From positions 827,069 through 891,068 of the forward strand of contig CANLZP010000001.1 of assembly GCA_947495695.1 (NCBI GenBank): 64,000 nucleotides of DNA. The letters are read 5' to 3'. The notes beneath the pieces were generated by a model. That model searched no databases and was not told where the DNA came from. It saw only the letters and a program-made list of their open reading frames with translations. This document shows positions 1 through 64,000 of the stretch, piece after piece. Every line of letters begins with the position of its first letter. Position 1 is the stretch's first letter. Source of the stretch: an uncultured Erythrobacter sp. (GTDB lineage Bacteria > Pseudomonadota > Alphaproteobacteria > Sphingomonadales > Sphingomonadaceae). The position numbers were made by a program, and so were the translations under genes.

Positions 1-1398
1 GGCGGTGAGGCAGAACCCGGCGACGGCGTCATCGTCAATTCCGATTTTCTCGATGGAAAAAGCGTAGAAGGCGCAAAGGCCGATGTCATTGCCCGCGCCG
101 AAACAGGTGGATGGGGTCAAGGCACCACCGTTTGGCGGCTGCGCGATTGGGGTATTTCGCGCCAGAGGTATTGGGGTACACCGATCCCGTTCATCCATTG
201 CGATGCTTGCGGTGTTGTTCCGGTGCCCAAGGATCAGTTGCCCGTTACTCTGCCCGATGATGTTGATTTTCAGACGCCCGGCAACCCGCTGGAGCGGCAC
301 CCGACATGGAGCAAAGTGGACTGTCCGACCTGCGGCTCGGGCGCGCGGCGCGAGACCGACACGCTGGATACATTCACCAATTCGTCGTGGTATTTCCTGC
401 GCTTTGCCAGCCAGCCCGATGATCGCCCGTTTGATCCCGAAGAAGTGGCCAAATGGCTGCCGGTCGAGCAATATATTGGCGGGATTGAGCATGCGATTTT
501 GCACCTGCTCTATGCGCGCTTCTGGACCCGCGCCCTGCAGCATGTCGGCCTGCTGAATTTTGCCGAACCCTTCGCCAGCCTGTTTACTCAAGGCATGGTC
601 ACGCATGAGACTTACGCCCTTGGCGATGGCAGCTGGCTTTCGCCCGACGAGGTGCGCAAGGACGGGGCCGACTGGACCCGAATTGAAGATGGCGCGCCGG
701 TCACTGCCGGTCGCGTGATCAAAATGTCTAAGTCGAAGAAGAATGTCGTCGATCCGGACAATATTATCCACGCTCACGGCGCAGATGCGGCGCGCTGGTT
801 CATGCTGTCCGACAGCCCGCCAGAACGCGACTTGCCCTGGTCAGAGGCTGGAATCGAAGGCTGCGGGCGGTTTGTCCAGCGGCTTTGGCGTCTGTTTGAA
901 AGCGTCGATCCCAGCCAACAAGGCGATGACAAGGCGCTCGACCGAAAATCGCATCAGACTATCGCCGCAGTGGCTGGAGACATTGAGGCCTTGTCCTTCA
1001 ACAAGGCCGTCGCGCGGATTTACGAGCTGACTGCTGCTGCCGAAAAGGCAGCCCCGTCGGCCTCGCGCAATTTTGCCATTCGCACGGTCTTGCTGCTGGT
1101 ATCGCCGATGATGCCGCATCTGGCAGAAGAGGCCTGGTCGCGCACTGGATGTGATGGTTTGATCGCCGATGCGAACTGGCCCGAAGTGGACGAGGCCCTG
1201 CTGGTCGAGGATGAAGTGACCATCGCGATCCAGCACATGGGCAAGCTGCGCGATACCATTACCGCGCCCAAGGGAGCCGCGAAAGAGGATCTTGAGGCGC
1301 TTGCATTGGCCAGCGAGAAGGTTCAGCGTTCGATCGATGGAGCAGAGGTTCGCAAAGTGATCGTGGTGCCCGACCGACTGGTGAACATCGTCACCTGA
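1..1398 (+). CDS. leuS: Leucyl-tRNA synthetase, C-terminal part (5' end outside window)
   Basis: This class I aminoacyl-tRNA synthetase charges tRNA-Leu in the cytoplasm. The frame is open from base 1 and enters the window in mid-gene, so the N-terminal catalytic half and most of the editing domain are missing. Visible landmarks are the [19 protein letters not shown] block of the catalytic core, a Cys-rich zinc-like segment, the KMSKS signature at 721-735 (read as KMSKSKKN), the anticodon-binding helical domain and a short C-terminal domain ending in a valine-rich strand. The TGA stop at 1396-1398 shares one base with the ATG of lptE. The leuS-lptE-holA order is common in Alphaproteobacteria and supports the assignment. 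Confidence 0.97.
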
Positions 1399-1955
1399 TG
1401 GGAACGGCCGCTCGCCTTATTGCCCTGATGGCTCTCTCGTTGACGGCGGCGGCCTGTGGCAGCCTACAACCGCTGTATGGCAGCGTGGGTAGCGCAAGCG
1501 GAGCATCGGTAGCGCAGGGTCTGGCAGGCGTCGACGTGCCCCCCATTCCCGGACGCGCGGGATGGCTGGTGCGCAATGCCTTGACCGACCGGCTGGGCGC
1601 TGCGGGAGAGGCTTCATCGCGCTACAGGCTCGACGTGCAATTGGACGATTCCTTGCAAGGCCTTGGCGTGTTGAACGATGACACCATTACGCGTGAGCGG
1701 CGCGTTTTGCGCGCGCGATACCAGCTCACCGACACCACTACCGACACGATTTTGCTCGACGCCAGCACCGGCTCTGATGCGGGCATTGATGTTGTGTCTA
1801 GCGAATATGCCACCATTGCTGCCGAGCAGAGGGCGCTGGAAAATTTGGCGCTGAACATTGCTGATCGAATGGTCACGCAGATATCTTTGACCTTGCGCGA
1901 AAATGGATCCGATAATGATGCGCGAGCTGGCGCAGATGGGCCGGACCAACCGTGA
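1398..1955 (+). CDS. lptE: LPS-assembly lipoprotein LptE
   Basis: LptE is the outer-membrane lipoprotein that plugs the LptD barrel and helps insert lipopolysaccharide into the outer leaflet. The 185-residue product has a lipoprotein signal peptide with lipobox LTAAAC, the acylated cysteine being Cys20, and then the conserved SLQPLYG start typical of alphaproteobacterial LptE. The rest is an alternating strand-helix fold that ends in a disordered, Asp/Gly-rich tail. The gene lies between leuS and holA, with start and stop codons overlapping both neighbours, so translation is probably coupled. Its partner lptD is not in the window. The assignment rests on the lipobox, length and position, because the family itself is poorly conserved. 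Confidence 0.88.
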   Translation: MGTAARLIALMALSLTAAACGSLQPLYGSVGSASGASVAQGLAGVDVPPIPGRAGWLVRNALTDRLGAAGEASSRYRLDVQLDDSLQGLGVLNDDTITRERRVLRARYQLTDTTTDTILLDASTGSDAGIDVVSSEYATIAAEQRALENLALNIADRMVTQISLTLRENGSDNDARAGADGPDQP

Positions 1956-2992
1956 AGGCGACCCAGCGCGACTTCGCCTCGGTGGCTCCTCGGGCTGCGC
2001 AACAATGCTCTATATTCTTCTTTTGCGGACCAGACGAAGCCGGCGCATCGGCGGCGGCACAGCGCGTCATCGAACAGTATGAAGATGCAGGCGAAAAGCT
2101 GGAGATGTCGGGCGCGGATCTGCGCAAGGACCCGGCCAGCCTGGGGGACGAAGCGCGCTCCACTTCCTTATTCGGCGACAAGCGGCACATCTTTGTGCGC
2201 GCGGTGGGCGATGAGGCCCATGATGCGATCAAGGCCTTGATCGATACCTCTGAGGCGGGCGCGGGAGAGGCCGCCCCGGTTTTGGTGGTGGCCACGTCCG
2301 CGACGGATAAATCGCGCACCGCTAAATTGCTTGAGAAGCGCAAGGATGCGCTAGTGGCGATGTTCTGGCCTCCTGATCTGGCCTCGGTAACGGTGTCGGT
2401 GCGCAGTATGGCCGATGCCGCCGGGCTAAAGCTCAATGGCGACTTGGCCGAGCGCATTGCTCGCGCCGCCAATCTGGATGTCCGGCTCGCCCAATCCGAA
2501 GTGACCAAGCTGTCTGTCTATTGCGATGCTTCGCCGCAATCTCCGCAGGAAGTGAGCGTGGATGATCTTGAGGCGATTGGCGCCACAAGTGAGGAAGACG
2601 GCTTTATGCCGATGGTTAATGTCGTGCTGTCGGGAGAGGTCAAGCGGATCGATCGCGAGCTGCAGCGGATGCGCGAGCACACGATGAACCCGGTGGGCTT
2701 GTTGTTGGCGATTGAACGCCGCGCGGCGCAGCTGACTCAAATCACAGCGCGGCTGGGTTCTGGGGGCTCGCTCGATACGCTCAATCGGGGCGAAAAGGCA
2801 TCTTTGGGCATCTTTTTTCGGGAGGAAAGAGAGATCCGCAACCAATTGGCACGCTGGCCGCGCCGCAAATTGGAACTGTTGGGGGCAAAATTGATCGGCT
2901 TGCACCGCGCGCTTTTGACCAATAGCCAATCGGCAGAACTTCTTTTATCCCAAGGCCTTGTCGAAATCGCTCGCTTTGCTGCGAGGCGCTGA
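1952..2992 (+). CDS. holA: DNA polymerase III, delta subunit
   Basis: The delta subunit of the clamp-loader complex opens the beta sliding clamp during replication. The 346-residue protein begins at a GTG codon that overlaps the lptE stop as GTGA. It shows the HolA N-terminal AAA-like fold with FFFCGPDEAGAS near residue 20, in place of a functional Walker A, which is expected because delta does not hydrolyse ATP. Other landmarks are the block TSLFGDKRHIFVRAVGDE, the domain II helix LAERIARAANLDVRLAQSEVTKL in shortened form, and the C-terminal collar domain with LLLAIERRAAQL. Length is normal for the family. About 100 bp of non-coding DNA follow before the next gene. Confidence 0.95.
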   Translation: MKATQRDFASVAPRAAQQCSIFFFCGPDEAGASAAAQRVIEQYEDAGEKLEMSGADLRKDPASLGDEARSTSLFGDKRHIFVRAVGDEAHDAIKALIDTSEAGAGEAAPVLVVATSATDKSRTAKLLEKRKDALVAMFWPPDLASVTVSVRSMADAAGLKLNGDLAERIARAANLDVRLAQSEVTKLSVYCDASPQSPQEVSVDDLEAIGATSEEDGFMPMVNVVLSGEVKRIDRELQRMREHTMNPVGLLLAIERRAAQLTQITARLGSGGSLDTLNRGEKASLGIFFREEREIRNQLARWPRRKLELLGAKLIGLHRALLTNSQSAELLLSQGLVEIARFAARR

Positions 2993-3096
2993 CGCCTTGG
3001 CGTAACAGTCCTTTAATTGTGCATAGAATTCTGACGTGATTAATCTCGCCAGCATTACAGGCTATGGGCAAAGCACAAAAAGGGACGCAGGTTGAG

Positions 3097-4500
3097 ATGA
3101 ACAAGCCCTTTGGGCCTTCCAGCGAGTTGATGCAGGCCGAAGCGATTGCGCTTCCGCCGGTCTCTTCGTTGGAGCGCCGCCGGCTGCGTTTCTACATCGC
3201 GATGCTATGGGGCGATTTCGCCGCAATCCTGTTCTGCTTTACCCTCGCGGGCCTGTTGTATGAAGGAACTTGGTGGGACACACGGGCCGCGCTGCAAGGC
3301 CAGCTGTTGGTGCCGATATTCTTCACCATAGCGCTGTATAATCGGGCCTATTCGGCCAAGGTCTTGATCGATTGGCGGCTGGCTGTTCGTAAGACCTGGA
3401 CCGCCTTGGTGGTGGCGGCATTGCTGCTGAATTTCGTGGCCTTTTATACCAAGTCCAATGCAGAGTTTTCGCGGGGCAGCTTCACCTTGGGGCTGGCGTT
3501 TTGCCTGATAGCCTTGGGCGCTGCACGTTGGTTTGCAACGCGGCTGGTTGCCCGTTTTTGGGGCGGCCGGGTCAGCAATCAATTGATCCTGGATGATGGC
3601 GGACCAAGCTTCGCGTTGGATGGGGCCATGCGGATTTGCACCAAGACCCACGGCCTTGCACCGATCGCTGATGATCCGCACATGTTCGACCGGTTGGGGC
3701 AATTGTTGCACAATCAGGATCGCGTGGTTGTGTCGTGCGAAAAGGGACGCCGGGCGCAATGGGCCTTTATCCTCAAATCTGTCGGCGTGCGCGGCGAAAT
3801 TGTCAGCGAACCGGTGCATGCAATGGGTGCTACCGGCGTGATCCGGTACGAGGATCAGGATTGCACCGCCTTGGTAGTGTCGACGGGTCCGTTGTCGCTC
3901 CAGTCGCGCGCGATTAAGCGCGGGTTCGACATCACTGTGGCATCTGCTGCGCTCGTGCTTTTCGCGCCCGTGTTGGCGATGGCAGCGGCGCGGATCAAAC
4001 TGGAGGATGGCGGCCCGGTTCTGTTTGTTCAGAGGCGTTTGGGACGCGGGAACCGCTTTTTCAAAATGCTCAAGTTCCGCACTATGTCGGCGACGGCCTG
4101 CGATGGAGACGGGGGGCAGTCGACTGGCCGCGAAGATATGCGGGTGACGCGCATCGGTCGCCATTTGCGGGCCAACAGCATGGATGAGTTGCCGCAGCTG
4201 TGGAATGTGCTGCGCGGCGAGATGTCGATTGTGGGCCCGCGCCCGCATGCCATCGGTTCAAAGGCCAATGACAAATTGTTCTGGGAAGTGGACAGCCAAT
4301 ATTGGAAGCGCCATTCGCTTCGGCCAGGCCTCACGGGATTGGCGCAAGTGCGCGGATTTCGCGGAGCGACCGATCATGAGGAAGATCTGACCCAGCGCCT
4401 GCATTCTGATCTTGAATATATCGAGGGTTGGTCGCTGATGCGCGACATTATGATAACCTGGCGCACGCTGTTGGTGCTGCGCCACGACAAGGCCTATTGA
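3097..4500 (+). CDS. Exopolysaccharide-type sugar transferase (polyprenyl-phosphate glycosyl-1-phosphate transferase)
   Basis: The product should transfer a sugar phosphate from a nucleotide sugar onto undecaprenyl phosphate, the first step of an exopolysaccharide or capsule repeat unit at the inner membrane. The N-terminal half contains four hydrophobic segments. The C-terminal half from about residue 270 is a bacterial sugar transferase domain, with KRGFDI, LKFRTM, SMDELPQLWNVL and MSIVGPRPHA all in order. The ATG at 3097 is preferred because AGG lies five bases upstream. An in-frame ATG at 3064 would add 11 residues but has poor spacing. No other polysaccharide gene is adjacent, so the acceptor pathway cannot be named. 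The gene converges on lptA with an eight-base gap. Confidence 0.88.
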   Translation: MNKPFGPSSELMQAEAIALPPVSSLERRRLRFYIAMLWGDFAAILFCFTLAGLLYEGTWWDTRAALQGQLLVPIFFTIALYNRAYSAKVLIDWRLAVRKTWTALVVAALLLNFVAFYTKSNAEFSRGSFTLGLAFCLIALGAARWFATRLVARFWGGRVSNQLILDDGGPSFALDGAMRICTKTHGLAPIADDPHMFDRLGQLLHNQDRVVVSCEKGRRAQWAFILKSVGVRGEIVSEPVHAMGATGVIRYEDQDCTALVVSTGPLSLQSRAIKRGFDITVASAALVLFAPVLAMAAARIKLEDGGPVLFVQRRLGRGNRFFKMLKFRTMSATACDGDGGQSTGREDMRVTRIGRHLRANSMDELPQLWNVLRGEMSIVGPRPHAIGSKANDKLFWEVDSQYWKRHSLRPGLTGLAQVRGFRGATDHEEDLTQRLHSDLEYIEGWSLMRDIMITWRTLLVLRHDKAY

Positions 4501-4508
4501 TCGATCGC

Positions 4509-5102
4509 TTATTGAGTGTCGCCGTTAGTGGTGGATTGCGGAACGCTGAAGCTGCCGGATACGCGGCCATCCGAGCTCGATCCGCCGCTTGCCTGCCCGC
4601 TTGCTCGTCCATCAACGCTGGAAACGCCGCTCTGTAGATCGATCACCAGGCGGCCGCCGTTTAGTGTATCTCCACCGCGCCGCAGACGCACATTGCCCGC
4701 CATTGTGATGATCCGGCGGTTGAAGTCATACACCGCAACATCGCCGCTTGCCGCTTCATTGCCGCGAGAGACGCGCACGCCGCCAGTGGCCGTGATGCGC
4801 TGGATGCTCAGCTCTCCCGAATCGCTAAAATTGACCAGCGTCCGGGCTGCCTGCACCCGTAATCCTGCCTGACGGATATCGACATTGCCGGTCAGCACCA
4901 CGCGGTTCTGCCGGTCCTGCAATTCGATCCGGTCTGCGGCGTAATCAACCGGAGCGTTGGAATTGTGCGAGCCCAGCGCCTGTGCGCTCAGCTGCATGCC
5001 ACCCATAGCTACCGCAGTTAAGCAAAATGCGCCCAAAGCAGAACGGACTGCTGTGCGTTTCAGGGTCCTGGCGGACGTTGTATTCTGAACGGAATGGGTC
5101 AT
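4509..5102 (-). CDS. lptA: Lipopolysaccharide transport periplasmic protein LptA
   Basis: LptA forms the periplasmic bridge that carries LPS from the LptBFGC complex to LptDE. The 197-residue product begins with a long signal peptide ending near AQA-LG. It then has the OstA-like beta-jellyroll, with repeating patterns such as VVLTGNVDIRQ, ITATGGVRVSRG and ITMAGNVRLRRGGDTLNG. A disordered Ser/Gly tail follows. Its ATG overlaps the stop of lptC as ATGA. In many Proteobacteria lptB and rpoN come next, but here the gene ends at a convergent sugar transferase. Confidence 0.9.
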   Translation of the reverse strand: MTHSVQNTTSARTLKRTAVRSALGAFCLTAVAMGGMQLSAQALGSHNSNAPVDYAADRIELQDRQNRVVLTGNVDIRQAGLRVQAARTLVNFSDSGELSIQRITATGGVRVSRGNEAASGDVAVYDFNRRIITMAGNVRLRRGGDTLNGGRLVIDLQSGVSSVDGRASGQASGGSSSDGRVSGSFSVPQSTTNGDTQ

Positions 5103-5764
5103 GGTAACCTAAGCTCTCCTGGCGTCATGCGCATCTTCGCATTGCCATTCAAAGTGATGGTACGCGCGCTAAGATCGACGCGCAATTCATCGGCCGAGAA
5201 TTCGCCCGCAGGCACTTGGCCGTCAACACCGCCGGCACCATACATTATCCGCTGTTCCAGATCGACCGAGACATCTCGGGCAACCATGGAATAGCCATCA
5301 GCCGCGGTCATCCGCAACGGACCGATCACAGAGACCAGATCCTGCTCGATATCGAACGTGCCGCCCTGCGCCCAAATCCGCGCCAATCCATCGGACAAGA
5401 CGATGCTGGCGACCAGATCGGTCATGCGGACAATGCCTTCCTTGCTCGATTTCTGGACAGCTTCTCCGGCGGTTAGCGTGAAGGGTCGGCCATTATTGTC
5501 CTCGCCTCGATACATCGCATTATCGACGCTCAGCCGCTCGTCAATCATCGCCACCTTATTGCGATCGAGCAGAAAGCTCACCTCTCCGCGTGGGCTGAGC
5601 GGTGTCACCACCATCAAAGCGGCAACGACGCCAACGCCCATCGGCAACAGGCGGCCCAACCATCCGATCAATTTGTCATGCGATCCACCGGGCGCTGCAA
5701 AGTGCCGCCGCTTGCCGCGCAGCTTCTTGGCCTCTTCGGTTTCGATGCGTCTCTTGATCACCAT
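5099..5764 (-). CDS. lptC: LPS export ABC transporter periplasmic protein LptC
   Basis: LptC is a bitopic inner-membrane protein that receives LPS from LptFG and passes it to LptA. The 221-residue product has a basic cytoplasmic N-terminus rich in Arg/Lys, one membrane segment at about residues 38-56, and a periplasmic OstA-like fold with GRPFTLTAGEAV and FDIEQDLVSVIGPL. Its C-terminal strands (ARTITLNGNAKMRM) match the interface that binds LptA. The gene lies 25 bp downstream of rnd and overlaps lptA by four bases, which suggests one transcript. Confidence 0.9.
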   Translation of the reverse strand: MVIKRRIETEEAKKLRGKRRHFAAPGGSHDKLIGWLGRLLPMGVGVVAALMVVTPLSPRGEVSFLLDRNKVAMIDERLSVDNAMYRGEDNNGRPFTLTAGEAVQKSSKEGIVRMTDLVASIVLSDGLARIWAQGGTFDIEQDLVSVIGPLRMTAADGYSMVARDVSVDLEQRIMYGAGGVDGQVPAGEFSADELRVDLSARTITLNGNAKMRMTPGELRLP

Positions 5765-5789
5765 GGTCTGTTACTAACGCGTGCGCGCC

Positions 5790-6407
5790 TTATTCGTGGC
5801 TGAATATATCGCGATCTTCCCAACCGGCGATATCCAACCGTGATCGGGTGGGGAGGAAATCAAAGCAAGCCTGCGCCATATCCATCCGGCCTTCGCGTTC
5901 CAGCCTGAGGATCAACTCGTCGCGCATACGGTGCAAAAAACGAACATCGCTGGCGGCGTAATCGCGTTGTGCATCGCTGAGCACGGGTCCGCCCCAGTCC
6001 GACGATTGTTGCTGTTTGGAAATGCTTTCGCCCAGCAGCTCGTCGACCAGATTTTTCAACCCATGGCGGTCAGTATAGGTGCGCACCAGCTTGCTGGCGA
6101 TCTTGGTGCAGAACACTGGCGCTGCCATCACACCCAGATAATATTCGATTGCGGCCAGATCGAAGCGGGCAAAATGGTACAATTTTATCCGGTTTGGGTC
6201 AGCCAAAACGGCCTTAAGATTGGGCGCGTCATAGCTGCTGCCGGGATTGAACCGGACCAGATGTTCGTCCGGTCCGCCATCGCTGATCTGCACCACGCAC
6301 AAACGGTCGCGCCGGGTCACAAGGCCCATTGTTTCGGTATCGACGGCCACCGGGCCATCCGCCAGAACGCCTGCGGGCAGGTCTTCTTCATGAAAATGCA
6401 CTGTCAT
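5790..6407 (-). CDS. rnd: RNase D-type 3'-5' exonuclease, single-domain form
   Basis: This is a DEDDy-family 3'-5' exoribonuclease expected to trim the 3' ends of tRNA and other small RNAs. Visible motifs are Exo I (VAVDTETMGL), Exo II around LYHFARFDLAAIEYYLG with its aspartate, and Exo III DYAASDVRFLHRM with the DEDDy tyrosine. The protein has only 205 residues and ends after the nuclease fold. The C-terminal HRDC domains of the roughly 375-residue enterobacterial RNase D are absent. This short form next to lptC is usual in Alphaproteobacteria. It is the first gene of an apparent rnd-lptC-lptA operon. The 80 bp before it are shared with the divergent ung gene. Confidence 0.88.
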   Translation of the reverse strand: MTVHFHEEDLPAGVLADGPVAVDTETMGLVTRRDRLCVVQISDGGPDEHLVRFNPGSSYDAPNLKAVLADPNRIKLYHFARFDLAAIEYYLGVMAAPVFCTKIASKLVRTYTDRHGLKNLVDELLGESISKQQQSSDWGGPVLSDAQRDYAASDVRFLHRMRDELILRLEREGRMDMAQACFDFLPTRSRLDIAGWEDRDIFSHE

Positions 6408-6487
6408 AAGAACTGCGCCTTAGGACGATTGGGGAAAGAGGGAAAGGGGTGGTGACAGCGCAAGCCCAGCCAGCGTAACATGCCCGC

Positions 6488-7174
6488 ATGACGCAAGACC
6501 CCATTCCCGACAGTTGGCGTGCGGCGCTGGATCCGGTTTTGGCCAGTGCTGAGGCGCGCAAGCTGGGCGGTTGGCTGCGCGCCGAAGAGGATGCGGGCAA
6601 ACTGATCTATCCCCCGCGCGGACAACGTCTGAACGCTCTGGATTGGACCCCGCTGGATGCGGTGAAGGTCGTGATCCTGGGGCAGGATCCCTATCACGGG
6701 GCCGGCCAGGCCCATGGGCTGTGCTTCTCGGTGGCTGATGGCGTCAAAGTTCCTCCTTCGCTGGTGAATATCTATAAAGAGCTGGAAAGCGATTTGGGCA
6801 TCGTGCGCCGTGATGGCGGCAATTTGGAGGGCTGGGCGCGCCAAGGCGTGCTGCTGCTCAACAACACATTGACGGTGGAGGCGGGCAAGGCGGGCAGCCA
6901 TGCCGGACGCGGATGGGACGCGCTGACCGATGCCTGTATTCAGGCGGTGGTGGATCGCGCCACTCCATGCGTTTTCATCCTGTGGGGCAGCCATGCGCGC
7001 AAGAAGGCTGGCCGGGTTTCGGGCCTGGGCCACCGCGATGATCATTTGGTGCTGACCAGCCCGCACCCCAGCCCCTTGTCGGCCTACACCGGCTTTCATG
7101 GGTCGAAACCCTTCAGCCAAGCCAATGACTTTTTGGTCCAACACGGCTTGGACCCGGTGGATTGGTCGGCATGA
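6488..7174 (+). CDS. ung: Uracil-DNA glycosylase
   Basis: Family 1 uracil-DNA glycosylase removes uracil from DNA and starts base-excision repair. The 228-residue protein carries the water-activating loop GQDPYHG at residues 65-71, the loop LLLNNTLTVEAGKAGSHAG, and the minor-groove motif HPSPLSAY near the C-terminus. All catalytic elements are present and the length is normal. The stop codon overlaps the start of the next gene as ATGA. It is divergent from rnd across 80 bp, where both promoters must lie. Confidence 0.97.
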   Translation: MTQDPIPDSWRAALDPVLASAEARKLGGWLRAEEDAGKLIYPPRGQRLNALDWTPLDAVKVVILGQDPYHGAGQAHGLCFSVADGVKVPPSLVNIYKELESDLGIVRRDGGNLEGWARQGVLLLNNTLTVEAGKAGSHAGRGWDALTDACIQAVVDRATPCVFILWGSHARKKAGRVSGLGHRDDHLVLTSPHPSPLSAYTGFHGSKPFSQANDFLVQHGLDPVDWSA

Positions 7175-7497
7175 CGCAGGATGAAGCCCGCATCGCTTTG
7201 CGCGTCCGGTTGAAAGCGCTGGATGCAGAGGCGAGCGCCAATGCAGATTCGCGCGATACGGTGGAATTACAGCAGGACAGTGTGGGGCGTCTGAGCAGGA
7301 TGGACGCGATGCAGCAGCAAGCGATGGCGCAAGCGACAGAGCGCCGCCGCGACGCAGAGCGGGCGCGGATTGCTTCGGCGTTGCAGCGTATCGACGAAGG
7401 CGAGTGGGGTTATTGCCTCAAATGCGGCGAGGAAATTGCCGAGGCTCGGCTACAGCACGACCCCAGCGCGCTGCTTTGTGTGGGGTGTGCAGGGTGA
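7171..7497 (+). CDS. DksA/TraR-type C4 zinc-finger protein
   Basis: The 108-residue protein has a helical N-terminal two-thirds and ends in a four-cysteine zinc finger (Cys82, Cys85, Cys103, Cys106; pattern YCLKCGEEI with LLCVGCAG). This is the DksA/TraR fold, whose members enter the RNA-polymerase secondary channel and modulate transcription. It is shorter than classical DksA (about 150 residues) and belongs to the short TraR/YbiI-like group. The ATG at 7171 is favoured because it overlaps the ung stop. A TTG nine bases upstream is also in frame. Whether it acts with ppGpp cannot be judged from sequence. Confidence 0.85.
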   Translation: MTQDEARIALRVRLKALDAEASANADSRDTVELQQDSVGRLSRMDAMQQQAMAQATERRRDAERARIASALQRIDEGEWGYCLKCGEEIAEARLQHDPSALLCVGCAG

Positions 7498-7502
7498 GGC
7501 CG

Positions 7503-8015
7503 ATGAACGAGATATCAGTAAAGCGAGTGGAGCAATGCGACCGGGCCGAGTTGGTCGCCGCCAATCGCGCCAGTCGAGAACTTCACCATCCTTGGGTTCG
7601 GCCGTTCGACGACATGGAAGGGTTTGCGAGCTATCTTGCAAGCATGGATGGCGAGAGAAATGTCGGTCTGGTTGCGCGAAAAAAAGATGAAGGAAGCGTG
7701 GTTGGGGTGCTCACACTAAGCCAAATTGCGAGAGGAGGTTTTCAAAGCGCATATTTGGGATTTTACGGGACCATTAATCAAGTTGGTCGCGGCCATATGA
7801 CAGCGGCTGTCCGGGCGACGCTGGATTATGCGTTTGGGGTCCTCGACCTGCATCGTGTCGAAGCCAATGTCCAACCAGCCAATCTGCGTTCGCTTGCTTT
7901 GATTAAGCGGGTAGGATTCCGCAAAGAGGGGCTATCGCCAAAATATCTGTCGATAGGTGGCCAGTGGTGTGACCACGAACGCTGGGCGATATTGTCTGAC
8001 GAATGGGACGGGTAA
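7503..8015 (+). CDS. GNAT-family N-acetyltransferase, RimJ/RimL-like
   Basis: The 170-residue protein has the GNAT fold of the RimJ/RimL type. Visible are the central strand SAYLGFYGTINQVGRGHMT, with the acetyl-CoA loop in the degenerate form VGRGHM, then YAFGVLDLHRVEANVQPANLRS and a C-terminal GFRKEG segment. Such enzymes acetylate N-termini of ribosomal proteins or small amines, and the substrate here is unknown. The start chosen is ATG 7503, just after GTGAGG. A GTG at 7494 overlapping the previous stop is an alternative. It probably forms an operon with ung and the zinc-finger gene. Confidence 0.85.
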   Translation: MNEISVKRVEQCDRAELVAANRASRELHHPWVRPFDDMEGFASYLASMDGERNVGLVARKKDEGSVVGVLTLSQIARGGFQSAYLGFYGTINQVGRGHMTAAVRATLDYAFGVLDLHRVEANVQPANLRSLALIKRVGFRKEGLSPKYLSIGGQWCDHERWAILSDEWDG

Positions 8016-8056
8016 CGCTAATCTAACAGCAATTCGGCTGCTGATGAATCTTCTGG

Positions 8057-9493
8057 TCAACGCGGCAGTTCGCTCGCGCCCATCAGAGCTTCGTCAACGC
8101 TGCGCGCGCATTGGCGCCCCTCGCGGATGGCCCACACCACCAATGACTGGCCGCGCCGCATGTCACCGCAAGCGAACACCTTGTCGCGGCTCGTCGCATA
8201 ACGCAGCGTATCGGCGGCAACATTGCCGCGATCGGTCAATTCTACGCCAGCCTGGTCGAGCAGGCCGACTTTTTTGGGGCCAACAAAGCCCATCGCGAGC
8301 AGGATCAAATCAGCCTCGAGGGTGAACTCGCTGCCTTCCACATCCTGCATCTGGCCGTCTTTCCATTCCACCCGAACGCATTCCAGGCCGGTGACGGTTT
8401 CACCGTCACCGATCACGCGTTTGGCCAAAACGGCCCAGTCGCGCGCAACGCCTTCTTCATGGCTGGAAGATGTGCGCATCTTCAGTGGCCAATCGGGCCA
8501 GGTCAGGGCTTTGTCTTCCTTTTCAGGAGGTTGTGGCATAATTTCCAGCTGGGTGACGCTTTTCGCGCCCTGCCGGTTGGATGTGCCAACGCAGTCAGAA
8601 CCGGTGTCACCGCCACCGATCACAACCACATGCTTGCCCGTTGCGGTCAGCGATCCACGCGGCGCAGCGCGCACTTCATCATCGCCTGCATTGCGTTTGT
8701 TCTGCTGGGTCAGGAATTCCATCGCGAGGCGAACGCCGGGCATCTCTGCGCCGGGAATGGCCAGCTGACGGGCATCTTCTGCGCCGCCCGACAGAACGAT
8801 CGCGTCAAAGTTTTCTTCCAGGCTTTGGAAGGAGACATCCACGCCCACTTCCTTGGAGGTTTTCAGCTCAACCCCTTCTGCTTCCATTTGGACAGCGCGG
8901 CGGTTGATCAGCGTCTTTTCCATTTTGAAATCGGGGATGCCATAGCGCAGCAAGCCGCCGATCCGATCGCTCTTTTCAAACAGGGTGACGCTGTGTCCGG
9001 CGCGCGCCAATTGCTGGGCGCAGGCCATGCCAGCCGGACCCGAACCGACCACCGCGACAGACTTGCCGGTCTTTTTCTCGGGAACTTGCGGCTCGATCCA
9101 GCCCTCTTTCCATCCGCGATCAACAATCGCGCATTCGATCGATTTGATCGTGACAGGTTGATCCACGATGTTGAGCGTGCAGCTCGCCTCGCATGGGGCG
9201 GGGCAAACCCGGCCGGTGAACTCGGGGAAATTGTTGGTCGAATGCAGCACGTCGAGCGCGTTCTTCCAATCACCTTCATAAACCAGATGATTCCAGTCCG
9301 GGATGATGTTGTTCACCGGGCAGCCGTTGTGACAATAAGGAATGCCGCAATTCATGCAGCGCGATGCTTGGCTTCTCAGCGTGTCATCATCGGGCTGGAC
9401 CACAAATTCGCGGTAATTGTTCACCCGCTCTTGGGGATCGAGATAGTCACGCTCGCGGCGATCAAGTTCGAGGAAGCCTGTTTCTTTACCCAT
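8057..9493 (-). CDS. gltD: Glutamate synthase (NADPH), small subunit
   Basis: The beta subunit of GOGAT oxidises NADPH and feeds electrons through FAD and iron-sulfur clusters to the large subunit. The 478-residue protein shows N-terminal cysteine clusters [14 protein letters not shown] near residue 42 and CPAPCEASC near residue 100. An FAD-binding [18 protein letters not shown] and an NADPH-binding [15 protein letters not shown] follow, with [20 protein letters not shown] at the end. It starts five bases after the gltB stop, so the two subunits are made from one message. Nothing is missing. Confidence 0.97.
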
Positions 9494-9498
9494 ATCTT

Positions 9499-12400
9499 TT
9501 ACTCCGCCGCCACTGTTGCGGCTTCTTCGCGTTCAGCCTCCAGCGCCTTGAGCGCCCTTGCATAATCGCGTGGCATTACCTTGACGAATGCGCCCAGCGC
9601 TTGATCCCAATTATCGAGCAATTGCGCCGCCTTGGCGCTGCCGGTGTGCAGCTTGTGCCGCTCGATCAAGATCTTGAGCCGCTCTGCATCATGGCGCAGC
9701 ATGTCGCCCATGCCGAAATCATTGACCGAGCTAGGCCGTTGATGGGGCCTGCCGGTGCCCTCTTCTTCATCCGTTTGCGCTGAAATGGGCAGCAGATCGA
9801 CTTGCGCTGGATTGACCAGATTGCCGAATTTACCCTCAGGATCATAGACATAAGCAACGCCGCCGGACATCCCTGCGGCAAAATTGCGTCCAGTCTTGCC
9901 CAGCACCACTACCACGCCGCCGGTCATATATTCGCAAGCGTGGTCGCCTGCGCCTTCGACCACGGCAATCGCTCCGGAATTGCGCACGGCAAAGCGTTCA
10001 CCGGCCACGCCGTTGAAATAAGCCTCGCCCGCAATCGCGCCATACAGAACTGTGTTACCCACGATGATATTCTCGCATGGGTCGCGCGGCGCTCCTGCCG
10101 GCTGCTTCACAATGATGCGGCCACCCGATAGCCCCTTGCCAACATAGTCATTGGCATCGCCGGTCAGATCCAGCGTGACCCCATGCGCCAACCATGCGCC
10201 AAAGCTTTGCCCCGCCACACCGGTCAGATTGATGCGGATGGTGTCAGGTTTCAGGCCGGCATGACCATGCGCCATGGCAATTTCGCCTGACAACATGGCG
10301 CCGACGGTGCGATTGACGTTGCGGATGGTGGTGTCGATATTCACCGGCTTGCCCGCCGTGATGGCGGGTTGGCAGGCCTTGATCAGTTCATTGTCCAAGG
10401 CACCGTCCAAGCCATGATCTTGCGTTTCGGTTTGGAACAAGGATGCACCCTCGTCGATCTCGACCGTATGCAGCAGGCGCGACAGATCCACTCCATTGGC
10501 CTTCCAGTGACGATGGACCCGGCGCATGTCCAACCGGTCAACCCGGCCGATCATTTCCTGAACTGTGCGGAAGCCCATTTGGGCCATGATCTGGCGCAGC
10601 TCTTCGGCCACGAAGAACATGTAATTGACCACATGTTCCGGCTGACCGGTGAAGCGTTTGCGCAGCACAGGGTCTTGCGTCGCGACACCAACCGGGCAGG
10701 TGTTGAGGTGGCATTTGCGCATCATGATACAGCCAGCCGCAATCAGTGGAGCGGTAGCAAAGCCGAACTCGTCCGCGCCCAGCAACGCGCCAATGGCAAC
10801 ATCGCGGCCGGTCCGCAAACCGCCATCAACCTGCACTGCAATGCGGCTGCGCAAATCATTGAGCAGCAAAGTCTGCTGCGTTTCAGCCAGACCGATCTCC
10901 CACGGAGAACCCGCATGCGTCAGACTGGTTAATGGCGAGGCACCCGTGCCTCCGTCATAACCTGAAATGGTGACGTGATCGGCGCGCGCTTTGGAAACGC
11001 CCGCAGCAACCGTGCCAACGCCCACTTCGGACACCAATTTGACCGAGATGCGCGCGGAGGGCTGCACATTCTTCAGATCGTGGATCAGCTGGGCCAGATC
11101 CTCGATCGAATAGATATCGTGGTGCGGTGGCGGTGAGATCAGGCCAACGCCGGGCGTGGAATGGCGCACCGCTCCGATGCGTTTGTCCACCTTATGGCCA
11201 GGCAATTGCCCGCCTTCACCCGGCTTTGCGCCTTGGGCCATCTTGATCTGGATGTCGTCGGAATTGACCAGATATTCGGTTGTCACGCCAAATCGGCCCG
11301 AGGCCACCTGCTTGATCCGGCTGCGCATGGAATCGCCATTGTCCATGGGCGAGAAACGCGCCGGTTCTTCGCCGCCTTCACCAGTGTTGGAGCGACCGCC
11401 AATGCGGTTCATAGCAATCGCCAGCGTGGAGTGCGCTTCGTGGCTGATAGAGCCAAAGCTCATCGCGCCGGTGCTGAACCGCTTCACGATTTCGCTGGCC
11501 GGCTCCACTTCGTCCAGAGGCAGAGGCTCGTCCGGCAGTTTGAATTCCATCAAGCCGCGGATCGACAGCAGCCGTTCTGACTGCTCGTTGATCGACTTGG
11601 CAAATTCTTCGTAATTCTTGGGGTCATTGCCGCGTACAGCATGCTGCAAATGAGCGACATTTTCCGGCGTCCAGGCGTGTTCTTCGCCGCGCAGGCGATA
11701 TTGATAAATTCCGCCCACATCCAGCATGCTTTTGTACAGCGGATTATCGCCATAGGCAGACCCATGGCGGCGGATCGTTTCTTCGGCCACCTCGGCCAGC
11801 CCGATGCCTTCGATCGTGGTCGCGGTGCCGGTGAAGTAACTTTCGATAAAGGCGCTGGAAAGGCCCACCGCGTCAAAAATCTGCGCGCCACAATAGGATT
11901 GATAGGTCGATATGCCCATCTTCGACATGACCTTGCGGATGCCCTTGCCCAAGGCCTTGATATAGTTCTGCTCAACCTCGTGGCTGGTCAGTTCTGGATG
12001 CTTGGTGCTGCGCAATTGCTCCAGCGTTTCAAACGCCAGATAGGGGTTGATCGCTTCCGCCCCATATCCCGCCAGCACGCAATAATGGTGCACTTCGCGC
12101 GCTTCTCCAGTTTCCACCACTAGCCCGGTTTGCATCCGCAGGCCCTGCCGCACCAGATGGTGATGCACCGCAGCGGTCGCCAGCAAGGCGGGGAAAGGCA
12201 CGCGGTCTGGACCCTGTGTCCGGTCGGACAGAATCAGGATATTGCGATCTTGCAGCACCGCTTCTGTCGCGGCCCAGCACATTTCTCTGATTGCCAGCTC
12301 AACGCCTTCAACGCCTTGGCTGGCGTCCCAGGTCATATCGATGGTTTCCGTGCGGAAGGCACCATCAAGGGCCACTTCGACAGAGCGGATCTTGGCCAGA

Positions 12401-14151
12401 TCTTCATTGGTCAAGATCGGTTGATCCACTTCAAGCCGCTTGTGTGTGCCGCCATCACGACCGAGCAAATTGGGGCGAGGGCCGACCATGGACAACAGGC
12501 TCATCACCAATTCTTCGCGGATCGGGTCAATCGGCGGATTGGTTACCTGAGCAAAGTTCTGCTTGAAATAATCATATAGCAGACGCGAACGGTTCGACAG
12601 GACGGCGATCGGCGTATCGGTGCCCATCGACCCAATCGGATCATCACCGGTGACTGCCATTGGCTCTAGAAAACGGCTGATATCCTCTTGAGTATAACCA
12701 AAGGCCTGTTGCGCCTGCAGCAGTGTCGGCGTGTCCTGATTTTCGTCCTGAGGCAATTCAGCGAATTCGGGTTCAACCACATCCAGATCATCAAGCTTGT
12801 ACTGCGCTTGGGCGAGCCATTCGTCATAGGGCTCTGCATTGGCGAGTTCGGCCTTCAGCTCCTCGTCCTCGATGATCCGGCCTTGCTCCAAATCGATCAG
12901 CAGCATCTTGCCCGGTTGCAGGCGCCATTTGCGAGTGATGTCTTCCTCGGCAAAGGGCAGAACGCCGCTTTCCGATGACAGGCACACCAGATCATCCTTA
13001 GTCACGCAATAGCGCGCCGGACGCAGGCCGTTGCGATCCAATGTCGCGCCGATTTGGCGGCCATCGGTAAAAGCAACCGCGGCCGGGCCATCCCATGGCT
13101 CCATCAAGGCCGCGTGATATTCGTAGAAAGACCGCCGCGCCGGGTCCATCTGCTCGTTCTTGGCCCAAGCCTCGGGCACCATCATCATCATCGCATGGGC
13201 CAGACTGTAGCCACCAGCCAACAGCAGCTCCAGCGCGTTGTCGAGGCATGCCGTGTCCGATTGACCGTGCGGGATCACTGGCCACATTTTGTCGAGGTCC
13301 GGACCCAGCAGTTTGGATTCCATCGTCCGGCGACGGGCATTCATCCAGTTCACATTGCCGCGAACCGTGTTGATCTCGCCATTATGGGCAACCAGCCGGA
13401 AAGGATGAGCCAGTTTCCAACTTGGGAAGGTGTTGGTTGAAAAGCGTTGGTGAACGAGGCCCAGCGCGGATTTGCAATCGGGATCTCGCAGATCATCGTA
13501 GAAAGAACCAACCTGATTGGCCAGCAGCAGCCCCTTGTACACGATCGTACGCGAGGAGAAGCTGGGCATATAGGTTTCTGCCAGGCCGGGCAGTTCCAGG
13601 TTCTCGGCCTGCTTTTTGAGAGGGTTGAGCGTTTGCTTGCGAATCACAATCAGCTTGCGCTCAAAGGCGTCCTGATCGGCGCAATTATCCCCGCGCGCGA
13701 TAATCGCCTGCTGGATGACCGGCATGGAATCGATAACAGCCTTGCCCAGTCCGTCCATGGAAACCGGGACATCGCGCCAACCGATCAGTTTCTGACCTTC
13801 TTTGGCGGTGAATTTTTCAAACTGTTCGGTCACATAGCTGCGCGCGGCTTCGTCCTGCGGCATGAAGCACATGGCTACGCCATATTCACCCCGAGGCGGC
13901 AGTTGTTTACCTACGCCTTCGGCCCATTTGCGTAGCAGAAGGTCAGGAATTTGCAGCAGAATTCCGGCACCATCGCCCAACAGGGGATCGGCCCCCACAG
14001 CGCCGCGATGATCGATGTTTTTCAGAATCTCCAGAGCCTGCGCGACGATATCGTGCGAAGCATTGCCTTTGATATGCGCGACAAAACCGACGCCGCAGGC
14101 ATCGTGTTCGTTTTGCGAGTCATACAAGCCCTGGGGCGCTGGAAATCCCAT
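9499..14151 (-). CDS. gltB: Glutamate synthase, large subunit
   Basis: The alpha subunit of glutamate synthase hydrolyses glutamine, channels ammonia and reductively aminates 2-oxoglutarate to glutamate. The 1550-residue protein begins with an 18-residue propeptide before the nucleophilic Cys19 (HDACGVGF) of the type-2 glutamine amidotransferase. The central domain and the FMN-binding synthase barrel follow, with [22 protein letters not shown] and [13 protein letters not shown]. The 3Fe-4S cysteines lie near residue 1147 ([13 protein letters not shown]), and the C-terminal beta-helix GXGXG domain closes the protein. It is the first gene of gltBD. The upstream 255 bp hold an inverted repeat at 14285-14318. 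Confidence 0.98.
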
Positions 14152-14284
14152 TCAAAAGTCCATTTCTGTCAGATGCCGACTCTGCGACGCCGCATGAGGC
14201 CTGCCGGCAAGGGTGCGCAACCGAATCTGCCGCTAGGCGCAGTATTCGTATTGCAGAATGCCCTAATGGCGACAGGAAATGATT

Positions 14285-14318
14285 TTTGCAACTGCGAAGC
14301 AGCTAAGAAAGTTGCAAA
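14285..14318. promoter_or_regulatory. Perfect 9-bp inverted repeat upstream of gltB
   Basis: TTTGCAACT at 14285-14293 is matched by AGTTGCAAA at 14310-14318, with 16 bases between the arms. It lies about 134 bp before the gltB start and 89 bp past the end of the upstream gene. There is no T-run after either arm, so it does not look like a terminator. An operator or an mRNA hairpin in the gltB leader are both possible. Confidence 0.4.
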
Positions 14319-14406
14319 GTGCCGATCCTTGTCGGGGCCGGCTCAGTTGGGGCCGAGATGGAATACGTATGCGGCCGGGTCTGGAGATTCCAGCGCTGAG
14401 CCGGGG

Positions 14407-15333
14407 TCAGGCCGCGCCGCTCAGCCGATCCAAATCACTTAACGCGTTGCGCAAAGCATTTTCCGTCTCGATCGCGCGCGTGCGGGTGGAAACTCCGCTG
14501 CGTGGCGCGTCGATATCCGAATCAGGATAGAAATTGGTTATGGGAATTTGCGGGTCAGCTTGCGTCGCGCCGGTTTGGCCGTGTGCGTGGGTTTGTTGGC
14601 CACTATCGGCTTCACCAACAGCCTCCCGGTGATGGTCAAGCGCGACCGCAAACCGTTCGAGCAATTGGACCATGTTCAAATCGGCCACATCTGCGCCGCG
14701 CAATTGCTGCACCGCTTTTCCGCCAACAGGTGTGGCTGGAGCGGGCTCCTCAAATTTAACGCTGATGTTCGCAATAGGTGGCGCGATAGGTTGGGCCGGT
14801 GCCGCTGCTGGCGCGGCTTCCACGGGCTTTGGCATTGCTTCGGGCGGGATAATCTCAGCGCGGGGCTGCTCCAAACCGTCGGGCCAAGGCAGGAAGTTTG
14901 TTGGTCGGGTTGGCACTGGGATTGGTTGGACGGAAATCTCGGGTTCGATACTGGTTTCTTCCAGCACCAATACGTCCTCAATATCAGGGTGCACTTCGGC
15001 GTGCTCATCGAGCTGAGCAAGAACTGGCGGGGCAAATGCCGCCAATGCAGGTTTGTCGGCGGGAGATTGGTAGGCTGCGACGGATCGCGCCGAGCCAAAG
15101 CCCACAATTGCACCCAAACATGAAGCAATGGCAGACAGAGTAATCGGTGAAAGATCAGGCAGGCCAAGGCCATTGCCCAAGCCGGTGGCCATGGCGGCTG
15201 GCATCACCAACAGTGGCAATGCCAGCAAGGCTGCTGCCCAAACGCTGACAATTGGAACATAGGCCGCATGCTGGCTCAAGGGGAGCTTCGTCGCCGCTGC
15301 GATAGCGCAATCGGGCGCGTTCTTGTTATCCAT
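14407..15333 (-). CDS. Membrane-anchored proline/alanine-rich protein of unknown function
   Basis: I do not recognise a family. The 308-residue product has two hydrophobic segments at about residues 27-50 and 56-75. A long low-complexity region follows, rich in Pro, Ala and Glu (for example PAAAPAQPIAPPIANIS), and then a short predicted helix LLERFAVALDHHRE. The last 30 residues are another helix, TENALRNALSDLDRLSGA. Start ATG 15333 is chosen because GGTGGTAG lies just upstream. An in-frame start at 15378 is possible. The layout of membrane hairpin, flexible linker and small helices suggests a scaffold or cell-envelope tether. It is transcribed towards gltB, 255 bp away. Confidence 0.6.
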   Translation of the reverse strand: MDNKNAPDCAIAAATKLPLSQHAAYVPIVSVWAAALLALPLLVMPAAMATGLGNGLGLPDLSPITLSAIASCLGAIVGFGSARSVAAYQSPADKPALAAFAPPVLAQLDEHAEVHPDIEDVLVLEETSIEPEISVQPIPVPTRPTNFLPWPDGLEQPRAEIIPPEAMPKPVEAAPAAAPAQPIAPPIANISVKFEEPAPATPVGGKAVQQLRGADVADLNMVQLLERFAVALDHHREAVGEADSGQQTHAHGQTGATQADPQIPITNFYPDSDIDAPRSGVSTRTRAIETENALRNALSDLDRLSGAA

Positions 15334-15683
15334 TGATACTACCACCGCAATTGGCGCTCCCCTGACGCACAGCCGCACTGCTTTCTGGCATCTGCGGGCG
15401 TGCTTGATTGACCCAATCCATCACATACCAAGAGGTGGTAAACGAGCCGATAACGAAGCGTTGGAATGCCGGAAAAAGCCACGATTCGCCCGGAACACCA
15501 ATGCTTGCGTGATCGCGTACAAGATGCGCGCGCGGCTGCGCTGGCGGCAATGCCGTAGCGGCAAGTTGACGTTTACGGAAACCTCATTGCGCTTGCGCGT
15601 CATTTCCTTCATGAAGGTTCTCGATCGAGCCGCACGGCGGCCCAAACTCAGGCAGCGCAATCAGCCGAATTAAGGAGAGGCAC
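15334..15683. other. 350-bp divergent intergenic region
   Basis: This gap separates the unknown membrane protein (minus) from the MaoC-like gene (plus) and must contain both promoters. I see no convincing gene in it. Contents are a small hairpin TGCCGTAGCGGCA at about 15551-15563, the operator-like sequence at 15566-15581, and a strong ribosome-binding site AAGGAGAGG just before 15684. Short open frames on both strands have no recognisable domain and no good ribosome-binding site. Confidence 0.6.
15566..15581 (+). promoter_or_regulatory. Possible LiuR-like (MerR-family) operator or -35 region
   Basis: TTGACGTTTACGGAAA lies 103 bp before the MaoC-like gene. It resembles the TTGACGTTTACGTAAA-type operator that I recall for LiuR, the MerR-family regulator of branched-chain amino acid and acyl-CoA catabolism in Proteobacteria. 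The second half differs (GGAAA instead of GTAAA). The genes downstream (dehydratase, thiolase) suit such control, but the match is by eye and no MerR-type gene is present in the window. Confidence 0.3.
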
Positions 15684-16133
15684 ATGACCCCGCAGGAACT
15701 GGCAGCAAAAACCGGTGAAGTTATCGGAACGTCCGAATGGACCGAAATGACCCAGGAAAAGGTCAACATGTTCGCCGATGCTACAGGTGACCACCAATTC
15801 ATTCACATCAATGAAGAAGCCGCTAAGATGACGCCGTTTGGCGGCACCATTGTGCACGGTTTCATGACGCTTTCGATGATCCCCTACCTGTCCGCAAACA
15901 GCGACATGCCCAAGATCGACAATGTGAAAATGGGCGTCAATTATGGCGGCAACAAAACCCGCTTCATCGCGCCTGTACGTGTCGGCAAACGGATTCGTGG
16001 CCACTGGAAGCTGGTTGAAATGATCGAGAAGCGTCCCGGCCAATGGCAACAGACTGCGGAAATCACGATCGAGATCGAGGGCGAAGAAAAGCCAGCCCTG
16101 ATCTGCGAATGGATCACCCAATTCTTCGTATAA
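15684..16133 (+). CDS. MaoC-family (NodN-like) dehydratase
   Basis: This is a single hot-dog domain of 149 residues, the MaoC/NodN type that hydrates enoyl-CoA or dehydrates 3-hydroxyacyl-CoA. The catalytic Asp and His of the hydratase-2 motif are seen in ATGDHQFIHI near residues 32-41, followed by GTIVHGFMTLSM on the long central helix. Length is typical for monofunctional MaoC proteins. The start is supported by AAGGAGAGG eight bases upstream. It is followed after 91 bp by a thiolase gene on the same strand, which suggests a shared role in acyl-CoA catabolism. The natural substrate is unknown. Confidence 0.88.
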   Translation: MTPQELAAKTGEVIGTSEWTEMTQEKVNMFADATGDHQFIHINEEAAKMTPFGGTIVHGFMTLSMIPYLSANSDMPKIDNVKMGVNYGGNKTRFIAPVRVGKRIRGHWKLVEMIEKRPGQWQQTAEITIEIEGEEKPALICEWITQFFV

Positions 16134-16224
16134 AACCGATCTGACCGATCCAAATTTGCCTAAACAGGCAACACGCCGCCCCGCGAATTGGGGCCGCCCT
16201 ACTCTGTTTTGAAAAGGAAAACCC

Positions 16225-17406
16225 ATGTCACGTGATGCAGTGATCGTATCAACCGCTCGTACCCCCATCGGCCGCGCCTATAAGGGCTGCTTTAACGCCA
16301 CCCCTGGCGCAACCCTAGGTGCCTACTCCTTCAAGCCGGCGGTTGAGCGCGCTGGCATCGACGCTGGCGAGATCGATGATGTCGTCTGGGGCGCCGTCCT
16401 GACCCAAGGCACGCAAGCGGGCAACATCGCCCGCGGGGTCGCTTTACGCGGCGGAGCGCCGGTAACGGTTGCGGCCCAAACGATTGATCGTCAGTGTTCG
16501 TCAGGTCTGATGGCCATTGCCACAGCGGCCAAGCAGATCGTGGTCGACAATATGGATATCGTTGTTGGCGGCGGCCAAGATTCGATCTCTCTGGTGCAAA
16601 CCCCTGAAATGCGCGTTGCGCCCGATCCCTCGCTGATGGCGATGCACAAAGACGTCTATATGCCCATGCTCAGCACGGCCGAGACGGTTGCTGCGCGTTA
16701 TGGCATCAGCCGCGATGTGCAGGACGAATATGCGCTGCAATCGCAAATGCGCACGGCTGCTGGCCAAGAAGCCGGCAAGTTTGACGACGAGATTGTCCCA
16801 GTCACCACCACCATGAATGTGATGAACAAGGAAACCAAGGAAGTTTCCCAGCAGGAAATCACCGTCACCAAGGATGAAGGCAACCGCCCTTCTACCACTT
16901 TGGAAGGCCTGCAATCGCTCAACCCTGTGATGGGACCAGACAAGGTCATCACCGCGGGTAACGCATCACAGCTGTCCGATGGTTCATCCGCCAGCGTATT
17001 GATGGAAGCCAAGCTGGCCGAGCAAAAGGGTCTGCAACCTCTGGGCCGCTATGTCGGTATGGCAGTTGCCGGAACCGAGCCTGACGAAATGGGCATTGGC
17101 CCTGTCTTCGCGATCCCCAAATTGCTCAAGCAAACCGGCCTGAAAATGGACGATATCGGTCTGTGGGAATTGAACGAAGCGTTTGCCGTGCAAGTGCTGT
17201 ACTGCCGCGACAAGCTGGGCATCGATAATGATATCCTCAACGTCAATGGCGGCTCGATCTCGATCGGCCACCCATACGGCATGACCGGCGCACGTTGCAC
17301 CGGCCACGCGCTGATCGAAGGCAAGCGCCGCGGCGCGAAATATGTTGTCGTCACCATGTGTGTCGGCGGCGGCATGGGCGCAGCTGGACTTTTCGAAGTC
17401 TTTTGA
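16225..17406 (+). CDS. Acetyl-CoA acyltransferase (thiolase)
   Basis: This is a thiolase of 393 residues that cleaves 3-ketoacyl-CoA with CoA, or condenses acetyl-CoA. The nucleophilic cysteine is in [10 protein letters not shown] near residue 91. The NEAFAVQV motif, the catalytic histidine [10 protein letters not shown] and the C-terminal acid/base cysteine [10 protein letters not shown] are all present. The Tyr in GHPYG replaces the more common Ile, as in a subset of degradative thiolases. A good ribosome-binding site AAGGAAA precedes the ATG. Between it and the MaoC-like gene is a 6-bp hairpin (TTGCCTAAACAGGCAA, 16156-16171) without a T-run, so co-transcription is possible but not certain. 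Confidence 0.93.
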
Positions 17407-17428
17407 TGAGCCTTTTGCGCTCGTGGTA

Positions 17429-17490
17429 GGCGTGCGTTCGCACGCCACCTCCGCGGGGGCGGCCTAACCGGCCGACGCGCAGTCGCGCTT
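17429..17490. repeat. Structured intergenic repeat, copy A
   Basis: The region after the thiolase starts with the hairpin GGCGTGCG-TT-CGCACGCC at 17429-17446. It ends with GACGCGCAGTCGCGCTT at 17474-17490. That 17-mer recurs with one change at 61344-61360, and both copies have GCGTTCGC 40-60 bases earlier. This looks like two members of a dispersed intergenic repeat family. No T-run follows, so it is not a typical terminator. Confidence 0.5.
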
Positions 17491-17628
17491 TGACTGCCGT
17501 GACCAAGATTGAAGGGGCGGTGTGGGAGCTATCCTGCGCCGCCTTTTTCGTTTCTCATAGATATCAGTGCGAACCCGTCAGGATTCGCTGGGCCAATTGG
17601 CCGCCCGAGCTTATGCGAGGAAAGCCAA

Positions 17629-17644
17629 GGATGCGAACGCATCC
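17629..17644. repeat. Short perfect hairpin before the DUF4126 gene
   Basis: GGATGCGAACGCATCC forms two 7-base arms around AA. It lies 45 bp upstream of the DUF4126 start and has the same design as the hairpin at 17429, with the core GCGAACGC being the complement of GCGTTCGC. It may belong to the same repeat family or act as a leader hairpin. Confidence 0.4.
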
Positions 17645-17688
17645 GCCCGCGCTTGAGGTGAGGGCGAATATGCGCCTACAACCTCCCC

Positions 17689-18288
17689 ATGGGTATCATG
17701 GAAATCATCGGAATTGCAGGCAGCGTAAGCCTCTTAAGCGGCTGGCGGCTGTATCTGTGCGTCTTTGCAACGGGCCTTGCGATGCGGTTCGATGCGATCC
17801 CACTTCCAGAGCATCTTTCCAGCTTGGCGGTGCTGGGCAATCCATGGGTGATCGGCATTGCGGCGCTGGGTGCGCTGGCCGAATTCTTCGCCGACAAGGT
17901 TATGTGGCTGGATAGCGCATGGGACACCGTCCACACTTTGGTGCGCCCGGTTGGCGGAGCGTTGCTGGCACTGGCAATTGTCGATCCGTCCGATCCGGCG
18001 ATGCAAGTGGTGGCCTTTCTGCTGGGTGGCGGGGCCAGCTTTCTGGCGCATGGCGGCAAGGCCAGCGCGCGGGCCGTGGTCAACACCTCGCCCGAACCGG
18101 TCAGCAATGTGGCGGTGTCCAGCATAGAGGATGTCGCGACCGTCGGCCTGCTCTATCTCGCCTATGAATATCCCTTGGCCGCAGGCGGCATTGCGGCGGT
18201 GTTGTTGGTATTGGTGGTTTTGCTGCTGCTGTGGGCGCGCAGCGTGATCAAGCGATTGTTCTTCAGAACGCCCAAGCCTGAGGGTTAG
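17689..18288 (+). CDS. DUF4126 integral membrane protein
   Basis: The 199-residue protein contains about five hydrophobic segments and conserved DUF4126 features: SLLSGWRLYLCVFATGLAMRF at the start, EFFADKVMWLDSAWDT in the middle with charged residues between helices, and NTSPEPVSNVAVS before the last two helices. The function of the family is unknown. The last helix (about residues 168-188) is very hydrophobic and is followed by a basic tail, giving a cytoplasmic C-terminus. Either the ATG at 17689 or the one at 17698 may be used, since neither has a clear ribosome-binding site. It converges on the PHA depolymerase gene 46 bp away. Confidence 0.8.
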   Translation: MGIMEIIGIAGSVSLLSGWRLYLCVFATGLAMRFDAIPLPEHLSSLAVLGNPWVIGIAALGALAEFFADKVMWLDSAWDTVHTLVRPVGGALLALAIVDPSDPAMQVVAFLLGGGASFLAHGGKASARAVVNTSPEPVSNVAVSSIEDVATVGLLYLAYEYPLAAGGIAAVLLVLVVLLLLWARSVIKRLFFRTPKPEG

Positions 18289-18334
18289 TCTGGCCAGTCA
18301 ACCGGACAGACCGGAGCAGCGACTCATTCACGGC

Positions 18335-19591
18335 TTAGCTATGCGCTGCAATAAACCCTTCCACCGTCGGCGCGACCTTGTCCCGCCAGCGACTGCCGTT
18401 GAAGATGCCGTAATGGCCTGCGCCTTCGGCCATGTAATATTGCTTTTTCTTGTCCGACAAGCCGGTGGCCAGCGTCAGCGCGGCCTTAGTCTGGCCAATG
18501 CCTGAAATGTCGTCGCGCTCGCCCTCAACCGCCAGCAATGCGGTGGTCTTGATCGCGCTGATGTCGACGATCTCGCCCTTGTGTTCGAAGGTACCATTGG
18601 GGATCGAATGTTTCTGAAACACTTCCTCTACCGTTTGGAGATAGAATTCTGCCGTCATGTCGCACACGGCGCGGTATTCGTCGTAGAAATCCTTGGTCGC
18701 TTGTGCGCTCGCATCATCGCCCGAGGTGAGGTGTTTGAACATCTCGTAATGGCTCATCATGTGGCTTTTCAGATTCATGCTCATGAAAGCGGAAAGCTGC
18801 ATAAAGCCGGGATAAACCCTGCGCCCGGCACCGCGATATTGCTTGGGCACGGATGCGATTACCGAATTGCGGAACCACTCGATTGGACGATTCATCGCAT
18901 GATCATTGACCGAGGTGGGGCATTCGCGTGTGTCGATTGGCCCGCCCATCATGGTCAGCGTTGCTGGCGCAGCAGGTGACTTGTGTCGGTTGAGGATTGC
19001 GGTGGTGGCAAATGCCGGAACCGATGGTTGGCACACTGCCATCATATGCGGGCGGGCGCCCTCACCCTGCTTGGCGATATATTCCAGAAATTCGATCAGA
19101 TAATCGATATAGGTGTCCAGATCGAAGTCGCCCTCATGCAGAGGAACCAGCTTCGCATCGGCCCAATCGGTGATGTAGACCTCGCATGATTCCAGCATGC
19201 GCTCCACCGTGCCGCGCAGCAGGGTTGCGTAATGCCCGCTCATCGGGGCGACCAGCAGCAGCTTGGGCCGAGCGTTGGTTGGAGTGCCGTCTTTCACGTC
19301 GACGCCGTCCAACCGGAACCGCTTCAGATCGCCAAACGGGCGGTTGATCACGGTGGATTCGATGGCGGGATAGATCTGGCCGTCCAACTCGACTTGCTGA
19401 ATGCCAAAGGCGGGTTTGCCATAAACCGCGGTGGCATGAGCAAAGACTTCCAATGCAGAAGCAGCAGCGGGGCCAAAGGGGGTGTATCCCAAAGGATTGA
19501 TGGGATTGGACAGCATTTGCGCACTGATCGAGGCCAGCGAACTGGCGCTGTTCATCCACGAACGTTGGATTTCATAAGCCTGATAGAGCAC
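18335..19591 (-). CDS. phaZ: Intracellular polyhydroxyalkanoate depolymerase
   Basis: This enzyme mobilises intracellular PHB/PHA granules by thiolysis or hydrolysis to 3-hydroxybutyryl units. The 418-residue product has the N-terminal LYQAYEIQRSW block, the alpha/beta-hydrolase core with VCQPSVPAF placing the candidate nucleophile at Cys187, and the PHB depolymerase C-terminal domain with HYGIFNGSRWRDKVAP carrying the catalytic histidine. A cysteine rather than serine nucleophile is the known feature of the PhaZa1 type. The start is GTG 19591, with AAGGAATTACC directly before it. A longer frame reaching 19765 is unlikely. No PHA synthase or phasin gene is in the window. Confidence 0.92.
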   Translation of the reverse strand: MLYQAYEIQRSWMNSASSLASISAQMLSNPINPLGYTPFGPAAASALEVFAHATAVYGKPAFGIQQVELDGQIYPAIESTVINRPFGDLKRFRLDGVDVKDGTPTNARPKLLLVAPMSGHYATLLRGTVERMLESCEVYITDWADAKLVPLHEGDFDLDTYIDYLIEFLEYIAKQGEGARPHMMAVCQPSVPAFATTAILNRHKSPAAPATLTMMGGPIDTRECPTSVNDHAMNRPIEWFRNSVIASVPKQYRGAGRRVYPGFMQLSAFMSMNLKSHMMSHYEMFKHLTSGDDASAQATKDFYDEYRAVCDMTAEFYLQTVEEVFQKHSIPNGTFEHKGEIVDISAIKTTALLAVEGERDDISGIGQTKAALTLATGLSDKKKQYYMAEGAGHYGIFNGSRWRDKVAPTVEGFIAAHS

Positions 19592-19763
19592 GGTAATTCC
19601 TTCATTGGTCGAGCCATGCGATAGATGCGCTGGCTCTCCACCTGGGGGGAAATGGCCCTTTTGCCACCATTGTGCAATGCACAATTTCCCGAAATAGGGC
19701 CAAATTCCTGGTTTAAGGGCGATTTGCAGGTGAAATTGGCGATCAGGATCGCTACCTGACCAC

Positions 19764-21671
19764 ATGATGGATGATAAATCAGATCAACAGCACGAACAGG
19801 CTGGCCGACGCGGGCTGTTCTCTCGCAGGAAAGTTCTAGACGAGCTCGCGCTTATTGCAGATGCTGAGCCCGGTGAGGCCCAGGTCGACAAGGGCAAGCC
19901 TGATGAGCCCAAACCCGCGCGTTCTTTGGGCCCGTTGAGGATGGTTTATCGCACGGCGCTGAAATACCCCACACAGATAGCACTGGCGCTGGTAGCGTTG
20001 ATGATCACGGCGGGCGCGATGCTGGCCATCCCCGCCGGCTTCAAGATGATCATCGATCGCGGCTTTGCTGCTGGCGGAGACCCGGCTGACATCGCCCGAT
20101 GGTTCAGATATCTGCTGCTGATTGTCGGTGTGCTGGCTTTCGGCACGGCATTACGGTTTTACTTTGTCAGCTGGATTGGCGAGCGGGTGGTGGCTGATAT
20201 CCGCCGCGATGTGCAAACCAATTTGTTGCGCATGGCGCCTGGATTTTACGAGGAAAACAGCCCCAAGGAAATTTCCAGCCGGATGACATCGGACACGGCC
20301 ATTATCGAGCAAGTGGTCGGGACAACCGTGTCGGTTGCCTTGCGCAATGTGCTGATGGCCATCGGCGGCACCATCTATCTGTTTTACCTTGCCCCGAATA
20401 TGACCTTGGGATTGGCGCTGGTCATTCCTGCGATTGTCATCCCGATAACGGTTTTTGGCAGGCGGCTGCGCAATGTTTCGCGCACCAGCCAGGACCGTGT
20501 GGCCGATGTCGGCGCGATGATTTCCGAAGTTTTATCGGGCATGAAGATTGTCCAGGCGTTCAATCAGGAAAGCCGCGAACAAGAACGCTTTGGCGAGGCG
20601 GTGGAGCGCACCTTCACCATTGCCAAGCGCCGCATCCTGATCCGCGCGATCATGACTTCAGTGATTATCCTGCTCATCTTTGGTTCGATCACTCTCCTGA
20701 TGTGGCGCGGAGCAATCGGCGTCTCTCAAGGAGAGATTTCGGGCGGCACAATTGCGGCCTTTGTTCTCACTGGTGGCTTGGTGGCCGGTGCCTTTGGCGC
20801 TTTGACCGAGGTCTATGGCGATTTGCTGCGCGGGGCAGGTGCTGCCAGCCGACTGGCGGAATTGTTGGAGGCAAAGCCGGTTATCGCACCGCCAGCGCGG
20901 CCAGAAAAACTGCCAGACCCCGCGCGCGGCAGCCTGTCTTTCCGCAATGTCACCTTCCGCTATCCCACGCGGCTGGAAACCGCCGCGATCAAAGACTTTA
21001 CGCTGGAGGTCGAGCCGGGCGAGACGGTGGCCATTGTTGGCCCGTCAGGCGCAGGCAAATCGACGATATTTCAGCTGGTCGAACGCTTCTATGATCCGCA
21101 AGCCGGCACAATCCGGTTGGATGGCATTCCCTTGACCAAGGCCGATCCGGCTGAGGTGCGCCAGCGCATTGCCTTTGTCCCGCAAGACGGCGTGTTGTTC
21201 AGCGCGAATGCGCGCGACAATCTGCGCTATGGCCGCTGGGATGCCAGCGATGAAGAGATTTGGGAGGCTGCACGCACGGCCAATGCAGAAAGCTTTCTGC
21301 GCGATTTGCCCCAAGGGCTGGATACCTATCTGGGCGAGAACGGAACGCGCCTGTCGGGCGGCCAGCAACAACGTCTGGCTATCGCTAGAGCGGTTGTTCG
21401 CGATGCGCCGATCTTGCTGTTGGATGAAGCGACCAGCGCGCTGGATGCCGAAAGCGAGCAATTGGTGCAGCAAGCGCTCGACCGGTTGATGGCGCAACGC
21501 ACGACATTGGTGATCGCGCACCGATTGGCCACTGTGCGCGGGGCAGATCGCATCGTGGTGATGGAAGATGGCCAGATTGTTGAGCAGGGCACGCATGCCA
21601 AATTGTCCGAGGCTGGCGGGCTTTATGCCAAGCTGGCCAAGCTGCAATTTACCGTTGGCGAAGCGGCATAA
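19764..21671 (+). CDS. ABC exporter, fused permease and ATPase (MsbA-type)
   Basis: This is a half-transporter of 635 residues that should dimerise in the inner membrane and export a hydrophobic substrate. A charged, disordered cytoplasmic stretch covers about the first 60 residues. The six-helix type I exporter domain follows, then the nucleotide-binding domain with Walker A GPSGAGKST (about residue 426), Q-loop, signature LSGGQQQR (about 529), Walker B ILLLDEATSALD (about 550) and the H-loop IAHRLAT. All ATPase residues are intact. Substrate cannot be told from sequence: lipid, drug or peptide are possible. The gene is divergent from phaZ with about 170 bp between starts. Confidence 0.93.
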   Translation: MMDDKSDQQHEQAGRRGLFSRRKVLDELALIADAEPGEAQVDKGKPDEPKPARSLGPLRMVYRTALKYPTQIALALVALMITAGAMLAIPAGFKMIIDRGFAAGGDPADIARWFRYLLLIVGVLAFGTALRFYFVSWIGERVVADIRRDVQTNLLRMAPGFYEENSPKEISSRMTSDTAIIEQVVGTTVSVALRNVLMAIGGTIYLFYLAPNMTLGLALVIPAIVIPITVFGRRLRNVSRTSQDRVADVGAMISEVLSGMKIVQAFNQESREQERFGEAVERTFTIAKRRILIRAIMTSVIILLIFGSITLLMWRGAIGVSQGEISGGTIAAFVLTGGLVAGAFGALTEVYGDLLRGAGAASRLAELLEAKPVIAPPARPEKLPDPARGSLSFRNVTFRYPTRLETAAIKDFTLEVEPGETVAIVGPSGAGKSTIFQLVERFYDPQAGTIRLDGIPLTKADPAEVRQRIAFVPQDGVLFSANARDNLRYGRWDASDEEIWEAARTANAESFLRDLPQGLDTYLGENGTRLSGGQQQRLAIARAVVRDAPILLLDEATSALDAESEQLVQQALDRLMAQRTTLVIAHRLATVRGADRIVVMEDGQIVEQGTHAKLSEAGGLYAKLAKLQFTVGEAA

Positions 21672-21674
21672 AGC

Positions 21675-21706
21675 GGCGGTTCTGCCGCATGAAGCCGCCC
21701 TTTGCT
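21675..21706 (+). terminator. Possible terminator after the ABC exporter
   Basis: GGCGGTT at 21675-21681 can pair with AAGCCGCC at 21692-21699 with one bulged base. CTTTGCTCAATTTAATTTTA follows, a broken T-rich stretch. It starts four bases past the stop codon. The T-tract is imperfect, so confidence is low. Confidence 0.35.
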
Positions 21707-21836
21707 CAATTTAATTTTATCGATAAAGTCTCAATTGAAACCGACCAGTTGCAACTCAGCTTGCGTGCAATACTCTACAGACGTCCAATAATTGCGGCAC
21801 TCCCCCGCCGTTGACCGAAATCAGCAGGAGCAATCC

Positions 21837-24005
21837 ATGACAACCAAAGCCCTATTTGGCGCCAGCCTCTTGGCCCTGGCTTTCACTTCGCCAGCAATCG
21901 CGCAGAATGCCGCCGCGCCGGAAACAACCGCGCCGGAAGCCACAGTGAAAGATGAGGCTGCCCCCGTGGCGCTGAGCGATTATGGCGAGTGGGGCGTTGG
22001 TCTTGATCTGCTGGATGCTGATGCTGATCCTGGCGATGACTTCAACGCCTATGTGAATGGCAAATGGATTGCCGGAGTCGAGATTCCGGCTGAGCGATCA
22101 TCCTATGGCGCGGCTCAGCTGTTGATCGAAAAATCAAACGATGATGTCGAACAATTGATCGCCGACCTGGTCGCAAGCGATCCGGCCCCTGGCACCACCG
22201 AACGCCGCATCCTAGATGCCTACAACGCCTTCTCCGATACAGATGCGATTGATGCCTCTGGCCTTACCCCGGCCTATCCCTATCTGACCGAAATTTTCAA
22301 CGCACCAGATGTGGCAAGATTGGCCGAGCTGTTTCAAACGCCCGGCTATCCCGCGCTAATCTCGGTTGGCGTTACGGTCGACAGCAAAAACCCCGATTCC
22401 TACATTCCGTCGGTCGGCTTTGGCGGCATGGGCCTGCCCGACCGAGATTATTATCTGGTCGATAGCGAGCGCCATCTGGAAGTGCGCGCGGAGTATTTGA
22501 AACATCTCAGCTTCTTCCTGGAACAGGCGGGATATGCCGATCCATCGGCCGCGGCCGAAGCGATCTACGCCTTTGAACATAAGGTGGCCGAGCTGGAATG
22601 GGCGCGTCAGGTGATGCGCAATCCGGAACTGACTTATAACTCGCTAAGCGCAGAAGAATTGCAGGCGCTGTCTCCCGCATTCCCCATCCGATCCGTACTG
22701 GAGACCGGTGGCTTTGGTGATCAGCCGCAATTTCTGGCTCGGCAAATTCCTCCGACCACTGATGAGGTTGAGGAGCTTGGCCTGAGCGAAGAGCAATTGG
22801 ACATGATCGGCGGCGGATTGCCAGCGATGATGGATCTGATCAACACGACCGATCTGGCCACGCTCAAAGCATGGATGGCGGTGCGTTTCCTATCGGGGAA
22901 CTCTCCCTATCTGCACAGCGATCTGGATGAGGCCAATTTCAACTTCAATGGCAAGCTGCTGAACGGACAGGAAGAACAGCGTCCGCGCTGGAAGCGTGCG
23001 ATTACGGTTGTTGGCAACCAATTGGGTGAACAGCTCGCCGCATTGTATGTGGCGCGCTATTTCCCGCCCGAGGCAAAAGCCCGGATGAACGATCTGGTAG
23101 CCAATCTGAAGCTTTCCATGGGTCAAGGCCTTAGCGAAGTGAGTTGGATGAGCCCCGAAACGGTCGCACAAGCTGAGGCTAAGCTGGGCACGATGTCGGT
23201 GCAAGTTGGCTATCCTGACGAATTTGAGACCTATGAAGGCTTGGAAATCACGGGCGATAATCCGCTCGCCAACGCCATCAGCGCGACCAAGTGGGGGCAG
23301 GAAGATTCGCTGTCACAATTGGGCGAGCCCGTGGACAAGAATGAATGGCTGCTGCTGCCGCAAACCGTGAACGCTTATTATGCGCCCAACTTCAACCAAA
23401 TCGTCTTTCCAGCAGCGATTCTGCAGCCTCCATTTTTCAATCTGACGGCAGATCCTGCGGTCAATTATGGCGGTATTGGCGGCGTGATTGGTCATGAAAT
23501 CGGGCATGGGTTTGACGATCAAGGGTCGCAATATGATAGCGAAGGCGCGTTGCGCAATTGGTGGCAGGCAGAGGACCGCGAAGGGTTTGAGCAGCTGACC
23601 GCAAAGATGGGTAAGCTGATCGAGGCCTATTGCCCGATTGATGAAGGCGATGATGGCAAGATCTGCCTAAAGGCCGACCTGTCCATGGGTGAAACGCTGG
23701 GTGATGTGGTCGGTCTACAAATGGCCTATCGTGCCTATCGTATGTCGCTGGGCGGTGAAGAGGCCAAAGTGATTGACGGGCTGACCGGCGATCAACGGTT
23801 CTTGCTCGGCTTTGGCCAGGTTTGGCGATCAAAATTGCGCCCTGAGAATTTGCGCAACAGCCTGCTGACCGCCGTTCATCCTCCGTCCGAATTCCGTTTG
23901 AACAATGCTGTGCGCCATCTGGACGCTTGGTATGATGCATTTGATGTGGGGCCGGACAATGCGATGTATCTGGCGCCGGAAGATCGCGTCAAGATTTGGG
24001 AATAA
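21837..24005 (+). CDS. M13-family zinc metallopeptidase (neprilysin-like)
   Basis: This is a secreted or periplasmic endopeptidase of the neprilysin/PepO family, 722 residues. A signal peptide ends near IAQ-NA and is followed by an Ala/Pro/Thr-rich spacer. The N-terminal M13 domain starts at PGDDFNAYVNGKWI. The zinc site HEIGH is near residue 553 in GVIGHEIGHGFDDQGSQYD, the third ligand lies in GETLGDVVGLQ near 618, and the substrate-binding NAYYAPNFNQIVFPAAIL precedes them. The ATG at 21837 is chosen because AGGAG lies seven bases upstream and the signal peptide begins there. Such enzymes degrade small peptides, and the physiological target is unknown. Confidence 0.94.
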   Translation: MTTKALFGASLLALAFTSPAIAQNAAAPETTAPEATVKDEAAPVALSDYGEWGVGLDLLDADADPGDDFNAYVNGKWIAGVEIPAERSSYGAAQLLIEKSNDDVEQLIADLVASDPAPGTTERRILDAYNAFSDTDAIDASGLTPAYPYLTEIFNAPDVARLAELFQTPGYPALISVGVTVDSKNPDSYIPSVGFGGMGLPDRDYYLVDSERHLEVRAEYLKHLSFFLEQAGYADPSAAAEAIYAFEHKVAELEWARQVMRNPELTYNSLSAEELQALSPAFPIRSVLETGGFGDQPQFLARQIPPTTDEVEELGLSEEQLDMIGGGLPAMMDLINTTDLATLKAWMAVRFLSGNSPYLHSDLDEANFNFNGKLLNGQEEQRPRWKRAITVVGNQLGEQLAALYVARYFPPEAKARMNDLVANLKLSMGQGLSEVSWMSPETVAQAEAKLGTMSVQVGYPDEFETYEGLEITGDNPLANAISATKWGQEDSLSQLGEPVDKNEWLLLPQTVNAYYAPNFNQIVFPAAILQPPFFNLTADPAVNYGGIGGVIGHEIGHGFDDQGSQYDSEGALRNWWQAEDREGFEQLTAKMGKLIEAYCPIDEGDDGKICLKADLSMGETLGDVVGLQMAYRAYRMSLGGEEAKVIDGLTGDQRFLLGFGQVWRSKLRPENLRNSLLTAVHPPSEFRLNNAVRHLDAWYDAFDVGPDNAMYLAPEDRVKIWE

Positions 24006-24132
24006 CTGACCCGATCTTCGGGTGTCGATGTGCTCCGTGCTTGACATGATGCGTGGTCATGCAAAGGCATCGGCCAGGCGCTGCCAATTATTCTCGTAGC
24101 GTCGCGATGGCTTTGTTGAGGACCTGGCGCAG

Positions 24133-24990
24133 ATGACAATTTTGCAGCTTTTGCTGATTGCAGTGGTGCAGGGGATATCGGAGTTTCTTCCGATATCCTC
24201 GTCCGGCCACCTGATCCTGATCCCCTATCTGACCGATTTGCCTGACCAAGGCCCGCAGATCGACGTGGCGGTACATGTCGGATCGCTGCTGGCAATTGTC
24301 GTCTATTTCTTCAAGGATGTGGTGGTGCTGGCGCGCGGCGGTTTTGCCAGCATCGGGCTTGGCGGCAGCAATTCCAATGCTCCGGCAGAACGCCGCCTGT
24401 TCTGGTGGATTGTGCTGGGAACCATTCCGGCAGTGATGTTTGGGCTATCGATCAAAATGGGCGCGTTTAACGGGATTGCAGAGGGCCTGTTCGGCATCAC
24501 CATTGTCGATGATGATCTGATGTCATCGATCCGCTTTACCGATCTGATTGCGTTCAACTTGATCGTCTATGGCATCTTGCTGGGCGTTGCGGACTGGTTG
24601 GGCAAAGAGGTCAAATCCTTCGAGAACATGAGCTGGAAAGACGGGTTGATCGTGGGTCTGGCGCAAGCCTTGGCCATCATTCCGGGCACCAGCCGATCGG
24701 GCGTTACGATGACTGCGGCGCGCGCTCTGGGGTACAGGCGGGTAGAGGCTGCGCGCTTCTCGTTCCTGCTCTCCATCCCGGCAGTGGCGGGTGCAGGCGT
24801 GCTGATCGTGCCAGAAATTTTCGAAGCCGGTGCCAGCCTTGCATGGGATGCGCTGATCGCCGGCGTGCTGACCTTTATTGCGGCCTTTGCGACTATGGCG
24901 TTCCTCATGAATTTCCTGAAGAGGGCCTCGATGATGGTCTTTGTTGTGTATCGGGTGGCGCTGGGTGTTGCCTTGCTTTTGGCCTTTTAG
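24133..24990 (+). CDS. uppP: Undecaprenyl-diphosphate phosphatase
   Basis: UppP (BacA) dephosphorylates undecaprenyl diphosphate to recycle the lipid carrier for peptidoglycan and polysaccharide synthesis, and confers some bacitracin resistance. The 285-residue polytopic protein has the two conserved active-site motifs: EFLPISSSGH at residues 17-26 and PGTSRSGVTM near residue 185. It has about eight membrane helices. A 6-bp hairpin (ACCCGA-TCT-TCGGGT, 24009-24023) lies between it and the peptidase gene but lacks a T-run. Confidence 0.96.
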   Translation: MTILQLLLIAVVQGISEFLPISSSGHLILIPYLTDLPDQGPQIDVAVHVGSLLAIVVYFFKDVVVLARGGFASIGLGGSNSNAPAERRLFWWIVLGTIPAVMFGLSIKMGAFNGIAEGLFGITIVDDDLMSSIRFTDLIAFNLIVYGILLGVADWLGKEVKSFENMSWKDGLIVGLAQALAIIPGTSRSGVTMTAARALGYRRVEAARFSFLLSIPAVAGAGVLIVPEIFEAGASLAWDALIAGVLTFIAAFATMAFLMNFLKRASMMVFVVYRVALGVALLLAF

Positions 24991-25083
24991 CCGCAGGCCT
25001 GCATAAACAGGCGCAAACGCAAAAAGTCGGAACTTTTCTGCCGGGCTGTTGGTTGGAAGAGTGATGCACATGGAAACACCAAC

Positions 25084-25341
25084 ATGGCCCTGATTCTGCT
25101 GATATTGCTGGGAGGCTTGCTAGGCTGGCTCGCCTCGATCATGGCGCGCAGCGAAACGCCAACTGGCATCCTGACCGATATGGGCATTGGTATTGTGGGC
25201 GCGCTTGTCGGCGGCGTATTCTTCAATCACGGATCGATCTTGGGCGGCCTGTCTGCTTTTGCGCTGCTGATTGCTGTGGCGGGATCGGTTGCCCTGCTTG
25301 CGCTCTACAATTTCGTCATCCGGCCCAATCTGCACAAATAG
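25084..25341 (+). CDS. Small GlsB/YeaQ/YmgE-like membrane protein
   Basis: This 85-residue protein has three hydrophobic segments (LILLILLGGLLGWLASIM, GIGIVGALVGGVFF, and a C-terminal helix). It matches the transglycosylase-associated / GlsB family of small stress-linked inner-membrane proteins, whose biochemical role is not settled. The Gly-rich middle segment GILTDMGIGIVGALVGG is the family hallmark. It follows uppP by about 90 bp and converges on phhA 30 bp further on. The ribosome-binding site is weak. Confidence 0.75.
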   Translation: MALILLILLGGLLGWLASIMARSETPTGILTDMGIGIVGALVGGVFFNHGSILGGLSAFALLIAVAGSVALLALYNFVIRPNLHK

Positions 25342-25371
25342 ACACGCCATCGGCTCAGCCGACCGCCAAAG

Positions 25372-26310
25372 TCAGACCGGGTCGGCGCCCGATCCGCGTC
25401 CACCGCGCAGCAGGTATTCCTGGGTCCCACGATGCACCACATTGTCTACATCAATCACCGCCGAATTGGCATAGGTGAAGGCTGGGGCAAGGCTGCGATA
25501 GAGCCGGTCAAAATCGCGCTCCACAGTCTGCCGGAATAAATCATCGAAGCTCTCGATTACGAAATAGGTCGGCTGCAAATCGCTGATCACATAATCGGTG
25601 CGCATGACTCGATCGACATTCAGCATGATCCGATTGGGGCTCTGCGCTTCTACCGCAAATCGCGCCTCGGTTGGGCCAGATAAAATGCCCGCGCCATAGG
25701 CCTTGATCCCGTCAGATTCTTCGATCAGGCCAAATTCCACCGTATACCAATAAAGCGCACCCAGCGCCTTCAGGCGGTTGTAGCGCATGGCCTTCCACCC
25801 GGCGCGGCCATATTCCTGCATGTAGTCAGCAAACACCGGATCGGTCAGCATCGGCACATGGCCGAAAACATCGTGGAACACATCGGGTTCCTGGATGTAG
25901 TCGAAGGTCTCGCGCGTGCGGATGAAATTGCCCGCAGGAAAGCGGCGATTGGCCAGGTGCCAGAAGAACACGTGATCGGGGATCAGCATCGGCACCGGAA
26001 TAACGCTCCATCCGGTCAGGACATCCAGCTCAGCCGACAGTCGATCAAATTCGGGTACACCGCCGCGCGCAAGGTCCAGTTTTTCCAGCCCGCGCATGAA
26101 TGCTGTGGCCGCCCGGCCTGGCAAAACGCCCATTTGGCGTTCAAAAAGCTCGTCCCAAATGGCGTGACCGGATTGATCATAATCGGCCTGCTGCGGCTCA
26201 ACCCAATCGTCCCCCAAATGGGCAGGCTTTTGCAACGGCGCAGTATAAATATCTCCCTCAAGTTCGGGGAGTACGCTAAAGTCGGTTTCGGTTGTTGCTG
26301 ATGATCCCAT
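25372..26310 (-). CDS. phhA: Phenylalanine 4-monooxygenase
   Basis: This non-heme-iron, tetrahydropterin-dependent enzyme converts phenylalanine to tyrosine. The 312-residue protein has the iron ligands in FHDVFGHVPML (His146 and His151) and the glutamate ligand in YTVEFGLIEE (about Glu192), plus the pterin loop region. It lacks the ACT regulatory domain of animal enzymes, as expected for bacterial PhhA. ATG 26310 starts a protein of normal length. The frame stays open another 87 codons upstream, but that stretch is antisense to ppk2. Start codons of phhA and ppk2 are 55 bp apart, so promoters are tightly packed. No pterin-recycling phhB gene is in the window. Confidence 0.95.
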   Translation of the reverse strand: MGSSATTETDFSVLPELEGDIYTAPLQKPAHLGDDWVEPQQADYDQSGHAIWDELFERQMGVLPGRAATAFMRGLEKLDLARGGVPEFDRLSAELDVLTGWSVIPVPMLIPDHVFFWHLANRRFPAGNFIRTRETFDYIQEPDVFHDVFGHVPMLTDPVFADYMQEYGRAGWKAMRYNRLKALGALYWYTVEFGLIEESDGIKAYGAGILSGPTEARFAVEAQSPNRIMLNVDRVMRTDYVISDLQPTYFVIESFDDLFRQTVERDFDRLYRSLAPAFTYANSAVIDVDNVVHRGTQEYLLRGGRGSGADPV

Positions 26311-26365
26311 AACTGGTTTCAATTCATACCATTGGTGACAGGGAGTTACAAATGCGGAGGTCGGT

Positions 26366-27145
26366 TTGGGCAAGTTAAAGGGTAAAGCATATGGCAAGCT
26401 GCTCGAGCCTTTGGAGCAAGAGCTGGTCGCTATGGCCCGCTGGGCGCGCACGACCGGGCAGCGCATTTGCGTGTTGTTCGAAGGGCGCGACACTGCCGGT
26501 AAGGGCGGGGCAATCCGCGCGGTAGGCGGTCGGCTCAATCCGCGGCAATGCCATATCGTCGCGCTGGCCAAGCCAACCGAGGCAGAACAAACCCAGTGGT
26601 ATTTCCAGCGCTACGTCGCGCATCTGCCCAGCGCGGGCGAGATCGTTCTGTTTGATCGCAGCTGGTACAATCGTGCCGGGGTGGAAAAGGTTATGGGCTA
26701 TGCCAATGATGCTCAGGTCAATTTGTTCTTGGAGCAGGTGCCCGCGTTTGAAAAAATGCTGACCGACGATGGAATTCTGCTGTTCAAATATTGGCTGACT
26801 ACGGATCAGGAACAGCAAGAGGAACGGTTGAAAGAACGATTGGAAGACCCGCTAAAACGCTGGAAGCTGTCGCCTGTCGATATGGCGGCGCGGGCGAAAT
26901 ATGATGACTATACGAAGGCCCGCGAAGCCATGCTGAGCGCTACGCACAGCGATCATGCGCCTTGGACCTTGGTGGATTTTAACGATCAGAAACGCGGCCG
27001 CCTGACCTTGATTCGCAACCTGCTCGACCGTTTGCCCGATACGCAGGTCAATCCGCCCGAGATTGAATTTCCAGATCTGGACCATCCTCCGATGGCCGAG
27101 AGTTATGACGTCATACAGCCGATTGAGGATTACCCATTGGATTAG
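26366..27145 (+). CDS. ppk2: Polyphosphate kinase 2
   Basis: PPK2 enzymes transfer phosphate between polyphosphate and nucleotides, usually making NTP or NDP from NDP or NMP. The 259-residue single-domain protein shows Walker A FEGRDTAGKGG (residues 39-48), the lid-region arginines, and Walker B VLFDRSWYNRAGVEKVMG at about residues 94-111. The start is a TTG, supported by a perfect GGAGG at 26356-26360 five bases before it. The only nearby ATG (26352) is out of frame. Single-domain PPK2 class I prefers diphosphates, but the class cannot be fixed by eye. Confidence 0.93.
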   Translation: MGKLKGKAYGKLLEPLEQELVAMARWARTTGQRICVLFEGRDTAGKGGAIRAVGGRLNPRQCHIVALAKPTEAEQTQWYFQRYVAHLPSAGEIVLFDRSWYNRAGVEKVMGYANDAQVNLFLEQVPAFEKMLTDDGILLFKYWLTTDQEQQEERLKERLEDPLKRWKLSPVDMAARAKYDDYTKAREAMLSATHSDHAPWTLVDFNDQKRGRLTLIRNLLDRLPDTQVNPPEIEFPDLDHPPMAESYDVIQPIEDYPLD

Positions 27146-27171
27146 GTTTCGCGCTCGGCTCCGCCAACAGG

Positions 27172-28053
27172 TCAAACAATCGCACGGGCCTTCACGCAAT
27201 GGCGGCCATCGCTGGCAAAGCTGCCTAGCTCGATCGCATCGCCGTCCTGGCGCATCGCCAGATGCAAGGTCTCGCCTGCGACTGCCGGGCTGACCGCCCG
27301 AAACGCGAATTGGGTCAGTCGGTTGTCGCCCAGCTGGCGCGCGGCCATTTGCAGCAAAAGACTGGCCATCAGCGGCCCATGCACCACCAGTCCACGATAG
27401 CGTTCTTCGGCGCTGGCATAGGGCGCGTCATAATGGATCCGGTGGGTGTTGAACGTAAGCGCGGAAAAGCGGAACAGTAGGGTTTCGGATGGAGTGATCG
27501 CCAGGTGGTGATCCCAGCCAGACGGATCGAAGGCCCCCTCACCAGGCAGTGCCGGGCTGAGCGGCGCATCGTCTGCAACCGCATCGCGATAGACCAGTGT
27601 TTGGGTCTCGCGCACGGCTTCTTGCCCATCGCAACTTGTCACATGTTCGACGTCAACAAAAGCGAGCTTGCCACTGCTGCCGTTTTTCTCGGCAATGGAG
27701 GCGATCCGGCTTGTCCGGTTGATCTGCGCGCGCAGCGTTATGGGTGCCAGGAATTCTATGCTGCTGGAGGCCCACATGCGGCGCGGCAGTGGGACAGGGG
27801 GAAAGAAGCTGTCCGCGCTGTCATCGCGCGCTGGATGGCCGTCTATGCCCAAAGATGCAGTGGGGGCCTCTGGTGTGCATAGGCAAAAGTGGATGCCTTG
27901 CGGCATGGCCGAGTCATCGGGTGAGGGCAGATCGAACGTAGCACACCAGCGCCGCGCCAAGGCAGAGTTCATCTGGTCTTGGGCCACCATCTCGCGGCCC
28001 AGCCATTGGTCCCATTGGCCTGAGCCTTGGTCTGAACCCTGATCCGCCATCAT
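27172..28053 (-). CDS. FAS1/HTD2-like hot-dog dehydratase (mesaconyl-C4-CoA hydratase-like)
   Basis: A 293-residue protein with a double hot-dog architecture. The N-terminal half has an FAS1-like dehydratase domain (PPVPLPRRMWASSSIEF) and the C-terminal half has a MaoC-like motif FNTHRIHYDAPYA, followed by GLVVHGPLMASLLLQMA. This layout is shared with 3-hydroxyacyl-thioester dehydratases (HTD2) and mesaconyl-C4-CoA hydratases. It should hydrate an enoyl-CoA. Its ATG overlaps the thiolase stop as ATGA, and it is last in the acyl-CoA operon. It is the only candidate enoyl-CoA hydratase in that operon. Confidence 0.85.
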   Translation of the reverse strand: MMADQGSDQGSGQWDQWLGREMVAQDQMNSALARRWCATFDLPSPDDSAMPQGIHFCLCTPEAPTASLGIDGHPARDDSADSFFPPVPLPRRMWASSSIEFLAPITLRAQINRTSRIASIAEKNGSSGKLAFVDVEHVTSCDGQEAVRETQTLVYRDAVADDAPLSPALPGEGAFDPSGWDHHLAITPSETLLFRFSALTFNTHRIHYDAPYASAEERYRGLVVHGPLMASLLLQMAARQLGDNRLTQFAFRAVSPAVAGETLHLAMRQDGDAIELGSFASDGRHCVKARAIV

Positions 28054-29276
28054 GTGGCTCGTTCAAATACCGCAGCGATGCCTTGTCCGCCGCCAATGCA
28101 CATGGTTTCCAGGCCATACCGTGCACCGCGTCGGTGCATTTCATGAGCCATATCGGCCAGGATACGCCCGCCAGTCGCGCCGATGGGATGGCCCAACGAA
28201 ATGCCCGAACCATTCACGTTCAATATGTCGCGGCGCGAATCGTCCTCAGACCAGCCCCAACCCTTCAACACAGCCAAGACTTGCGGAGCGAAGGCTTCGT
28301 TCAGCTCGACCAGATCAATATCGTCCCAGCTATAGCCGCGCCGTTCGAACAGACGCTCGGTCGCCGGAACAGGGCCAATTCCCATACGCGAGGGATCACA
28401 CCCAGCTGCTGCCCAGCCACCAAACCACAGCATCGGATCAAGGCCCAATTCTTCCAGTTTGTCTTCTGCGACGACCAGACAGGCCGCGGCGGCATCATTT
28501 TGCTGGCTGGCATTGCCTGCGGTGACAATCGCATCGGGATCGCGGCGTCCATCGATGGCGCGCAGTTTGCCCAGGCTTTCCATCGAGGCATCGGTGCGGA
28601 AGCCTTCGTCCTTGGCAAAGGTGATCGGATCACCCCGACGCTGCGGAATTTCGACTGGCACCAATTGTGCATCAAACTTGCCCGCGTCCCATGCGGCCGC
28701 CGCGTTCTGGTGGCTGCGCACGGCATAGGCGTCGGCCTGTTCGCGGGTGATATTATAATCCTTGGCCAGATTATCTGCCGTTTCGATCATGCCGGTGATC
28801 ACGCCAAAGCGCTCGATCGGCTGGCTCATTACCCGTCCGCGCGACAGCCGGTCATGCAGAGTGATGTCACCCATCCGTGCGCCGCCGCGCCCTTGCGTGG
28901 TGTAATGTTCGACATTGGACATGCTTTCGCAGCCGCCCGCCACCACTACGTCTGCCATGCCGGTTTCCACCATCATGGCGGCATTGGCGATGGCTTGCAG
29001 CCCGGAACCGCAGCGTCGGTCGAGTTGATACCCGGGCACTTCCAAAGGCAGATCAGCGGCGAGCCACGACCAGTGCCCAATGCACGGTGCCTCGCCATTG
29101 CCATAGCCTTGGCTGAACACAACATCGTCCACGCGGGCAGGATCAATGCCGCTGCGGGCGACCAGCTCTTTCAGGATGATCGCACCCAGCTCGCCCGCGT
29201 TCAGGCTGGACAGGCTGCCCAGAAATTTGCCGACAGGTGTGCGGAGCGGGGAAACAATTGCGGCGCGTCTGGTCAT
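28050..29276 (-). CDS. Acetyl-CoA acetyltransferase (degradative thiolase)
   Basis: A 408-residue thiolase with the complete catalytic set: nucleophile cysteine in LDRRCGSGLQAI (near residue 91), NEAFAPQVLA, the histidine of GHPIGATGGRI and the C-terminal cysteine of TMCIGGGQGIA. The DRRCGSG variant of the active-site loop is found in FadI/PcaF-like enzymes from many catabolic clusters. It sits third in the minus-strand operon: it shares one base with the CoA-transferase stop and four with the dehydratase start. It is only distantly similar to the thiolase at 16.2 kb, so the two are not a recent duplication. Confidence 0.94.
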   Translation of the reverse strand: MTRRAAIVSPLRTPVGKFLGSLSSLNAGELGAIILKELVARSGIDPARVDDVVFSQGYGNGEAPCIGHWSWLAADLPLEVPGYQLDRRCGSGLQAIANAAMMVETGMADVVVAGGCESMSNVEHYTTQGRGGARMGDITLHDRLSRGRVMSQPIERFGVITGMIETADNLAKDYNITREQADAYAVRSHQNAAAAWDAGKFDAQLVPVEIPQRRGDPITFAKDEGFRTDASMESLGKLRAIDGRRDPDAIVTAGNASQQNDAAAACLVVAEDKLEELGLDPMLWFGGWAAAGCDPSRMGIGPVPATERLFERRGYSWDDIDLVELNEAFAPQVLAVLKGWGWSEDDSRRDILNVNGSGISLGHPIGATGGRILADMAHEMHRRGARYGLETMCIGGGQGIAAVFERAT

Positions 29277-30532
29277 TATACGTCCTTCTCAGACTTGTCG
29301 GATAGGGCCACCATACCTTCATCGATCAATTTGCCGATGGCTCCGGATGAAAGGCCCAGCTTCTCAGACAGGATTTCCTCGGAATGCTGACCCAGATAAG
29401 GGGCAGGTGCCGGATCGCCAGCGTCGCGCTCGGGCATGTTGGCAAAGCTGCGGGTGGCGGGGTACTCGAACCCGCTGGGATTGGCGGGCGCCGGACCAAA
29501 CAAAGGGTTCTGGTCGATCAAAACCGGGTCATTGGCGGCCTCAAACGCGGTACGATAGCGTTCGAATGTGCAGCCCTTGGCGGACATGCGGCGTTCCAAC
29601 TCGCTATAGTCCAGCGCTCCCGCCACACCCTGGAACAGAGCAAACAGGTGCTGGCGATGGGTAAAGCGCGGTTCGTCACCGCTGGAAAAGTCGACGCCCA
29701 GCTCTGCTTCCAGCTTGGCAATATCCTGGGCTAGATCGAACGCCTCGATCAGCCCGGCCCACTGCTTGGCCGTTAATGCCGCGACCATAAAGCGTTTGCC
29801 ATCGCGCGAGTGGAAGTCGCGACCGAAAGCTCCCCAAATAGCATTGCCCAGCCGCTCGCGGTCCCCGCCACGATACAGCATTTCTGCCATCGCGCCGGAA
29901 TTGGCCAATGTGCCAATCGCAACATCGCCCAAGGGAACACGCATCTCGCTGCCTTCGCCGCTGGTGTCGCGGTGCCGCAGCGCAGCCAGCAAGGCGAAAG
30001 AGCAATAGGCGCCGGTGATGAAATCCCATGCCGGCATGATCTGGTTGACCGGTGGTGCGCTGTCAGCGTCCCAATCGTCCGGGCCTGTCATCAGGGGATA
30101 TCCGCTGGCCGCATTGACGGTGAAATCCATGGCCTGTCTGCCATCATGCCAGCCCATGATGCGCACACTGATCATGTCATCCTGGCCAACTTTCTCTGCC
30201 CGCGCTGCCGTCATCGCGGCATGGCTGAGGAAGCTCTTTTCCGGAAGATTGGTTATGCATTGGCCGGTTTTTGCGGCCAGTTCCACGCACAGCTCGCGCC
30301 CCTCAGCCGAGCGCAAATCCAGTGCGAGAGACTTCTTCGCGCGGTTGAGATTTTCCCAACTGAGCGAGCGACCTTGCTCGGTCAGCATAAAGCGGTCGTA
30401 ATCCAGTCCGCCCGCCTTGTGATCCACGCGGATGACCTCTGCCCCCATTTGCGCGCAATATAGTCCGGCGGTGGGAGAAGCGACGAAGCTGGACACTTCG
30501 ACAATCGAAAGGTCGTTGAGGAGATTGTACAT
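29276..30532 (-). CDS. CaiB/BaiF-type CoA-transferase
   Basis: This is a family III CoA-transferase of 418 residues that moves CoA between an acyl-CoA donor and a carboxylic acid. The N-terminal Rossmann-like start is IVEVSSFVASPTAGLYCAQMGAEVIRVD. The catalytic Asp position falls in the region around MDFTVNAASGYPLMTG. The C-terminal half includes ERRMSAKGCTFERYRT and the late FEYPATRSFANMP segment. A GGAAAT ribosome-binding site precedes the ATG. The operon context points to activation of a carboxylic acid before beta-oxidation. The substrate is not evident. Confidence 0.9.
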   Translation of the reverse strand: MYNLLNDLSIVEVSSFVASPTAGLYCAQMGAEVIRVDHKAGGLDYDRFMLTEQGRSLSWENLNRAKKSLALDLRSAEGRELCVELAAKTGQCITNLPEKSFLSHAAMTAARAEKVGQDDMISVRIMGWHDGRQAMDFTVNAASGYPLMTGPDDWDADSAPPVNQIMPAWDFITGAYCSFALLAALRHRDTSGEGSEMRVPLGDVAIGTLANSGAMAEMLYRGGDRERLGNAIWGAFGRDFHSRDGKRFMVAALTAKQWAGLIEAFDLAQDIAKLEAELGVDFSSGDEPRFTHRQHLFALFQGVAGALDYSELERRMSAKGCTFERYRTAFEAANDPVLIDQNPLFGPAPANPSGFEYPATRSFANMPERDAGDPAPAPYLGQHSEEILSEKLGLSSGAIGKLIDEGMVALSDKSEKDV

Positions 30533-30577
30533 CTATTTCCTTTTATCCAAGGCGGGCCCGCTGGCGGCAGGCAAGTT

Positions 30578-31756
30578 CTATCCGTGAACGGCTTCCCATT
30601 CGCGCAGCATGTGCTTGGCGATTTGAAGCTGCAAAATCTGCGTGGTGCCTTCGTAAATCCGATAGATCCGGGCATCGCGGAAGAAGCGCTCGGCGTCATA
30701 TTCAGCCAGATAGCCGGCACCGCCGTAAATCTGCACCACCCGGTCAACCACCCGGCCGCACATCTCTGATGCGAACACCTTGAAGGCCGCCGCCTTGGCG
30801 ATGATATTCTCGCCTCGGTCAGCGCGTTCTGACACATCGCGCATCATGCATTCGGCGGCATAAATCTCGGTCTCGCTATCGGCCAACATGGCCTGGATCA
30901 GCTGAAACCGGGCGATCGGTTCGCCAAAGGCCTTGCGCTCATTGGCATAACGCAGGGCGGAATCGAGCGCGCGGCGGGCATAGGCGGTTGCCGCCGAGCC
31001 AACCGAAATCCGGCCATTATCGAGGCTCTGCATAGCAAAGCGGAAACCTTTGCCGGTCTCACCGCCCAACAATGCACTGCCGGGCACCTTCACATCATCC
31101 AGCATGATGTCGGAAATATGGCTGCCCGATTGGCCCATCTTCTTGTCGGGAGAGCTGGTCGACATGCCGGGCGTATTCATCGGCACGATAAAGGCGCTGA
31201 CATGCGCGTTTTTGGGCAGCGCGTCCTTCTCGGTCCGGGCCATGATCAGCGCGACATCGGCATGCGGCGCATTGGTGATGTAACGCTTGGTTCCGTTGAG
31301 GATCCAGCCATTGCCGTCCGGGTCAGGCGTGGCGGTGGTTTGCATCGCGGCGCTATCGCTGCCCGATCCCGGCTCGGTCAGGCCAAAGCAGGCGATTTTA
31401 CCTTCGACCAATTGTGGAAACCATTCGGCCCGCTGATCCTCTGTTGCGCCGTTTTTCATGGCGCTGGCAAACATGCCGACATTGATCGAGAAAATGGAGC
31501 GATAAGCAGGCGCGGCATAGCTCATCAGATTGACCACACGCGCATATTGCGAAGTGTTAAGGCCAGCGCCGCCATATTCTTCAGGCACTGAAATGCCGAA
31601 CAGGCCCATGTCCTTCATTTCCTCGATGATCTCTGGCGCAATGCGATCGTTCTCGATCAGATCGGCCTCGGCCGGGATCAACCGTTCTTTGACATAGCGA
31701 TCGAGCTGTTCGGCGAACATTTCGAAGGTTTCCGGGTCCATTCCTGGATTGCTCAT
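30578..31756 (-). CDS. Acyl-CoA dehydrogenase
   Basis: An FAD-dependent acyl-CoA dehydrogenase of 392 residues that introduces the alpha-beta double bond. Signature regions are CFGLTEPGSGSDSAAMQTTA (FAD/substrate contacts), RYITNAPHADVALIMART, and the C-terminal QIYGGAGYLAEYDAERFFRDARIYRIYEGT in pieces. The catalytic glutamate is the one in IYEGTTQIL, which places the enzyme with short/branched-chain or medium-chain members. ATG 31756 is used, and an ATG at 31741 is an alternative. It is the first gene of the operon ACAD, CoA-transferase, thiolase, dehydratase, with electrons presumably going to ETF, whose genes are absent here. Confidence 0.95.
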   Translation of the reverse strand: MSNPGMDPETFEMFAEQLDRYVKERLIPAEADLIENDRIAPEIIEEMKDMGLFGISVPEEYGGAGLNTSQYARVVNLMSYAAPAYRSIFSINVGMFASAMKNGATEDQRAEWFPQLVEGKIACFGLTEPGSGSDSAAMQTTATPDPDGNGWILNGTKRYITNAPHADVALIMARTEKDALPKNAHVSAFIVPMNTPGMSTSSPDKKMGQSGSHISDIMLDDVKVPGSALLGGETGKGFRFAMQSLDNGRISVGSAATAYARRALDSALRYANERKAFGEPIARFQLIQAMLADSETEIYAAECMMRDVSERADRGENIIAKAAAFKVFASEMCGRVVDRVVQIYGGAGYLAEYDAERFFRDARIYRIYEGTTQILQLQIAKHMLREWEAVHG

Positions 31757-31810
31757 GATGGTTGGATCCTCTTGCACGGGCAGGCCCGCAAAATTGTGTT
31801 GGTCAAAGGG

Positions 31811-32032
31811 TCATTGCCCCTGATTGGGTGCCTTGTCCCCTGCAGTTTGTGGCAGGGGTGCATTGGTTTTGGAAGTTGGCCTTGGCTGCGCCGCCATTTC
31901 AGCTGCGTCGCTGAGGGCGCGTGTTTCGCTGGCGGTCGCATCGCCTGGCCCAAACCCTTGCTGCTCGTCTCCGCAACCATGCAGAAACACGGCTGCTGCG
32001 AATAGGAATATACCGACAATGGGTCTGCTCAT
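31811..32032 (-). CDS. Small lipoprotein of unknown function (73 aa)
   Basis: The product starts with a hydrophobic signal sequence MSRPIVGIFLFAAAVFLHGC whose final Cys20 fits a lipobox (FLHGC). A hydrophilic, probably disordered tail rich in Gln, Ala, Asp and Pro follows and ends in APNQGQ. The start is supported by AGAGGAAGC just upstream. I recognise no family. It sits 54 bp before the acyl-CoA dehydrogenase gene on the same strand and may be co-transcribed with it. The terminator at 32147-32196 lies upstream and separates it from the next lipoprotein gene. Confidence 0.6.
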   Translation of the reverse strand: MSRPIVGIFLFAAAVFLHGCGDEQQGFGPGDATASETRALSDAAEMAAQPRPTSKTNAPLPQTAGDKAPNQGQ

Positions 32033-32146
32033 AGATGCTTCCTCTGCCTGGGCTGTTCTGGTCAATTGCTGTGTTGACTTGGCAATCACATACCAAATGG
32101 ATGCAACAAACCGGCTTGCCTGATCGCCCGCCAAGAGCAGCGCACC

Positions 32147-32196
32147 AAAAGAAACGGGCGGCAGGCAGCCTGTTAAGAACCGTCCATACCGCCCGT
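32147..32196 (-). terminator. Rho-independent terminator after the acidic lipoprotein gene
   Basis: On the minus strand ACGGGCGG (32196-32189) pairs with CCGCCCGT (32161-32154), and TTTCTTTT follows. It lies 39 bp past the stop codon at 32235. The GC-rich 8-bp stem with a T-tract is a good terminator, although the loop is long (27 bases). Confidence 0.7.
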
Positions 32197-32234
32197 ATTA
32201 TATCAGGCGCTGCTGCGCCGCGATTGGGTTTGGT

Positions 32235-32537
32235 TTATTCAACCAGATCGGCGATGTCGGACGCACTTGCCTCAGCTGCTTCAACCGCCGCAGCGATTTC
32301 AGCCGCATTGGCAGCGGCTTCTTCGGCGGTCGACTGATCAACCGCAGCGGGCTCTGCTGCTTCTGCAGTGGCTGCATCGTCTTCAACCGGTGTTTCGGTC
32401 ACATCGGCCAGAGCTTCTTCAGCAACCGATTCGACAGATTCGGCGTTTGCATCGGCGGATGCGTCGTCGCTGCTGCCGCATGCTGTCAGCGACAAAGCTG
32501 CGCCAGCCAGCGCCACCATGGCAAGATTCTTTTTCAT
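32235..32537 (-). CDS. Acidic, alanine-rich lipoprotein (100 aa)
   Basis: The signal peptide ends in lipobox LSLTAC, with acylated Cys20. The mature 81 residues consist almost only of Ala, Glu, Asp, Ser, Val and Thr. After the signal I find no Lys, Arg, His, Phe, Tyr or Trp. The second half (AAANAAEIAAAVEAAEAS) should form a helix or coiled coil. No family is recognised. The start has GAGGAACTTACG upstream, and a terminator follows the gene, so it is a complete single-gene unit. A role as an outer-membrane spacer or buffering protein is only speculation. Confidence 0.7.
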   Translation of the reverse strand: MKKNLAMVALAGAALSLTACGSSDDASADANAESVESVAEEALADVTETPVEDDAATAEAAEPAAVDQSTAEEAAANAAEIAAAVEAAEASASDIADLVE

Positions 32538-32632
32538 CGTAAGTTCCTCAAAAATTCACTTCAAAATATCGTGGTTAGAGCCAAGCCACCGCTCCTGCAG
32601 GATGTCCTAACAAGACCGGAAGGCTTGCGCCA

Positions 32633-32647
32633 ACCCAAAGTTTGGGT
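32633..32647. promoter_or_regulatory. Inverted repeat upstream of the acidic lipoprotein gene
   Basis: ACCCAAAGTTTGGGT has two perfect 7-base arms around one central base. It lies 96 bp upstream of the lipoprotein start, between that gene and a GNAT gene. It could be an operator. It is too short and lacks a T-run to be a good terminator. Confidence 0.35.
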
Positions 32648-32691
32648 GCCTGATCATGCAGGCGATCCCGAATTTGGGCTTCGGCAAAAAT

Positions 32692-33192
32692 TTAGCCAAA
32701 GGCGGGCGCATAAGACACTTGGCCCGAGGGCGCATCGCCATCCAGAACCAAGCGTTGAAAATATTCAGCAGGCGGCCCGGGATAGGTCAAGGCTGGGTCA
32801 TGTTCGAACCCGAAGCGGCTGTAATAGACGGGGCTGCCCAACAAGATGATGCCGCGCGCGCCCCGCTCGCGCAGATCGGCAATTCCGCGCTGAATTAAGG
32901 CACCACCAATGCCTTGCTTTTGCAGCTCGGGCCAGACCGAGACCGGACCCAGCCCAAACCAATCGAGCGATCCATCAGCAATAGTGACCGGCGAAAAAGC
33001 GATATGGCCCACAATGCGCTGAGCGTCTTCGGCCACCAAGGACAAGGTTAGATCGCCGTCGCGTCGCAGGCTGTCGACCAGGGCAGGTTCGTCACCATCC
33101 GAAAAGGGCATTTCGGCAAAAGCCGCCGTGGTCAGCGCAAAGATGGTCGCTTGATCGCCCTGCGTTTCGGGCCGGATTGTGATGGCGTGCAT
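32692..33192 (-). CDS. GNAT-family N-acetyltransferase (YhbS-like)
   Basis: A 166-residue GNAT enzyme. It begins ITIRPETQGDQATIFALTTAAF, and the acetyl-CoA pyrophosphate-binding loop is in VWPELQKQGIGGALIQRGI (the Q/RxxGxG/A motif as QKQGIGG). It ends with the YhbS-type block GSPVYYSRFGFEHDP. This subfamily is annotated as putative acetyltransferase YhbS, and its substrate is unknown. ATG 33192 gives a normal-length protein. The open frame extends upstream, but that extension overlaps the xthA coding region. It lies 32 bp downstream of xthA on the same strand. Confidence 0.85.
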   Translation of the reverse strand: MHAITIRPETQGDQATIFALTTAAFAEMPFSDGDEPALVDSLRRDGDLTLSLVAEDAQRIVGHIAFSPVTIADGSLDWFGLGPVSVWPELQKQGIGGALIQRGIADLRERGARGIILLGSPVYYSRFGFEHDPALTYPGPPAEYFQRLVLDGDAPSGQVSYAPAFG

Positions 33193-33224
33193 GATGATAG
33201 CGTGCGGGTGTAAGCGCGTCCTTG

Positions 33225-34031
33225 CTACAGCGAAAATTCGGTGATCAGAGGAATGTGGTCTGACGGCTTTTCCCAATCGCGAGCATCTTCGCGCAAGCGA
33301 TGTCCGCTCGCCTTGCCGGCCAATTCCGCACTGGCCCACATGTGATCCAAGCGTCGGCCACGATCATTGGCCTTGCGATCTTTGGAACGATAGCTCCACC
33401 AGCTGAAATAGCGTTCGGGATCGCGGATATGTTCGCGCCCGATATCTACCCAATCATGCGCCTCTTTGAAGCGCTGCAAGGTCTCCACTTCGATCGGCGT
33501 ATGGCTGACAACTTTCAGCAATTGCTTGTGGTTCCACACGTCGCTTTCCAGCGGAGCGATGTTGAAATCACCCACAATCAGCGTTTGCCGTTCGATCTGT
33601 TCTGCCCACGCCGTCATGCGCGCCAAAAAGTCCAGCTTTTGACCGAATTTGGGGTTCACATCGCGATTGGGTTCATCGCCGCCAGCTGGAACATAGACAT
33701 TCTCGATGACGATGGCTCGCCCTTGCGAATCCTTGGCGTCCAACAGCTCAACGCCAACATGGCGGGCCTCTCCATTGGCTTGCCAATCATGGCGGGAAAA
33801 TTCCTTGAGCGGGGTGCGGCTGACGGTGGCGACCCCGTGATAGCCCTTTTGTCCATGCACCGCGCTGTGGGTGTAGCCCAGCTCGGCAAATGCATCATAG
33901 GGGAACTGATGTTCCTGGCATTTGATCTCTTGCAGGCAAAGAACATCGGGTGCCTCTTCCTGCAAGAAGCGGGCGACAATCGGCATGCGCAAGCGGACCG
34001 AGTTGATATTCCAAGTAGCAATAGAAACCAT
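33225..34031 (-). CDS. xthA: Exodeoxyribonuclease III
   Basis: This AP endonuclease / 3'-5' exonuclease cuts at abasic sites in base-excision repair. The 268-residue protein has the EEP-family motifs: ATWNINSVRLR, the metal-binding glutamate in LCLQEIKCQ, the GDFNIAP block and the C-terminal SDHIPL with the catalytic histidine. Start ATG 34031 is chosen (34037 is also in frame). A longer frame would run into the lolA terminator and is rejected. Together with ung at 6.5 kb, the window holds two steps of uracil repair, though far apart. Confidence 0.95.
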   Translation of the reverse strand: MVSIATWNINSVRLRMPIVARFLQEEAPDVLCLQEIKCQEHQFPYDAFAELGYTHSAVHGQKGYHGVATVSRTPLKEFSRHDWQANGEARHVGVELLDAKDSQGRAIVIENVYVPAGGDEPNRDVNPKFGQKLDFLARMTAWAEQIERQTLIVGDFNIAPLESDVWNHKQLLKVVSHTPIEVETLQRFKEAHDWVDIGREHIRDPERYFSWWSYRSKDRKANDRGRRLDHMWASAELAGKASGHRLREDARDWEKPSDHIPLITEFSL

Positions 34032-34100
34032 GGGCATGCTGATAGGGGGCGGACAGTGGAGGGTCCAGAGGCGCGATGTCTTCGCAGCGAATAACCCCCC

Positions 34101-34141
34101 AAGAAAAAACCCTCGTCCCGGGGGCAATTGGGACGAGGGTT
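34101..34141 (-). terminator. Strong rho-independent terminator (lolA transcript)
   Basis: On the minus strand AACCCTCGTCCC (34141-34130) and GGGACGAGGGTT (34119-34108) form a perfect 12-bp stem with a 10-base loop, followed at once by TTTTCTT. It lies 174 bp past the lolA stop and 70 bp before the xthA start. It should end lolA transcription. Confidence 0.9.
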
Positions 34142-34314
34142 CCTTCGTTAGCGTTCGTCACGCATTCCTAAGATGATCTAGCTGAAGAGAGGGTAACAGG
34201 GGGAAACCATCTTTCGATCACCTTAGAAGGAAATATTACGACCAAAACGCTTTCGCGCTTATGAACAAAAGTCGATTTTTGTCGCAAATATACAACTGAT
34301 CGCGGCTGGGGTGT

Positions 34315-34980
34315 TTACCTGGGGCGACGAGATGTGCGGCGCGGGTCGTCGAACTTAAACACGCTTTCAGCGACTGCGACTCCATAGCGATGATTGCGCA
34401 GCCGGACTGTGGTCCGATTGTTCTGCGCATCCAGCGCCACCCAATTGGTCAGCTGCAATCCACCTGGTGCGGTTGCATTGCGGATGAACACCATCGTGAT
34501 GCGACCAAATTCAGGCCGCTTAGGATCGCGCACTTCGATGCTGACAACATCGCGATTGCCGGTCGGGATCAATTTGCCATAGCGTTTGATGTCGCGATTG
34601 GGGTCCAGCAAGACACCGAGCGGCGAATTCTTGATCGGCCAGCGCTGAACCTGCTTGACCTCGTAATCGACCAGATAGAGCGAGCGCCCGTTGGAGACGA
34701 CCAGCAATGGAACGCTTTTTTCATATTCGAAGCGAATTTTGCCAGGCCGCTTCAAGGTCATAATCCCGGTGGCGGTTTGGCCTAGGCGGTCGGTCTGGGT
34801 AAAATCGGCCTGCATTGTGGCGACAGCCCTAAGCGCGCCCGCAGCCCGCTCCAGATCACCTTCTGCAGCGATTGCAGGGGTCGCGACAAAGGTCGCAGCC
34901 GTTGTCGGCACAACAATGGCCAATGCGGCGCCCATAATGGCGCGCACAGGCTGACGGAAAATATGTCGCAAGATATTCAT
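34315..34980 (-). CDS. lolA: Outer-membrane lipoprotein carrier LolA
   Basis: LolA is the periplasmic chaperone that ferries lipoproteins from LolCDE to the outer membrane. The 221-residue product has a signal peptide ending near AIAAEG, then the half-barrel fold with MQADFTQTDRLGQTATGIMTLKRPG in pieces, GKIRFEYEKSVPLLVVSNGRS, and VALDAQNNRTTVRLRN. Start ATG 34980 places the signal sequence at the N-terminus. The protein is the alphaproteobacterial type, with no clear LolB nearby. The strong terminator at 34101-34141 ends the unit. Confidence 0.9.
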   Translation of the reverse strand: MNILRHIFRQPVRAIMGAALAIVVPTTAATFVATPAIAAEGDLERAAGALRAVATMQADFTQTDRLGQTATGIMTLKRPGKIRFEYEKSVPLLVVSNGRSLYLVDYEVKQVQRWPIKNSPLGVLLDPNRDIKRYGKLIPTGNRDVVSIEVRDPKRPEFGRITMVFIRNATAPGGLQLTNWVALDAQNNRTTVRLRNHRYGVAVAESVFKFDDPRRTSRRPR

Positions 34981-35050
34981 GGCTCGTCTTCTAAACACGA
35001 AGCCTTGAACTGTCACTGAACCTGAGGGCACGCCTCACGTTCAGGAAAGA

Positions 35051-35218
35051 TCACTTGATCTTGGCTTCCTTGAACTCGACATGCTTGCGCACGACCGGGT
35101 CATATTTGCGGAAGGTCATTTTCTCGGTGATGTTCCGAGGATTTTTCTTCGTCACATAGTAAAAGCCCGTGTCGGCAGTCGAGACGAGCTTGATCTTGAC
35201 GGTTGCGGGTTTCGCCAT
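35051..35218 (-). CDS. rpmG: 50S ribosomal protein L33
   Basis: A 55-residue basic protein read directly from the minus strand. It starts [19 protein letters not shown] and ends [10 protein letters not shown], with the L33 core [11 protein letters not shown] and [14 protein letters not shown]. Cysteines of the zinc-binding form are absent, so this is the zinc-free C- type common in Alphaproteobacteria. It lies 139 bp downstream of arfB and 70 bp upstream of lolA, all on the minus strand. Confidence 0.95.
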
Positions 35219-35357
35219 GGCGTATTCCTAAGATCGGGTGGGGCCGCCCCAAAGCGAGACTGGCCGAAAAAACATGGGCGGCGCTTTGATCGCACCGCCG
35301 CTCAAGGCGCGCCCATTTGCCGATTCACGGGGAAAAGTCAAGCACAGAAGAGCATGC

Positions 35358-35786
35358 TCACCAATCAGAACGCGACACTTTGCCCCGATTGGCCTTCACC
35401 GCGCCGCGGGCCTTCTTGGACTTCAGGCGTTTTGCCTTGCCCACACGGTTCACCCGAGACTTGGCGCGTTTCTTGGGGCTGCGCTGCGCCTCTCGTAGCA
35501 GATCGGCCAATCGCTCGCGTGCATCGGCACGATTCATTTCCTGCGTACGGTAGCTGCGCGCAGTCAAAACAATCTCGCCGCTGGCGGTCATTTTTGACCC
35601 TGCCAGGGCCTTGAGGCGATTGAAGACCTGCGGTTGCAGGCGCAGGGCAAACACATCCAGCCGCAATTGCACCGCAGTGGCCACTTTATTGACGTTTTGA
35701 CCGCCCGGCCCACTGGCCGCGATAAATTTCTCTTCCACCAAAGTCAGCGCGTGGTCCACCAAGGCTTCGAGCGCTTCCTCTGCCAT
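35358..35786 (-). CDS. arfB: Alternative ribosome-rescue peptidyl-tRNA hydrolase ArfB
   Basis: ArfB (YaeJ) releases ribosomes stalled on truncated mRNA by hydrolysing peptidyl-tRNA. The 142-residue protein has the catalytic GGQ at residues 28-30 in AASGPGGQNVNKVATAV. It also has the long basic C-terminal tail (KKRAKSRVNRVGKAKRLKSK) that enters the empty mRNA channel. Both features separate it from full-length release factors. It starts five bases after the pseudouridine synthase gene, so the two are co-transcribed. Confidence 0.95.
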   Translation of the reverse strand: MAEEALEALVDHALTLVEEKFIAASGPGGQNVNKVATAVQLRLDVFALRLQPQVFNRLKALAGSKMTASGEIVLTARSYRTQEMNRADARERLADLLREAQRSPKKRAKSRVNRVGKAKRLKSKKARGAVKANRGKVSRSDW

Positions 35787-35791
35787 CGTAC

Positions 35792-36451
35792 TCAGCCCAG
35801 ATAACCAGCATTGCGGAAATCATCCGGGATCGGGGCAGAGGCGACAATCTCGGCCTTGTTTGCTCGCGGCATGGTGAGCGATTCGGCATGCAACATGGTG
35901 CGCGGCGCACCTTGGCCAGAGCCATATATGGGATCGCCCAGCAGAGGAATTTTCAGTCCGGCGAGCGCGTGGATGCGCAATTGGTGGGTTCGACCGGTTT
36001 CCGGGCGAAAGCGCACCACACTGCGGCTATCCATTACCGCAATGCGTTCCCAATGGGTGACTGAAGGCTTACCCTTTTTGGCAGCGATCATGCGCCAGCC
36101 CTTGGCCTCGCTGCTGATCTTGGACAAGGCTAGCTCTATCGTGCCCGATTCGGCCTCGGGCACGCCATCCAGAATGGCAATATAGCTCTTGCTCACCAGC
36201 TTTTCTTCAAAGCTGCGGGCAAAGCGTTTGTGCGCTTTAGGATTACGCGCCAGCAGCAGGCAGCCCGAAGTGTCGGTGTCCAGCCGGTGAACCGGCAGCG
36301 GTTGGCGCTGAAACCCGAAGCGAAGCGCATCCAGATGGTCTTCCAGACACTCACCACCCTTGCGCGGGCGGTCTACCGGCAATCCAGCGGGTTTGTTGAT
36401 CACCAGCGCTTCGGCGTCTTCAAACAGGATTTCAATCGGGGTAGAGGTCAT
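35792..36451 (-). CDS. RluA-family pseudouridine synthase
   Basis: The 219-residue enzyme isomerises uridine to pseudouridine in rRNA or tRNA. Motifs: INKPAGLPVDRP (motif I), the catalytic Asp58 in VHRLDTDTSGCLLLA, and the RFRPETGRTHQLRIHA block near residue 150. It has no N-terminal S4 domain, so it resembles the RluA/TruC single-domain group. The exact target uridine cannot be assigned. The start overlaps the pabBC stop as ATGA, and arfB follows after five bases. Confidence 0.92.
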   Translation of the reverse strand: MTSTPIEILFEDAEALVINKPAGLPVDRPRKGGECLEDHLDALRFGFQRQPLPVHRLDTDTSGCLLLARNPKAHKRFARSFEEKLVSKSYIAILDGVPEAESGTIELALSKISSEAKGWRMIAAKKGKPSVTHWERIAVMDSRSVVRFRPETGRTHQLRIHALAGLKIPLLGDPIYGSGQGAPRTMLHAESLTMPRANKAEIVASAPIPDDFRNAGYLG

Positions 36452-38289
36452 TGTGTCAGCCTTGCTTTTACCAACCCGCGCACCGCATTGCCGAGCCAAA
36501 ATTCCTGTGTGAGATCGTCGCCCGCCAAATCAGCAAGCGTCAGCTTGGCCTCGCGGGCTTTGCCTGCCTCGATCAGCGAGCGGCGCAGCACACCCGGCAA
36601 CAGCCCAAGATCAGCCTGAGGAGTCAGCAAGATGCCGTCGCGTTCGACAAAGATATTTGTGAAGCTGCCCTCGGTCACTAAGCCATCATCGCGCACCAGC
36701 AGTGCCTCGCTGGCACCCTTATCGCGGGCCACTTCCAACGCTTCTTCATAAAAAGCGCGGTCGCTGGTTTTGTGCCGCAAACGCCAGTCGCCCGGATCAA
36801 CCGGGATCGGCAGTGCGATAGCCTGCAGCGCGCCATCGGATTGTTGGGGCAGCGTGGAAGCCTGCAAAGCGATCGCCCCCTTGCGCGAGGCCAACAGCCG
36901 CACCTTGCTGGGATGCTCCAGCTCGAAACACAAAGCCTGGATCTGATTGCGCGCTGCATGACGATCAAATTCGAACCCCAACGCGCTGGCGCTGGCCTTC
37001 ATCCGCTCCAGATGCATCTCTAGCAAATCTATCCCGGTCTCTGGAGTGAACCGCATGGTCTCGATCAAATCGCATTGCGGCGCGGTCGCATCGGGCGAGG
37101 CCGCGCGGGCAAAGCCTGCTTTAACTTCGCATTCGCGCCGCTCGGACATGGCGTCGCTATCGGCAACAATGGCAGAGCCGACGCCCAACACCGCTGTCCC
37201 TTGGCCATTTTCAATCGGGGTGAGCCGCAAGGTGCGAATCGCGACATTGAATGCCGCATCCGATCCGCCATCAGCAGCGGGGCCGCCAATCCGGCCGATC
37301 GCGCCGCAATAGGGGCCGCGGGCATCGCGCTCTATCTCGTCAATCAGCTCCATCGCTCTAATCTTAGGCGCGCCGGTGATGGACCCACACGGGAAGATCG
37401 CCCGGATCAGATCAATCGCGCCCTTGCCCGGTTGCAATGTGGCACGCACGCTGGAGACCATCTGGTGGACCGTTGGATAGGATTCCACGGTAAAGGGTGC
37501 TTCAACCCGAACGCTGCCGGCTTGGGACACGCGCGACAAGTCATTGCGCATCAGATCAACAATCATCAAATTTTCGGCTTTGTCTTTCTCCGACGCTGCC
37601 AGCTCGTCGCGCAGAGCCGCGTCAGTGTTTGGATCATGGCTGCGCGGTCGGGTGCCTTTCATCGGCTTAACCTTCGCCTGGGAATCTTGCAGCGAGAAAA
37701 ACAGCTCGGGCGACAGGCTCAACAACCAATGCGATCCGTCAAAGATCAAGCCGCCATATCCTGCCTGTGCGGCTGGTCGCAATGCGGCATAAAGCGCGAT
37801 GGGATCGCCGCGATACGATCCAGCCAGCGGATAGGTCAGATTGGCTTGATAAATGTCGCCTGCGCGGATCGCGTCCTGCAATGTTGCAAAATTCTTTGTG
37901 TAACCGCCGGTCGATATTTGCGGGGTGAGCGGACCGAGCGAGGCCTCGCCTTCGCTATTATCCGCCAGCCATTGAGGCACTTCACCGGCAGCAATCTCGG
38001 TGGCTTCGGCAAACAGGCCGAGCCACACCAAAGGGCCATCTGCGCCGGTACGGCTTTGCGCCAAAGGGGCAAGGCGTGGTTCCAAGGCTAGACCTGCTTC
38101 ATAGGCGATGTACCCGGCCAGCGTCGCGCCGCTTTCGCGCCGCGCTGCATCGGCCTGTTGCAGCACATCGCTCACCTCATCCGCGCGCCGAGCCACGAAG
38201 ATTTGTCTTGGATTGGCATACAGATGTGCTGGTGCAGCGGCGTCGCTGCGCGCGTCATCCAACAGGATAAAGGGAGTTTTTTGACCCAT
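36448..38289 (-). CDS. pabB: Fused aminodeoxychorismate synthase component I and lyase (PabB-PabC)
   Basis: A two-domain enzyme of 613 residues for 4-aminobenzoate (folate) synthesis. Residues 1 to about 400 are a chorismate-binding PabB domain, with [37 protein letters not shown] and [19 protein letters not shown]. From about residue 411 a PLP fold-type IV 4-amino-4-deoxychorismate lyase follows, with the lysine in [15 protein letters not shown] and [12 protein letters not shown]. PabA (glutaminase) is not present in the window. Such PabB-PabC fusions are known in several bacteria. The frame extends upstream of 38289, but ATG 38289 matches the usual start. It is divergent from the HerA-like gene by 108 bp. 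Confidence 0.94.
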
Positions 38290-38397
38290 AAATGCTGCCT
38301 TAGCCGCTTCCTCGCGCAAGTCGAGAACTTGACCGCTTATACCACCCTTTGCCACACGGAGTTTGAACCAGTTGATATACGGAGTTTCTTGCCAGTA

Positions 38398-39972
38398 ATG
38401 AGTGAAATTTTTCTTGGCCTCGCCAGCAATGGTGAGAAGCAATATTTGGACCTGTCACGCGCCAATCGTCACGGATTGATCGCGGGCGCAACCGGCACGG
38501 GCAAAACTGTGACCTTGCAGGGCATGGCCGAAAGCTTCTCTGCCAATGGTGTTCCGGTGTTTGTGGCCGATGTGAAAGGTGACTTGTCCGGCATTGCGAT
38601 GCCCGGATCACCCACTTTCAAGCATGCGGACAAGCTGGAGGGCCGGGCCAAGGAATTGGGTATGGAGGACTATGCCTATTCCGATAATTCGGTGGTCTTC
38701 TGGGATTTGTATGGCGAGCAAGGCCACCCCATCCGCACCACAGTTTCCGAGATGGGGCCATTGCTGCTGGCCCGTCTTCTCGATCTGAACGACACGCAAG
38801 AAGGCGTGTTGCAGATCGTTTTCCGCCATGCCGATGACAATGGCCTGTTGTTGCTCGACTTTGAAGACTTGCAATCCGTGCTGGCGTGGGCAGCGGCCAA
38901 TGCCAAGGAATTATCTGGCCAATATGGTAATGTCAGCAAGCAAAGCGTGGGCGCAATCCAACGCCAATTGCTCAGCTTTGAATCGCAAGGGGCCAATCAT
39001 TTCTTTGGTGAACCGGCGCTGGAAATCGATGATTTCCTACAGCTTGACGAGAGCGGCAAGGGCTATGTCAATGTGTTGGCGGCGGACAAATTGATGCGCA
39101 GCCCCAAGCTCTACGCCACATTTCTTTTGTGGTTGCTGGCCGAATTGTTCGAGAGTTTGCCCGAGGTCGGCGATCCGGAAAAACCGAAACTGGTATTCTT
39201 CTTCGACGAAGCGCATTTGCTGTTTGATGACGCGCCCAAAGCGCTGGAAGACAAGATCGAGCAAGTTGTTCGTCTGATCCGGTCAAAGGGCGTCGGCGTG
39301 TTTTTTGTAACGCAAAACCCGATCGACATTCCCGAAGAAGTAGCCGGCCAGTTAGGCAACCGCGTCCAACACGCTCTGCGCGCCTTCACCCCGCGCGACA
39401 AGAAAGCGATAAAGGCTGCGGCAGACACCTTCCGCATCAATGAAGACTTGGATGTGGAAGAAGCGATCACCGAATTGCGGGTGGGCGAAGCGCTGGTGTC
39501 CACTCTGATGGAGGACGGTGCGCCTTCGGTTGTGCAACGCACGCTGATCAAGCCGCCTCGCTCTCGCCTAGGTCCGGTGACCAAGAAAGAGCGCGCGATC
39601 ATGCAGTCGATCTCTCCGGTTGAAGGCAAATATGACGAGCGCGTGGACCGTGAAAGCGCCGACGAAGTGCTGGCACAAAAAGCCATTGATGCGGTGGAAA
39701 CCGCGAAAGAGGTGGAAGAAAAGGGTGAGGAAGAGGTCCGCAAGCGTCCTCGCAAAACGAAGAGCATTTGGGAGAAGGCGGTCTCGCGCGGGACCAAAGT
39801 GGCCGCCGGCGGTATGGCCGGTGCAGCAGCGGCAGCGGTGTTGGGCAAGAAAAGCCGGGCCAATCCGGTGAAGTCAGGCATTACATCGGCGGCAGGTTCG
39901 ATTGCGACTGATCTGGCTGGCCCCATCGCTGGGCGGTTTGTGCGCAATCTGATTGGCGGGCTGATGCGTTGA
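38398..39972 (+). CDS. HerA-like ATPase (DUF853)
   Basis: A 524-residue protein with a HerA/FtsK-type ATPase core: Walker A GATGTGKT at residues 30-37 and Walker [16 protein letters not shown] near residue 264, with the arginine-finger region [24 protein letters not shown] in pieces. It belongs to the DUF853 group of predicted helicase/translocase proteins of unknown cellular role. A charged linker leads to a Gly/Ala-rich C-terminus that may contact a membrane ([15 protein letters not shown]). The nuclease NurA or a defence partner (SIR2, DUF4297) is not next to it. The start is ATG 38398, as the frame before it is antisense to pabBC. Confidence 0.88.
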
Positions 39973-39976
39973 CGCG

Positions 39977-41071
39977 CTAGCTGGCTTCCTCGCGCCACAA
40001 GCGGTGATTTTCGAACACCAATTGGAATGGCATGGGGAAGTCGAGCAAGGCGTTGCCGCCAACTTTGTCCAGCAATGCGGCGCACCCGGCGCGCTCGTCG
40101 TCTTCCATTGCATCCAGGCAGTCCAAGGCGCGTTGCAGCATCCACAGGCTGAACGGGCTCGCCATGCGGGTCGATGAGACGGTGCCAAGCGAGTATTCGG
40201 CCATGCCGACGGCGCGCGGCACTTCTCGATCGGCACTAGCCTTGCCCCATTCGGCGGTCAGCTCGGCAGTGCGCATCAAATTGGGCAATTGTTCGTCCAT
40301 CATCCGGCGCAAGATTGGCAGCAGAGTATCTGGCACCGCATCATCGGGCAGGAATTCGCCCGATAATGGCTGTTCGACATCCACCATTCGCTCGACCCAT
40401 TGTGCCACATGCGGAGCCAAGCGCTTCATGATCTCACCCGAGGCTGGATCACGATAAAGATGCGCATAGAGCGGACCGATCAGGCCAAAATCGCCAATCG
40501 ACGGACGCGTTCCGAACAGAAAGTCATGGGCCTGGAAATGGATGTCGAGGTCCGCCAGCAATGCTTCATAACTGGCTTCGATGGCAGGAATGGTTATTTC
40601 ATTGATGCCAAGAATGGGCACAAATCCGCGAAACCGCTCACCAATTGCCTTGCCGATGGCGACATGCTGATCGGCTGACGCATCGGGAGCCATGGAACGT
40701 CCAAACTCGCCGTAAATCCATTCCTCATTGTAATTCCAGCGGTAATGCATCGCCGGAATGACCAACCATTCATCGCCAAAGCATTCCAGCAGTAGCGCGG
40801 CGAAGCGTTGGCGCGGGCCTGACGGATAGACCGAGGGACCCCCGGCGCTGGCCTCATAATGATCAATGATCACGCTGGTGTCCTGCAGAAGCGTGCCATC
40901 GTCCAACTGGACCACTGGTATGACCATACGGCCAATCGCAGGAAGGATCAGTTCTTGCCTGACCTTTTCATTCGGAGCGACTTCGCGATAGTCCGCCCCT
41001 TTCCAATCGAGATAGGCACGCGCCTTACCAGTGAACAGGGATGGGTCAGAGCCATAGAGAATATCAGTCAT
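39977..41071 (-). CDS. Glutathione S-transferase-like protein with C-terminal extension
   Basis: The 364-residue product starts with a GST-type thioredoxin fold, TDILYGSDPSLFTGKARAYLDWKG, with the cis-Pro region VIPVVQLDDGTLLQDTSVI. An all-helical GST C-terminal domain containing FGTRPSIGDFGLIGPLYAHLY follows. Standard GSTs are about 220 residues, so the last 100 or so residues are extra and end in a region with MLQRALDCLDAMEDDERAGC. The glutathione-activating Ser or Tyr is not obvious (Ser in YGSDPS is a candidate). It starts 49 bp after the histidine kinase and may belong to that operon. Confidence 0.78.
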   Translation of the reverse strand: MTDILYGSDPSLFTGKARAYLDWKGADYREVAPNEKVRQELILPAIGRMVIPVVQLDDGTLLQDTSVIIDHYEASAGGPSVYPSGPRQRFAALLLECFGDEWLVIPAMHYRWNYNEEWIYGEFGRSMAPDASADQHVAIGKAIGERFRGFVPILGINEITIPAIEASYEALLADLDIHFQAHDFLFGTRPSIGDFGLIGPLYAHLYRDPASGEIMKRLAPHVAQWVERMVDVEQPLSGEFLPDDAVPDTLLPILRRMMDEQLPNLMRTAELTAEWGKASADREVPRAVGMAEYSLGTVSSTRMASPFSLWMLQRALDCLDAMEDDERAGCAALLDKVGGNALLDFPMPFQLVFENHRLWREEAS

Positions 41072-41120
41072 AAGGGGCCATTCGCCTTTCCAGGCGAACT
41101 GGTTACGCTGCTTGATCGAT

Positions 41121-42584
41121 TCAGGATAGCGGTAAGCGTAGTTCTGCTCGTAGCCCACCCTCAGAACGGTTTGACAAGGTGAGCGAGCCGCCATGCTGGT
41201 CGGCAATGGCGCGGGCCAAGGTCAGACCCAGACCGGCTCCGCCAGTGGCACGATTGCGCGAAGCCTCTCCACGGGCGAAAGGCTCCAGCATTGCTGCAAG
41301 CCGATCGTCCGGGATACCCGGCCCATTGTCCTGGATCACGATCACTGCGACGCCATCATCGTCACTCAGCGAAACCTCGGCACCTCCACCATAGCGCACT
41401 GCGTTAGAAATCAGATTGCGCAATGCCCGCTTGACCCATGTGACATGGATGGCGCCGACAATGCGCGGCGCGTCGGTCAGCTCCACCGGCTCACCCAAAT
41501 CCTCAAACTCGTCGACCACCGATTGCGCCAAGGCGGTGATGTTGGTGCGCTCTGGTGCTTGTGCGTTTCGGCCAATGCGTGCCAGCGACAATATGTCGTC
41601 CAGAGTGTGATTTATGTCGTCGATGCTTTCCGCCATCCGGCTGCGCTGCTTGTCATCGCCCACGCTTTCGATCCGCACTCGCAAGGCCGCCAGCGGTGTC
41701 TTGAGATCATGGCCAATGGCCCCCAGCATCACATCCTTTTCATCCAACATGGATGCGATGCGCGCCTCCATCGCGTTGTGGGCCGCGATCAGCCGACGAA
41801 TGTCTTGCGGGCCAGCAGGTTTAACCGGCACAGCCTTGTCTGGATTGAGCGCAAACGCATCAACCCGGTTGGTCAGCTGAGCCACAGGGCGTGTGATACG
41901 CCGCAATACGGTATAGAGCAGGCCGAACAGAACCACGAATATTACCAGCGTCTGCAAGACGACCGAGCGGGCAATAGCAGCGGGGCGGGGTGGTTCGGCA
42001 ACGCGCGCGATCGCCCAGCCCTGATTGTCAGGCAGCTCAACTGCCGCGACCATTATCGTGCGATCTTGCCATCCTGCCTGCCGCATTCGTGGGCGGTTTT
42101 TGGCCATCGAGATGATGAAAGGATCGTCACCTGCACGCCTTCTGACCACCTGCACCTGCTGAAAACCGTACAATTGTTCTGTCAGAACTTCGCTGACTTT
42201 TTCTTCTAATGACGAGCTGCGCGAATCGCGCGGTTGGGGCAGGAACGTATCGTCTCTTTGCAGGCCAAGGCGCCGCCATCTGCGGTTGCCACCTGCGGAT
42301 GGTTTGCCGCCGCGTTCAGCAAAGATTGCATCGCGGTACGCGCGCCGTTCTTCGAGGTGGTCAAAGCGCCTTAGACCCTCATACGCGGGCCGGTCGTTCC
42401 TCTGATCTGCGCTTACCAATCGGAATGCGATGGCATTGACCAAGCCTGCTTCGCGGCGTTGTTCGGCAGCTTGATACAACAGGACGGCAGAGACCGCCTG
42501 GCCCACCAACAGACCAAAGGCGACCACCAGCATCACTTGTCCCAGCAGGCTTTTGAAAAGTGGGAATTGCAGGCGTGACAGCAT
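41121..42584 (-). CDS. Sensor histidine kinase (OmpR-partner type)
   Basis: A membrane-bound HPK1-type kinase of 487 residues. One membrane helix lies near residues 12-34, then a periplasmic domain of roughly 160 residues unusually rich in Arg (RRAYRDAIFAERGG, NRRWRRLGLQRDD), and a second helix near 205-225. HAMP follows (RRITRPVAQLTNRVDAFA), then DHp with the phosphoacceptor His292 in GHDLKTPLAAL. CA boxes N (NLISNAVRYGGG), G1 (DNGPGIPDD) and G2 (GGAGLGLTLARAI) are complete. The start is ATG 42584, just after the response-regulator stop. An in-frame TTG at 42590 is less likely. Signal unknown. Confidence 0.92.
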   Translation of the reverse strand: MLSRLQFPLFKSLLGQVMLVVAFGLLVGQAVSAVLLYQAAEQRREAGLVNAIAFRLVSADQRNDRPAYEGLRRFDHLEERRAYRDAIFAERGGKPSAGGNRRWRRLGLQRDDTFLPQPRDSRSSSLEEKVSEVLTEQLYGFQQVQVVRRRAGDDPFIISMAKNRPRMRQAGWQDRTIMVAAVELPDNQGWAIARVAEPPRPAAIARSVVLQTLVIFVVLFGLLYTVLRRITRPVAQLTNRVDAFALNPDKAVPVKPAGPQDIRRLIAAHNAMEARIASMLDEKDVMLGAIGHDLKTPLAALRVRIESVGDDKQRSRMAESIDDINHTLDDILSLARIGRNAQAPERTNITALAQSVVDEFEDLGEPVELTDAPRIVGAIHVTWVKRALRNLISNAVRYGGGAEVSLSDDDGVAVIVIQDNGPGIPDDRLAAMLEPFARGEASRNRATGGAGLGLTLARAIADQHGGSLTLSNRSEGGLRAELRLPLS

Positions 42585-42586
42585 GA

Positions 42587-43324
42587 TCAATCCGCCTGCT
42601 TTGCGGTGCGCGAAACTTGTGCAGCAAAGCGATAGCCACCACCGCGCACGGTCAGGATAAATTGCGGATTGCTGCGATCTGGCTCGATCTTGCGGCGCAG
42701 GCGGCTGACCTGATTGTCCACCGCACGGTCAAATATATGCGCGGTTCGGCCCTGGACCATGTCAAGCAAACGATCCCGGTCCAACACTTCACGCGGATGA
42801 TCGAGGAAGGCGCGCAACAGGCGAAACTCGGCCGTAGAAATCGCGACTGAGACGCCTTCGGGATCAGTTAGTTTGCGCTTCAGCGGATCGAGGGTCCAGC
42901 CTTCGAAGGCGTACCCCATGCCTTCGTTCAAAGCGGCAGGCTCAGCGCGGTTAGAACGGCGCAGGACTGACCGGATCCGGGCCACCAGCTCGCGCGGCTC
43001 GAACGGTTTTACGACATAGTCATCCGCGCCCATTTCCAGACCCACGATGCGATCGGTCGGCTCGGCCTTGGCGGTCAGCAGAATGACCGGTAGGTTTTGC
43101 GCCTCGACCAAATGGCGGGTCAACGACAGCCCGTCTTCGCCCGGCATCATGATGTCGAGCAGCACCAGATCGGGCCGGGTGTCCTGCATAATGGTGCGGG
43201 CACTGGCTGCGCTTGCGGCTTCCTGCACGGCAAACCCCTGACCGGTCAGATACTCGGCCAGGGGTTCGCGCAAGGTTGATTCGTCATCAACCAGCAGCAG
43301 GGATACAGGCGCATCTTGGGTCAT
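42587..43324 (-). CDS. OmpR-family response regulator
   Basis: A 245-residue two-domain regulator. The receiver domain has the acidic pair DDE near residue 13, phospho-acceptor Asp57 in LVLLDIMMPGEDG and the switch lysine in ILLTAKAEP. The C-terminal winged-helix DNA-binding domain contains TAEFRLLRAFLDHPREVLDRDRLLD in pieces and ends in LTVRGGGYRFA. It lies between an EF-hand gene (46 bp upstream) and its kinase (stop and start separated by two bases). Target genes are unknown. Confidence 0.95.
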   Translation of the reverse strand: MTQDAPVSLLLVDDESTLREPLAEYLTGQGFAVQEAASAASARTIMQDTRPDLVLLDIMMPGEDGLSLTRHLVEAQNLPVILLTAKAEPTDRIVGLEMGADDYVVKPFEPRELVARIRSVLRRSNRAEPAALNEGMGYAFEGWTLDPLKRKLTDPEGVSVAISTAEFRLLRAFLDHPREVLDRDRLLDMVQGRTAHIFDRAVDNQVSRLRRKIEPDRSNPQFILTVRGGGYRFAAQVSRTAKQAD

Positions 43325-43370
43325 TGATCATGTCCTTGCCGCACCTGTGCCCGCGGCTCAACTGCTGAGC

Positions 43371-44036
43371 TTAGTTTTGCGAGCGGCGCTCTTGCATGCG
43401 GGCCTCGCGGGCAGCTTTGCGCTCTTCTTTGGTGATTGTACCCGAATTATCCGTATCGGCCTTGGCAAAGCGTGCTTCAACCGCAGCATCAAACTCAGCG
43501 CGGGTTACGGCCTTGTCGCCATTGGTATCGGCTCGCTTCAGCATTCGCATAGCGCGTTCACCGCCGCGGCGATGCTTCTTGCCGCGATATTCACCGCGTT
43601 TACCTTTGCGTGCTTCCTTGCCCGCTTTCAATTCAGCCTCGCTCAGGCCGCCACTGCCATCTGTGTCCATTTGGGCAAAGCGATGCTCGTGGTGCTTGGT
43701 CCGACGTTCAGCCCGCTTTTCTTGCCGAGCTTCGCGGGCAGCCTGCATTTCGGCTTGAGTGACTTCGCCGTCACCATTGGCGTCCATCTTGGCAAAGCGT
43801 TCGGCGTGTCTGGCTTCGCGGTCTGCCGCATCGATCTGACCATTTCCATCGGCATCCATCTTGGCGAACATCGCCCCACTGTGCGCTTTGGCTTCGGCCA
43901 GGCTGACAACTCCGTCGGCATTGGCATCGGGGCCAGTTTTGCCGCCATGGTGGTTGGCATAAGCGCTGGTTGCACCCGAAAGGGCCCCAAATGAGGCAAG
44001 GGCTGCAGCGGAAAGTGTCAATGTCAGTTTTTTCAT
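43371..44036 (-). CDS. Periplasmic EF-hand protein with six calcium-binding loops
   Basis: A signal peptide ending near AYA-NH is followed by six EF-hand-like loops: DANADGVVSLAE, DADGNGQIDAAD, DANGDGEVTQAE, DTDGSGGLSEAE, DTNGDKAVTRAE and DTDNSGTITKEE. Three of them show the full DxDxDG ligand pattern, and the others have a changed ligand or are partly degenerate. The stretches between loops are rich in Lys, Arg and His and resemble helices. At 221 residues with a signal sequence, the product should bind Ca2+ in the periplasm. The gene is directly upstream of the response regulator on the same strand, with a small hairpin (GCTCA/TGAGC) after the stop. It may report calcium to the kinase. Confidence 0.88.
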   Translation of the reverse strand: MKKLTLTLSAAALASFGALSGATSAYANHHGGKTGPDANADGVVSLAEAKAHSGAMFAKMDADGNGQIDAADREARHAERFAKMDANGDGEVTQAEMQAAREARQEKRAERRTKHHEHRFAQMDTDGSGGLSEAELKAGKEARKGKRGEYRGKKHRRGGERAMRMLKRADTNGDKAVTRAEFDAAVEARFAKADTDNSGTITKEERKAAREARMQERRSQN

Positions 44037-44332
44037 GTCTCAGGCTCCTAAATCGTAAAGGTTAGAGCAGCGACCCAGTCCGGCCGGTCCAGGGGAGGGG
44101 AACATCCCAAGGGGACTGGGGGAGGGGGTCCGATCGACAATGGGCCGCTACTCTTGAAGCCTGTTTTATAGATGATGTGTCGCAGGATTATGCCGCATCA
44201 CACGGTATTTGTCGCAATTTGTATCAATTGCGCAAAGTCATTCATCCAGCGGAAATGCGGACCTGTCGCGCATCTGCATTGCCAGAGCCAAATGGACAAA
44301 ATTGTCCCATAACCGCTCCTCCTCTGCTCCCC

Positions 44333-44713
44333 TTACTTTGGGGCGACCATGCAAAATGCGTTCAGCTTATTGCCATCCGGGTCGCGGAAGTATCCGGCAT
44401 AAAAGCCTTCATCGCCGCGCGGTCCGGGTGCGCCTTCATCGCTGCCGCCATGGGCCAATGCCGTGTCATAGATTTGCTGAACTGCCTCGGGCGTTTCCAC
44501 TTGCAAAGCAACCATGGTGCCATTGCCAACGCTGGCGGGCTGTTCGTCAAAGGGCTTTGTTGCAGCCACGCCTGCTGCGCCGCCCATCTCGCCCCAAGCG
44601 ATAAAGGTTTCAAACTCCATCATACGCCCAACCCCAAAATGCTTCGCAATCGCATCATAGAATTGCGCCGCACGCGGCAGATCATTGGTCCCCAGTGTCA
44701 CATATCCGATCAT
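44333..44713 (-). CDS. VOC-superfamily (glyoxalase-like) protein
   Basis: A 126-residue single-domain protein of the vicinal-oxygen-chelate superfamily: MIGYVTLGTNDLPRAAQFYDAI at the start, a central helix VETPEAVQQIYDTALAHGG, and the C-terminal YAGYFRDPDGNKLNAFCM with the conserved DPDGN motif and a metal-ligand-type position. Members include glyoxalase I, dioxygenases and resistance proteins. Here the substrate is unknown and not all three metal ligands can be placed by eye. It is a single gene, about 100 bp from aminopeptidase P. Confidence 0.85.
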   Translation of the reverse strand: MIGYVTLGTNDLPRAAQFYDAIAKHFGVGRMMEFETFIAWGEMGGAAGVAATKPFDEQPASVGNGTMVALQVETPEAVQQIYDTALAHGGSDEGAPGPRGDEGFYAGYFRDPDGNKLNAFCMVAPK

Positions 44714-44812
44714 CGCATCGCTCCTTTTCCGAATCGCCTAAAGACGGAACAATAAGGGAACAAATGCGAGTCAGCAAGCGTGCTGATGAAGGTTCACATC
44801 AGTGGATACAAA

Positions 44813-46618
44813 CTATAGCGGAGCGCATTCCTGCTCCAGCCAGGCCAGATCATCACCCTGCAATTGCGGGCTAAGCAGGGCGAGCACCTGCTGGTGATAG
44901 CTATCGACCCATGCGATTTCTTCTGAGCTCAGCAGGCCTTTTTCGATCAATCGGCGGTCAAGCGGAACGAAGGTGAGCGTTTCAAAGCCATAATATTCGC
45001 CTTCAGCACCATCGATCTCACGCGCCTCAGTCAGCACCAGATTTTCGATCCGAATGCCAAAATGGTCTTGCTTGTAATAGCCAGGCTCGTTCGACAGGAT
45101 CATCCCCGGGATCAATGCCTGATCGGTTCCGGCCTGTGCTCCGGCGGCTTTGGAAATGCGTTGTGGACCTTCGTGAACGGATAGGAAGCTACCCACACCG
45201 TGACCCGTTCCATGTGCGAAATCGACCCCGGCAGACCACAGGGACTGGCGCGCAAAGCTGTCCAGCTGACTGCCCGCAGTACCCTTGGGGAACACAGCCT
45301 GATCAATCGCGATATGGCCCTTCAGGACGCGCGTGTTGCGGTCGGTCATTTCCTTGCTTGGCTCGCCCGGGCCAATCCAGATGGTACGAGTAATATCGGT
45401 TGTGCCGTCGAGATATTGCCCTCCAGAATCAACCAGATAGATGCTGGAGGGCGGGATCGCGATATTGCTGTCATCATCCACCCGGTAATGAGGCAGAGCC
45501 GCATGCGGGCCGGCAGCCGAGATCGTATCAAAGCTCAGATCGCGCAAATCGCTATGTTCTTCGCGGAAGCTTTTCAGCTTGGCAGCGGCTGCCAATTCAT
45601 CAATTTTGCCCGAAGGGCCTTCGAGGGTAAGCCAATGCAAAAAGCGCGTAACCGCCGCCCCGTCGCGGGCTTGCGCATCGCGGTGGCCCTGCTGCTCGAC
45701 CGGATTCTTGATCGCTTTGGGCAAAATGGTGGGATCGCGGTTGAACGACACCTCGGCGCCGCCTTCTTCCAGCAATTGCGCAATCGCGGCGACGCCATAT
45801 TCGGGATCGACCGAGATGCGCTTGCCCTTGAGGCTGCCCAGCGCACCGGCAAATTCGTTGCGGTCACGGATGGAGATGGCATTGCCAAGATGCTGCGACA
45901 GCTCGGGCGTGATCTTTTCAGGCGCGATGAACAATTCTGCAGTGCCATCGTCCTTGGCCACGACATAAGACAAGGCCACCGGCGTGTGATCGACATCGCT
46001 GCCGCGAATGTTGAGCAGCCATGCGATCGAATCGAGCGCACTGATGACCGCTCCATCATATCCTTCATCTTTCAGCCATTCAGCGATCTGGCCGCGTTTC
46101 TCGGCAGAGGATTGGCCGGCATATTTGTCGTCATGCACCAGCGCCACGGCTGGCGATGGCTCGGGCTGGTCCTGCCACACGGCATCGATCGGGTTGCCTG
46201 ATACCGGCACCAATTGGATGCCCGACTTTTCCAGGGAAGCCGAGACCGTTTTGACCCATTTCGCTGTGTGCAACCACGGATCAAAACCGATCCGCGCGCC
46301 TTGCTCGGCATTGTTGGCCAGCCAGCCGCCCATCGTCTCGGACGGGACTGAGCAATAATCATAGTGCGTGCCATCAACCTGATCGCGCACTTGAACGGTA
46401 TAGCGGCCATCCACGAACATCGCTGCTTTGTTGGACAAAACGATGGCACTGCCAGCCGATCCGCCAAACCCGGTCAGCCATGCCAAACGCTGGGCATAGG
46501 CGCCGACATATTCGCTGACGTGTTCATCCGAAATTGGAACGACAAAGCCGTCCAGTTCCTGACGCTTGAGTTCCTTACGCAAGGCATCAAGGCGAGCTTC
46601 GTGGGTCTGCATCAACAT
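44813..46618 (-). CDS. Aminopeptidase P family protein (M24B)
   Basis: A Xaa-Pro aminopeptidase of about 601 residues with the three-domain layout of the long form: two creatinase-like N-terminal domains and a pita-bread metallopeptidase domain. Metal-binding residues appear in VDSGGQYLDGTTDITRT (two Asp), HGTGHGVGSFLSVHE (His), LSNEPGYY (Glu) and YGFETLTFVPLD (Glu). The start is ATG 46618, with AGGA about nine bases upstream. A GTG at 46660 is in frame. The enzyme removes the N-terminal residue before proline and is probably cytoplasmic because no signal peptide is visible. It is divergent from the prolyl oligopeptidase gene. Confidence 0.92.
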   Translation of the reverse strand: MLMQTHEARLDALRKELKRQELDGFVVPISDEHVSEYVGAYAQRLAWLTGFGGSAGSAIVLSNKAAMFVDGRYTVQVRDQVDGTHYDYCSVPSETMGGWLANNAEQGARIGFDPWLHTAKWVKTVSASLEKSGIQLVPVSGNPIDAVWQDQPEPSPAVALVHDDKYAGQSSAEKRGQIAEWLKDEGYDGAVISALDSIAWLLNIRGSDVDHTPVALSYVVAKDDGTAELFIAPEKITPELSQHLGNAISIRDRNEFAGALGSLKGKRISVDPEYGVAAIAQLLEEGGAEVSFNRDPTILPKAIKNPVEQQGHRDAQARDGAAVTRFLHWLTLEGPSGKIDELAAAAKLKSFREEHSDLRDLSFDTISAAGPHAALPHYRVDDDSNIAIPPSSIYLVDSGGQYLDGTTDITRTIWIGPGEPSKEMTDRNTRVLKGHIAIDQAVFPKGTAGSQLDSFARQSLWSAGVDFAHGTGHGVGSFLSVHEGPQRISKAAGAQAGTDQALIPGMILSNEPGYYKQDHFGIRIENLVLTEAREIDGAEGEYYGFETLTFVPLDRRLIEKGLLSSEEIAWVDSYHQQVLALLSPQLQGDDLAWLEQECAPL

Positions 46619-46766
46619 TTGGTCGAATCCTGGGTTTGTGTGCGGTGCATCTTGCTGCACATGGGCAATTGTTTATGTAGCCCAACATACGCTCTTCAGC
46701 GCTCGCTTTCCAGATCGGATCGCAACAGCCTTTGAAAAGCAGCCAAATTGCAAGGGATCGCAGCCC

Positions 46767-48965
46767 ATGAAATTTCGAAATTCTATCATCACAGCGGCAA
46801 CTTTGTTGCTTGTAACCATACCCGTGGCTGCCATTGCGGCCGACGATGAAAAGGACGATACCAGCGTGAGCCAAACGGCCCCAACTTCTCCTCCTATCGC
46901 TGAGAAACGTGACCATTCTTACACCCATCACGGGATCACTATCTCGGACCCTTATCACTGGTTGAAGGATCAATCCTATCCCACCATCGATGATGAGGAT
47001 GTGCTGGATTATGTGAAGGCTGAAAATGCCTGGTTCGAAGCGCAGATGGCGCCTTTCAAGGCCGATACAGACGCATTGTTTGAAGAGATGCGCGCTCGAA
47101 TCAAGGAAGATGACAGCTCGGTCCCGCAAAAGGATGGCGATTTTCTCTATTGGGTCGAGTTTGAGGAAGGCGCGCAATATCGCAAGCACTACCGCACGCC
47201 TGCAGCTGGCGGCGAAACAGAGCTAATCCTCGACGAGAACGCACTGGCTGAAGGGCTCGAATATTTCCGCATGGGTGCCATGACGGTCAGCGACAGCGGG
47301 CGTTACCTGGCCTATTCCTTCGATAATAATGGGTCAGAGCGCTACACGGTTCGGATCAAGGATCTGCAAACGGGCGAATTGCTGGACGATGAACTTATCG
47401 AGACCCGCTCCAGCCTGATCTGGCTGAAAGACGACAGCATTCTTGCCTACAGCAAGGTTGATGCAAACTGGCGGATCAACAATGTGCGGCTGCACACCAT
47501 TGGTGCATCGGTTGAAGATGATGTTGAAATCTTCACGGAATACGATGTGACTTTCAGCGTGGGCGCAGGCCTGTCGGCGCAGGAAGATTGGCTGATCATC
47601 GCTGCGGGCGATAATGAAACCAGCGAAGTACGGCTGGTGCGCGCCGATGACCCCACAGGCGAGCAGATTGTGGTCAAGCCGCGTCAAAAGGGTGTCGAAT
47701 ATTCGGTCGATGTCCGCGATAATGAGCTGTTCATTTGGACCAATGATGACCACATCAATTTCCGCCTGGCCAAGGCATCGCTTGATGCGCCGGGGACTTG
47801 GAAAACAGTGCTGGCTGGATCGGACGAGTTTTATCTGACCGGGTTTGACCTGTTCAAGGATTTCATGGTCACCGAAGGCCGCTTGAACGGTTTGGATCAG
47901 ATCCAGATCCGTCCCTATGATGCGCCTTTGAACGCCAAGAGCATCGCCTTTCCTGAATCGAGCTATAGCGCGGGGTTATCCAACAATCCTGAATATGATC
48001 AGACCAAATTGCGGCTGGATTATGAAAGCATGATCACGCCCGATTCGGTGTATGATTATGATGTGGCGAATGCTTCGCTGGAATTGCTCAAGCAGCAAGA
48101 AATCCCCAGCGGTTACGATGCCTCGCTTTACGCAACCAAGCGCGTGAGCGTTCAGGCGCGTGATGGAACGATGGTTCCGGTATCGATTGTTTATCGCAAG
48201 GATCGTGACGAGCTGAACGGCGGCGCTGCCGGGCCGCTGCACCTTTATGCTTATGGCGCCTATGGTTATGCTGTGCCGCCGGGCTTTTCGACCACACGGT
48301 TGAGCCTGCTGGATCGCGGCTTTGCCTATGCGATTGCGCATATCCGGGGCGGTGATGATTTGGGCCGACGCTGGTACTTGCAAGGCAAGCTGAACGAGCG
48401 GACCAACACCTTCAACGATTTTGTCGATGCAGGCCGCGGACTGATCGAGCTTGGCTATACCGCAGAGGGCAAAGTGACCGCTAGCGGCGGGTCTGCTGGC
48501 GGCGAATTGATGGGAGCCGTGATCAATCAGGACCCTTCCTTGTTTGGCGCTGTGGCAGCGCATGTGCCTTTCGTCGATGTGCTCAACACCATGCTCGATG
48601 AAAGCCTGCCGTTGACACCGGGCGAATGGCAGGAATGGGGCAATCCCATCACCAGCAAGCAGTCCTTTGCCTATATCCTGAGCTACTCTCCCTATGATCA
48701 GGTATCAGCGCAGGATTATCCGCCGCTGCTGGTAACAGCTGGTCTGAATGATCCTCGGGTGACCTATTGGGAACCAGCCAAATGGGTTGCCAAGCTGCGC
48801 GAAGTTAAAACCGATGACAATGTCTTGCTGCTCAAAACCAATATGGGTGCAGGCCATGGCGGCAAATCTGGCCGTTGGAATTCGCTGTATGAAACAGCCG
48901 AAGAGATGGCCTTTATCCTGTGGCAAATGGGAATTGCTGAACATGGCGAGACGGCTGCTGAGTGA
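46767..48965 (+). CDS. Prolyl oligopeptidase family protease (S9A), exported
   Basis: A 732-residue serine peptidase that cleaves short peptides after proline or related bonds. A signal peptide ending in AIA-AD indicates export, unlike the cytoplasmic enzyme of animals. The N-terminal beta-propeller begins at ISDPYHWLKDQ. The hydrolase domain has the nucleophile in TASGGSAGGELMG (near residue 575), and a C-terminal GAGHGGKSGRW holds the catalytic histidine (near 695). Start ATG 46767 has AGGGA about nine bases upstream. It ends with a GTGA overlap into a thioesterase gene. Together with aminopeptidase P and M13, this window has three peptidases for proline-rich or small peptides. Confidence 0.94.
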   Translation: MKFRNSIITAATLLLVTIPVAAIAADDEKDDTSVSQTAPTSPPIAEKRDHSYTHHGITISDPYHWLKDQSYPTIDDEDVLDYVKAENAWFEAQMAPFKADTDALFEEMRARIKEDDSSVPQKDGDFLYWVEFEEGAQYRKHYRTPAAGGETELILDENALAEGLEYFRMGAMTVSDSGRYLAYSFDNNGSERYTVRIKDLQTGELLDDELIETRSSLIWLKDDSILAYSKVDANWRINNVRLHTIGASVEDDVEIFTEYDVTFSVGAGLSAQEDWLIIAAGDNETSEVRLVRADDPTGEQIVVKPRQKGVEYSVDVRDNELFIWTNDDHINFRLAKASLDAPGTWKTVLAGSDEFYLTGFDLFKDFMVTEGRLNGLDQIQIRPYDAPLNAKSIAFPESSYSAGLSNNPEYDQTKLRLDYESMITPDSVYDYDVANASLELLKQQEIPSGYDASLYATKRVSVQARDGTMVPVSIVYRKDRDELNGGAAGPLHLYAYGAYGYAVPPGFSTTRLSLLDRGFAYAIAHIRGGDDLGRRWYLQGKLNERTNTFNDFVDAGRGLIELGYTAEGKVTASGGSAGGELMGAVINQDPSLFGAVAAHVPFVDVLNTMLDESLPLTPGEWQEWGNPITSKQSFAYILSYSPYDQVSAQDYPPLLVTAGLNDPRVTYWEPAKWVAKLREVKTDDNVLLLKTNMGAGHGGKSGRWNSLYETAEEMAFILWQMGIAEHGETAAE

Positions 48966-49363
48966 GCGAACCGTTTGCTCTCACTTTCACCGCGCGATCC
49001 GAGCATATTGACGAGCTTGGCCATGTGAACAATGCGGTCTGGGTCCAATGGATCCAAGACCTTGCCACGGCCCATTGGGATGCTGTCGCCCGACCCGAAG
49101 ACCATGCCAAGGTGTTCTGGGTCGTGGTGCGGCACGAGATCGACTATCGCGGCAATATTGTTGCGGGTGATAACGTGACCGGCGAAACATGGATTGATGG
49201 CGCGCCCAAAGGGGCCAAGTCAGACCGCCGGGTCGATTTCCGCAATCAGGCGGGCAAGATTATTGTTGCCGCGCGCACCACATGGGCCATGCTGGACAAA
49301 GACAGCCAGCGGCTCATCCGGGTTCGCCCCGAAATTGTTGCGCCATTTCAGAAAGACGTTTGA
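48962..49363 (+). CDS. Acyl-CoA thioesterase, hot-dog (4HBT-like)
   Basis: A single hot-dog domain of 133 residues. The pattern ARSEHIDELGHVNNAVWVQWIQD has the Asp of 4-hydroxybenzoyl-CoA-type thioesterases (the D of DELGHVNN) and the typical following helix. Such enzymes release free acids from acyl-CoA. The GTG start overlaps the prolyl oligopeptidase stop as GTGA. Four bases after its stop the next gene begins, so three unrelated enzymes are translated as a coupled set. The preferred acyl chain is unknown. Confidence 0.88.
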   Translation: MSEPFALTFTARSEHIDELGHVNNAVWVQWIQDLATAHWDAVARPEDHAKVFWVVVRHEIDYRGNIVAGDNVTGETWIDGAPKGAKSDRRVDFRNQAGKIIVAARTTWAMLDKDSQRLIRVRPEIVAPFQKDV

Positions 49364-49367
49364 TATT

Positions 49368-50636
49368 GTGACCGACCAGCTTTTTCAGCCGCTAAGCCTG
49401 CCCAATGGCACCACCATTCCCAACCGCATTTGCAAGGCGGCGATGGAAGAAAATCTGGCGGTTCAGCCGGGCCAATATCCGGGGCAAAAACTGTTTAGCC
49501 TGTATCGCAAATGGGCCGATGGTGGCGCAGGCCTCATATTGTCCGGCAATGTGATGGTTGATCCCTCTGCCTTGACCGGTCCAGGCGGGGTTGTGCTGCA
49601 AAAGGGTACGGATCTCGCACCGTTTCGCCAATGGGCGGAAATTGGCAAATCGGGCGGCGGGCAATTCTGGTTGCAGATCAGCCATCCTGGCCGGCAATTG
49701 TACAAGAGCATGGGCGAAGTGGCGGTTTCTCCGTCGGGCGTAGCGCTCAATTTGGGCAAGTTTTCCTCAATGTTTGCTCCCGTTCGTGCGTTGGAAGCCG
49801 ATGAGATCGAAGCGATTATTACCCGCTTTGCAGACACCGCAGTTGCAGCAGAAGAAGCCGGTTTTGACGGCGTGCAAGTTCATGGCGCGCATGGATATTT
49901 GGTCAGCCAGTTCCTCTCCCCGCTTACTAATAAGCGCGATGATCAATGGGGCGGCAGTCTGGAGAACCGGGCGCGCTTTTTGCTCCGCATTATTGATGCG
50001 GTGCGAGCCCGGGTAGGATCTTCGTTTGGTGTCGGGATCAAGCTCAACTCGGCTGATTTCCAGCGCGGTGGGTTTGATTTTGATGATGCCAAACAAGTTG
50101 TCCAATCACTCAAAGGAAAAGGCGTCGATTGCGTTGAATTGTCCGGCGGCAGTTATGAAAGCCCGGCGATGCAGGGCAATCCAGCTGACGAGGTCGAACA
50201 GGAGCAGACCAGCTCTACTGCCGCGCGAGAGGCCTATTTTGTCGATTTTGCGCGGGAAATCGCCAAGGTTTCCGATATGCCGATCATGGTCACAGGCGGG
50301 ATAACCAAGCTGGCGGTTGCCCAAGCGGCTTTGGCGCAGGATGACCAGGGCTATGGGGTCCAAATCCTCGGCATTGCCCGGGCTATGGCGGCCAACCCAG
50401 ATTTGCCCAAAGACTGGAAGAATGGCGCCCGTGTTGAGGTGAATTTGCCGCAGGTCGGCTGGTCCAGCGCGGCCCTGAAGGGGCTTGCAACCATGGCTCT
50501 GACCAAGGCGCAGATAGAGCGAATGGCCAAGGGTAAATCAGCTGGCAATGGTGGGTCGCCTGTGGTGGCGTTGCTGGCCGATCAATGGCGTGCCGCCAAG
50601 CGGGCCAAGAATTATCGATCCTGGCGGTCTGGTTAA
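49368..50636 (+). CDS. Old-yellow-enzyme-type NADH:flavin oxidoreductase
   Basis: An FMN-dependent ene-reductase of 422 residues. It begins with the OYE start LFQPLSLPNGTTIPNRICKAAMEE, has the ligand-binding pair in VHGAHGYLVSQFLSP and the repeat motif DDQWGGSLENRARFLL, and ends with an unassigned C-terminal extension of about 60 residues. It likely reduces activated double bonds. The start is GTG 49368, since upstream sequence belongs to the thioesterase. It converges on the diguanylate cyclase with a four-base gap. Confidence 0.9.
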   Translation: MTDQLFQPLSLPNGTTIPNRICKAAMEENLAVQPGQYPGQKLFSLYRKWADGGAGLILSGNVMVDPSALTGPGGVVLQKGTDLAPFRQWAEIGKSGGGQFWLQISHPGRQLYKSMGEVAVSPSGVALNLGKFSSMFAPVRALEADEIEAIITRFADTAVAAEEAGFDGVQVHGAHGYLVSQFLSPLTNKRDDQWGGSLENRARFLLRIIDAVRARVGSSFGVGIKLNSADFQRGGFDFDDAKQVVQSLKGKGVDCVELSGGSYESPAMQGNPADEVEQEQTSSTAAREAYFVDFAREIAKVSDMPIMVTGGITKLAVAQAALAQDDQGYGVQILGIARAMAANPDLPKDWKNGARVEVNLPQVGWSSAALKGLATMALTKAQIERMAKGKSAGNGGSPVVALLADQWRAAKRAKNYRSWRSG

Positions 50637-50640
50637 GCGG

Positions 50641-52401
50641 TTAGGCTGCCTTACTCGCCCTGCCCCGGCGCTTGCGTCGGTCTTCTTTGCGCCTGACAAA
50701 GGCCTTCAGTTTTTCACTCGTGGTGCGGTTGCGGCCCTGATTTTTGGCTTCGTAAAGCAATTTGTCGGCACGGGAATAAATGTCCTCAAACACGGCGTTT
50801 GGCATCGCTTGTAACGGCGCTGTCAGCATGCCCATGCTGGCGGTGACCAATATTTCGAGTTCGGGAACGGCTTGCGCCACGCGGATCGGGATGGCGCTGC
50901 GTAGCTTCTCCGCTCTAATTTGTGCCTTCTCACCTCGCAGCAAAAGCAAAAATTCCTCGCCGCCCATCCGGATCGCTATACTGTCTGTGTCGCTATCAAG
51001 AATATCGGCCACGACCTTCAGCACTTTGTCGCCAGTCGCGTGGCCGGCAGTGTCATTGACCAATTTAAAGTGATCCAAATCGATCAGGCCAAAGGTTTCA
51101 TATCCTGCGCGGTGCAAATCCAGAAAGCGGGCGTCGATGGCGCGCCGATTTAGCAATCCGGTCAGCGGATCACGCTCGGACAATCGCTCCAACACCTTGG
51201 ATTCGGTTACCGCCTCGTCGCGTTGACGGCGCAGGTCAACGAAGCGGTCGGCAACGCTGAGCGAGATGATGACCACCTCAAGCCCGGTAGCGACAAAAAT
51301 CAGCTGATCCAGAGAGGATGGTCCGGTATAGGCCCCCAACCCGCGCAGCAACCGTTCTACCGAGGCGAGAATGATCGGCGTCCATGCTACGGCCACAAAG
51401 CGAGCGCTTCTGCTGCCCCGCATCAATGCCCCGATCAAGGCTACCGATATGACGGCGATCACCGGCAGAAATGCGTAAAAATATCCGCGATCATCAAATG
51501 GCTGGGTGGTGTGGAACTGCAAGGCAAAAAAGCCGGGCACACAAATGGTCCAAATCCCGGTGGCGACGGTCAGGCGCTGCATCTGGCGCGATTGGGCCCC
51601 GTCCTCCAAAAACGTCACCAGAAACAAGGCTGATAGTCCAACCCCGATCGCCCAACCCATTGCTCCAACGATTGAAACCACGGCCACGGGCAATTGCACA
51701 AAGACACCAATCAACCCTCCGGCGAAGAGGACATAATTGATCATCGACAGCACCATCAGGGCATGCAGCAGAACGAACTTTTCGCGCAGGACAATGAAAA
51801 AACTGATGTCGAACAATAGCGGCAGCACGAGCATGCCGACCACGATGGCCAGCAAGATTACATCCATCATGGCCCAGCTGGAGGCCTCCGGATCGGAGGT
51901 CAGTTGAGCTTCGGTGAGAAGCGGCAGACTGTGCGGCCGTTCGATCCGAACAATGATGGCTTGGGTGTCTTGGGTTATCTCCGGCAGGTCCAACTGAAAC
52001 AGCGGACCGGCCCCAAACACTCTACCATCTGCCTCGGCCCATTCCACCGTGCGAACGCTGCCATTGCCGGTAACGGCGCCGAATGTGATCGATTTGTGCC
52101 GTGCGATCCGGGTAAAGAAATAACGCGGGGTGTCGGCTTCGGCCCATTGCCGGGCATCAAAACGCAGCCAGGCGACTGGCTGATCGGCGCGCCAGCCATC
52201 GTCGGAACAGATCCATTTTGCGTCCGTGGCCGCCATATCGGAAAAGCTGGTCGAAAGGCCGGATGTTGCATGGCATTTGGAAGAAAATGATAGCTCAGTC
52301 TCGTGCGCAGACGCGGGGCTCGCCAGCGCTATGGCCAGCATCGCCATAACGCAGCACAAAAAGCGCCACCAAGGTGCGCTAAAGAGATGGCCCCGTCCCA
52401 T
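50641..52401 (-). CDS. Membrane diguanylate cyclase with 7TMR-DISM sensor domain
   Basis: The enzyme makes cyclic di-GMP from two GTP. The 586-residue protein has a signal peptide ending near ASA-HE, an extracytoplasmic DISM-type domain (about residues 35-165), seven membrane helices (about 170-390) and a GGDEF domain. The active-site loop reads GGEEF near residue 480 in IAIRMGGEEFLLLL, and LTGLLNRRAID and DLDHFKLVNDTAGH are intact, so it should be active. The product-inhibition RxxD site that normally sits five residues before the loop is absent, so feedback control may be weak. It is divergent from the porin gene. Confidence 0.92.
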   Translation of the reverse strand: MGRGHLFSAPWWRFLCCVMAMLAIALASPASAHETELSFSSKCHATSGLSTSFSDMAATDAKWICSDDGWRADQPVAWLRFDARQWAEADTPRYFFTRIARHKSITFGAVTGNGSVRTVEWAEADGRVFGAGPLFQLDLPEITQDTQAIIVRIERPHSLPLLTEAQLTSDPEASSWAMMDVILLAIVVGMLVLPLLFDISFFIVLREKFVLLHALMVLSMINYVLFAGGLIGVFVQLPVAVVSIVGAMGWAIGVGLSALFLVTFLEDGAQSRQMQRLTVATGIWTICVPGFFALQFHTTQPFDDRGYFYAFLPVIAVISVALIGALMRGSRSARFVAVAWTPIILASVERLLRGLGAYTGPSSLDQLIFVATGLEVVIISLSVADRFVDLRRQRDEAVTESKVLERLSERDPLTGLLNRRAIDARFLDLHRAGYETFGLIDLDHFKLVNDTAGHATGDKVLKVVADILDSDTDSIAIRMGGEEFLLLLRGEKAQIRAEKLRSAIPIRVAQAVPELEILVTASMGMLTAPLQAMPNAVFEDIYSRADKLLYEAKNQGRNRTTSEKLKAFVRRKEDRRKRRGRASKAA

Positions 52402-52506
52402 CCGACATCACTGCCTGAAATGGCTTACTATGCGGTTAACTATAGGATGCGGGATTCCACCAATTTGAAGAGCAATTTCCTTGCTGAATCAGTGATCTGC
52501 GGCTTA

Positions 52507-52520
52507 GCCCATTAATGGGC
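52507..52520. promoter_or_regulatory. Palindrome between diguanylate cyclase and porin
   Basis: GCCCATTAATGGGC is a perfect 14-bp palindrome, 106 bp upstream of the cyclase start. A similar element lies 26 bp away. Its symmetry suggests a dimeric repressor or activator site. Confidence 0.4.
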
Positions 52521-52531
52521 CAGTGAACGGT

Positions 52532-52546
52532 GCCAATTAATTTGGC
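52532..52546. promoter_or_regulatory. Second palindrome-like element in the same region
   Basis: GCCAATTAATTTGGC has 5-base arms (GCCAA/TTGGC) around TTAAT. It shares the ATTAAT core with the palindrome at 52507-52520. Both lie in the cyclase-porin gap, upstream of the Pho box. Confidence 0.35.
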
Positions 52547-52587
52547 GCAATAACGGGACCAGTGTTCATGCGGCCTAACTTCGCTGC

Positions 52588-52605
52588 CTGTCATGAAAAT
52601 GTCAT
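52588..52605 (+). promoter_or_regulatory. Pho box of the porin promoter
   Basis: CTGTCATGAAAATGTCAT consists of two 7-base half-sites (CTGTCAT, ATGTCAT) with a four-base spacer, an 11-bp period as in known PhoB sites. A -10-like TATATC follows at 52616-52621, about 10 bp from the box, the spacing expected when PhoB replaces the -35. The porin ATG is at 52655. Confidence 0.75.
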
Positions 52606-52654
52606 TTGCCAATCCTATATCCGCCTTAATTGAACGACTGGGGATCCAATTCAT

Positions 52655-54043
52655 ATGAACGTCAAAGCATCTGCATTTGCGCTTGCAACTGCTCTTTCCT
52701 TTGCTCAACCTGCCTTTGCTCAGGATGATGGCAGCACAACAGAGGCGCTGGCTGAAATGCGCGCCCAGATGGCCGCCATGGCAGCACGTATCGATGCTCT
52801 GGAAAGCGAATTGGCTGAAGCTGAGGCCGAAGCCGAATCTGCCAGCGCTGCGGCAAGCGCCGCCAATGAAGCTGCTGTTGCAGCCAGCGCCATGGCCAGC
52901 GAAGCCCATGCAAAGGCGGATAAATTGCCGGCAATTGCGTTTAAGGGTGCGCCCGAAATCAAGGGTGAAGGTGGCTGGAGCTTTAAGCCGCGCGGCCGAC
53001 TGCAATATGATGCAGGCTTCACCAGCGCTCCATCATCCACCGGAGCATCGGACGGGTTTGGCAATGAAGTGCGCCGCGCTCGCTTGGGCGTTTCAGGCGA
53101 TATGCCGGGCGGTTTTGGCTATAAATTCGAAGTGGATGTGGCGGGCAGCGATTTGACCGTCACCGACGCGATCATCTCTTACAAAGACGGCAAGACCAAA
53201 ATCTCCGCAGGCCAGTTCAACAACTATCAAAGCCTGGAAGAGCTAACCTCCAGTCTGCACACATCATTCATTGAGCGCGCCGCCTTTACCGATGCGTTCG
53301 GCTTTGAACGCCGGGTTGGCCTGGGTGCGGAATTTTCCGGCGACACTGTCCGCGTCCAAGCGGGACTGTTCACTGATAATATGGACGATCTGTCGAACAA
53401 AAACTGGGGCGCTGATGCCCGCATCGTGGCCAATCCCAAGGTTGGCGATGCGACGCTGCATCTGGGCGCGTCGGTTCACTACACCGATCTGGAAAGCGGC
53501 GAGAGCGTGCGATACCGCCAGCGCCCACTGGTCCATTTCACCTCTGAGCGTTTCATCAACACCGGCAATCTGGATGCCAGCAGCGAATTTGGGCTGGGCG
53601 TTGAAGGTGCGGTAATTGCCGGCCCGTTCCACGCTGTGGCCGAGGGCTATTGGCAGAATGTGAACATGCCGGTCGGGATGGACGACCCGACATTCTTCGG
53701 CGGCTATGTCGAAGGCGGCTATTTCCTGACCAAGGGTGATACGCGCGGCTATAAAAGCGGCAAGTTTGACCGCACTAAGCCTGCCAATCCGGTTGGCGAA
53801 GGCGGCATTGGTTCGGTCCAACTGAACCTGCGCTATGACTATCTCGACCTGACCGACAATGGGGTCATCGGAGGCACACAAGACGGTCTGTTCGTGTCGC
53901 TGGTCTGGAAGCCGACCGATTACACCATGCTGCTCGCGAACTATGGCAAACTGTCCTACGATGATGCTGTATTTCCCACCGCGGGTGGCGACACATCTTA
54001 CAGCGTCGACAGTTTCGGACTGCGTGCACAAATTGACTTCTGA
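52655..54043 (+). CDS. OprO/OprP-type porin, phosphate-regulated
   Basis: A 462-residue outer-membrane porin of the phosphate/polyphosphate-selective family. A signal peptide ends near AFA-QD. A coiled coil at about residues 28-90 (AEMRAQMAAMAARIDALESE) trimerises such porins. A 16-stranded-type barrel follows, with PRGRLQYDAGF, VRRARLGVSGDMPGG and the final strand SVDSFGLRAQIDF ending in Phe. The Pho box 50 bp upstream indicates induction when phosphate is scarce. Selectivity cannot be proved by eye, and the arginine ladder of OprP was not mapped. pstS lies 100 bp downstream. Confidence 0.88.
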   Translation: MNVKASAFALATALSFAQPAFAQDDGSTTEALAEMRAQMAAMAARIDALESELAEAEAEAESASAAASAANEAAVAASAMASEAHAKADKLPAIAFKGAPEIKGEGGWSFKPRGRLQYDAGFTSAPSSTGASDGFGNEVRRARLGVSGDMPGGFGYKFEVDVAGSDLTVTDAIISYKDGKTKISAGQFNNYQSLEELTSSLHTSFIERAAFTDAFGFERRVGLGAEFSGDTVRVQAGLFTDNMDDLSNKNWGADARIVANPKVGDATLHLGASVHYTDLESGESVRYRQRPLVHFTSERFINTGNLDASSEFGLGVEGAVIAGPFHAVAEGYWQNVNMPVGMDDPTFFGGYVEGGYFLTKGDTRGYKSGKFDRTKPANPVGEGGIGSVQLNLRYDYLDLTDNGVIGGTQDGLFVSLVWKPTDYTMLLANYGKLSYDDAVFPTAGGDTSYSVDSFGLRAQIDF

Positions 54044-54062
54044 TCACCATAATCCGAACGTC

Positions 54063-54080
54063 GTGTCACACAGCTGTCAC
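54063..54080 (+). promoter_or_regulatory. Pho box of the pstS promoter
   Basis: GTGTCACACAGCTGTCAC has two half-sites TGTCAC with an 11-bp period. A -10-like TTATCC follows at 54090-54095, nine bases downstream. It lies 64 bp before the pstS ATG, in the porin-pstS gap. Together with the box at 52588 it suggests both genes respond to PhoB. Confidence 0.75.
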
Positions 54081-54143
54081 GTCGCTGCCTTATCCGCGTC
54101 ATAATTTCGAACTTACGAATTTTCATTCTTACGAGGTCACATC

Positions 54144-55190
54144 ATGAAACCTGTAAAAACAGCCTGTTTTCTCGCCATCTCTTCGCTCGCTCTTGCCGCA
54201 TGTGGCGGCGGAGGCAGCGGCTCTGGCTCACGCGATTCTGTTCGCGTGGTCGGTTCTTCCACCGTGTTCCCTTTTGCCAAAGCTGTGGCCGAGGAATTTG
54301 CCCGCTCAAATTCTGAATTCAAATCACCTTTGATCGAATCAACCGGCAGCGGCGGCGGCATCAAGCTGTTCTGTTCGGGCGTCGGTGCGGACACCCCCGA
54401 TATCGCCAATGCATCGCGCCGCATGAAGCTGTCAGAATTTGAAGGTTGCCTGGAAAATGGCGTGACCGATGTGATTGAAATCCAAGTGGGACTGGACGGA
54501 ATTGCCTTTGCTGAGTCGAAAGAAGGTCTCGAGCTCAATCTGACACCCAAGATCGTTTATGAAGCGCTGGCTGCCAATCCCTATGGCGGCGAGCAAACCA
54601 ACCAGAAATGGTCCGATGTTGATCCTTCGCTGCCCGATCAGGAAATTCTGGTTTATGGCCCGCCATCCACTTCGGGTACCCGCGACGCGTTGAAGGAACT
54701 GGTTCTGGAAGTTGGCTGTGACAGCAATCCAGAGATGGCCGCGATCGAGGAAGAAGACAAAGACCGCCACCAGCAAATCTGCACCGAAGTGCGTTCCGAT
54801 GGCAAATATGTCGATCAGGGCGAGCAAGACAATCTGATCGTTCAGAAGATCGAGAGCAATCCGCGCGCCATTGGTGTGTTTGGCTATTCCTACCTTGAGG
54901 AAAATTCCGACAAGGTGAAGGGGCTGCCCATGAACGGTGTCCAGCCAACATATGAGAATATCTCAAACTTCTCTTATCCGGGTGCTCGTCCACTGTATCT
55001 CTATGCCAAGAAGGCGCATCTCGACGCCATTCCCGGCTTCCAGGAATTCCTGCTTCAATGGACCCAGATGTGGGGCAATGGCGGACCGCTCAGCAAGATC
55101 GGTCTGGTGCCTTCACCGGGTGAGGAAATGGAAAAGAACCGCATCGCCGCGACCGAGTTCACCACTCTGACGGTTGATGATCTGAAGTAG
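54144..55190 (+). CDS. pstS: Phosphate-binding protein PstS, lipoprotein form
   Basis: The high-affinity phosphate receptor of the Pst ABC transporter. The 348-residue product starts with MKPVKTACFLAISSLALAAC, a lipobox with Cys20 instead of a plain signal peptide, so it should be membrane-anchored. The phosphate-binding loop VVGSSTVFPFAKAVAEEF and ESTGSGGGIK are present, followed by GTRDALKELV. The mature region GGGGSGSGS is a flexible linker. The gene has its own Pho box and a putative terminator after it, so it is a single unit. pstC, pstA and pstB are not in the window. Confidence 0.94.
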   Translation: MKPVKTACFLAISSLALAACGGGGSGSGSRDSVRVVGSSTVFPFAKAVAEEFARSNSEFKSPLIESTGSGGGIKLFCSGVGADTPDIANASRRMKLSEFEGCLENGVTDVIEIQVGLDGIAFAESKEGLELNLTPKIVYEALAANPYGGEQTNQKWSDVDPSLPDQEILVYGPPSTSGTRDALKELVLEVGCDSNPEMAAIEEEDKDRHQQICTEVRSDGKYVDQGEQDNLIVQKIESNPRAIGVFGYSYLEENSDKVKGLPMNGVQPTYENISNFSYPGARPLYLYAKKAHLDAIPGFQEFLLQWTQMWGNGGPLSKIGLVPSPGEEMEKNRIAATEFTTLTVDDLK

Positions 55191-55224
55191 ACCACACGCT
55201 GTGTTCGCGCAGTACGACAAACAG

Positions 55225-55268
55225 ATGCCGCTGCTTTGCCCACACGCAGAGCGGCGGCATTTGCGTTT
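55225..55268. terminator. Bidirectional terminator between pstS and the nucleotidyltransferase
   Basis: ATGCCGCTGCT (55225-55235) pairs with AGCGGCGGCAT (55250-55260), an 11-bp stem with one G-T wobble and a 14-base loop. It lies between two convergent genes. T-rich stretches are weak on both sides (TTGCGTTT on plus, CTGTTTG on minus), but it fits both transcripts. Confidence 0.55.
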
Positions 55269-55273
55269 GCGGG

Positions 55274-56092
55274 TTAGCCTTGTTCGCGACGCTTTTGCAA
55301 AATGCCTTGCGTGCGGGTAAAATCGCCCGGATTGTCGACATCGATCGGCGCATCAGCAAAGGGCATGCTGATGATCTTCAAAGAGATATTCCAGCGGCGC
55401 GACAGGTAATCGGCAATGCCCTGCACCGTTGCCAGGCGGAATTTGTACATCAGCATCACCGGCAGTCCGAACGCCTTCAGGATGCGGATGGGGCGCTTGC
55501 CAAACTGGCCGCCCGTTTCAAACACTTTGGCCGCTTCAACCGCCTTTGGGGTCAGCGCGGCATAAAGGTTGCAGCTGGACCAACCACCATCCTTCAATTC
55601 ATGGAAAGCGCGCTTGCCATCGGGATAGGCTTCCAAAATGGTTGCCGCCGGCGTCATGGCAACGGCGCCATCCAAGGGTTCGTTCAAAATGGCCTTGCAA
55701 AAATGGTCGAACATCTCGGTCGTATGCAGTGCATTATCGCCGGTGGATACGACCAGGGGATAGGGGTCTTGGATCGCTTCAGCGGCCCCCGTGATGCTGG
55801 CGAACAGATTGTTGCCTGCGGGCAGAAAATGGACGCGGCCTTCGTCCATCATGGTTGAAACCAAGGGGATCTCGCGCAAGATGTCTTCACGTTCGATCGA
55901 GATATAGATATCGCTGGCATATTTGCTGGCGGCAATTTCGCGCACCACGCGTTGCAACATGATTTCACCATCCAGCTCGATCAAGCATTTGTGGCTCTTG
56001 TTCTGCAAGGCGGCCACGGCATCTTCGGGGCCAGCGCGGCTGGCGGCCAGCACCAGAACTTTTACCGATCTTGCGGTGTCGCTGCTATCCAC
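55274..56092 (-). CDS. Nucleotidyltransferase-like protein, MobA/GT-A-type
   Basis: A 272-residue protein of the GT-A nucleotidyltransferase fold. It starts VKVLVLAASRAGPEDAV, where the usual LAxGxGTRM signature is altered and a segment is inserted before the K of SHKCLIELDGEIML. The metal-binding aspartate is in VVSTGDNALHT, and the late DNPGDF motif agrees with MobA-like proteins. The usual product would be an NDP-linked compound (sugar, cobamide or alcohol phosphate). The GTG start has GGGGGAG eight bases upstream. It is the last gene of the minus-strand group with thiE-like, ftsK and MmgE/PrpD genes. Function unknown. Confidence 0.75.
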   Translation of the reverse strand: MDSSDTARSVKVLVLAASRAGPEDAVAALQNKSHKCLIELDGEIMLQRVVREIAASKYASDIYISIEREDILREIPLVSTMMDEGRVHFLPAGNNLFASITGAAEAIQDPYPLVVSTGDNALHTTEMFDHFCKAILNEPLDGAVAMTPAATILEAYPDGKRAFHELKDGGWSSCNLYAALTPKAVEAAKVFETGGQFGKRPIRILKAFGLPVMLMYKFRLATVQGIADYLSRRWNISLKIISMPFADAPIDVDNPGDFTRTQGILQKRREQG

Positions 56093-56148
56093 GCTGCTTC
56101 TCCCCCTTAATATTGCCCAAATTGTTCAGCCACTTGCTGGCCAATTGT

Positions 56149-57552
56149 TCAGGCGGCCTGCATAGCCTGTGTCAGGTGACGCACTGGTTGGCCAGCGTCA
56201 AGCTCGCCCAATCGCGCCATCAGCGCATCCTTTTGCACCGCGCCATGCGTTGCATCAAGACAGGTTTCCAGCTTGGCCCAGATTTGCGCGTCGCTCATCG
56301 GCACAGCCTTGCTGCCCACCGGCATGGGAACAGCTGTGGTCACGCTCTCGCCCGAGGTCAGCATCAGATGAACTTCGGTGGGGAAATCGCTTTCCAACTG
56401 CTCAACATATTCCTTGGTGATTTTGGGCATGAGCGCTCGGACTTCAGAGCGTTGGATCGCCTGTTCCGTGTAATCCAGCAAACCGATGGCGCGATCATGC
56501 ATGACCGCTGCCAGACTATATTCCAGGCTGAATTTCGCTTGCGCAGGGGTTTGCGGATTCTCATGCATCAGATTGCGCAGATGCGCAGCCGGTGCGCGCA
56601 CCAGCACGCGTTCGATCTGGGGCTCGGACAGATCATGCTGCTCCATCAGAGACAGCAACCCATCCAGCGCGCGATGCAGGCTGCCACAATTGGGGAAGCG
56701 TTTCACCTTCAACCCATGCTCGACAATGTGCAGCGGCGATCCAACGTCGGTGGTGGCATAACGCATGGTCTGGCCATGCTCGGCCTTACCCTCCATCTCC
56801 ACCGCCAGCTGGTCCACATCGCGACCCACCATCAACCAGCGCAATCCATTTTCGCCGTCCAGTGTATGACTGCCAGCAGTGATGCCCGCGCGCGCAAACA
56901 GCGCAGCCTGAACGCCGCCGGCTGCGGCCAACCCTGCGTGAAGCGGTTTAGTGTCGGACCCGAATTGGCTCATGAAGCCGCCAGCCAAACTGGTGGACAG
57001 CGATATGGCGTGGGATGCCTGTTGGCCATCCTGCCCCAGCATCCGCGCGCACCCTGCTGCTGCGCCAATCGCGCCCAGCGTTCCGGTGGCATGCCAGCCG
57101 CGGCTGCGATGGAACGGGTTTACCGCTTGGCCAACCAGCCCCATGATTTGTAAGCCGGTGATATAGCCATCAAGCAAAGCATCGGTGGTGGTATCTTCTG
57201 CATCACCAATTGCCAGCAGTGCGGGCACCAGAACAGCAGAGGCATGCGCCTTGGCCGGATCGAAATTGTCATCAAAATCCAGCGCATGGGCGGCGGTGCC
57301 ATTGAACAGTGCCGCCATCGGTGCAGGCAAAGTCTGGCTGTGCATGGCGGCATGGCATGCGCCGTTGCCCCAGGATGATACCACGGGCCACAGCTTTGCG
57401 GGTGCGCTGTCATCGGCACCTGCCATGATGCAGCCAATCGTGTCGATTACGCTGCGGCGAGCGATGTGCAGCGCATTGTCGGGCCAATCGCGCGGCGCAT
57501 GGGCCAGCCAATCGCCATAGGCGGCGAGCGGGGAGGGGTGCGTGTCGCTCAT
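56149..57552 (-). CDS. MmgE/PrpD family protein
   Basis: A 467-residue protein of the MmgE/PrpD (2-methylcitrate dehydratase-like) superfamily. Recognisable segments are IDTIGCIMAGADDSAPAKL, AHALDFDDNFDPAKAHASAV, WHATGTLGAIGAAAGCARML, and KRFPNCGSLHRALDG. Members dehydrate 2-methylcitrate or isomerise itaconate-like acids, but this one is not beside prpB/prpC and its substrate cannot be set. ATG 57552 is chosen, with TTG 57561 as an alternative. It lies 30 bp downstream of ftsK on the same strand. Confidence 0.85.
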   Translation of the reverse strand: MSDTHPSPLAAYGDWLAHAPRDWPDNALHIARRSVIDTIGCIMAGADDSAPAKLWPVVSSWGNGACHAAMHSQTLPAPMAALFNGTAAHALDFDDNFDPAKAHASAVLVPALLAIGDAEDTTTDALLDGYITGLQIMGLVGQAVNPFHRSRGWHATGTLGAIGAAAGCARMLGQDGQQASHAISLSTSLAGGFMSQFGSDTKPLHAGLAAAGGVQAALFARAGITAGSHTLDGENGLRWLMVGRDVDQLAVEMEGKAEHGQTMRYATTDVGSPLHIVEHGLKVKRFPNCGSLHRALDGLLSLMEQHDLSEPQIERVLVRAPAAHLRNLMHENPQTPAQAKFSLEYSLAAVMHDRAIGLLDYTEQAIQRSEVRALMPKITKEYVEQLESDFPTEVHLMLTSGESVTTAVPMPVGSKAVPMSDAQIWAKLETCLDATHGAVQKDALMARLGELDAGQPVRHLTQAMQAA

Positions 57553-57582
57553 TTGTTGCAATTGCCTGACAAAGCTACACCT

Positions 57583-59946
57583 CTAAAGCGGGTTGCCGTC
57601 CTGATCGCGGAAGATCTCGCGTCGCCCAACATGATTGGCGGGACCGACCAGCCCTTCGCTCTCCATGCGTTCGATCCATTTGGCAGCCGTGTTATAACCA
57701 ACGCCCATCTGGCGTTGCAGCCATGACCCCGATGCCTTCTGGTTCTCGATCACGATCTGGCAGGCTTGACGATATTTGCGCTCGTCCGGATTGTCCGATG
57801 CGGTCAGTTCGTCCTCGAACATCAGACCGCCGCCATCTTCCGGTTCTTCGGTAACGGCGTCGACATATTCAGGCTTGCCTTGGGCGCGCCAGAAGTCGGC
57901 CACATGCTCAACCTCGTCATCCGACACAAAGGGACAATGCACGCGGATCATCGCGCCGGTGTTGGGTTTATACAGCATGTCGCCTTTGCCCAACAATTGC
58001 TCGGCACCCTGCTCTCCCAAAATGGTGCGGCTGTCGATCCGGCTGGTCACTTTAAAGCTGATGCGGGTGGGAAGATTGGCTTTGATAACCCCGGTGATCA
58101 CATCGACCGAGGGGCGCTGTGTGGCCATGATCAAGTGAATGCCCGCCGCGCGCGACTTTTGTGACAGGCGCTGGATCAGAACCTCGATCTCCTTGCCCAC
58201 TGTGACCATCAAATCGGCCAATTCGTCCACGATCAGAACGATCTGCGGCAAGGGTTCGTAATCGAGCTGTTCTTCTTCGTGCAATTCTTCGCCCGTTTCC
58301 GGATCGAAACCTGTTTGCACGCGCCGTCCCAGCGGTTTGCCCTTGGCTGCCGCGGCGCGGACCTTCTCGTTAAATCCGCCGATATTGCGCGAGTTGACGC
58401 TGCTCATCATGCGATAGCGGCGCTCCATTTCTTCCACCGCCCACTTCAGCGCGCGCACAGACTTATGCGGTTCTGTCACCACTGGCGAGAGCAGATGGGG
58501 AATGTCGTCATAGCTGGCCAATTCCAGCACTTTGGGATCGATCAAGATCATGCGGCACTCTGCCGGAGTGAACCGATAGAGCAGCGACAAGATAATACAG
58601 TTCAGGCCCACCGATTTACCCGAGCCGGTGGTGCCTGCCACCAGCAAGTGAGGCATGGCGGCAAGGTCGGCGATGATCGGTTCGCCAGCGATGTCTTTGC
58701 CCAAAATGATGGGCAGACTACCCCGGCTTTCGGCAAAGGCAGCGCATGCGGCCAGCTCTTTCAAGACCACCATCTGGCGATCGGCATTGGGCAGCTCGAT
58801 CCCCATCACCGTCTTGCCCGGAATGGGCGAGACGCGGGCTGAAATCGCCGACATATTGCGGGCAATGTCTTCGGCCAGTCCAACCACTCGGCTGGCTTTG
58901 ATGCCCGGGGCTGGCTCCAATTCATACATCGTGACGACCGGACCTGTGCGCACTGCGGTGATCTCGCCCTTCACGTTGAAATCATCCAGCACATTTTCCA
59001 GCAGGCGAGCATTACGCTCCAGCGCCATCTTATCCAGCTTAGGACTATTGTCGGTTGGCGGATCGCCCAGCAAATCGAGGCTGGGAAGCTCGAAATTGGC
59101 GAACATATCGCGCTGCTTGGTCTTGGCCATCACGGCCTTTTTGGGCGGAGCAGAAGGGTCCGTAATTTCCGGTGCACGGCGCGGAGAGGATGGTTCGGGC
59201 CGCTTCTCAGACCCCTTCTCGCGCTTGGTCGCCCTGGCCTTTTTGGGCAGAGCCATGCCGGTGTCATCGTCCACCACTTGCTCGCCGCGCAGCAAGGCAA
59301 TTCGCTTGATGATAAATTCGGGCAAGGTCAGCAATCCGCGCCAGTCGATGGCGAACACGCGGGTCAGCGCGGCCACGCCGCCTGCCAGGCTGGCCACGGC
59401 GAGCCCCATGATCACCCAGCCCGATGCATCCTCGCCAAATCGCGCTCCGACGGCCTCGATTGCGGCTGCTCCCAACAGACCGGACAGGCCACCCGCTTGC
59501 GCAGGCAAAGTGCCGCCTGGGCTGTCGAAGGCGAGCGAGAGTACGGTTGCGATCAGCACGATCGCTAGCACCAGCAAGCTTAGCGGGAGCCACCAACGGG
59601 TGGCGTATTCTTCGTCCTCATGCTCGTAATCGCGCCACAATTTGCGCGCGCTGATATAAAGCAAGGGCAGCAGCAAGATGGAGGGTAGCCCAAACAGAAA
59701 CAGCACCCGATCCGATGCCCACGCGCCCGCGGCGCCCATCCAGTTTTGAATGTCATCGCCCGATGCGGCGGTAGAGGGCGAGGGATCAGTTTGGGTATAG
59801 CTAGCCAGCGAAAGGGTCAGAAACACCAGCATGGCGAGCAGGATCGCCGCGCCCGCCATTTGGGCCGCCCGGCGCATTGACCGGCGAAAGGCGGCGCGCC
59901 AATCGGCCTTCCCCTTCCTAGTGCTAACCGCTCGTGTTGCCATCAT
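57583..59946 (-). CDS. ftsK: DNA translocase FtsK
   Basis: FtsK moves DNA at the division septum and activates XerCD at dif. The 787-residue protein has four N-terminal membrane helices and a Pro/Lys-rich linker. The motor domain has Walker A VAGTTGSGKSVGLNC near residue 437 and Walker B IVLIVDELADLM near 574. The C-terminal gamma winged helix that reads KOPS sites spans about residues 722-787 (GYNTAAKWIERMESEGLV). The start is ATG 59946, with GGGGA upstream. It lies between a thiE-like gene and MmgE/PrpD, not next to lolA as in many Proteobacteria. Confidence 0.96.
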   Translation of the reverse strand: MMATRAVSTRKGKADWRAAFRRSMRRAAQMAGAAILLAMLVFLTLSLASYTQTDPSPSTAASGDDIQNWMGAAGAWASDRVLFLFGLPSILLLPLLYISARKLWRDYEHEDEEYATRWWLPLSLLVLAIVLIATVLSLAFDSPGGTLPAQAGGLSGLLGAAAIEAVGARFGEDASGWVIMGLAVASLAGGVAALTRVFAIDWRGLLTLPEFIIKRIALLRGEQVVDDDTGMALPKKARATKREKGSEKRPEPSSPRRAPEITDPSAPPKKAVMAKTKQRDMFANFELPSLDLLGDPPTDNSPKLDKMALERNARLLENVLDDFNVKGEITAVRTGPVVTMYELEPAPGIKASRVVGLAEDIARNMSAISARVSPIPGKTVMGIELPNADRQMVVLKELAACAAFAESRGSLPIILGKDIAGEPIIADLAAMPHLLVAGTTGSGKSVGLNCIILSLLYRFTPAECRMILIDPKVLELASYDDIPHLLSPVVTEPHKSVRALKWAVEEMERRYRMMSSVNSRNIGGFNEKVRAAAAKGKPLGRRVQTGFDPETGEELHEEEQLDYEPLPQIVLIVDELADLMVTVGKEIEVLIQRLSQKSRAAGIHLIMATQRPSVDVITGVIKANLPTRISFKVTSRIDSRTILGEQGAEQLLGKGDMLYKPNTGAMIRVHCPFVSDDEVEHVADFWRAQGKPEYVDAVTEEPEDGGGLMFEDELTASDNPDERKYRQACQIVIENQKASGSWLQRQMGVGYNTAAKWIERMESEGLVGPANHVGRREIFRDQDGNPL

Positions 59947-60015
59947 GCATTCCCCGGACCGGTCTGGTCCCCTCATCTCGTCCAAATGCAAGAATCGCAG
60001 AGCGCGGACTCGCCG

Positions 60016-60576
60016 TCAACTCAAACCATCGATTGCGGCCCAATGGGGCCATTGTAGCGCCTCGGCACGAGCTGCATTCATCCCGCCCAAGGCAATCACT
60101 GGCATAGTTGCATGGCGGGCCAGCATGCGAAAGCGCGCGGGGCCCAGCGATGGCGCACCCGGATGGGACCGGGTGGCAAATACGGGCGACAGCAGAACCG
60201 CGTCCGCGCCCAGCCTATTGGCCAAGCCGATTTCGTGCAGATTATGCGCCGTTGCCAATTGAATCAGGTCCTTGCGCCGCGGATAAAGCGCCCGCGGTGC
60301 CCCATAAATGCCGTCAGCGCCCCAATCGCGCGCGGTCAGCGCGCTGTCGGCCAAAATTACCCAATGCCCGCGCGACTTGGCCAAATGGCTCAGCTGGCGA
60401 AAGCGCGCCAGCCGCGCGGCATCATCAAGGTGATAATGGCGGTAGATAAAGCCTGACCCGCCGGGCATGCTGGTCAGCGCGTCCTCCAGCGCCTCGTCAT
60501 TGCGCTGGTCTGACAGCAGCCACAATTGCGGCAGGGGATTGCTGGATGATGGCAACAGGGGCTGGAACTCGCGCAT
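60016..60576 (-). CDS. Thiamine phosphate synthase-like protein
   Basis: This 186-residue protein has a ThiE-type TIM-barrel sequence. It begins PQLWLLSDQRNDE, has GFIYRHYHLDD, ILADSALTARDWGADGIYGA, and GADAVLLSPVFATRSHPGAPSLG with the conserved SPVFAT, ending GGMNAARA. ThiE joins the thiazole and pyrimidine halves of thiamine. It is a little short compared with the usual 210 residues, and no other thiamine gene is next to it, so a TenI-like or degenerate role is possible. Start ATG 60576 is one of several (60597 and 60600 are also in frame). It is divergent from the YggS gene with only 22 bp between starts. Confidence 0.75.
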   Translation of the reverse strand: MREFQPLLPSSSNPLPQLWLLSDQRNDEALEDALTSMPGGSGFIYRHYHLDDAARLARFRQLSHLAKSRGHWVILADSALTARDWGADGIYGAPRALYPRRKDLIQLATAHNLHEIGLANRLGADAVLLSPVFATRSHPGAPSLGPARFRMLARHATMPVIALGGMNAARAEALQWPHWAAIDGLS

Positions 60577-60598
60577 GGTCACGCTATAGCGCCTCATC

Positions 60599-61264
60599 AT
60601 GGAACCGCCATATGATACACCGCTGGACGAAGTGCGCAGCCATATCGCGCGCGGGTGCAAAGCGTCTCGCCGCAAGCCCGAAGACATCACTTTGATCGCG
60701 GTCAGCAAGACCCATCCTGCCTCTTCGATCGAGCCATTGCTGGAACAAGGCCTGCGCGTATTTGGCGAAAATCGGGTGCAAGAGGCACAGGAAAAGTGGC
60801 CTGCTCTGCGAGAGCGCTATCCGGATGTAGAATTGCATGGGATTGGCCAATTGCAATCCAACAAAGCCGAAGAGGCGGTCGCCTTGTTCGACTATATTCA
60901 CGCGCTCGACCGGCCCAGCCTGGTGAAGGCGCTGGGCAAAGCGATGGACAAGGCCGACAGACGGGTCCCATGTTTTCTTCAGGTCAACATAGGCAGCGAA
61001 GATCAGAAGGGTGGTTGCCCAATCGATGGCTTGCCCGATCTGATCGCTAAAACGCGCGAAGCGGATATCCCTATCGCTGGCCTTATGTGCCTTCCACCTG
61101 CCGGTATTGAGGCGGCACCGTTCTTCGCGCTGCTGGCCAAGCTGGCCCAAGACAATGGCATTGAGGGCCTCAGCATGGGTATGAGCGGCGATTACGAAAC
61201 CGCGATCATGCTGGGCGCGACCCATATAAGGGTCGGCACCGCGTTGTTTGGGGAAAGAGGTTAG
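60599..61264 (+). CDS. YggS-family pyridoxal-5'-phosphate homeostasis protein
   Basis: A PLP-binding protein (PLPBP/YggS) of 221 residues that controls free PLP and amino-acid pools and has no known catalytic activity. The PLP lysine is in LIAVSKTHPAS (residues 32-42). Other signature parts are FGENRVQEAQEKWPAL, IGQLQSNKAEEAV, and the phosphate site MGMSGDYETAIMLGATHIRVGTALFG near the C-terminus. Length is normal. It is divergent from the thiE-like gene, which suggests overlapping promoters. Confidence 0.93.
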   Translation: MEPPYDTPLDEVRSHIARGCKASRRKPEDITLIAVSKTHPASSIEPLLEQGLRVFGENRVQEAQEKWPALRERYPDVELHGIGQLQSNKAEEAVALFDYIHALDRPSLVKALGKAMDKADRRVPCFLQVNIGSEDQKGGCPIDGLPDLIAKTREADIPIAGLMCLPPAGIEAAPFFALLAKLAQDNGIEGLSMGMSGDYETAIMLGATHIRVGTALFGERG

Positions 61265-61283
61265 ATATCTGCGTCAGGCGCCA

Positions 61284-61360
61284 GCGTTCGCGTCCGCTCA
61301 CTTGGCTATCCTCGCGCACGCGATCAAAGATCGCATCGCTGCGGACGCGCATTCGCGCTT
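61284..61360. repeat. Structured intergenic repeat, copy B
   Basis: The region after the YggS gene contains GCGTTCGC (61284-61291) and a long stem CGCGTCCGC (61289-61297) / GCGGACGCG (61341-61349). An inner stem GCGATC-AAA-GATCGC lies at 61320-61334. It ends with GACGCGCATTCGCGCTT at 61344-61360, which differs from the copy at 17474-17490 by one base. No T-run follows, so it is not simply a terminator. Confidence 0.5.
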
Positions 61361-61434
61361 GCGACGCCTTTGGCGCCGTTATTGCCCGACCCCACTGTAA
61401 GATTGCACAATCGAGAACTTGAAAGCTCGTGCCC

Positions 61435-61467
61435 AACAAGAAAGGGCGCCTCCTCAGAGACGCCCTT
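61435..61467 (-). terminator. Rho-independent terminator of the TonB-receptor gene
   Basis: On the minus strand AAGGGCG (61467-61461) pairs with CGCCCTT (61448-61442), with extra pairs CTC/GAG inside after one mismatch, and TTTCTTGTT follows. It lies 28 bp past the receptor stop at 61495. The plus strand after the stem (CCTGATTTT) is a weaker T-run, so it may also stop the YggS transcript. Confidence 0.75.
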
Positions 61468-61494
61468 CCTGATTTTCAAGCTTTCCAGAATTCC

Positions 61495-63819
61495 TTAGAA
61501 TTCAAACGTTGCTTCCATGCCGATCTGACGGCCTTTCGCCAGCGGCGAGAAGCTGCCCGCGGCAGGTGATTGATCGAATGGCCGGTTCACGCCGTTGGAA
61601 AATGCGCCCGTGCCAAATGGCAATTGCGTATCACCACCGGCCTGCACTTGATCGAGCATATTCTTGCCATAGATCGAGAAGCTGAGGCCATCTGTCGGCG
61701 TGTTCCATGTGACGTTGAAGTCCATGTTGAACGCTTCTTGGATGTAGCCAAAGTTGTTGTCCGTATAGGCAAATTCATCACGATATTGGAAGTTGATCCG
61801 CGACAGAACTTCGCTGGAGCCCAGATCCAATTCGTGAACCGCACCAACGCCCCAAGTCACTGCAGGAACGCGCGGCAAACGCAGGTCCAGATCATTGTCA
61901 TCAATCACACCGTCGCCCGAAATATCGAACAAGATGGCGTCATAGCTGTCATCAATCACACCAAGATTGGCCGTGAACAGCAATGTTTCGGTCACGCGCA
62001 TCCGCGCCTCGGCTTCAAAGCCCAGGATCGACGCATCGGCCGTGTTGAAGATCGACTGGGCAACGCCCGATGTAGCCGAGGATTGGTTCACCTCGCGCTG
62101 CATGTCCGAAATGTCGGTGTAATAGGCCGCCAGGTTCAGTGTGAACGAACCGTCCACGGTCTGGAACTTGCCGCCAATTTCGTAATTGTCGACCTTTTCT
62201 TCGTCAAAGAAGAAGGCGTTGTTGGCAGCAGCCACCGCTTCAAAGGCGTTGGCATTGGTGATGCGGAAATTGTAACCGCCGCTGCGATAACCCCGGGTCC
62301 AGTGGGCATAAACCTGACCATCGTCGAATTCATATTGCAGACCCAGCTTGGGCGACCAATTGCGCCAGCTGTTGCTGTCAACAAAGCCGTTGTTTTCGGT
62401 CGGGATCAGCGAATTTGTGCCGCTGGTCGGGCAAGTGCCTTGCACAACAGAGCATTCTGCGCGTGGACGGACATAAGTAATCTCTACGTCCTTGGTTTCC
62501 TCGCTCCAGCGGATGCCGGCGATCACAGAAAAGGCATCGGTCAGATTGAATTGGCCTGATGCGAACAGGCCGATCACTTCATGATCCTGCCGACCGCCCC
62601 CAAAAAATGTCAGCGGGGTGGAAACGGGAATATCGCGAATTTCAGTATAGGCAATCGACTGGTCGAAATAGAATCCGCCAACTGTCAGATCGAAATTGTC
62701 GGTCGACACCGCATAACGGATCTCGTTCGAAATCTGATCTTGGGCTGTGTCTGTGTCGGAATGGAAAATGAACGCAGGCAGTGAATCGATGTCGCCGCCG
62801 GTAACCGCTTCATAATCGCGATAGCCCAAGATGTTGGTCAGCGTGCCGGGACCAATATCCCATTCCGCCTTTAGCGACCCGGTCCAGATCTGATTGGCAT
62901 AAAATCCTGGAAAATCGATGGCGAAATCGAAGGTCTCACGATCGAAGGTGCCGCGGTTTTGGGCTGCAGGACCGTCTCCATCGCTTTCAAAATAGTCCAG
63001 TTTACCCGTCACTGTCAGATCGCCGAACCGGCCTTCCAGCGCGCCGCGCAAGATCTTTGTATCGGCTTCACCATGGTTCGAACCGTCGAACAGATTGGTG
63101 AAATAGCCTTCGTCCTTATTGTAGAATGCGCCCAGTTTGAACAGCAGCTTGTCTTCTACCAGCGGGCCAGAAACTACGCCGCTGACGGTGTAGTTTGCGC
63201 CGCCACGGCCGCCATCCAGCAAGGGTCCGTCAACCGAAGCGCGAACCTTTCCAGTCAGATAATCGGTTGGATTGCCGGTGTTGATCAACACCGCGCCGCC
63301 GGTAACATTGCGGCCAAACAATACGCCTTGCGGCCCGCGCAAAATCTCTACGCTATCCAGATCGAACAGGTCGAACACGACCCCTCCGTTAAAACCCAGA
63401 TACACGCCATCGACGAATACACCGACGGTCGGATCGATCGACGGGATCGAGCTGTTGATGCCCAGCCCACGGATCGAGAAGTTGGCCTGACCACGGCTGG
63501 TGCCGATTTGGTCAAGCGAGACATTGGGCGCGCTGTAGGTCAGGCCTTGCACGTCGCGTACCTTCAGCGCCTCGAGCGAGGCCGCGTTAAACGCGGTCAC
63601 GGCAATAGGTACGTCCTGCACATTTTCCGCATTCTGCGTTTTGGTTCCGGTCACAACGATGGTGTTGAAGGATCCGATCGCGCTGTCATCTGCCGGGGTA
63701 TCTTCAGTCGCATCAGCCTGAGCTGGATCAGCGGTCTGCGCGGAAGCTGCAAATGGAATCATTGCCGCGCTTGTCAGCATCAGTGCGAGCGCGCTGCGGG
63801 GGGCAGTACGAATAATCAT
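61495..63819 (-). CDS. TonB-dependent outer-membrane receptor
   Basis: A 774-residue receptor that imports a ligand (siderophore, vitamin or oligosaccharide) using TonB energy. The signal peptide ends near ASA-QT, then an acidic stretch with Ala and Asp. A TonB-box-like segment IVVTGTKTQNAENVQDVPIAVTAF leads, in pieces, into the plug with IDPTVGVFVDGVY and LRGPQGVLFGRNVTGGAV. The 22-stranded barrel ends with GMEATFEF and a terminal Phe. The ATG is preceded by GAGGAG. The TonB-box/plug form is the Pfam type common in sphingomonads, but the ligand cannot be named. No ABC or energy gene is adjacent. Confidence 0.93.
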   Translation of the reverse strand: MIIRTAPRSALALMLTSAAMIPFAASAQTADPAQADATEDTPADDSAIGSFNTIVVTGTKTQNAENVQDVPIAVTAFNAASLEALKVRDVQGLTYSAPNVSLDQIGTSRGQANFSIRGLGINSSIPSIDPTVGVFVDGVYLGFNGGVVFDLFDLDSVEILRGPQGVLFGRNVTGGAVLINTGNPTDYLTGKVRASVDGPLLDGGRGGANYTVSGVVSGPLVEDKLLFKLGAFYNKDEGYFTNLFDGSNHGEADTKILRGALEGRFGDLTVTGKLDYFESDGDGPAAQNRGTFDRETFDFAIDFPGFYANQIWTGSLKAEWDIGPGTLTNILGYRDYEAVTGGDIDSLPAFIFHSDTDTAQDQISNEIRYAVSTDNFDLTVGGFYFDQSIAYTEIRDIPVSTPLTFFGGGRQDHEVIGLFASGQFNLTDAFSVIAGIRWSEETKDVEITYVRPRAECSVVQGTCPTSGTNSLIPTENNGFVDSNSWRNWSPKLGLQYEFDDGQVYAHWTRGYRSGGYNFRITNANAFEAVAAANNAFFFDEEKVDNYEIGGKFQTVDGSFTLNLAAYYTDISDMQREVNQSSATSGVAQSIFNTADASILGFEAEARMRVTETLLFTANLGVIDDSYDAILFDISGDGVIDDNDLDLRLPRVPAVTWGVGAVHELDLGSSEVLSRINFQYRDEFAYTDNNFGYIQEAFNMDFNVTWNTPTDGLSFSIYGKNMLDQVQAGGDTQLPFGTGAFSNGVNRPFDQSPAAGSFSPLAKGRQIGMEATFEF

Positions 63820-63913
63820 AACAGAGAGGTCTCCTCAAGAATTTGAACGGGGCCTCTAACAATAGGTTCATCAATTGCAACCCATTATCGACGACCATCT
63901 TCGGCCAGGGCTG

Positions 63914-64000
63914 TCAGGCCTCTTCCAATTGCCTTTGTCGGGTGTCGCTGGCGGCCTCGAGCAATCGCTGCTCAATTTCAGACAAGCGATTTTCAGAGGT
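63914..64000 (-). CDS. C-terminal end of an unidentified protein (partial)
   Basis: A minus-strand reading frame is open to the end of the window and stops at 63914-63916 (TGA). The 28 visible residues are strongly helical and charged (SENRLSEIEQRLLEAASD then TRQRQLEEA) and could form a coiled coil. It lies 94 bp upstream of the TonB-receptor gene on the same strand. Too little is visible to name it. Confidence 0.5.
   Translation of the reverse strand, partial: TSENRLSEIEQRLLEAASDTRQRQLEEA

Follow-up and report, generated by a model that had tools for sequence, protein, structure and literature searches.

A porin and pstS gene pair with Pho-box-like promoters, apart from the pstCAB permease cluster, in an uncultured Erythrobacter sp.

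Background

Two neighbouring genes, one for an outer-membrane porin and one for the phosphate-binding protein PstS, lie in the window (the whole 64-kb stretch of DNA analysed, from an uncultured Erythrobacter sp.), where a tblastn search with the genome's own proteins found none of pstC, pstA and pstB. This raises the question of which permease, if any, the pair serves and how it came to its present site (Table 1). An earlier note on this DNA had taken the two genes for a capture module under phosphate control, reaching from the outer membrane to the periplasm and separate from permease genes that it placed outside the window; none indeed adjoins pstS.

Table 1. Features of the porin-pstS locus and of the regulatory genes in the distant permease cluster (coordinates are those of the window unless L040 is given)
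Feature	Coordinates	Strand	Remarks
7TMR-DISM/GGDEF diguanylate cyclase (flank)	50641-52401	-	Divergent from porin; borders the empty site in L184
Pho box before porin, CTGTCATGAAAATGTCAT	52588-52605	+	13/14 consensus bases; aligned with the L115 promoter
-10-like TATATC	52616-52621	+	10 bp past end of porin Pho box; consensus resemblance alone
Porin_O_P-family outer-membrane porin	52655-54043	+	462 aa; PF07396, E 1.5e-56
Pho box before pstS, GTGTCACACAGCTGTCAC	54063-54080	+	11/14; register kept in three aligned relatives
Third half-site CTGCCTT	54085-54091	+	With 54074-54080 forms overlapping box 54074-54091, 11/14
-10-like CTTATC	54089-54094	+	8 bp after 54063-54080 box; consensus resemblance alone
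Alternative -10-like CATAAT	54100-54105	+	8 bp after 54074-54091 box; consensus resemblance alone
PstS, phosphate-binding protein of PstSCAB transporter	54144-55190	+	348 aa; PF12849, E 1.6e-42
Lipobox L17-A18-A19-C20 (LAAC), codons in pstS	54192-54203	+	From sequence
Gly/Ser linker GGGGSGSGS, codons in pstS	54204-54230	+	Acyl-cysteine to folded domain; from sequence
FtsK (flank)	57583-59991	-	Other border of the common site
PhoR gene	L040 5931-7139		Cluster neighbour
PhoB gene	L040 11508-12197		Cluster neighbour

Results and discussion

The porin and PstS

Both genes match the families claimed for them. PstS is the only PF12849 protein of the genome, although its score with the NCBIfam model TIGR02136 (146.7 bits) is under the cut-off of 206.6. 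Its closest solved relative by sequence is 9jwy (E 1.1e-69), the PstS of Candidatus Pelagibacter HTCC7211. A structure model of medium confidence (mean pLDDT 71.8, with residues 1-27 below 50) was used in a fold search that was led by phosphate-binding proteins (TM-scores 0.3 to 0.66), 9jwy again being first; the comparison with 9jwy took in the binding domain alone. With family match and fold search both giving a PstS-type phosphate-binding fold, the window PstS probably binds phosphate for uptake. The stretches 55274-56092 and 56149-57561 sit between pstS and the FtsK gene.

The porin scores 192.7 bits with PF07396, against a cut-off of 20.9, and is the single match to this family in the genome. 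By sequence it has no detectable relative among solved structures and gave no alignment to OprP, and its structure model, built from five sequences, has a mean pLDDT of 35.8, so that phosphate selectivity is argued from family name and context; passage of phosphate through the porin is accordingly putative. OprP and OprO of Pseudomonas aeruginosa share with it the Porin_O_P family and a phosphate-starvation-type promoter, but the window porin differs from them in having no sequence match to any solved chain. It carries a signal peptide and an N-terminal alanine/glutamate-rich, coiled-coil-like stretch, which is not known from OprP. For this stretch (window 52655-52930) a low-confidence model predicts a long helix (residues 26-78), and there is weak resemblance to the coiled coils of Lpp (E values from 0.42 upwards).

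Pho boxes upstream of both genes

The two 18-bp boxes described in the earlier note are exactly where it had put them, and its -10-like sequence about 10 bp after each was found as well. Each is a direct repeat with an 11-bp period upstream of one of the genes. Half-sites of Pho boxes are spaced by four nucleotides, and the pattern scored here was CTGTCAT-N4-CTGTCAT, with 14 consensus bases; the core CTGTCAT is that given for Escherichia coli (PMC4415409). In a pattern scan of the whole 2.74-Mb genome only two sites had ≤ 1 mismatch, against about 0.25 expected (control scaled by mismatch counts, with uniform bases). One is the porin box, which is second best genome-wide to the other, a perfect match. 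At ≤ 3 mismatches there were 178 sites genome-wide and 62 for a reversed control pattern. Sites as good as the pstS box numbered 4 in the window and 4.74 were expected in shuffles; since shuffles give equally good sites as often, this box by itself is not above chance. The note's expectation that both boxes would score better than random sequence thus holds for the porin box in this genome and for both boxes across relatives, but not for the pstS box alone.

The relatives compared fall into loci in which pstS lies beside pstC (joined) and loci in which it does not (split), each with or without a porin gene. In split loci with a porin the best site reached at least 10/14 before pstS in 23/23 (12% for permuted motifs) and before the porin in 17/23 (9% for permuted motifs), 6/23 having no porin site of 10/14; the observed means were reached by 2 (pstS) and none (porin) of 419 permuted motifs. 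For pstS the number reaching the mean was 0 of 419 in joined loci without a porin and 1 in split loci without one, while in the control regions ahead of the GGDEF and OYE genes it was 78 and 365. Joined loci with a porin gave 1 for the porin and 8 for pstS, and only 5 of these 14 loci have a pstS site of at least 10/14, suggesting that pstS has a weaker box of its own where it follows the porin in a joined cluster.

Upstream of the window pstS two overlapping boxes compete (Table 1). The spacing to CATAAT would make 54074-54091 the true one; this was set aside on alignment with the three nearest pstS promoters aligned, of L115, L074 and L075, where the bases kept are TGTCACA...TGTCA, which belong to the 54063-54080 box, and TA at 54091-54092. 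Both boxes could bind PhoB. The genome encodes PhoB and PhoR, and the porin and pstS may well be under phosphate control as members of the PhoB regulon.

Further Pho-box-like sites occur elsewhere in the genome. The sole perfect box (L041:7691-7708; G000:C3:349691) is 176 bp upstream of an ORF for an SLT transglycosylase (7884-8501), after which comes a large ORF resembling a conjugation ATPase; on the opposite strand is a 547-aa lipoprotein-like ORF that has no Pfam match and two further Pho-box-like sites upstream. Three half-sites (L042:7550-7578; G000:C1:1157550) precede a gene for a PhoX-type alkaline phosphatase (7607-8938, PF05787), which is likely another regulon member.

An intact permease cluster without pstS

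The check proposed in the earlier note, a search for pstCAB-phoU-phoBR elsewhere, led to an intact cluster on another contig (C2). The PstB of the genome is encoded there (401.1 bits, over the TIGR00972 cut-off), and around its gene (L040) the order is recJ, phoR, pstC, pstA, pstB, phoU and phoB, names beyond the Pfam domains and the PstB model having been assigned by comparison. All of PstC, PstA and PstB are therefore encoded in the genome, and the cluster has no pstS. The gap between phoR and pstC is 219 bp, and a Pho-box-like sequence, TTGTCATAAAACCGTCTT, lies 10 bp past the phoR stop codon. A profile search of the genome for the transporter Pit (PF01384) gave no match. Because the porin and PstS are single copies, Pit gave no match and the cluster has no pstS, the window pair most likely provides the PstS that is absent from the PstCAB cluster, along with the transporter's sole Porin_O_P, and serves this distant permease.

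That pstS and pstCAB are on different contigs is no obstacle, as adjacency is not required: Caulobacter crescentus likewise has pstS split from pstC-pstA-pstB-phoU-phoB, both being activated by PhoB (PMC11208175). Phosphate is described as entering C. crescentus via porins and being carried by periplasmic PstS to PstCAB (PMC5590869), the same outline as is proposed for the window pair. The description of pstS in the first of these reports mentions neither a porin partner nor a lipid anchor; the window PstS has a porin partner and a predicted anchor.

The distance of the pair from the permease genes and the lipid anchor of its PstS would also suit a self-standing device for capture from outer membrane to periplasm, independent of PstCAB. 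Such a device is very unlikely, however, given that the genome encodes no other PstS, that the pst cluster elsewhere has no pstS and that the orthologous pstS is beside pstC in 45/89 loci of the family. The module of the earlier note therefore survives as a gene pair with Pho boxes but not as something separate from the permease, since the sole PstS likely serves the intact PstCAB.

Joined and split arrangements among relatives

The comparison covered 89 Sphingomonadaceae loci, from 84 genomes and 4 named loci that possibly repeat species; they were picked from the best-listed matches and so lean to close relatives. Kept out of the 89 were L114 (whose PstS is 100% identical to that of the window), L119 to L123, five named loci of uncertain placement, and 16 loci (15 genomes) of other families. 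In 26 of 249 Sphingomonadaceae genomes there was no PstS match.

Four arrangements were found: joined without a porin (31 loci), joined with a porin between phoR and pstS (14), split with a porin (23) and split without one (21). The joined cluster with a porin has the order phoR-porin-pstS-pstC-(pstA)-pstB-phoU-phoB in L116 and L117 (Qipengyuania) and in L084. As pstS is beside pstC in 15/16 loci sampled outside the family but within the order, joined is likely the older state, and the move would have been from joined to split.

The split loci have a site in common. Surroundings with S9/M24 peptidase and/or FtsK genes were seen in 42/44 split loci and 0/45 joined loci; the 44 include L166 and L173, which appear to be arranged differently. 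In these two loci a Porin_O_P gene 50 to 54% identical to the window porin lies in the same stretch, away from the common site. The pair is missing from the common site in 4/4 joined genomes examined: the GGDEF gene directly faces FtsK in L184, other DNA lies between in L185 and L187, and in L186 FtsK was not within the stretch examined. Conversely, full-length pstC was found elsewhere in 26/26 split genomes searched, and 2.5 kb over phoR-pstC held neither porin nor pstS in 20/20 split genomes fetched, phoR and pstC being 85 to 188 bp apart. A site of at least 10/14 precedes pstC in 15/21 (these 20 and the window genome), compared with 11% for permuted motifs, 0/419 of which scored as high.

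The reading preferred here is that the window pair broke away from a once-joined pst cluster and now occupies a fixed second site. For the whole set the simplest account may be that porin and pstS moved once, that some species afterwards lost the porin and that three acquired tandem pstS. The last concerns the porin-less split loci L080, L083 and L087, where a second pstS, 52 to 58% identical to the window PstS, lies right behind the first. In porin-less split loci (for example, L078 and L088 to L097) the GGDEF gene is divergent from pstS with a Pho box in the common promoter region, an arrangement through which phosphate might affect cyclic di-GMP.

That several independent moves or interspecies exchanges, rather than one relocation, brought pstS to the common site is a real possibility, though not the favoured one. 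On the PstS tree, 13 switches between joined and split have to be assumed, and both states occur within the genus of the window (L084 and L180 are joined). Yet one site is common to nearly all split loci, the tree is poorly resolved (23/93 inner branches starred) and a single clade of all split rows was not rejected (AU p 0.0736, for a group picked after seeing the tree).

The same loci bear on the porin, which could be a general Porin_O_P member, or one for another substrate, merely standing beside pstS. Its lack of a sequence match to solved porins and the 52/89 family loci with no porin beside pstS would fit this, but it is rather unlikely for a porin with its own Pho box, the second best in the genome, that is flanked by phoR and pstS in 14 joined loci and is still together with pstS after relocation in 23 loci. 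A porin for phosphate, moved together with pstS, is the preferred reading.

The predicted lipid anchor of PstS

PstS begins with a hydrophobic signal followed by the lipobox that the earlier note had pointed out, as in a lipoprotein processed by signal peptidase II. With a permissive pattern the lipobox was found in 89/89 sampled Sphingomonadaceae loci and in 0/16 sampled loci of other families; among the named loci outside the 89, PstS of L119, L120, L121 and L123 has it and that of L122 does not. From the cysteine to the conserved VGSST there are 11 to 22 residues (median 15, 88 loci), a linker too short to span the periplasm.

Anchoring to the outer membrane, with PstS beside the porin as a capture plate, is quite unlikely, as such a linker would not let it reach PstCA, which the sole PstS should reach. 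Residue +2 might favour this placement: it is Gly in the window protein, not Asp, the retention signal of E. coli lipoproteins (PMC2996285), and Asp is rare at +2 in joined loci (1/45) and split loci with a porin (6/23). Mature window PstS starts with CGGG, however, which is listed among the inner-membrane retention signals of P. aeruginosa (PMC2996285) and could serve as one here too. PstS is probably lipid-anchored in the inner membrane beside PstCA.

Asp at +2 is found in 15/21 split loci without a porin, and the residue was considered as a membrane switch tied to porin loss. This was dropped: the tree has 3 independent supported pairs for the porin and 5 for the joined state, none of which can reach significance, and shared descent explains the counts equally well.

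Lipoprotein PstS is known in mycobacteria (PMC3095447), and in these and other Gram-positives PstS is lipid-anchored as it appears to be in the window. The difference is that here the host is Gram-negative, with two membranes, and the protein is its sole PstS. Among the matches listed from the open-licence literature there was no paper on lipidated PstS in Sphingomonadaceae or on relocation of porin-pstS.

Conclusions

A putative PhoB-regulon porin and a PstS predicted to be lipid-anchored, both probably once in the joined cluster, very probably feed the distant PstCAB permease. On phosphate starvation PhoB would switch on the porin and pstS from their own Pho-box promoters; the porin would pass phosphate through the outer membrane, and the anchored PstS would bind it in the periplasm and pass it on to PstCA-PstB, the permease whose genes stand with phoR, phoU and phoB on a different contig. 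Formerly the two genes would have been part of a phoR-porin-pstS-pstCAB-phoU-phoB cluster before settling at their fixed second site. The function of the pair is ordinary, and most of this is known biology with a clade-specific twist; the new details are the apparent relocation of the pair and the predicted clade-wide lipidation of PstS.

What looked like a lone porin and pstS becomes an evolutionary series at one site, from joined to joined with a porin, split with a porin and split without one. A bolder proposal, and a rather doubtful one, is that in Sphingomonadaceae the sole PstS no longer diffuses freely; tethered by its lipid and short flexible linker, it would form with the phosphate porin a fixed relay running between the outer membrane and the permease, encoded as a movable two-gene unit; if so, the pair could change dose independently of the permease.

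The locus also suggests that a large Gram-negative family anchors its phosphate-binding protein by lipid. The E. coli model takes PstS to be a soluble shuttle, and one that controls Pho signalling as well, through PstSCAB. An anchored PstS would therefore alter how both uptake and sensing of phosphate work in Sphingomonadaceae.
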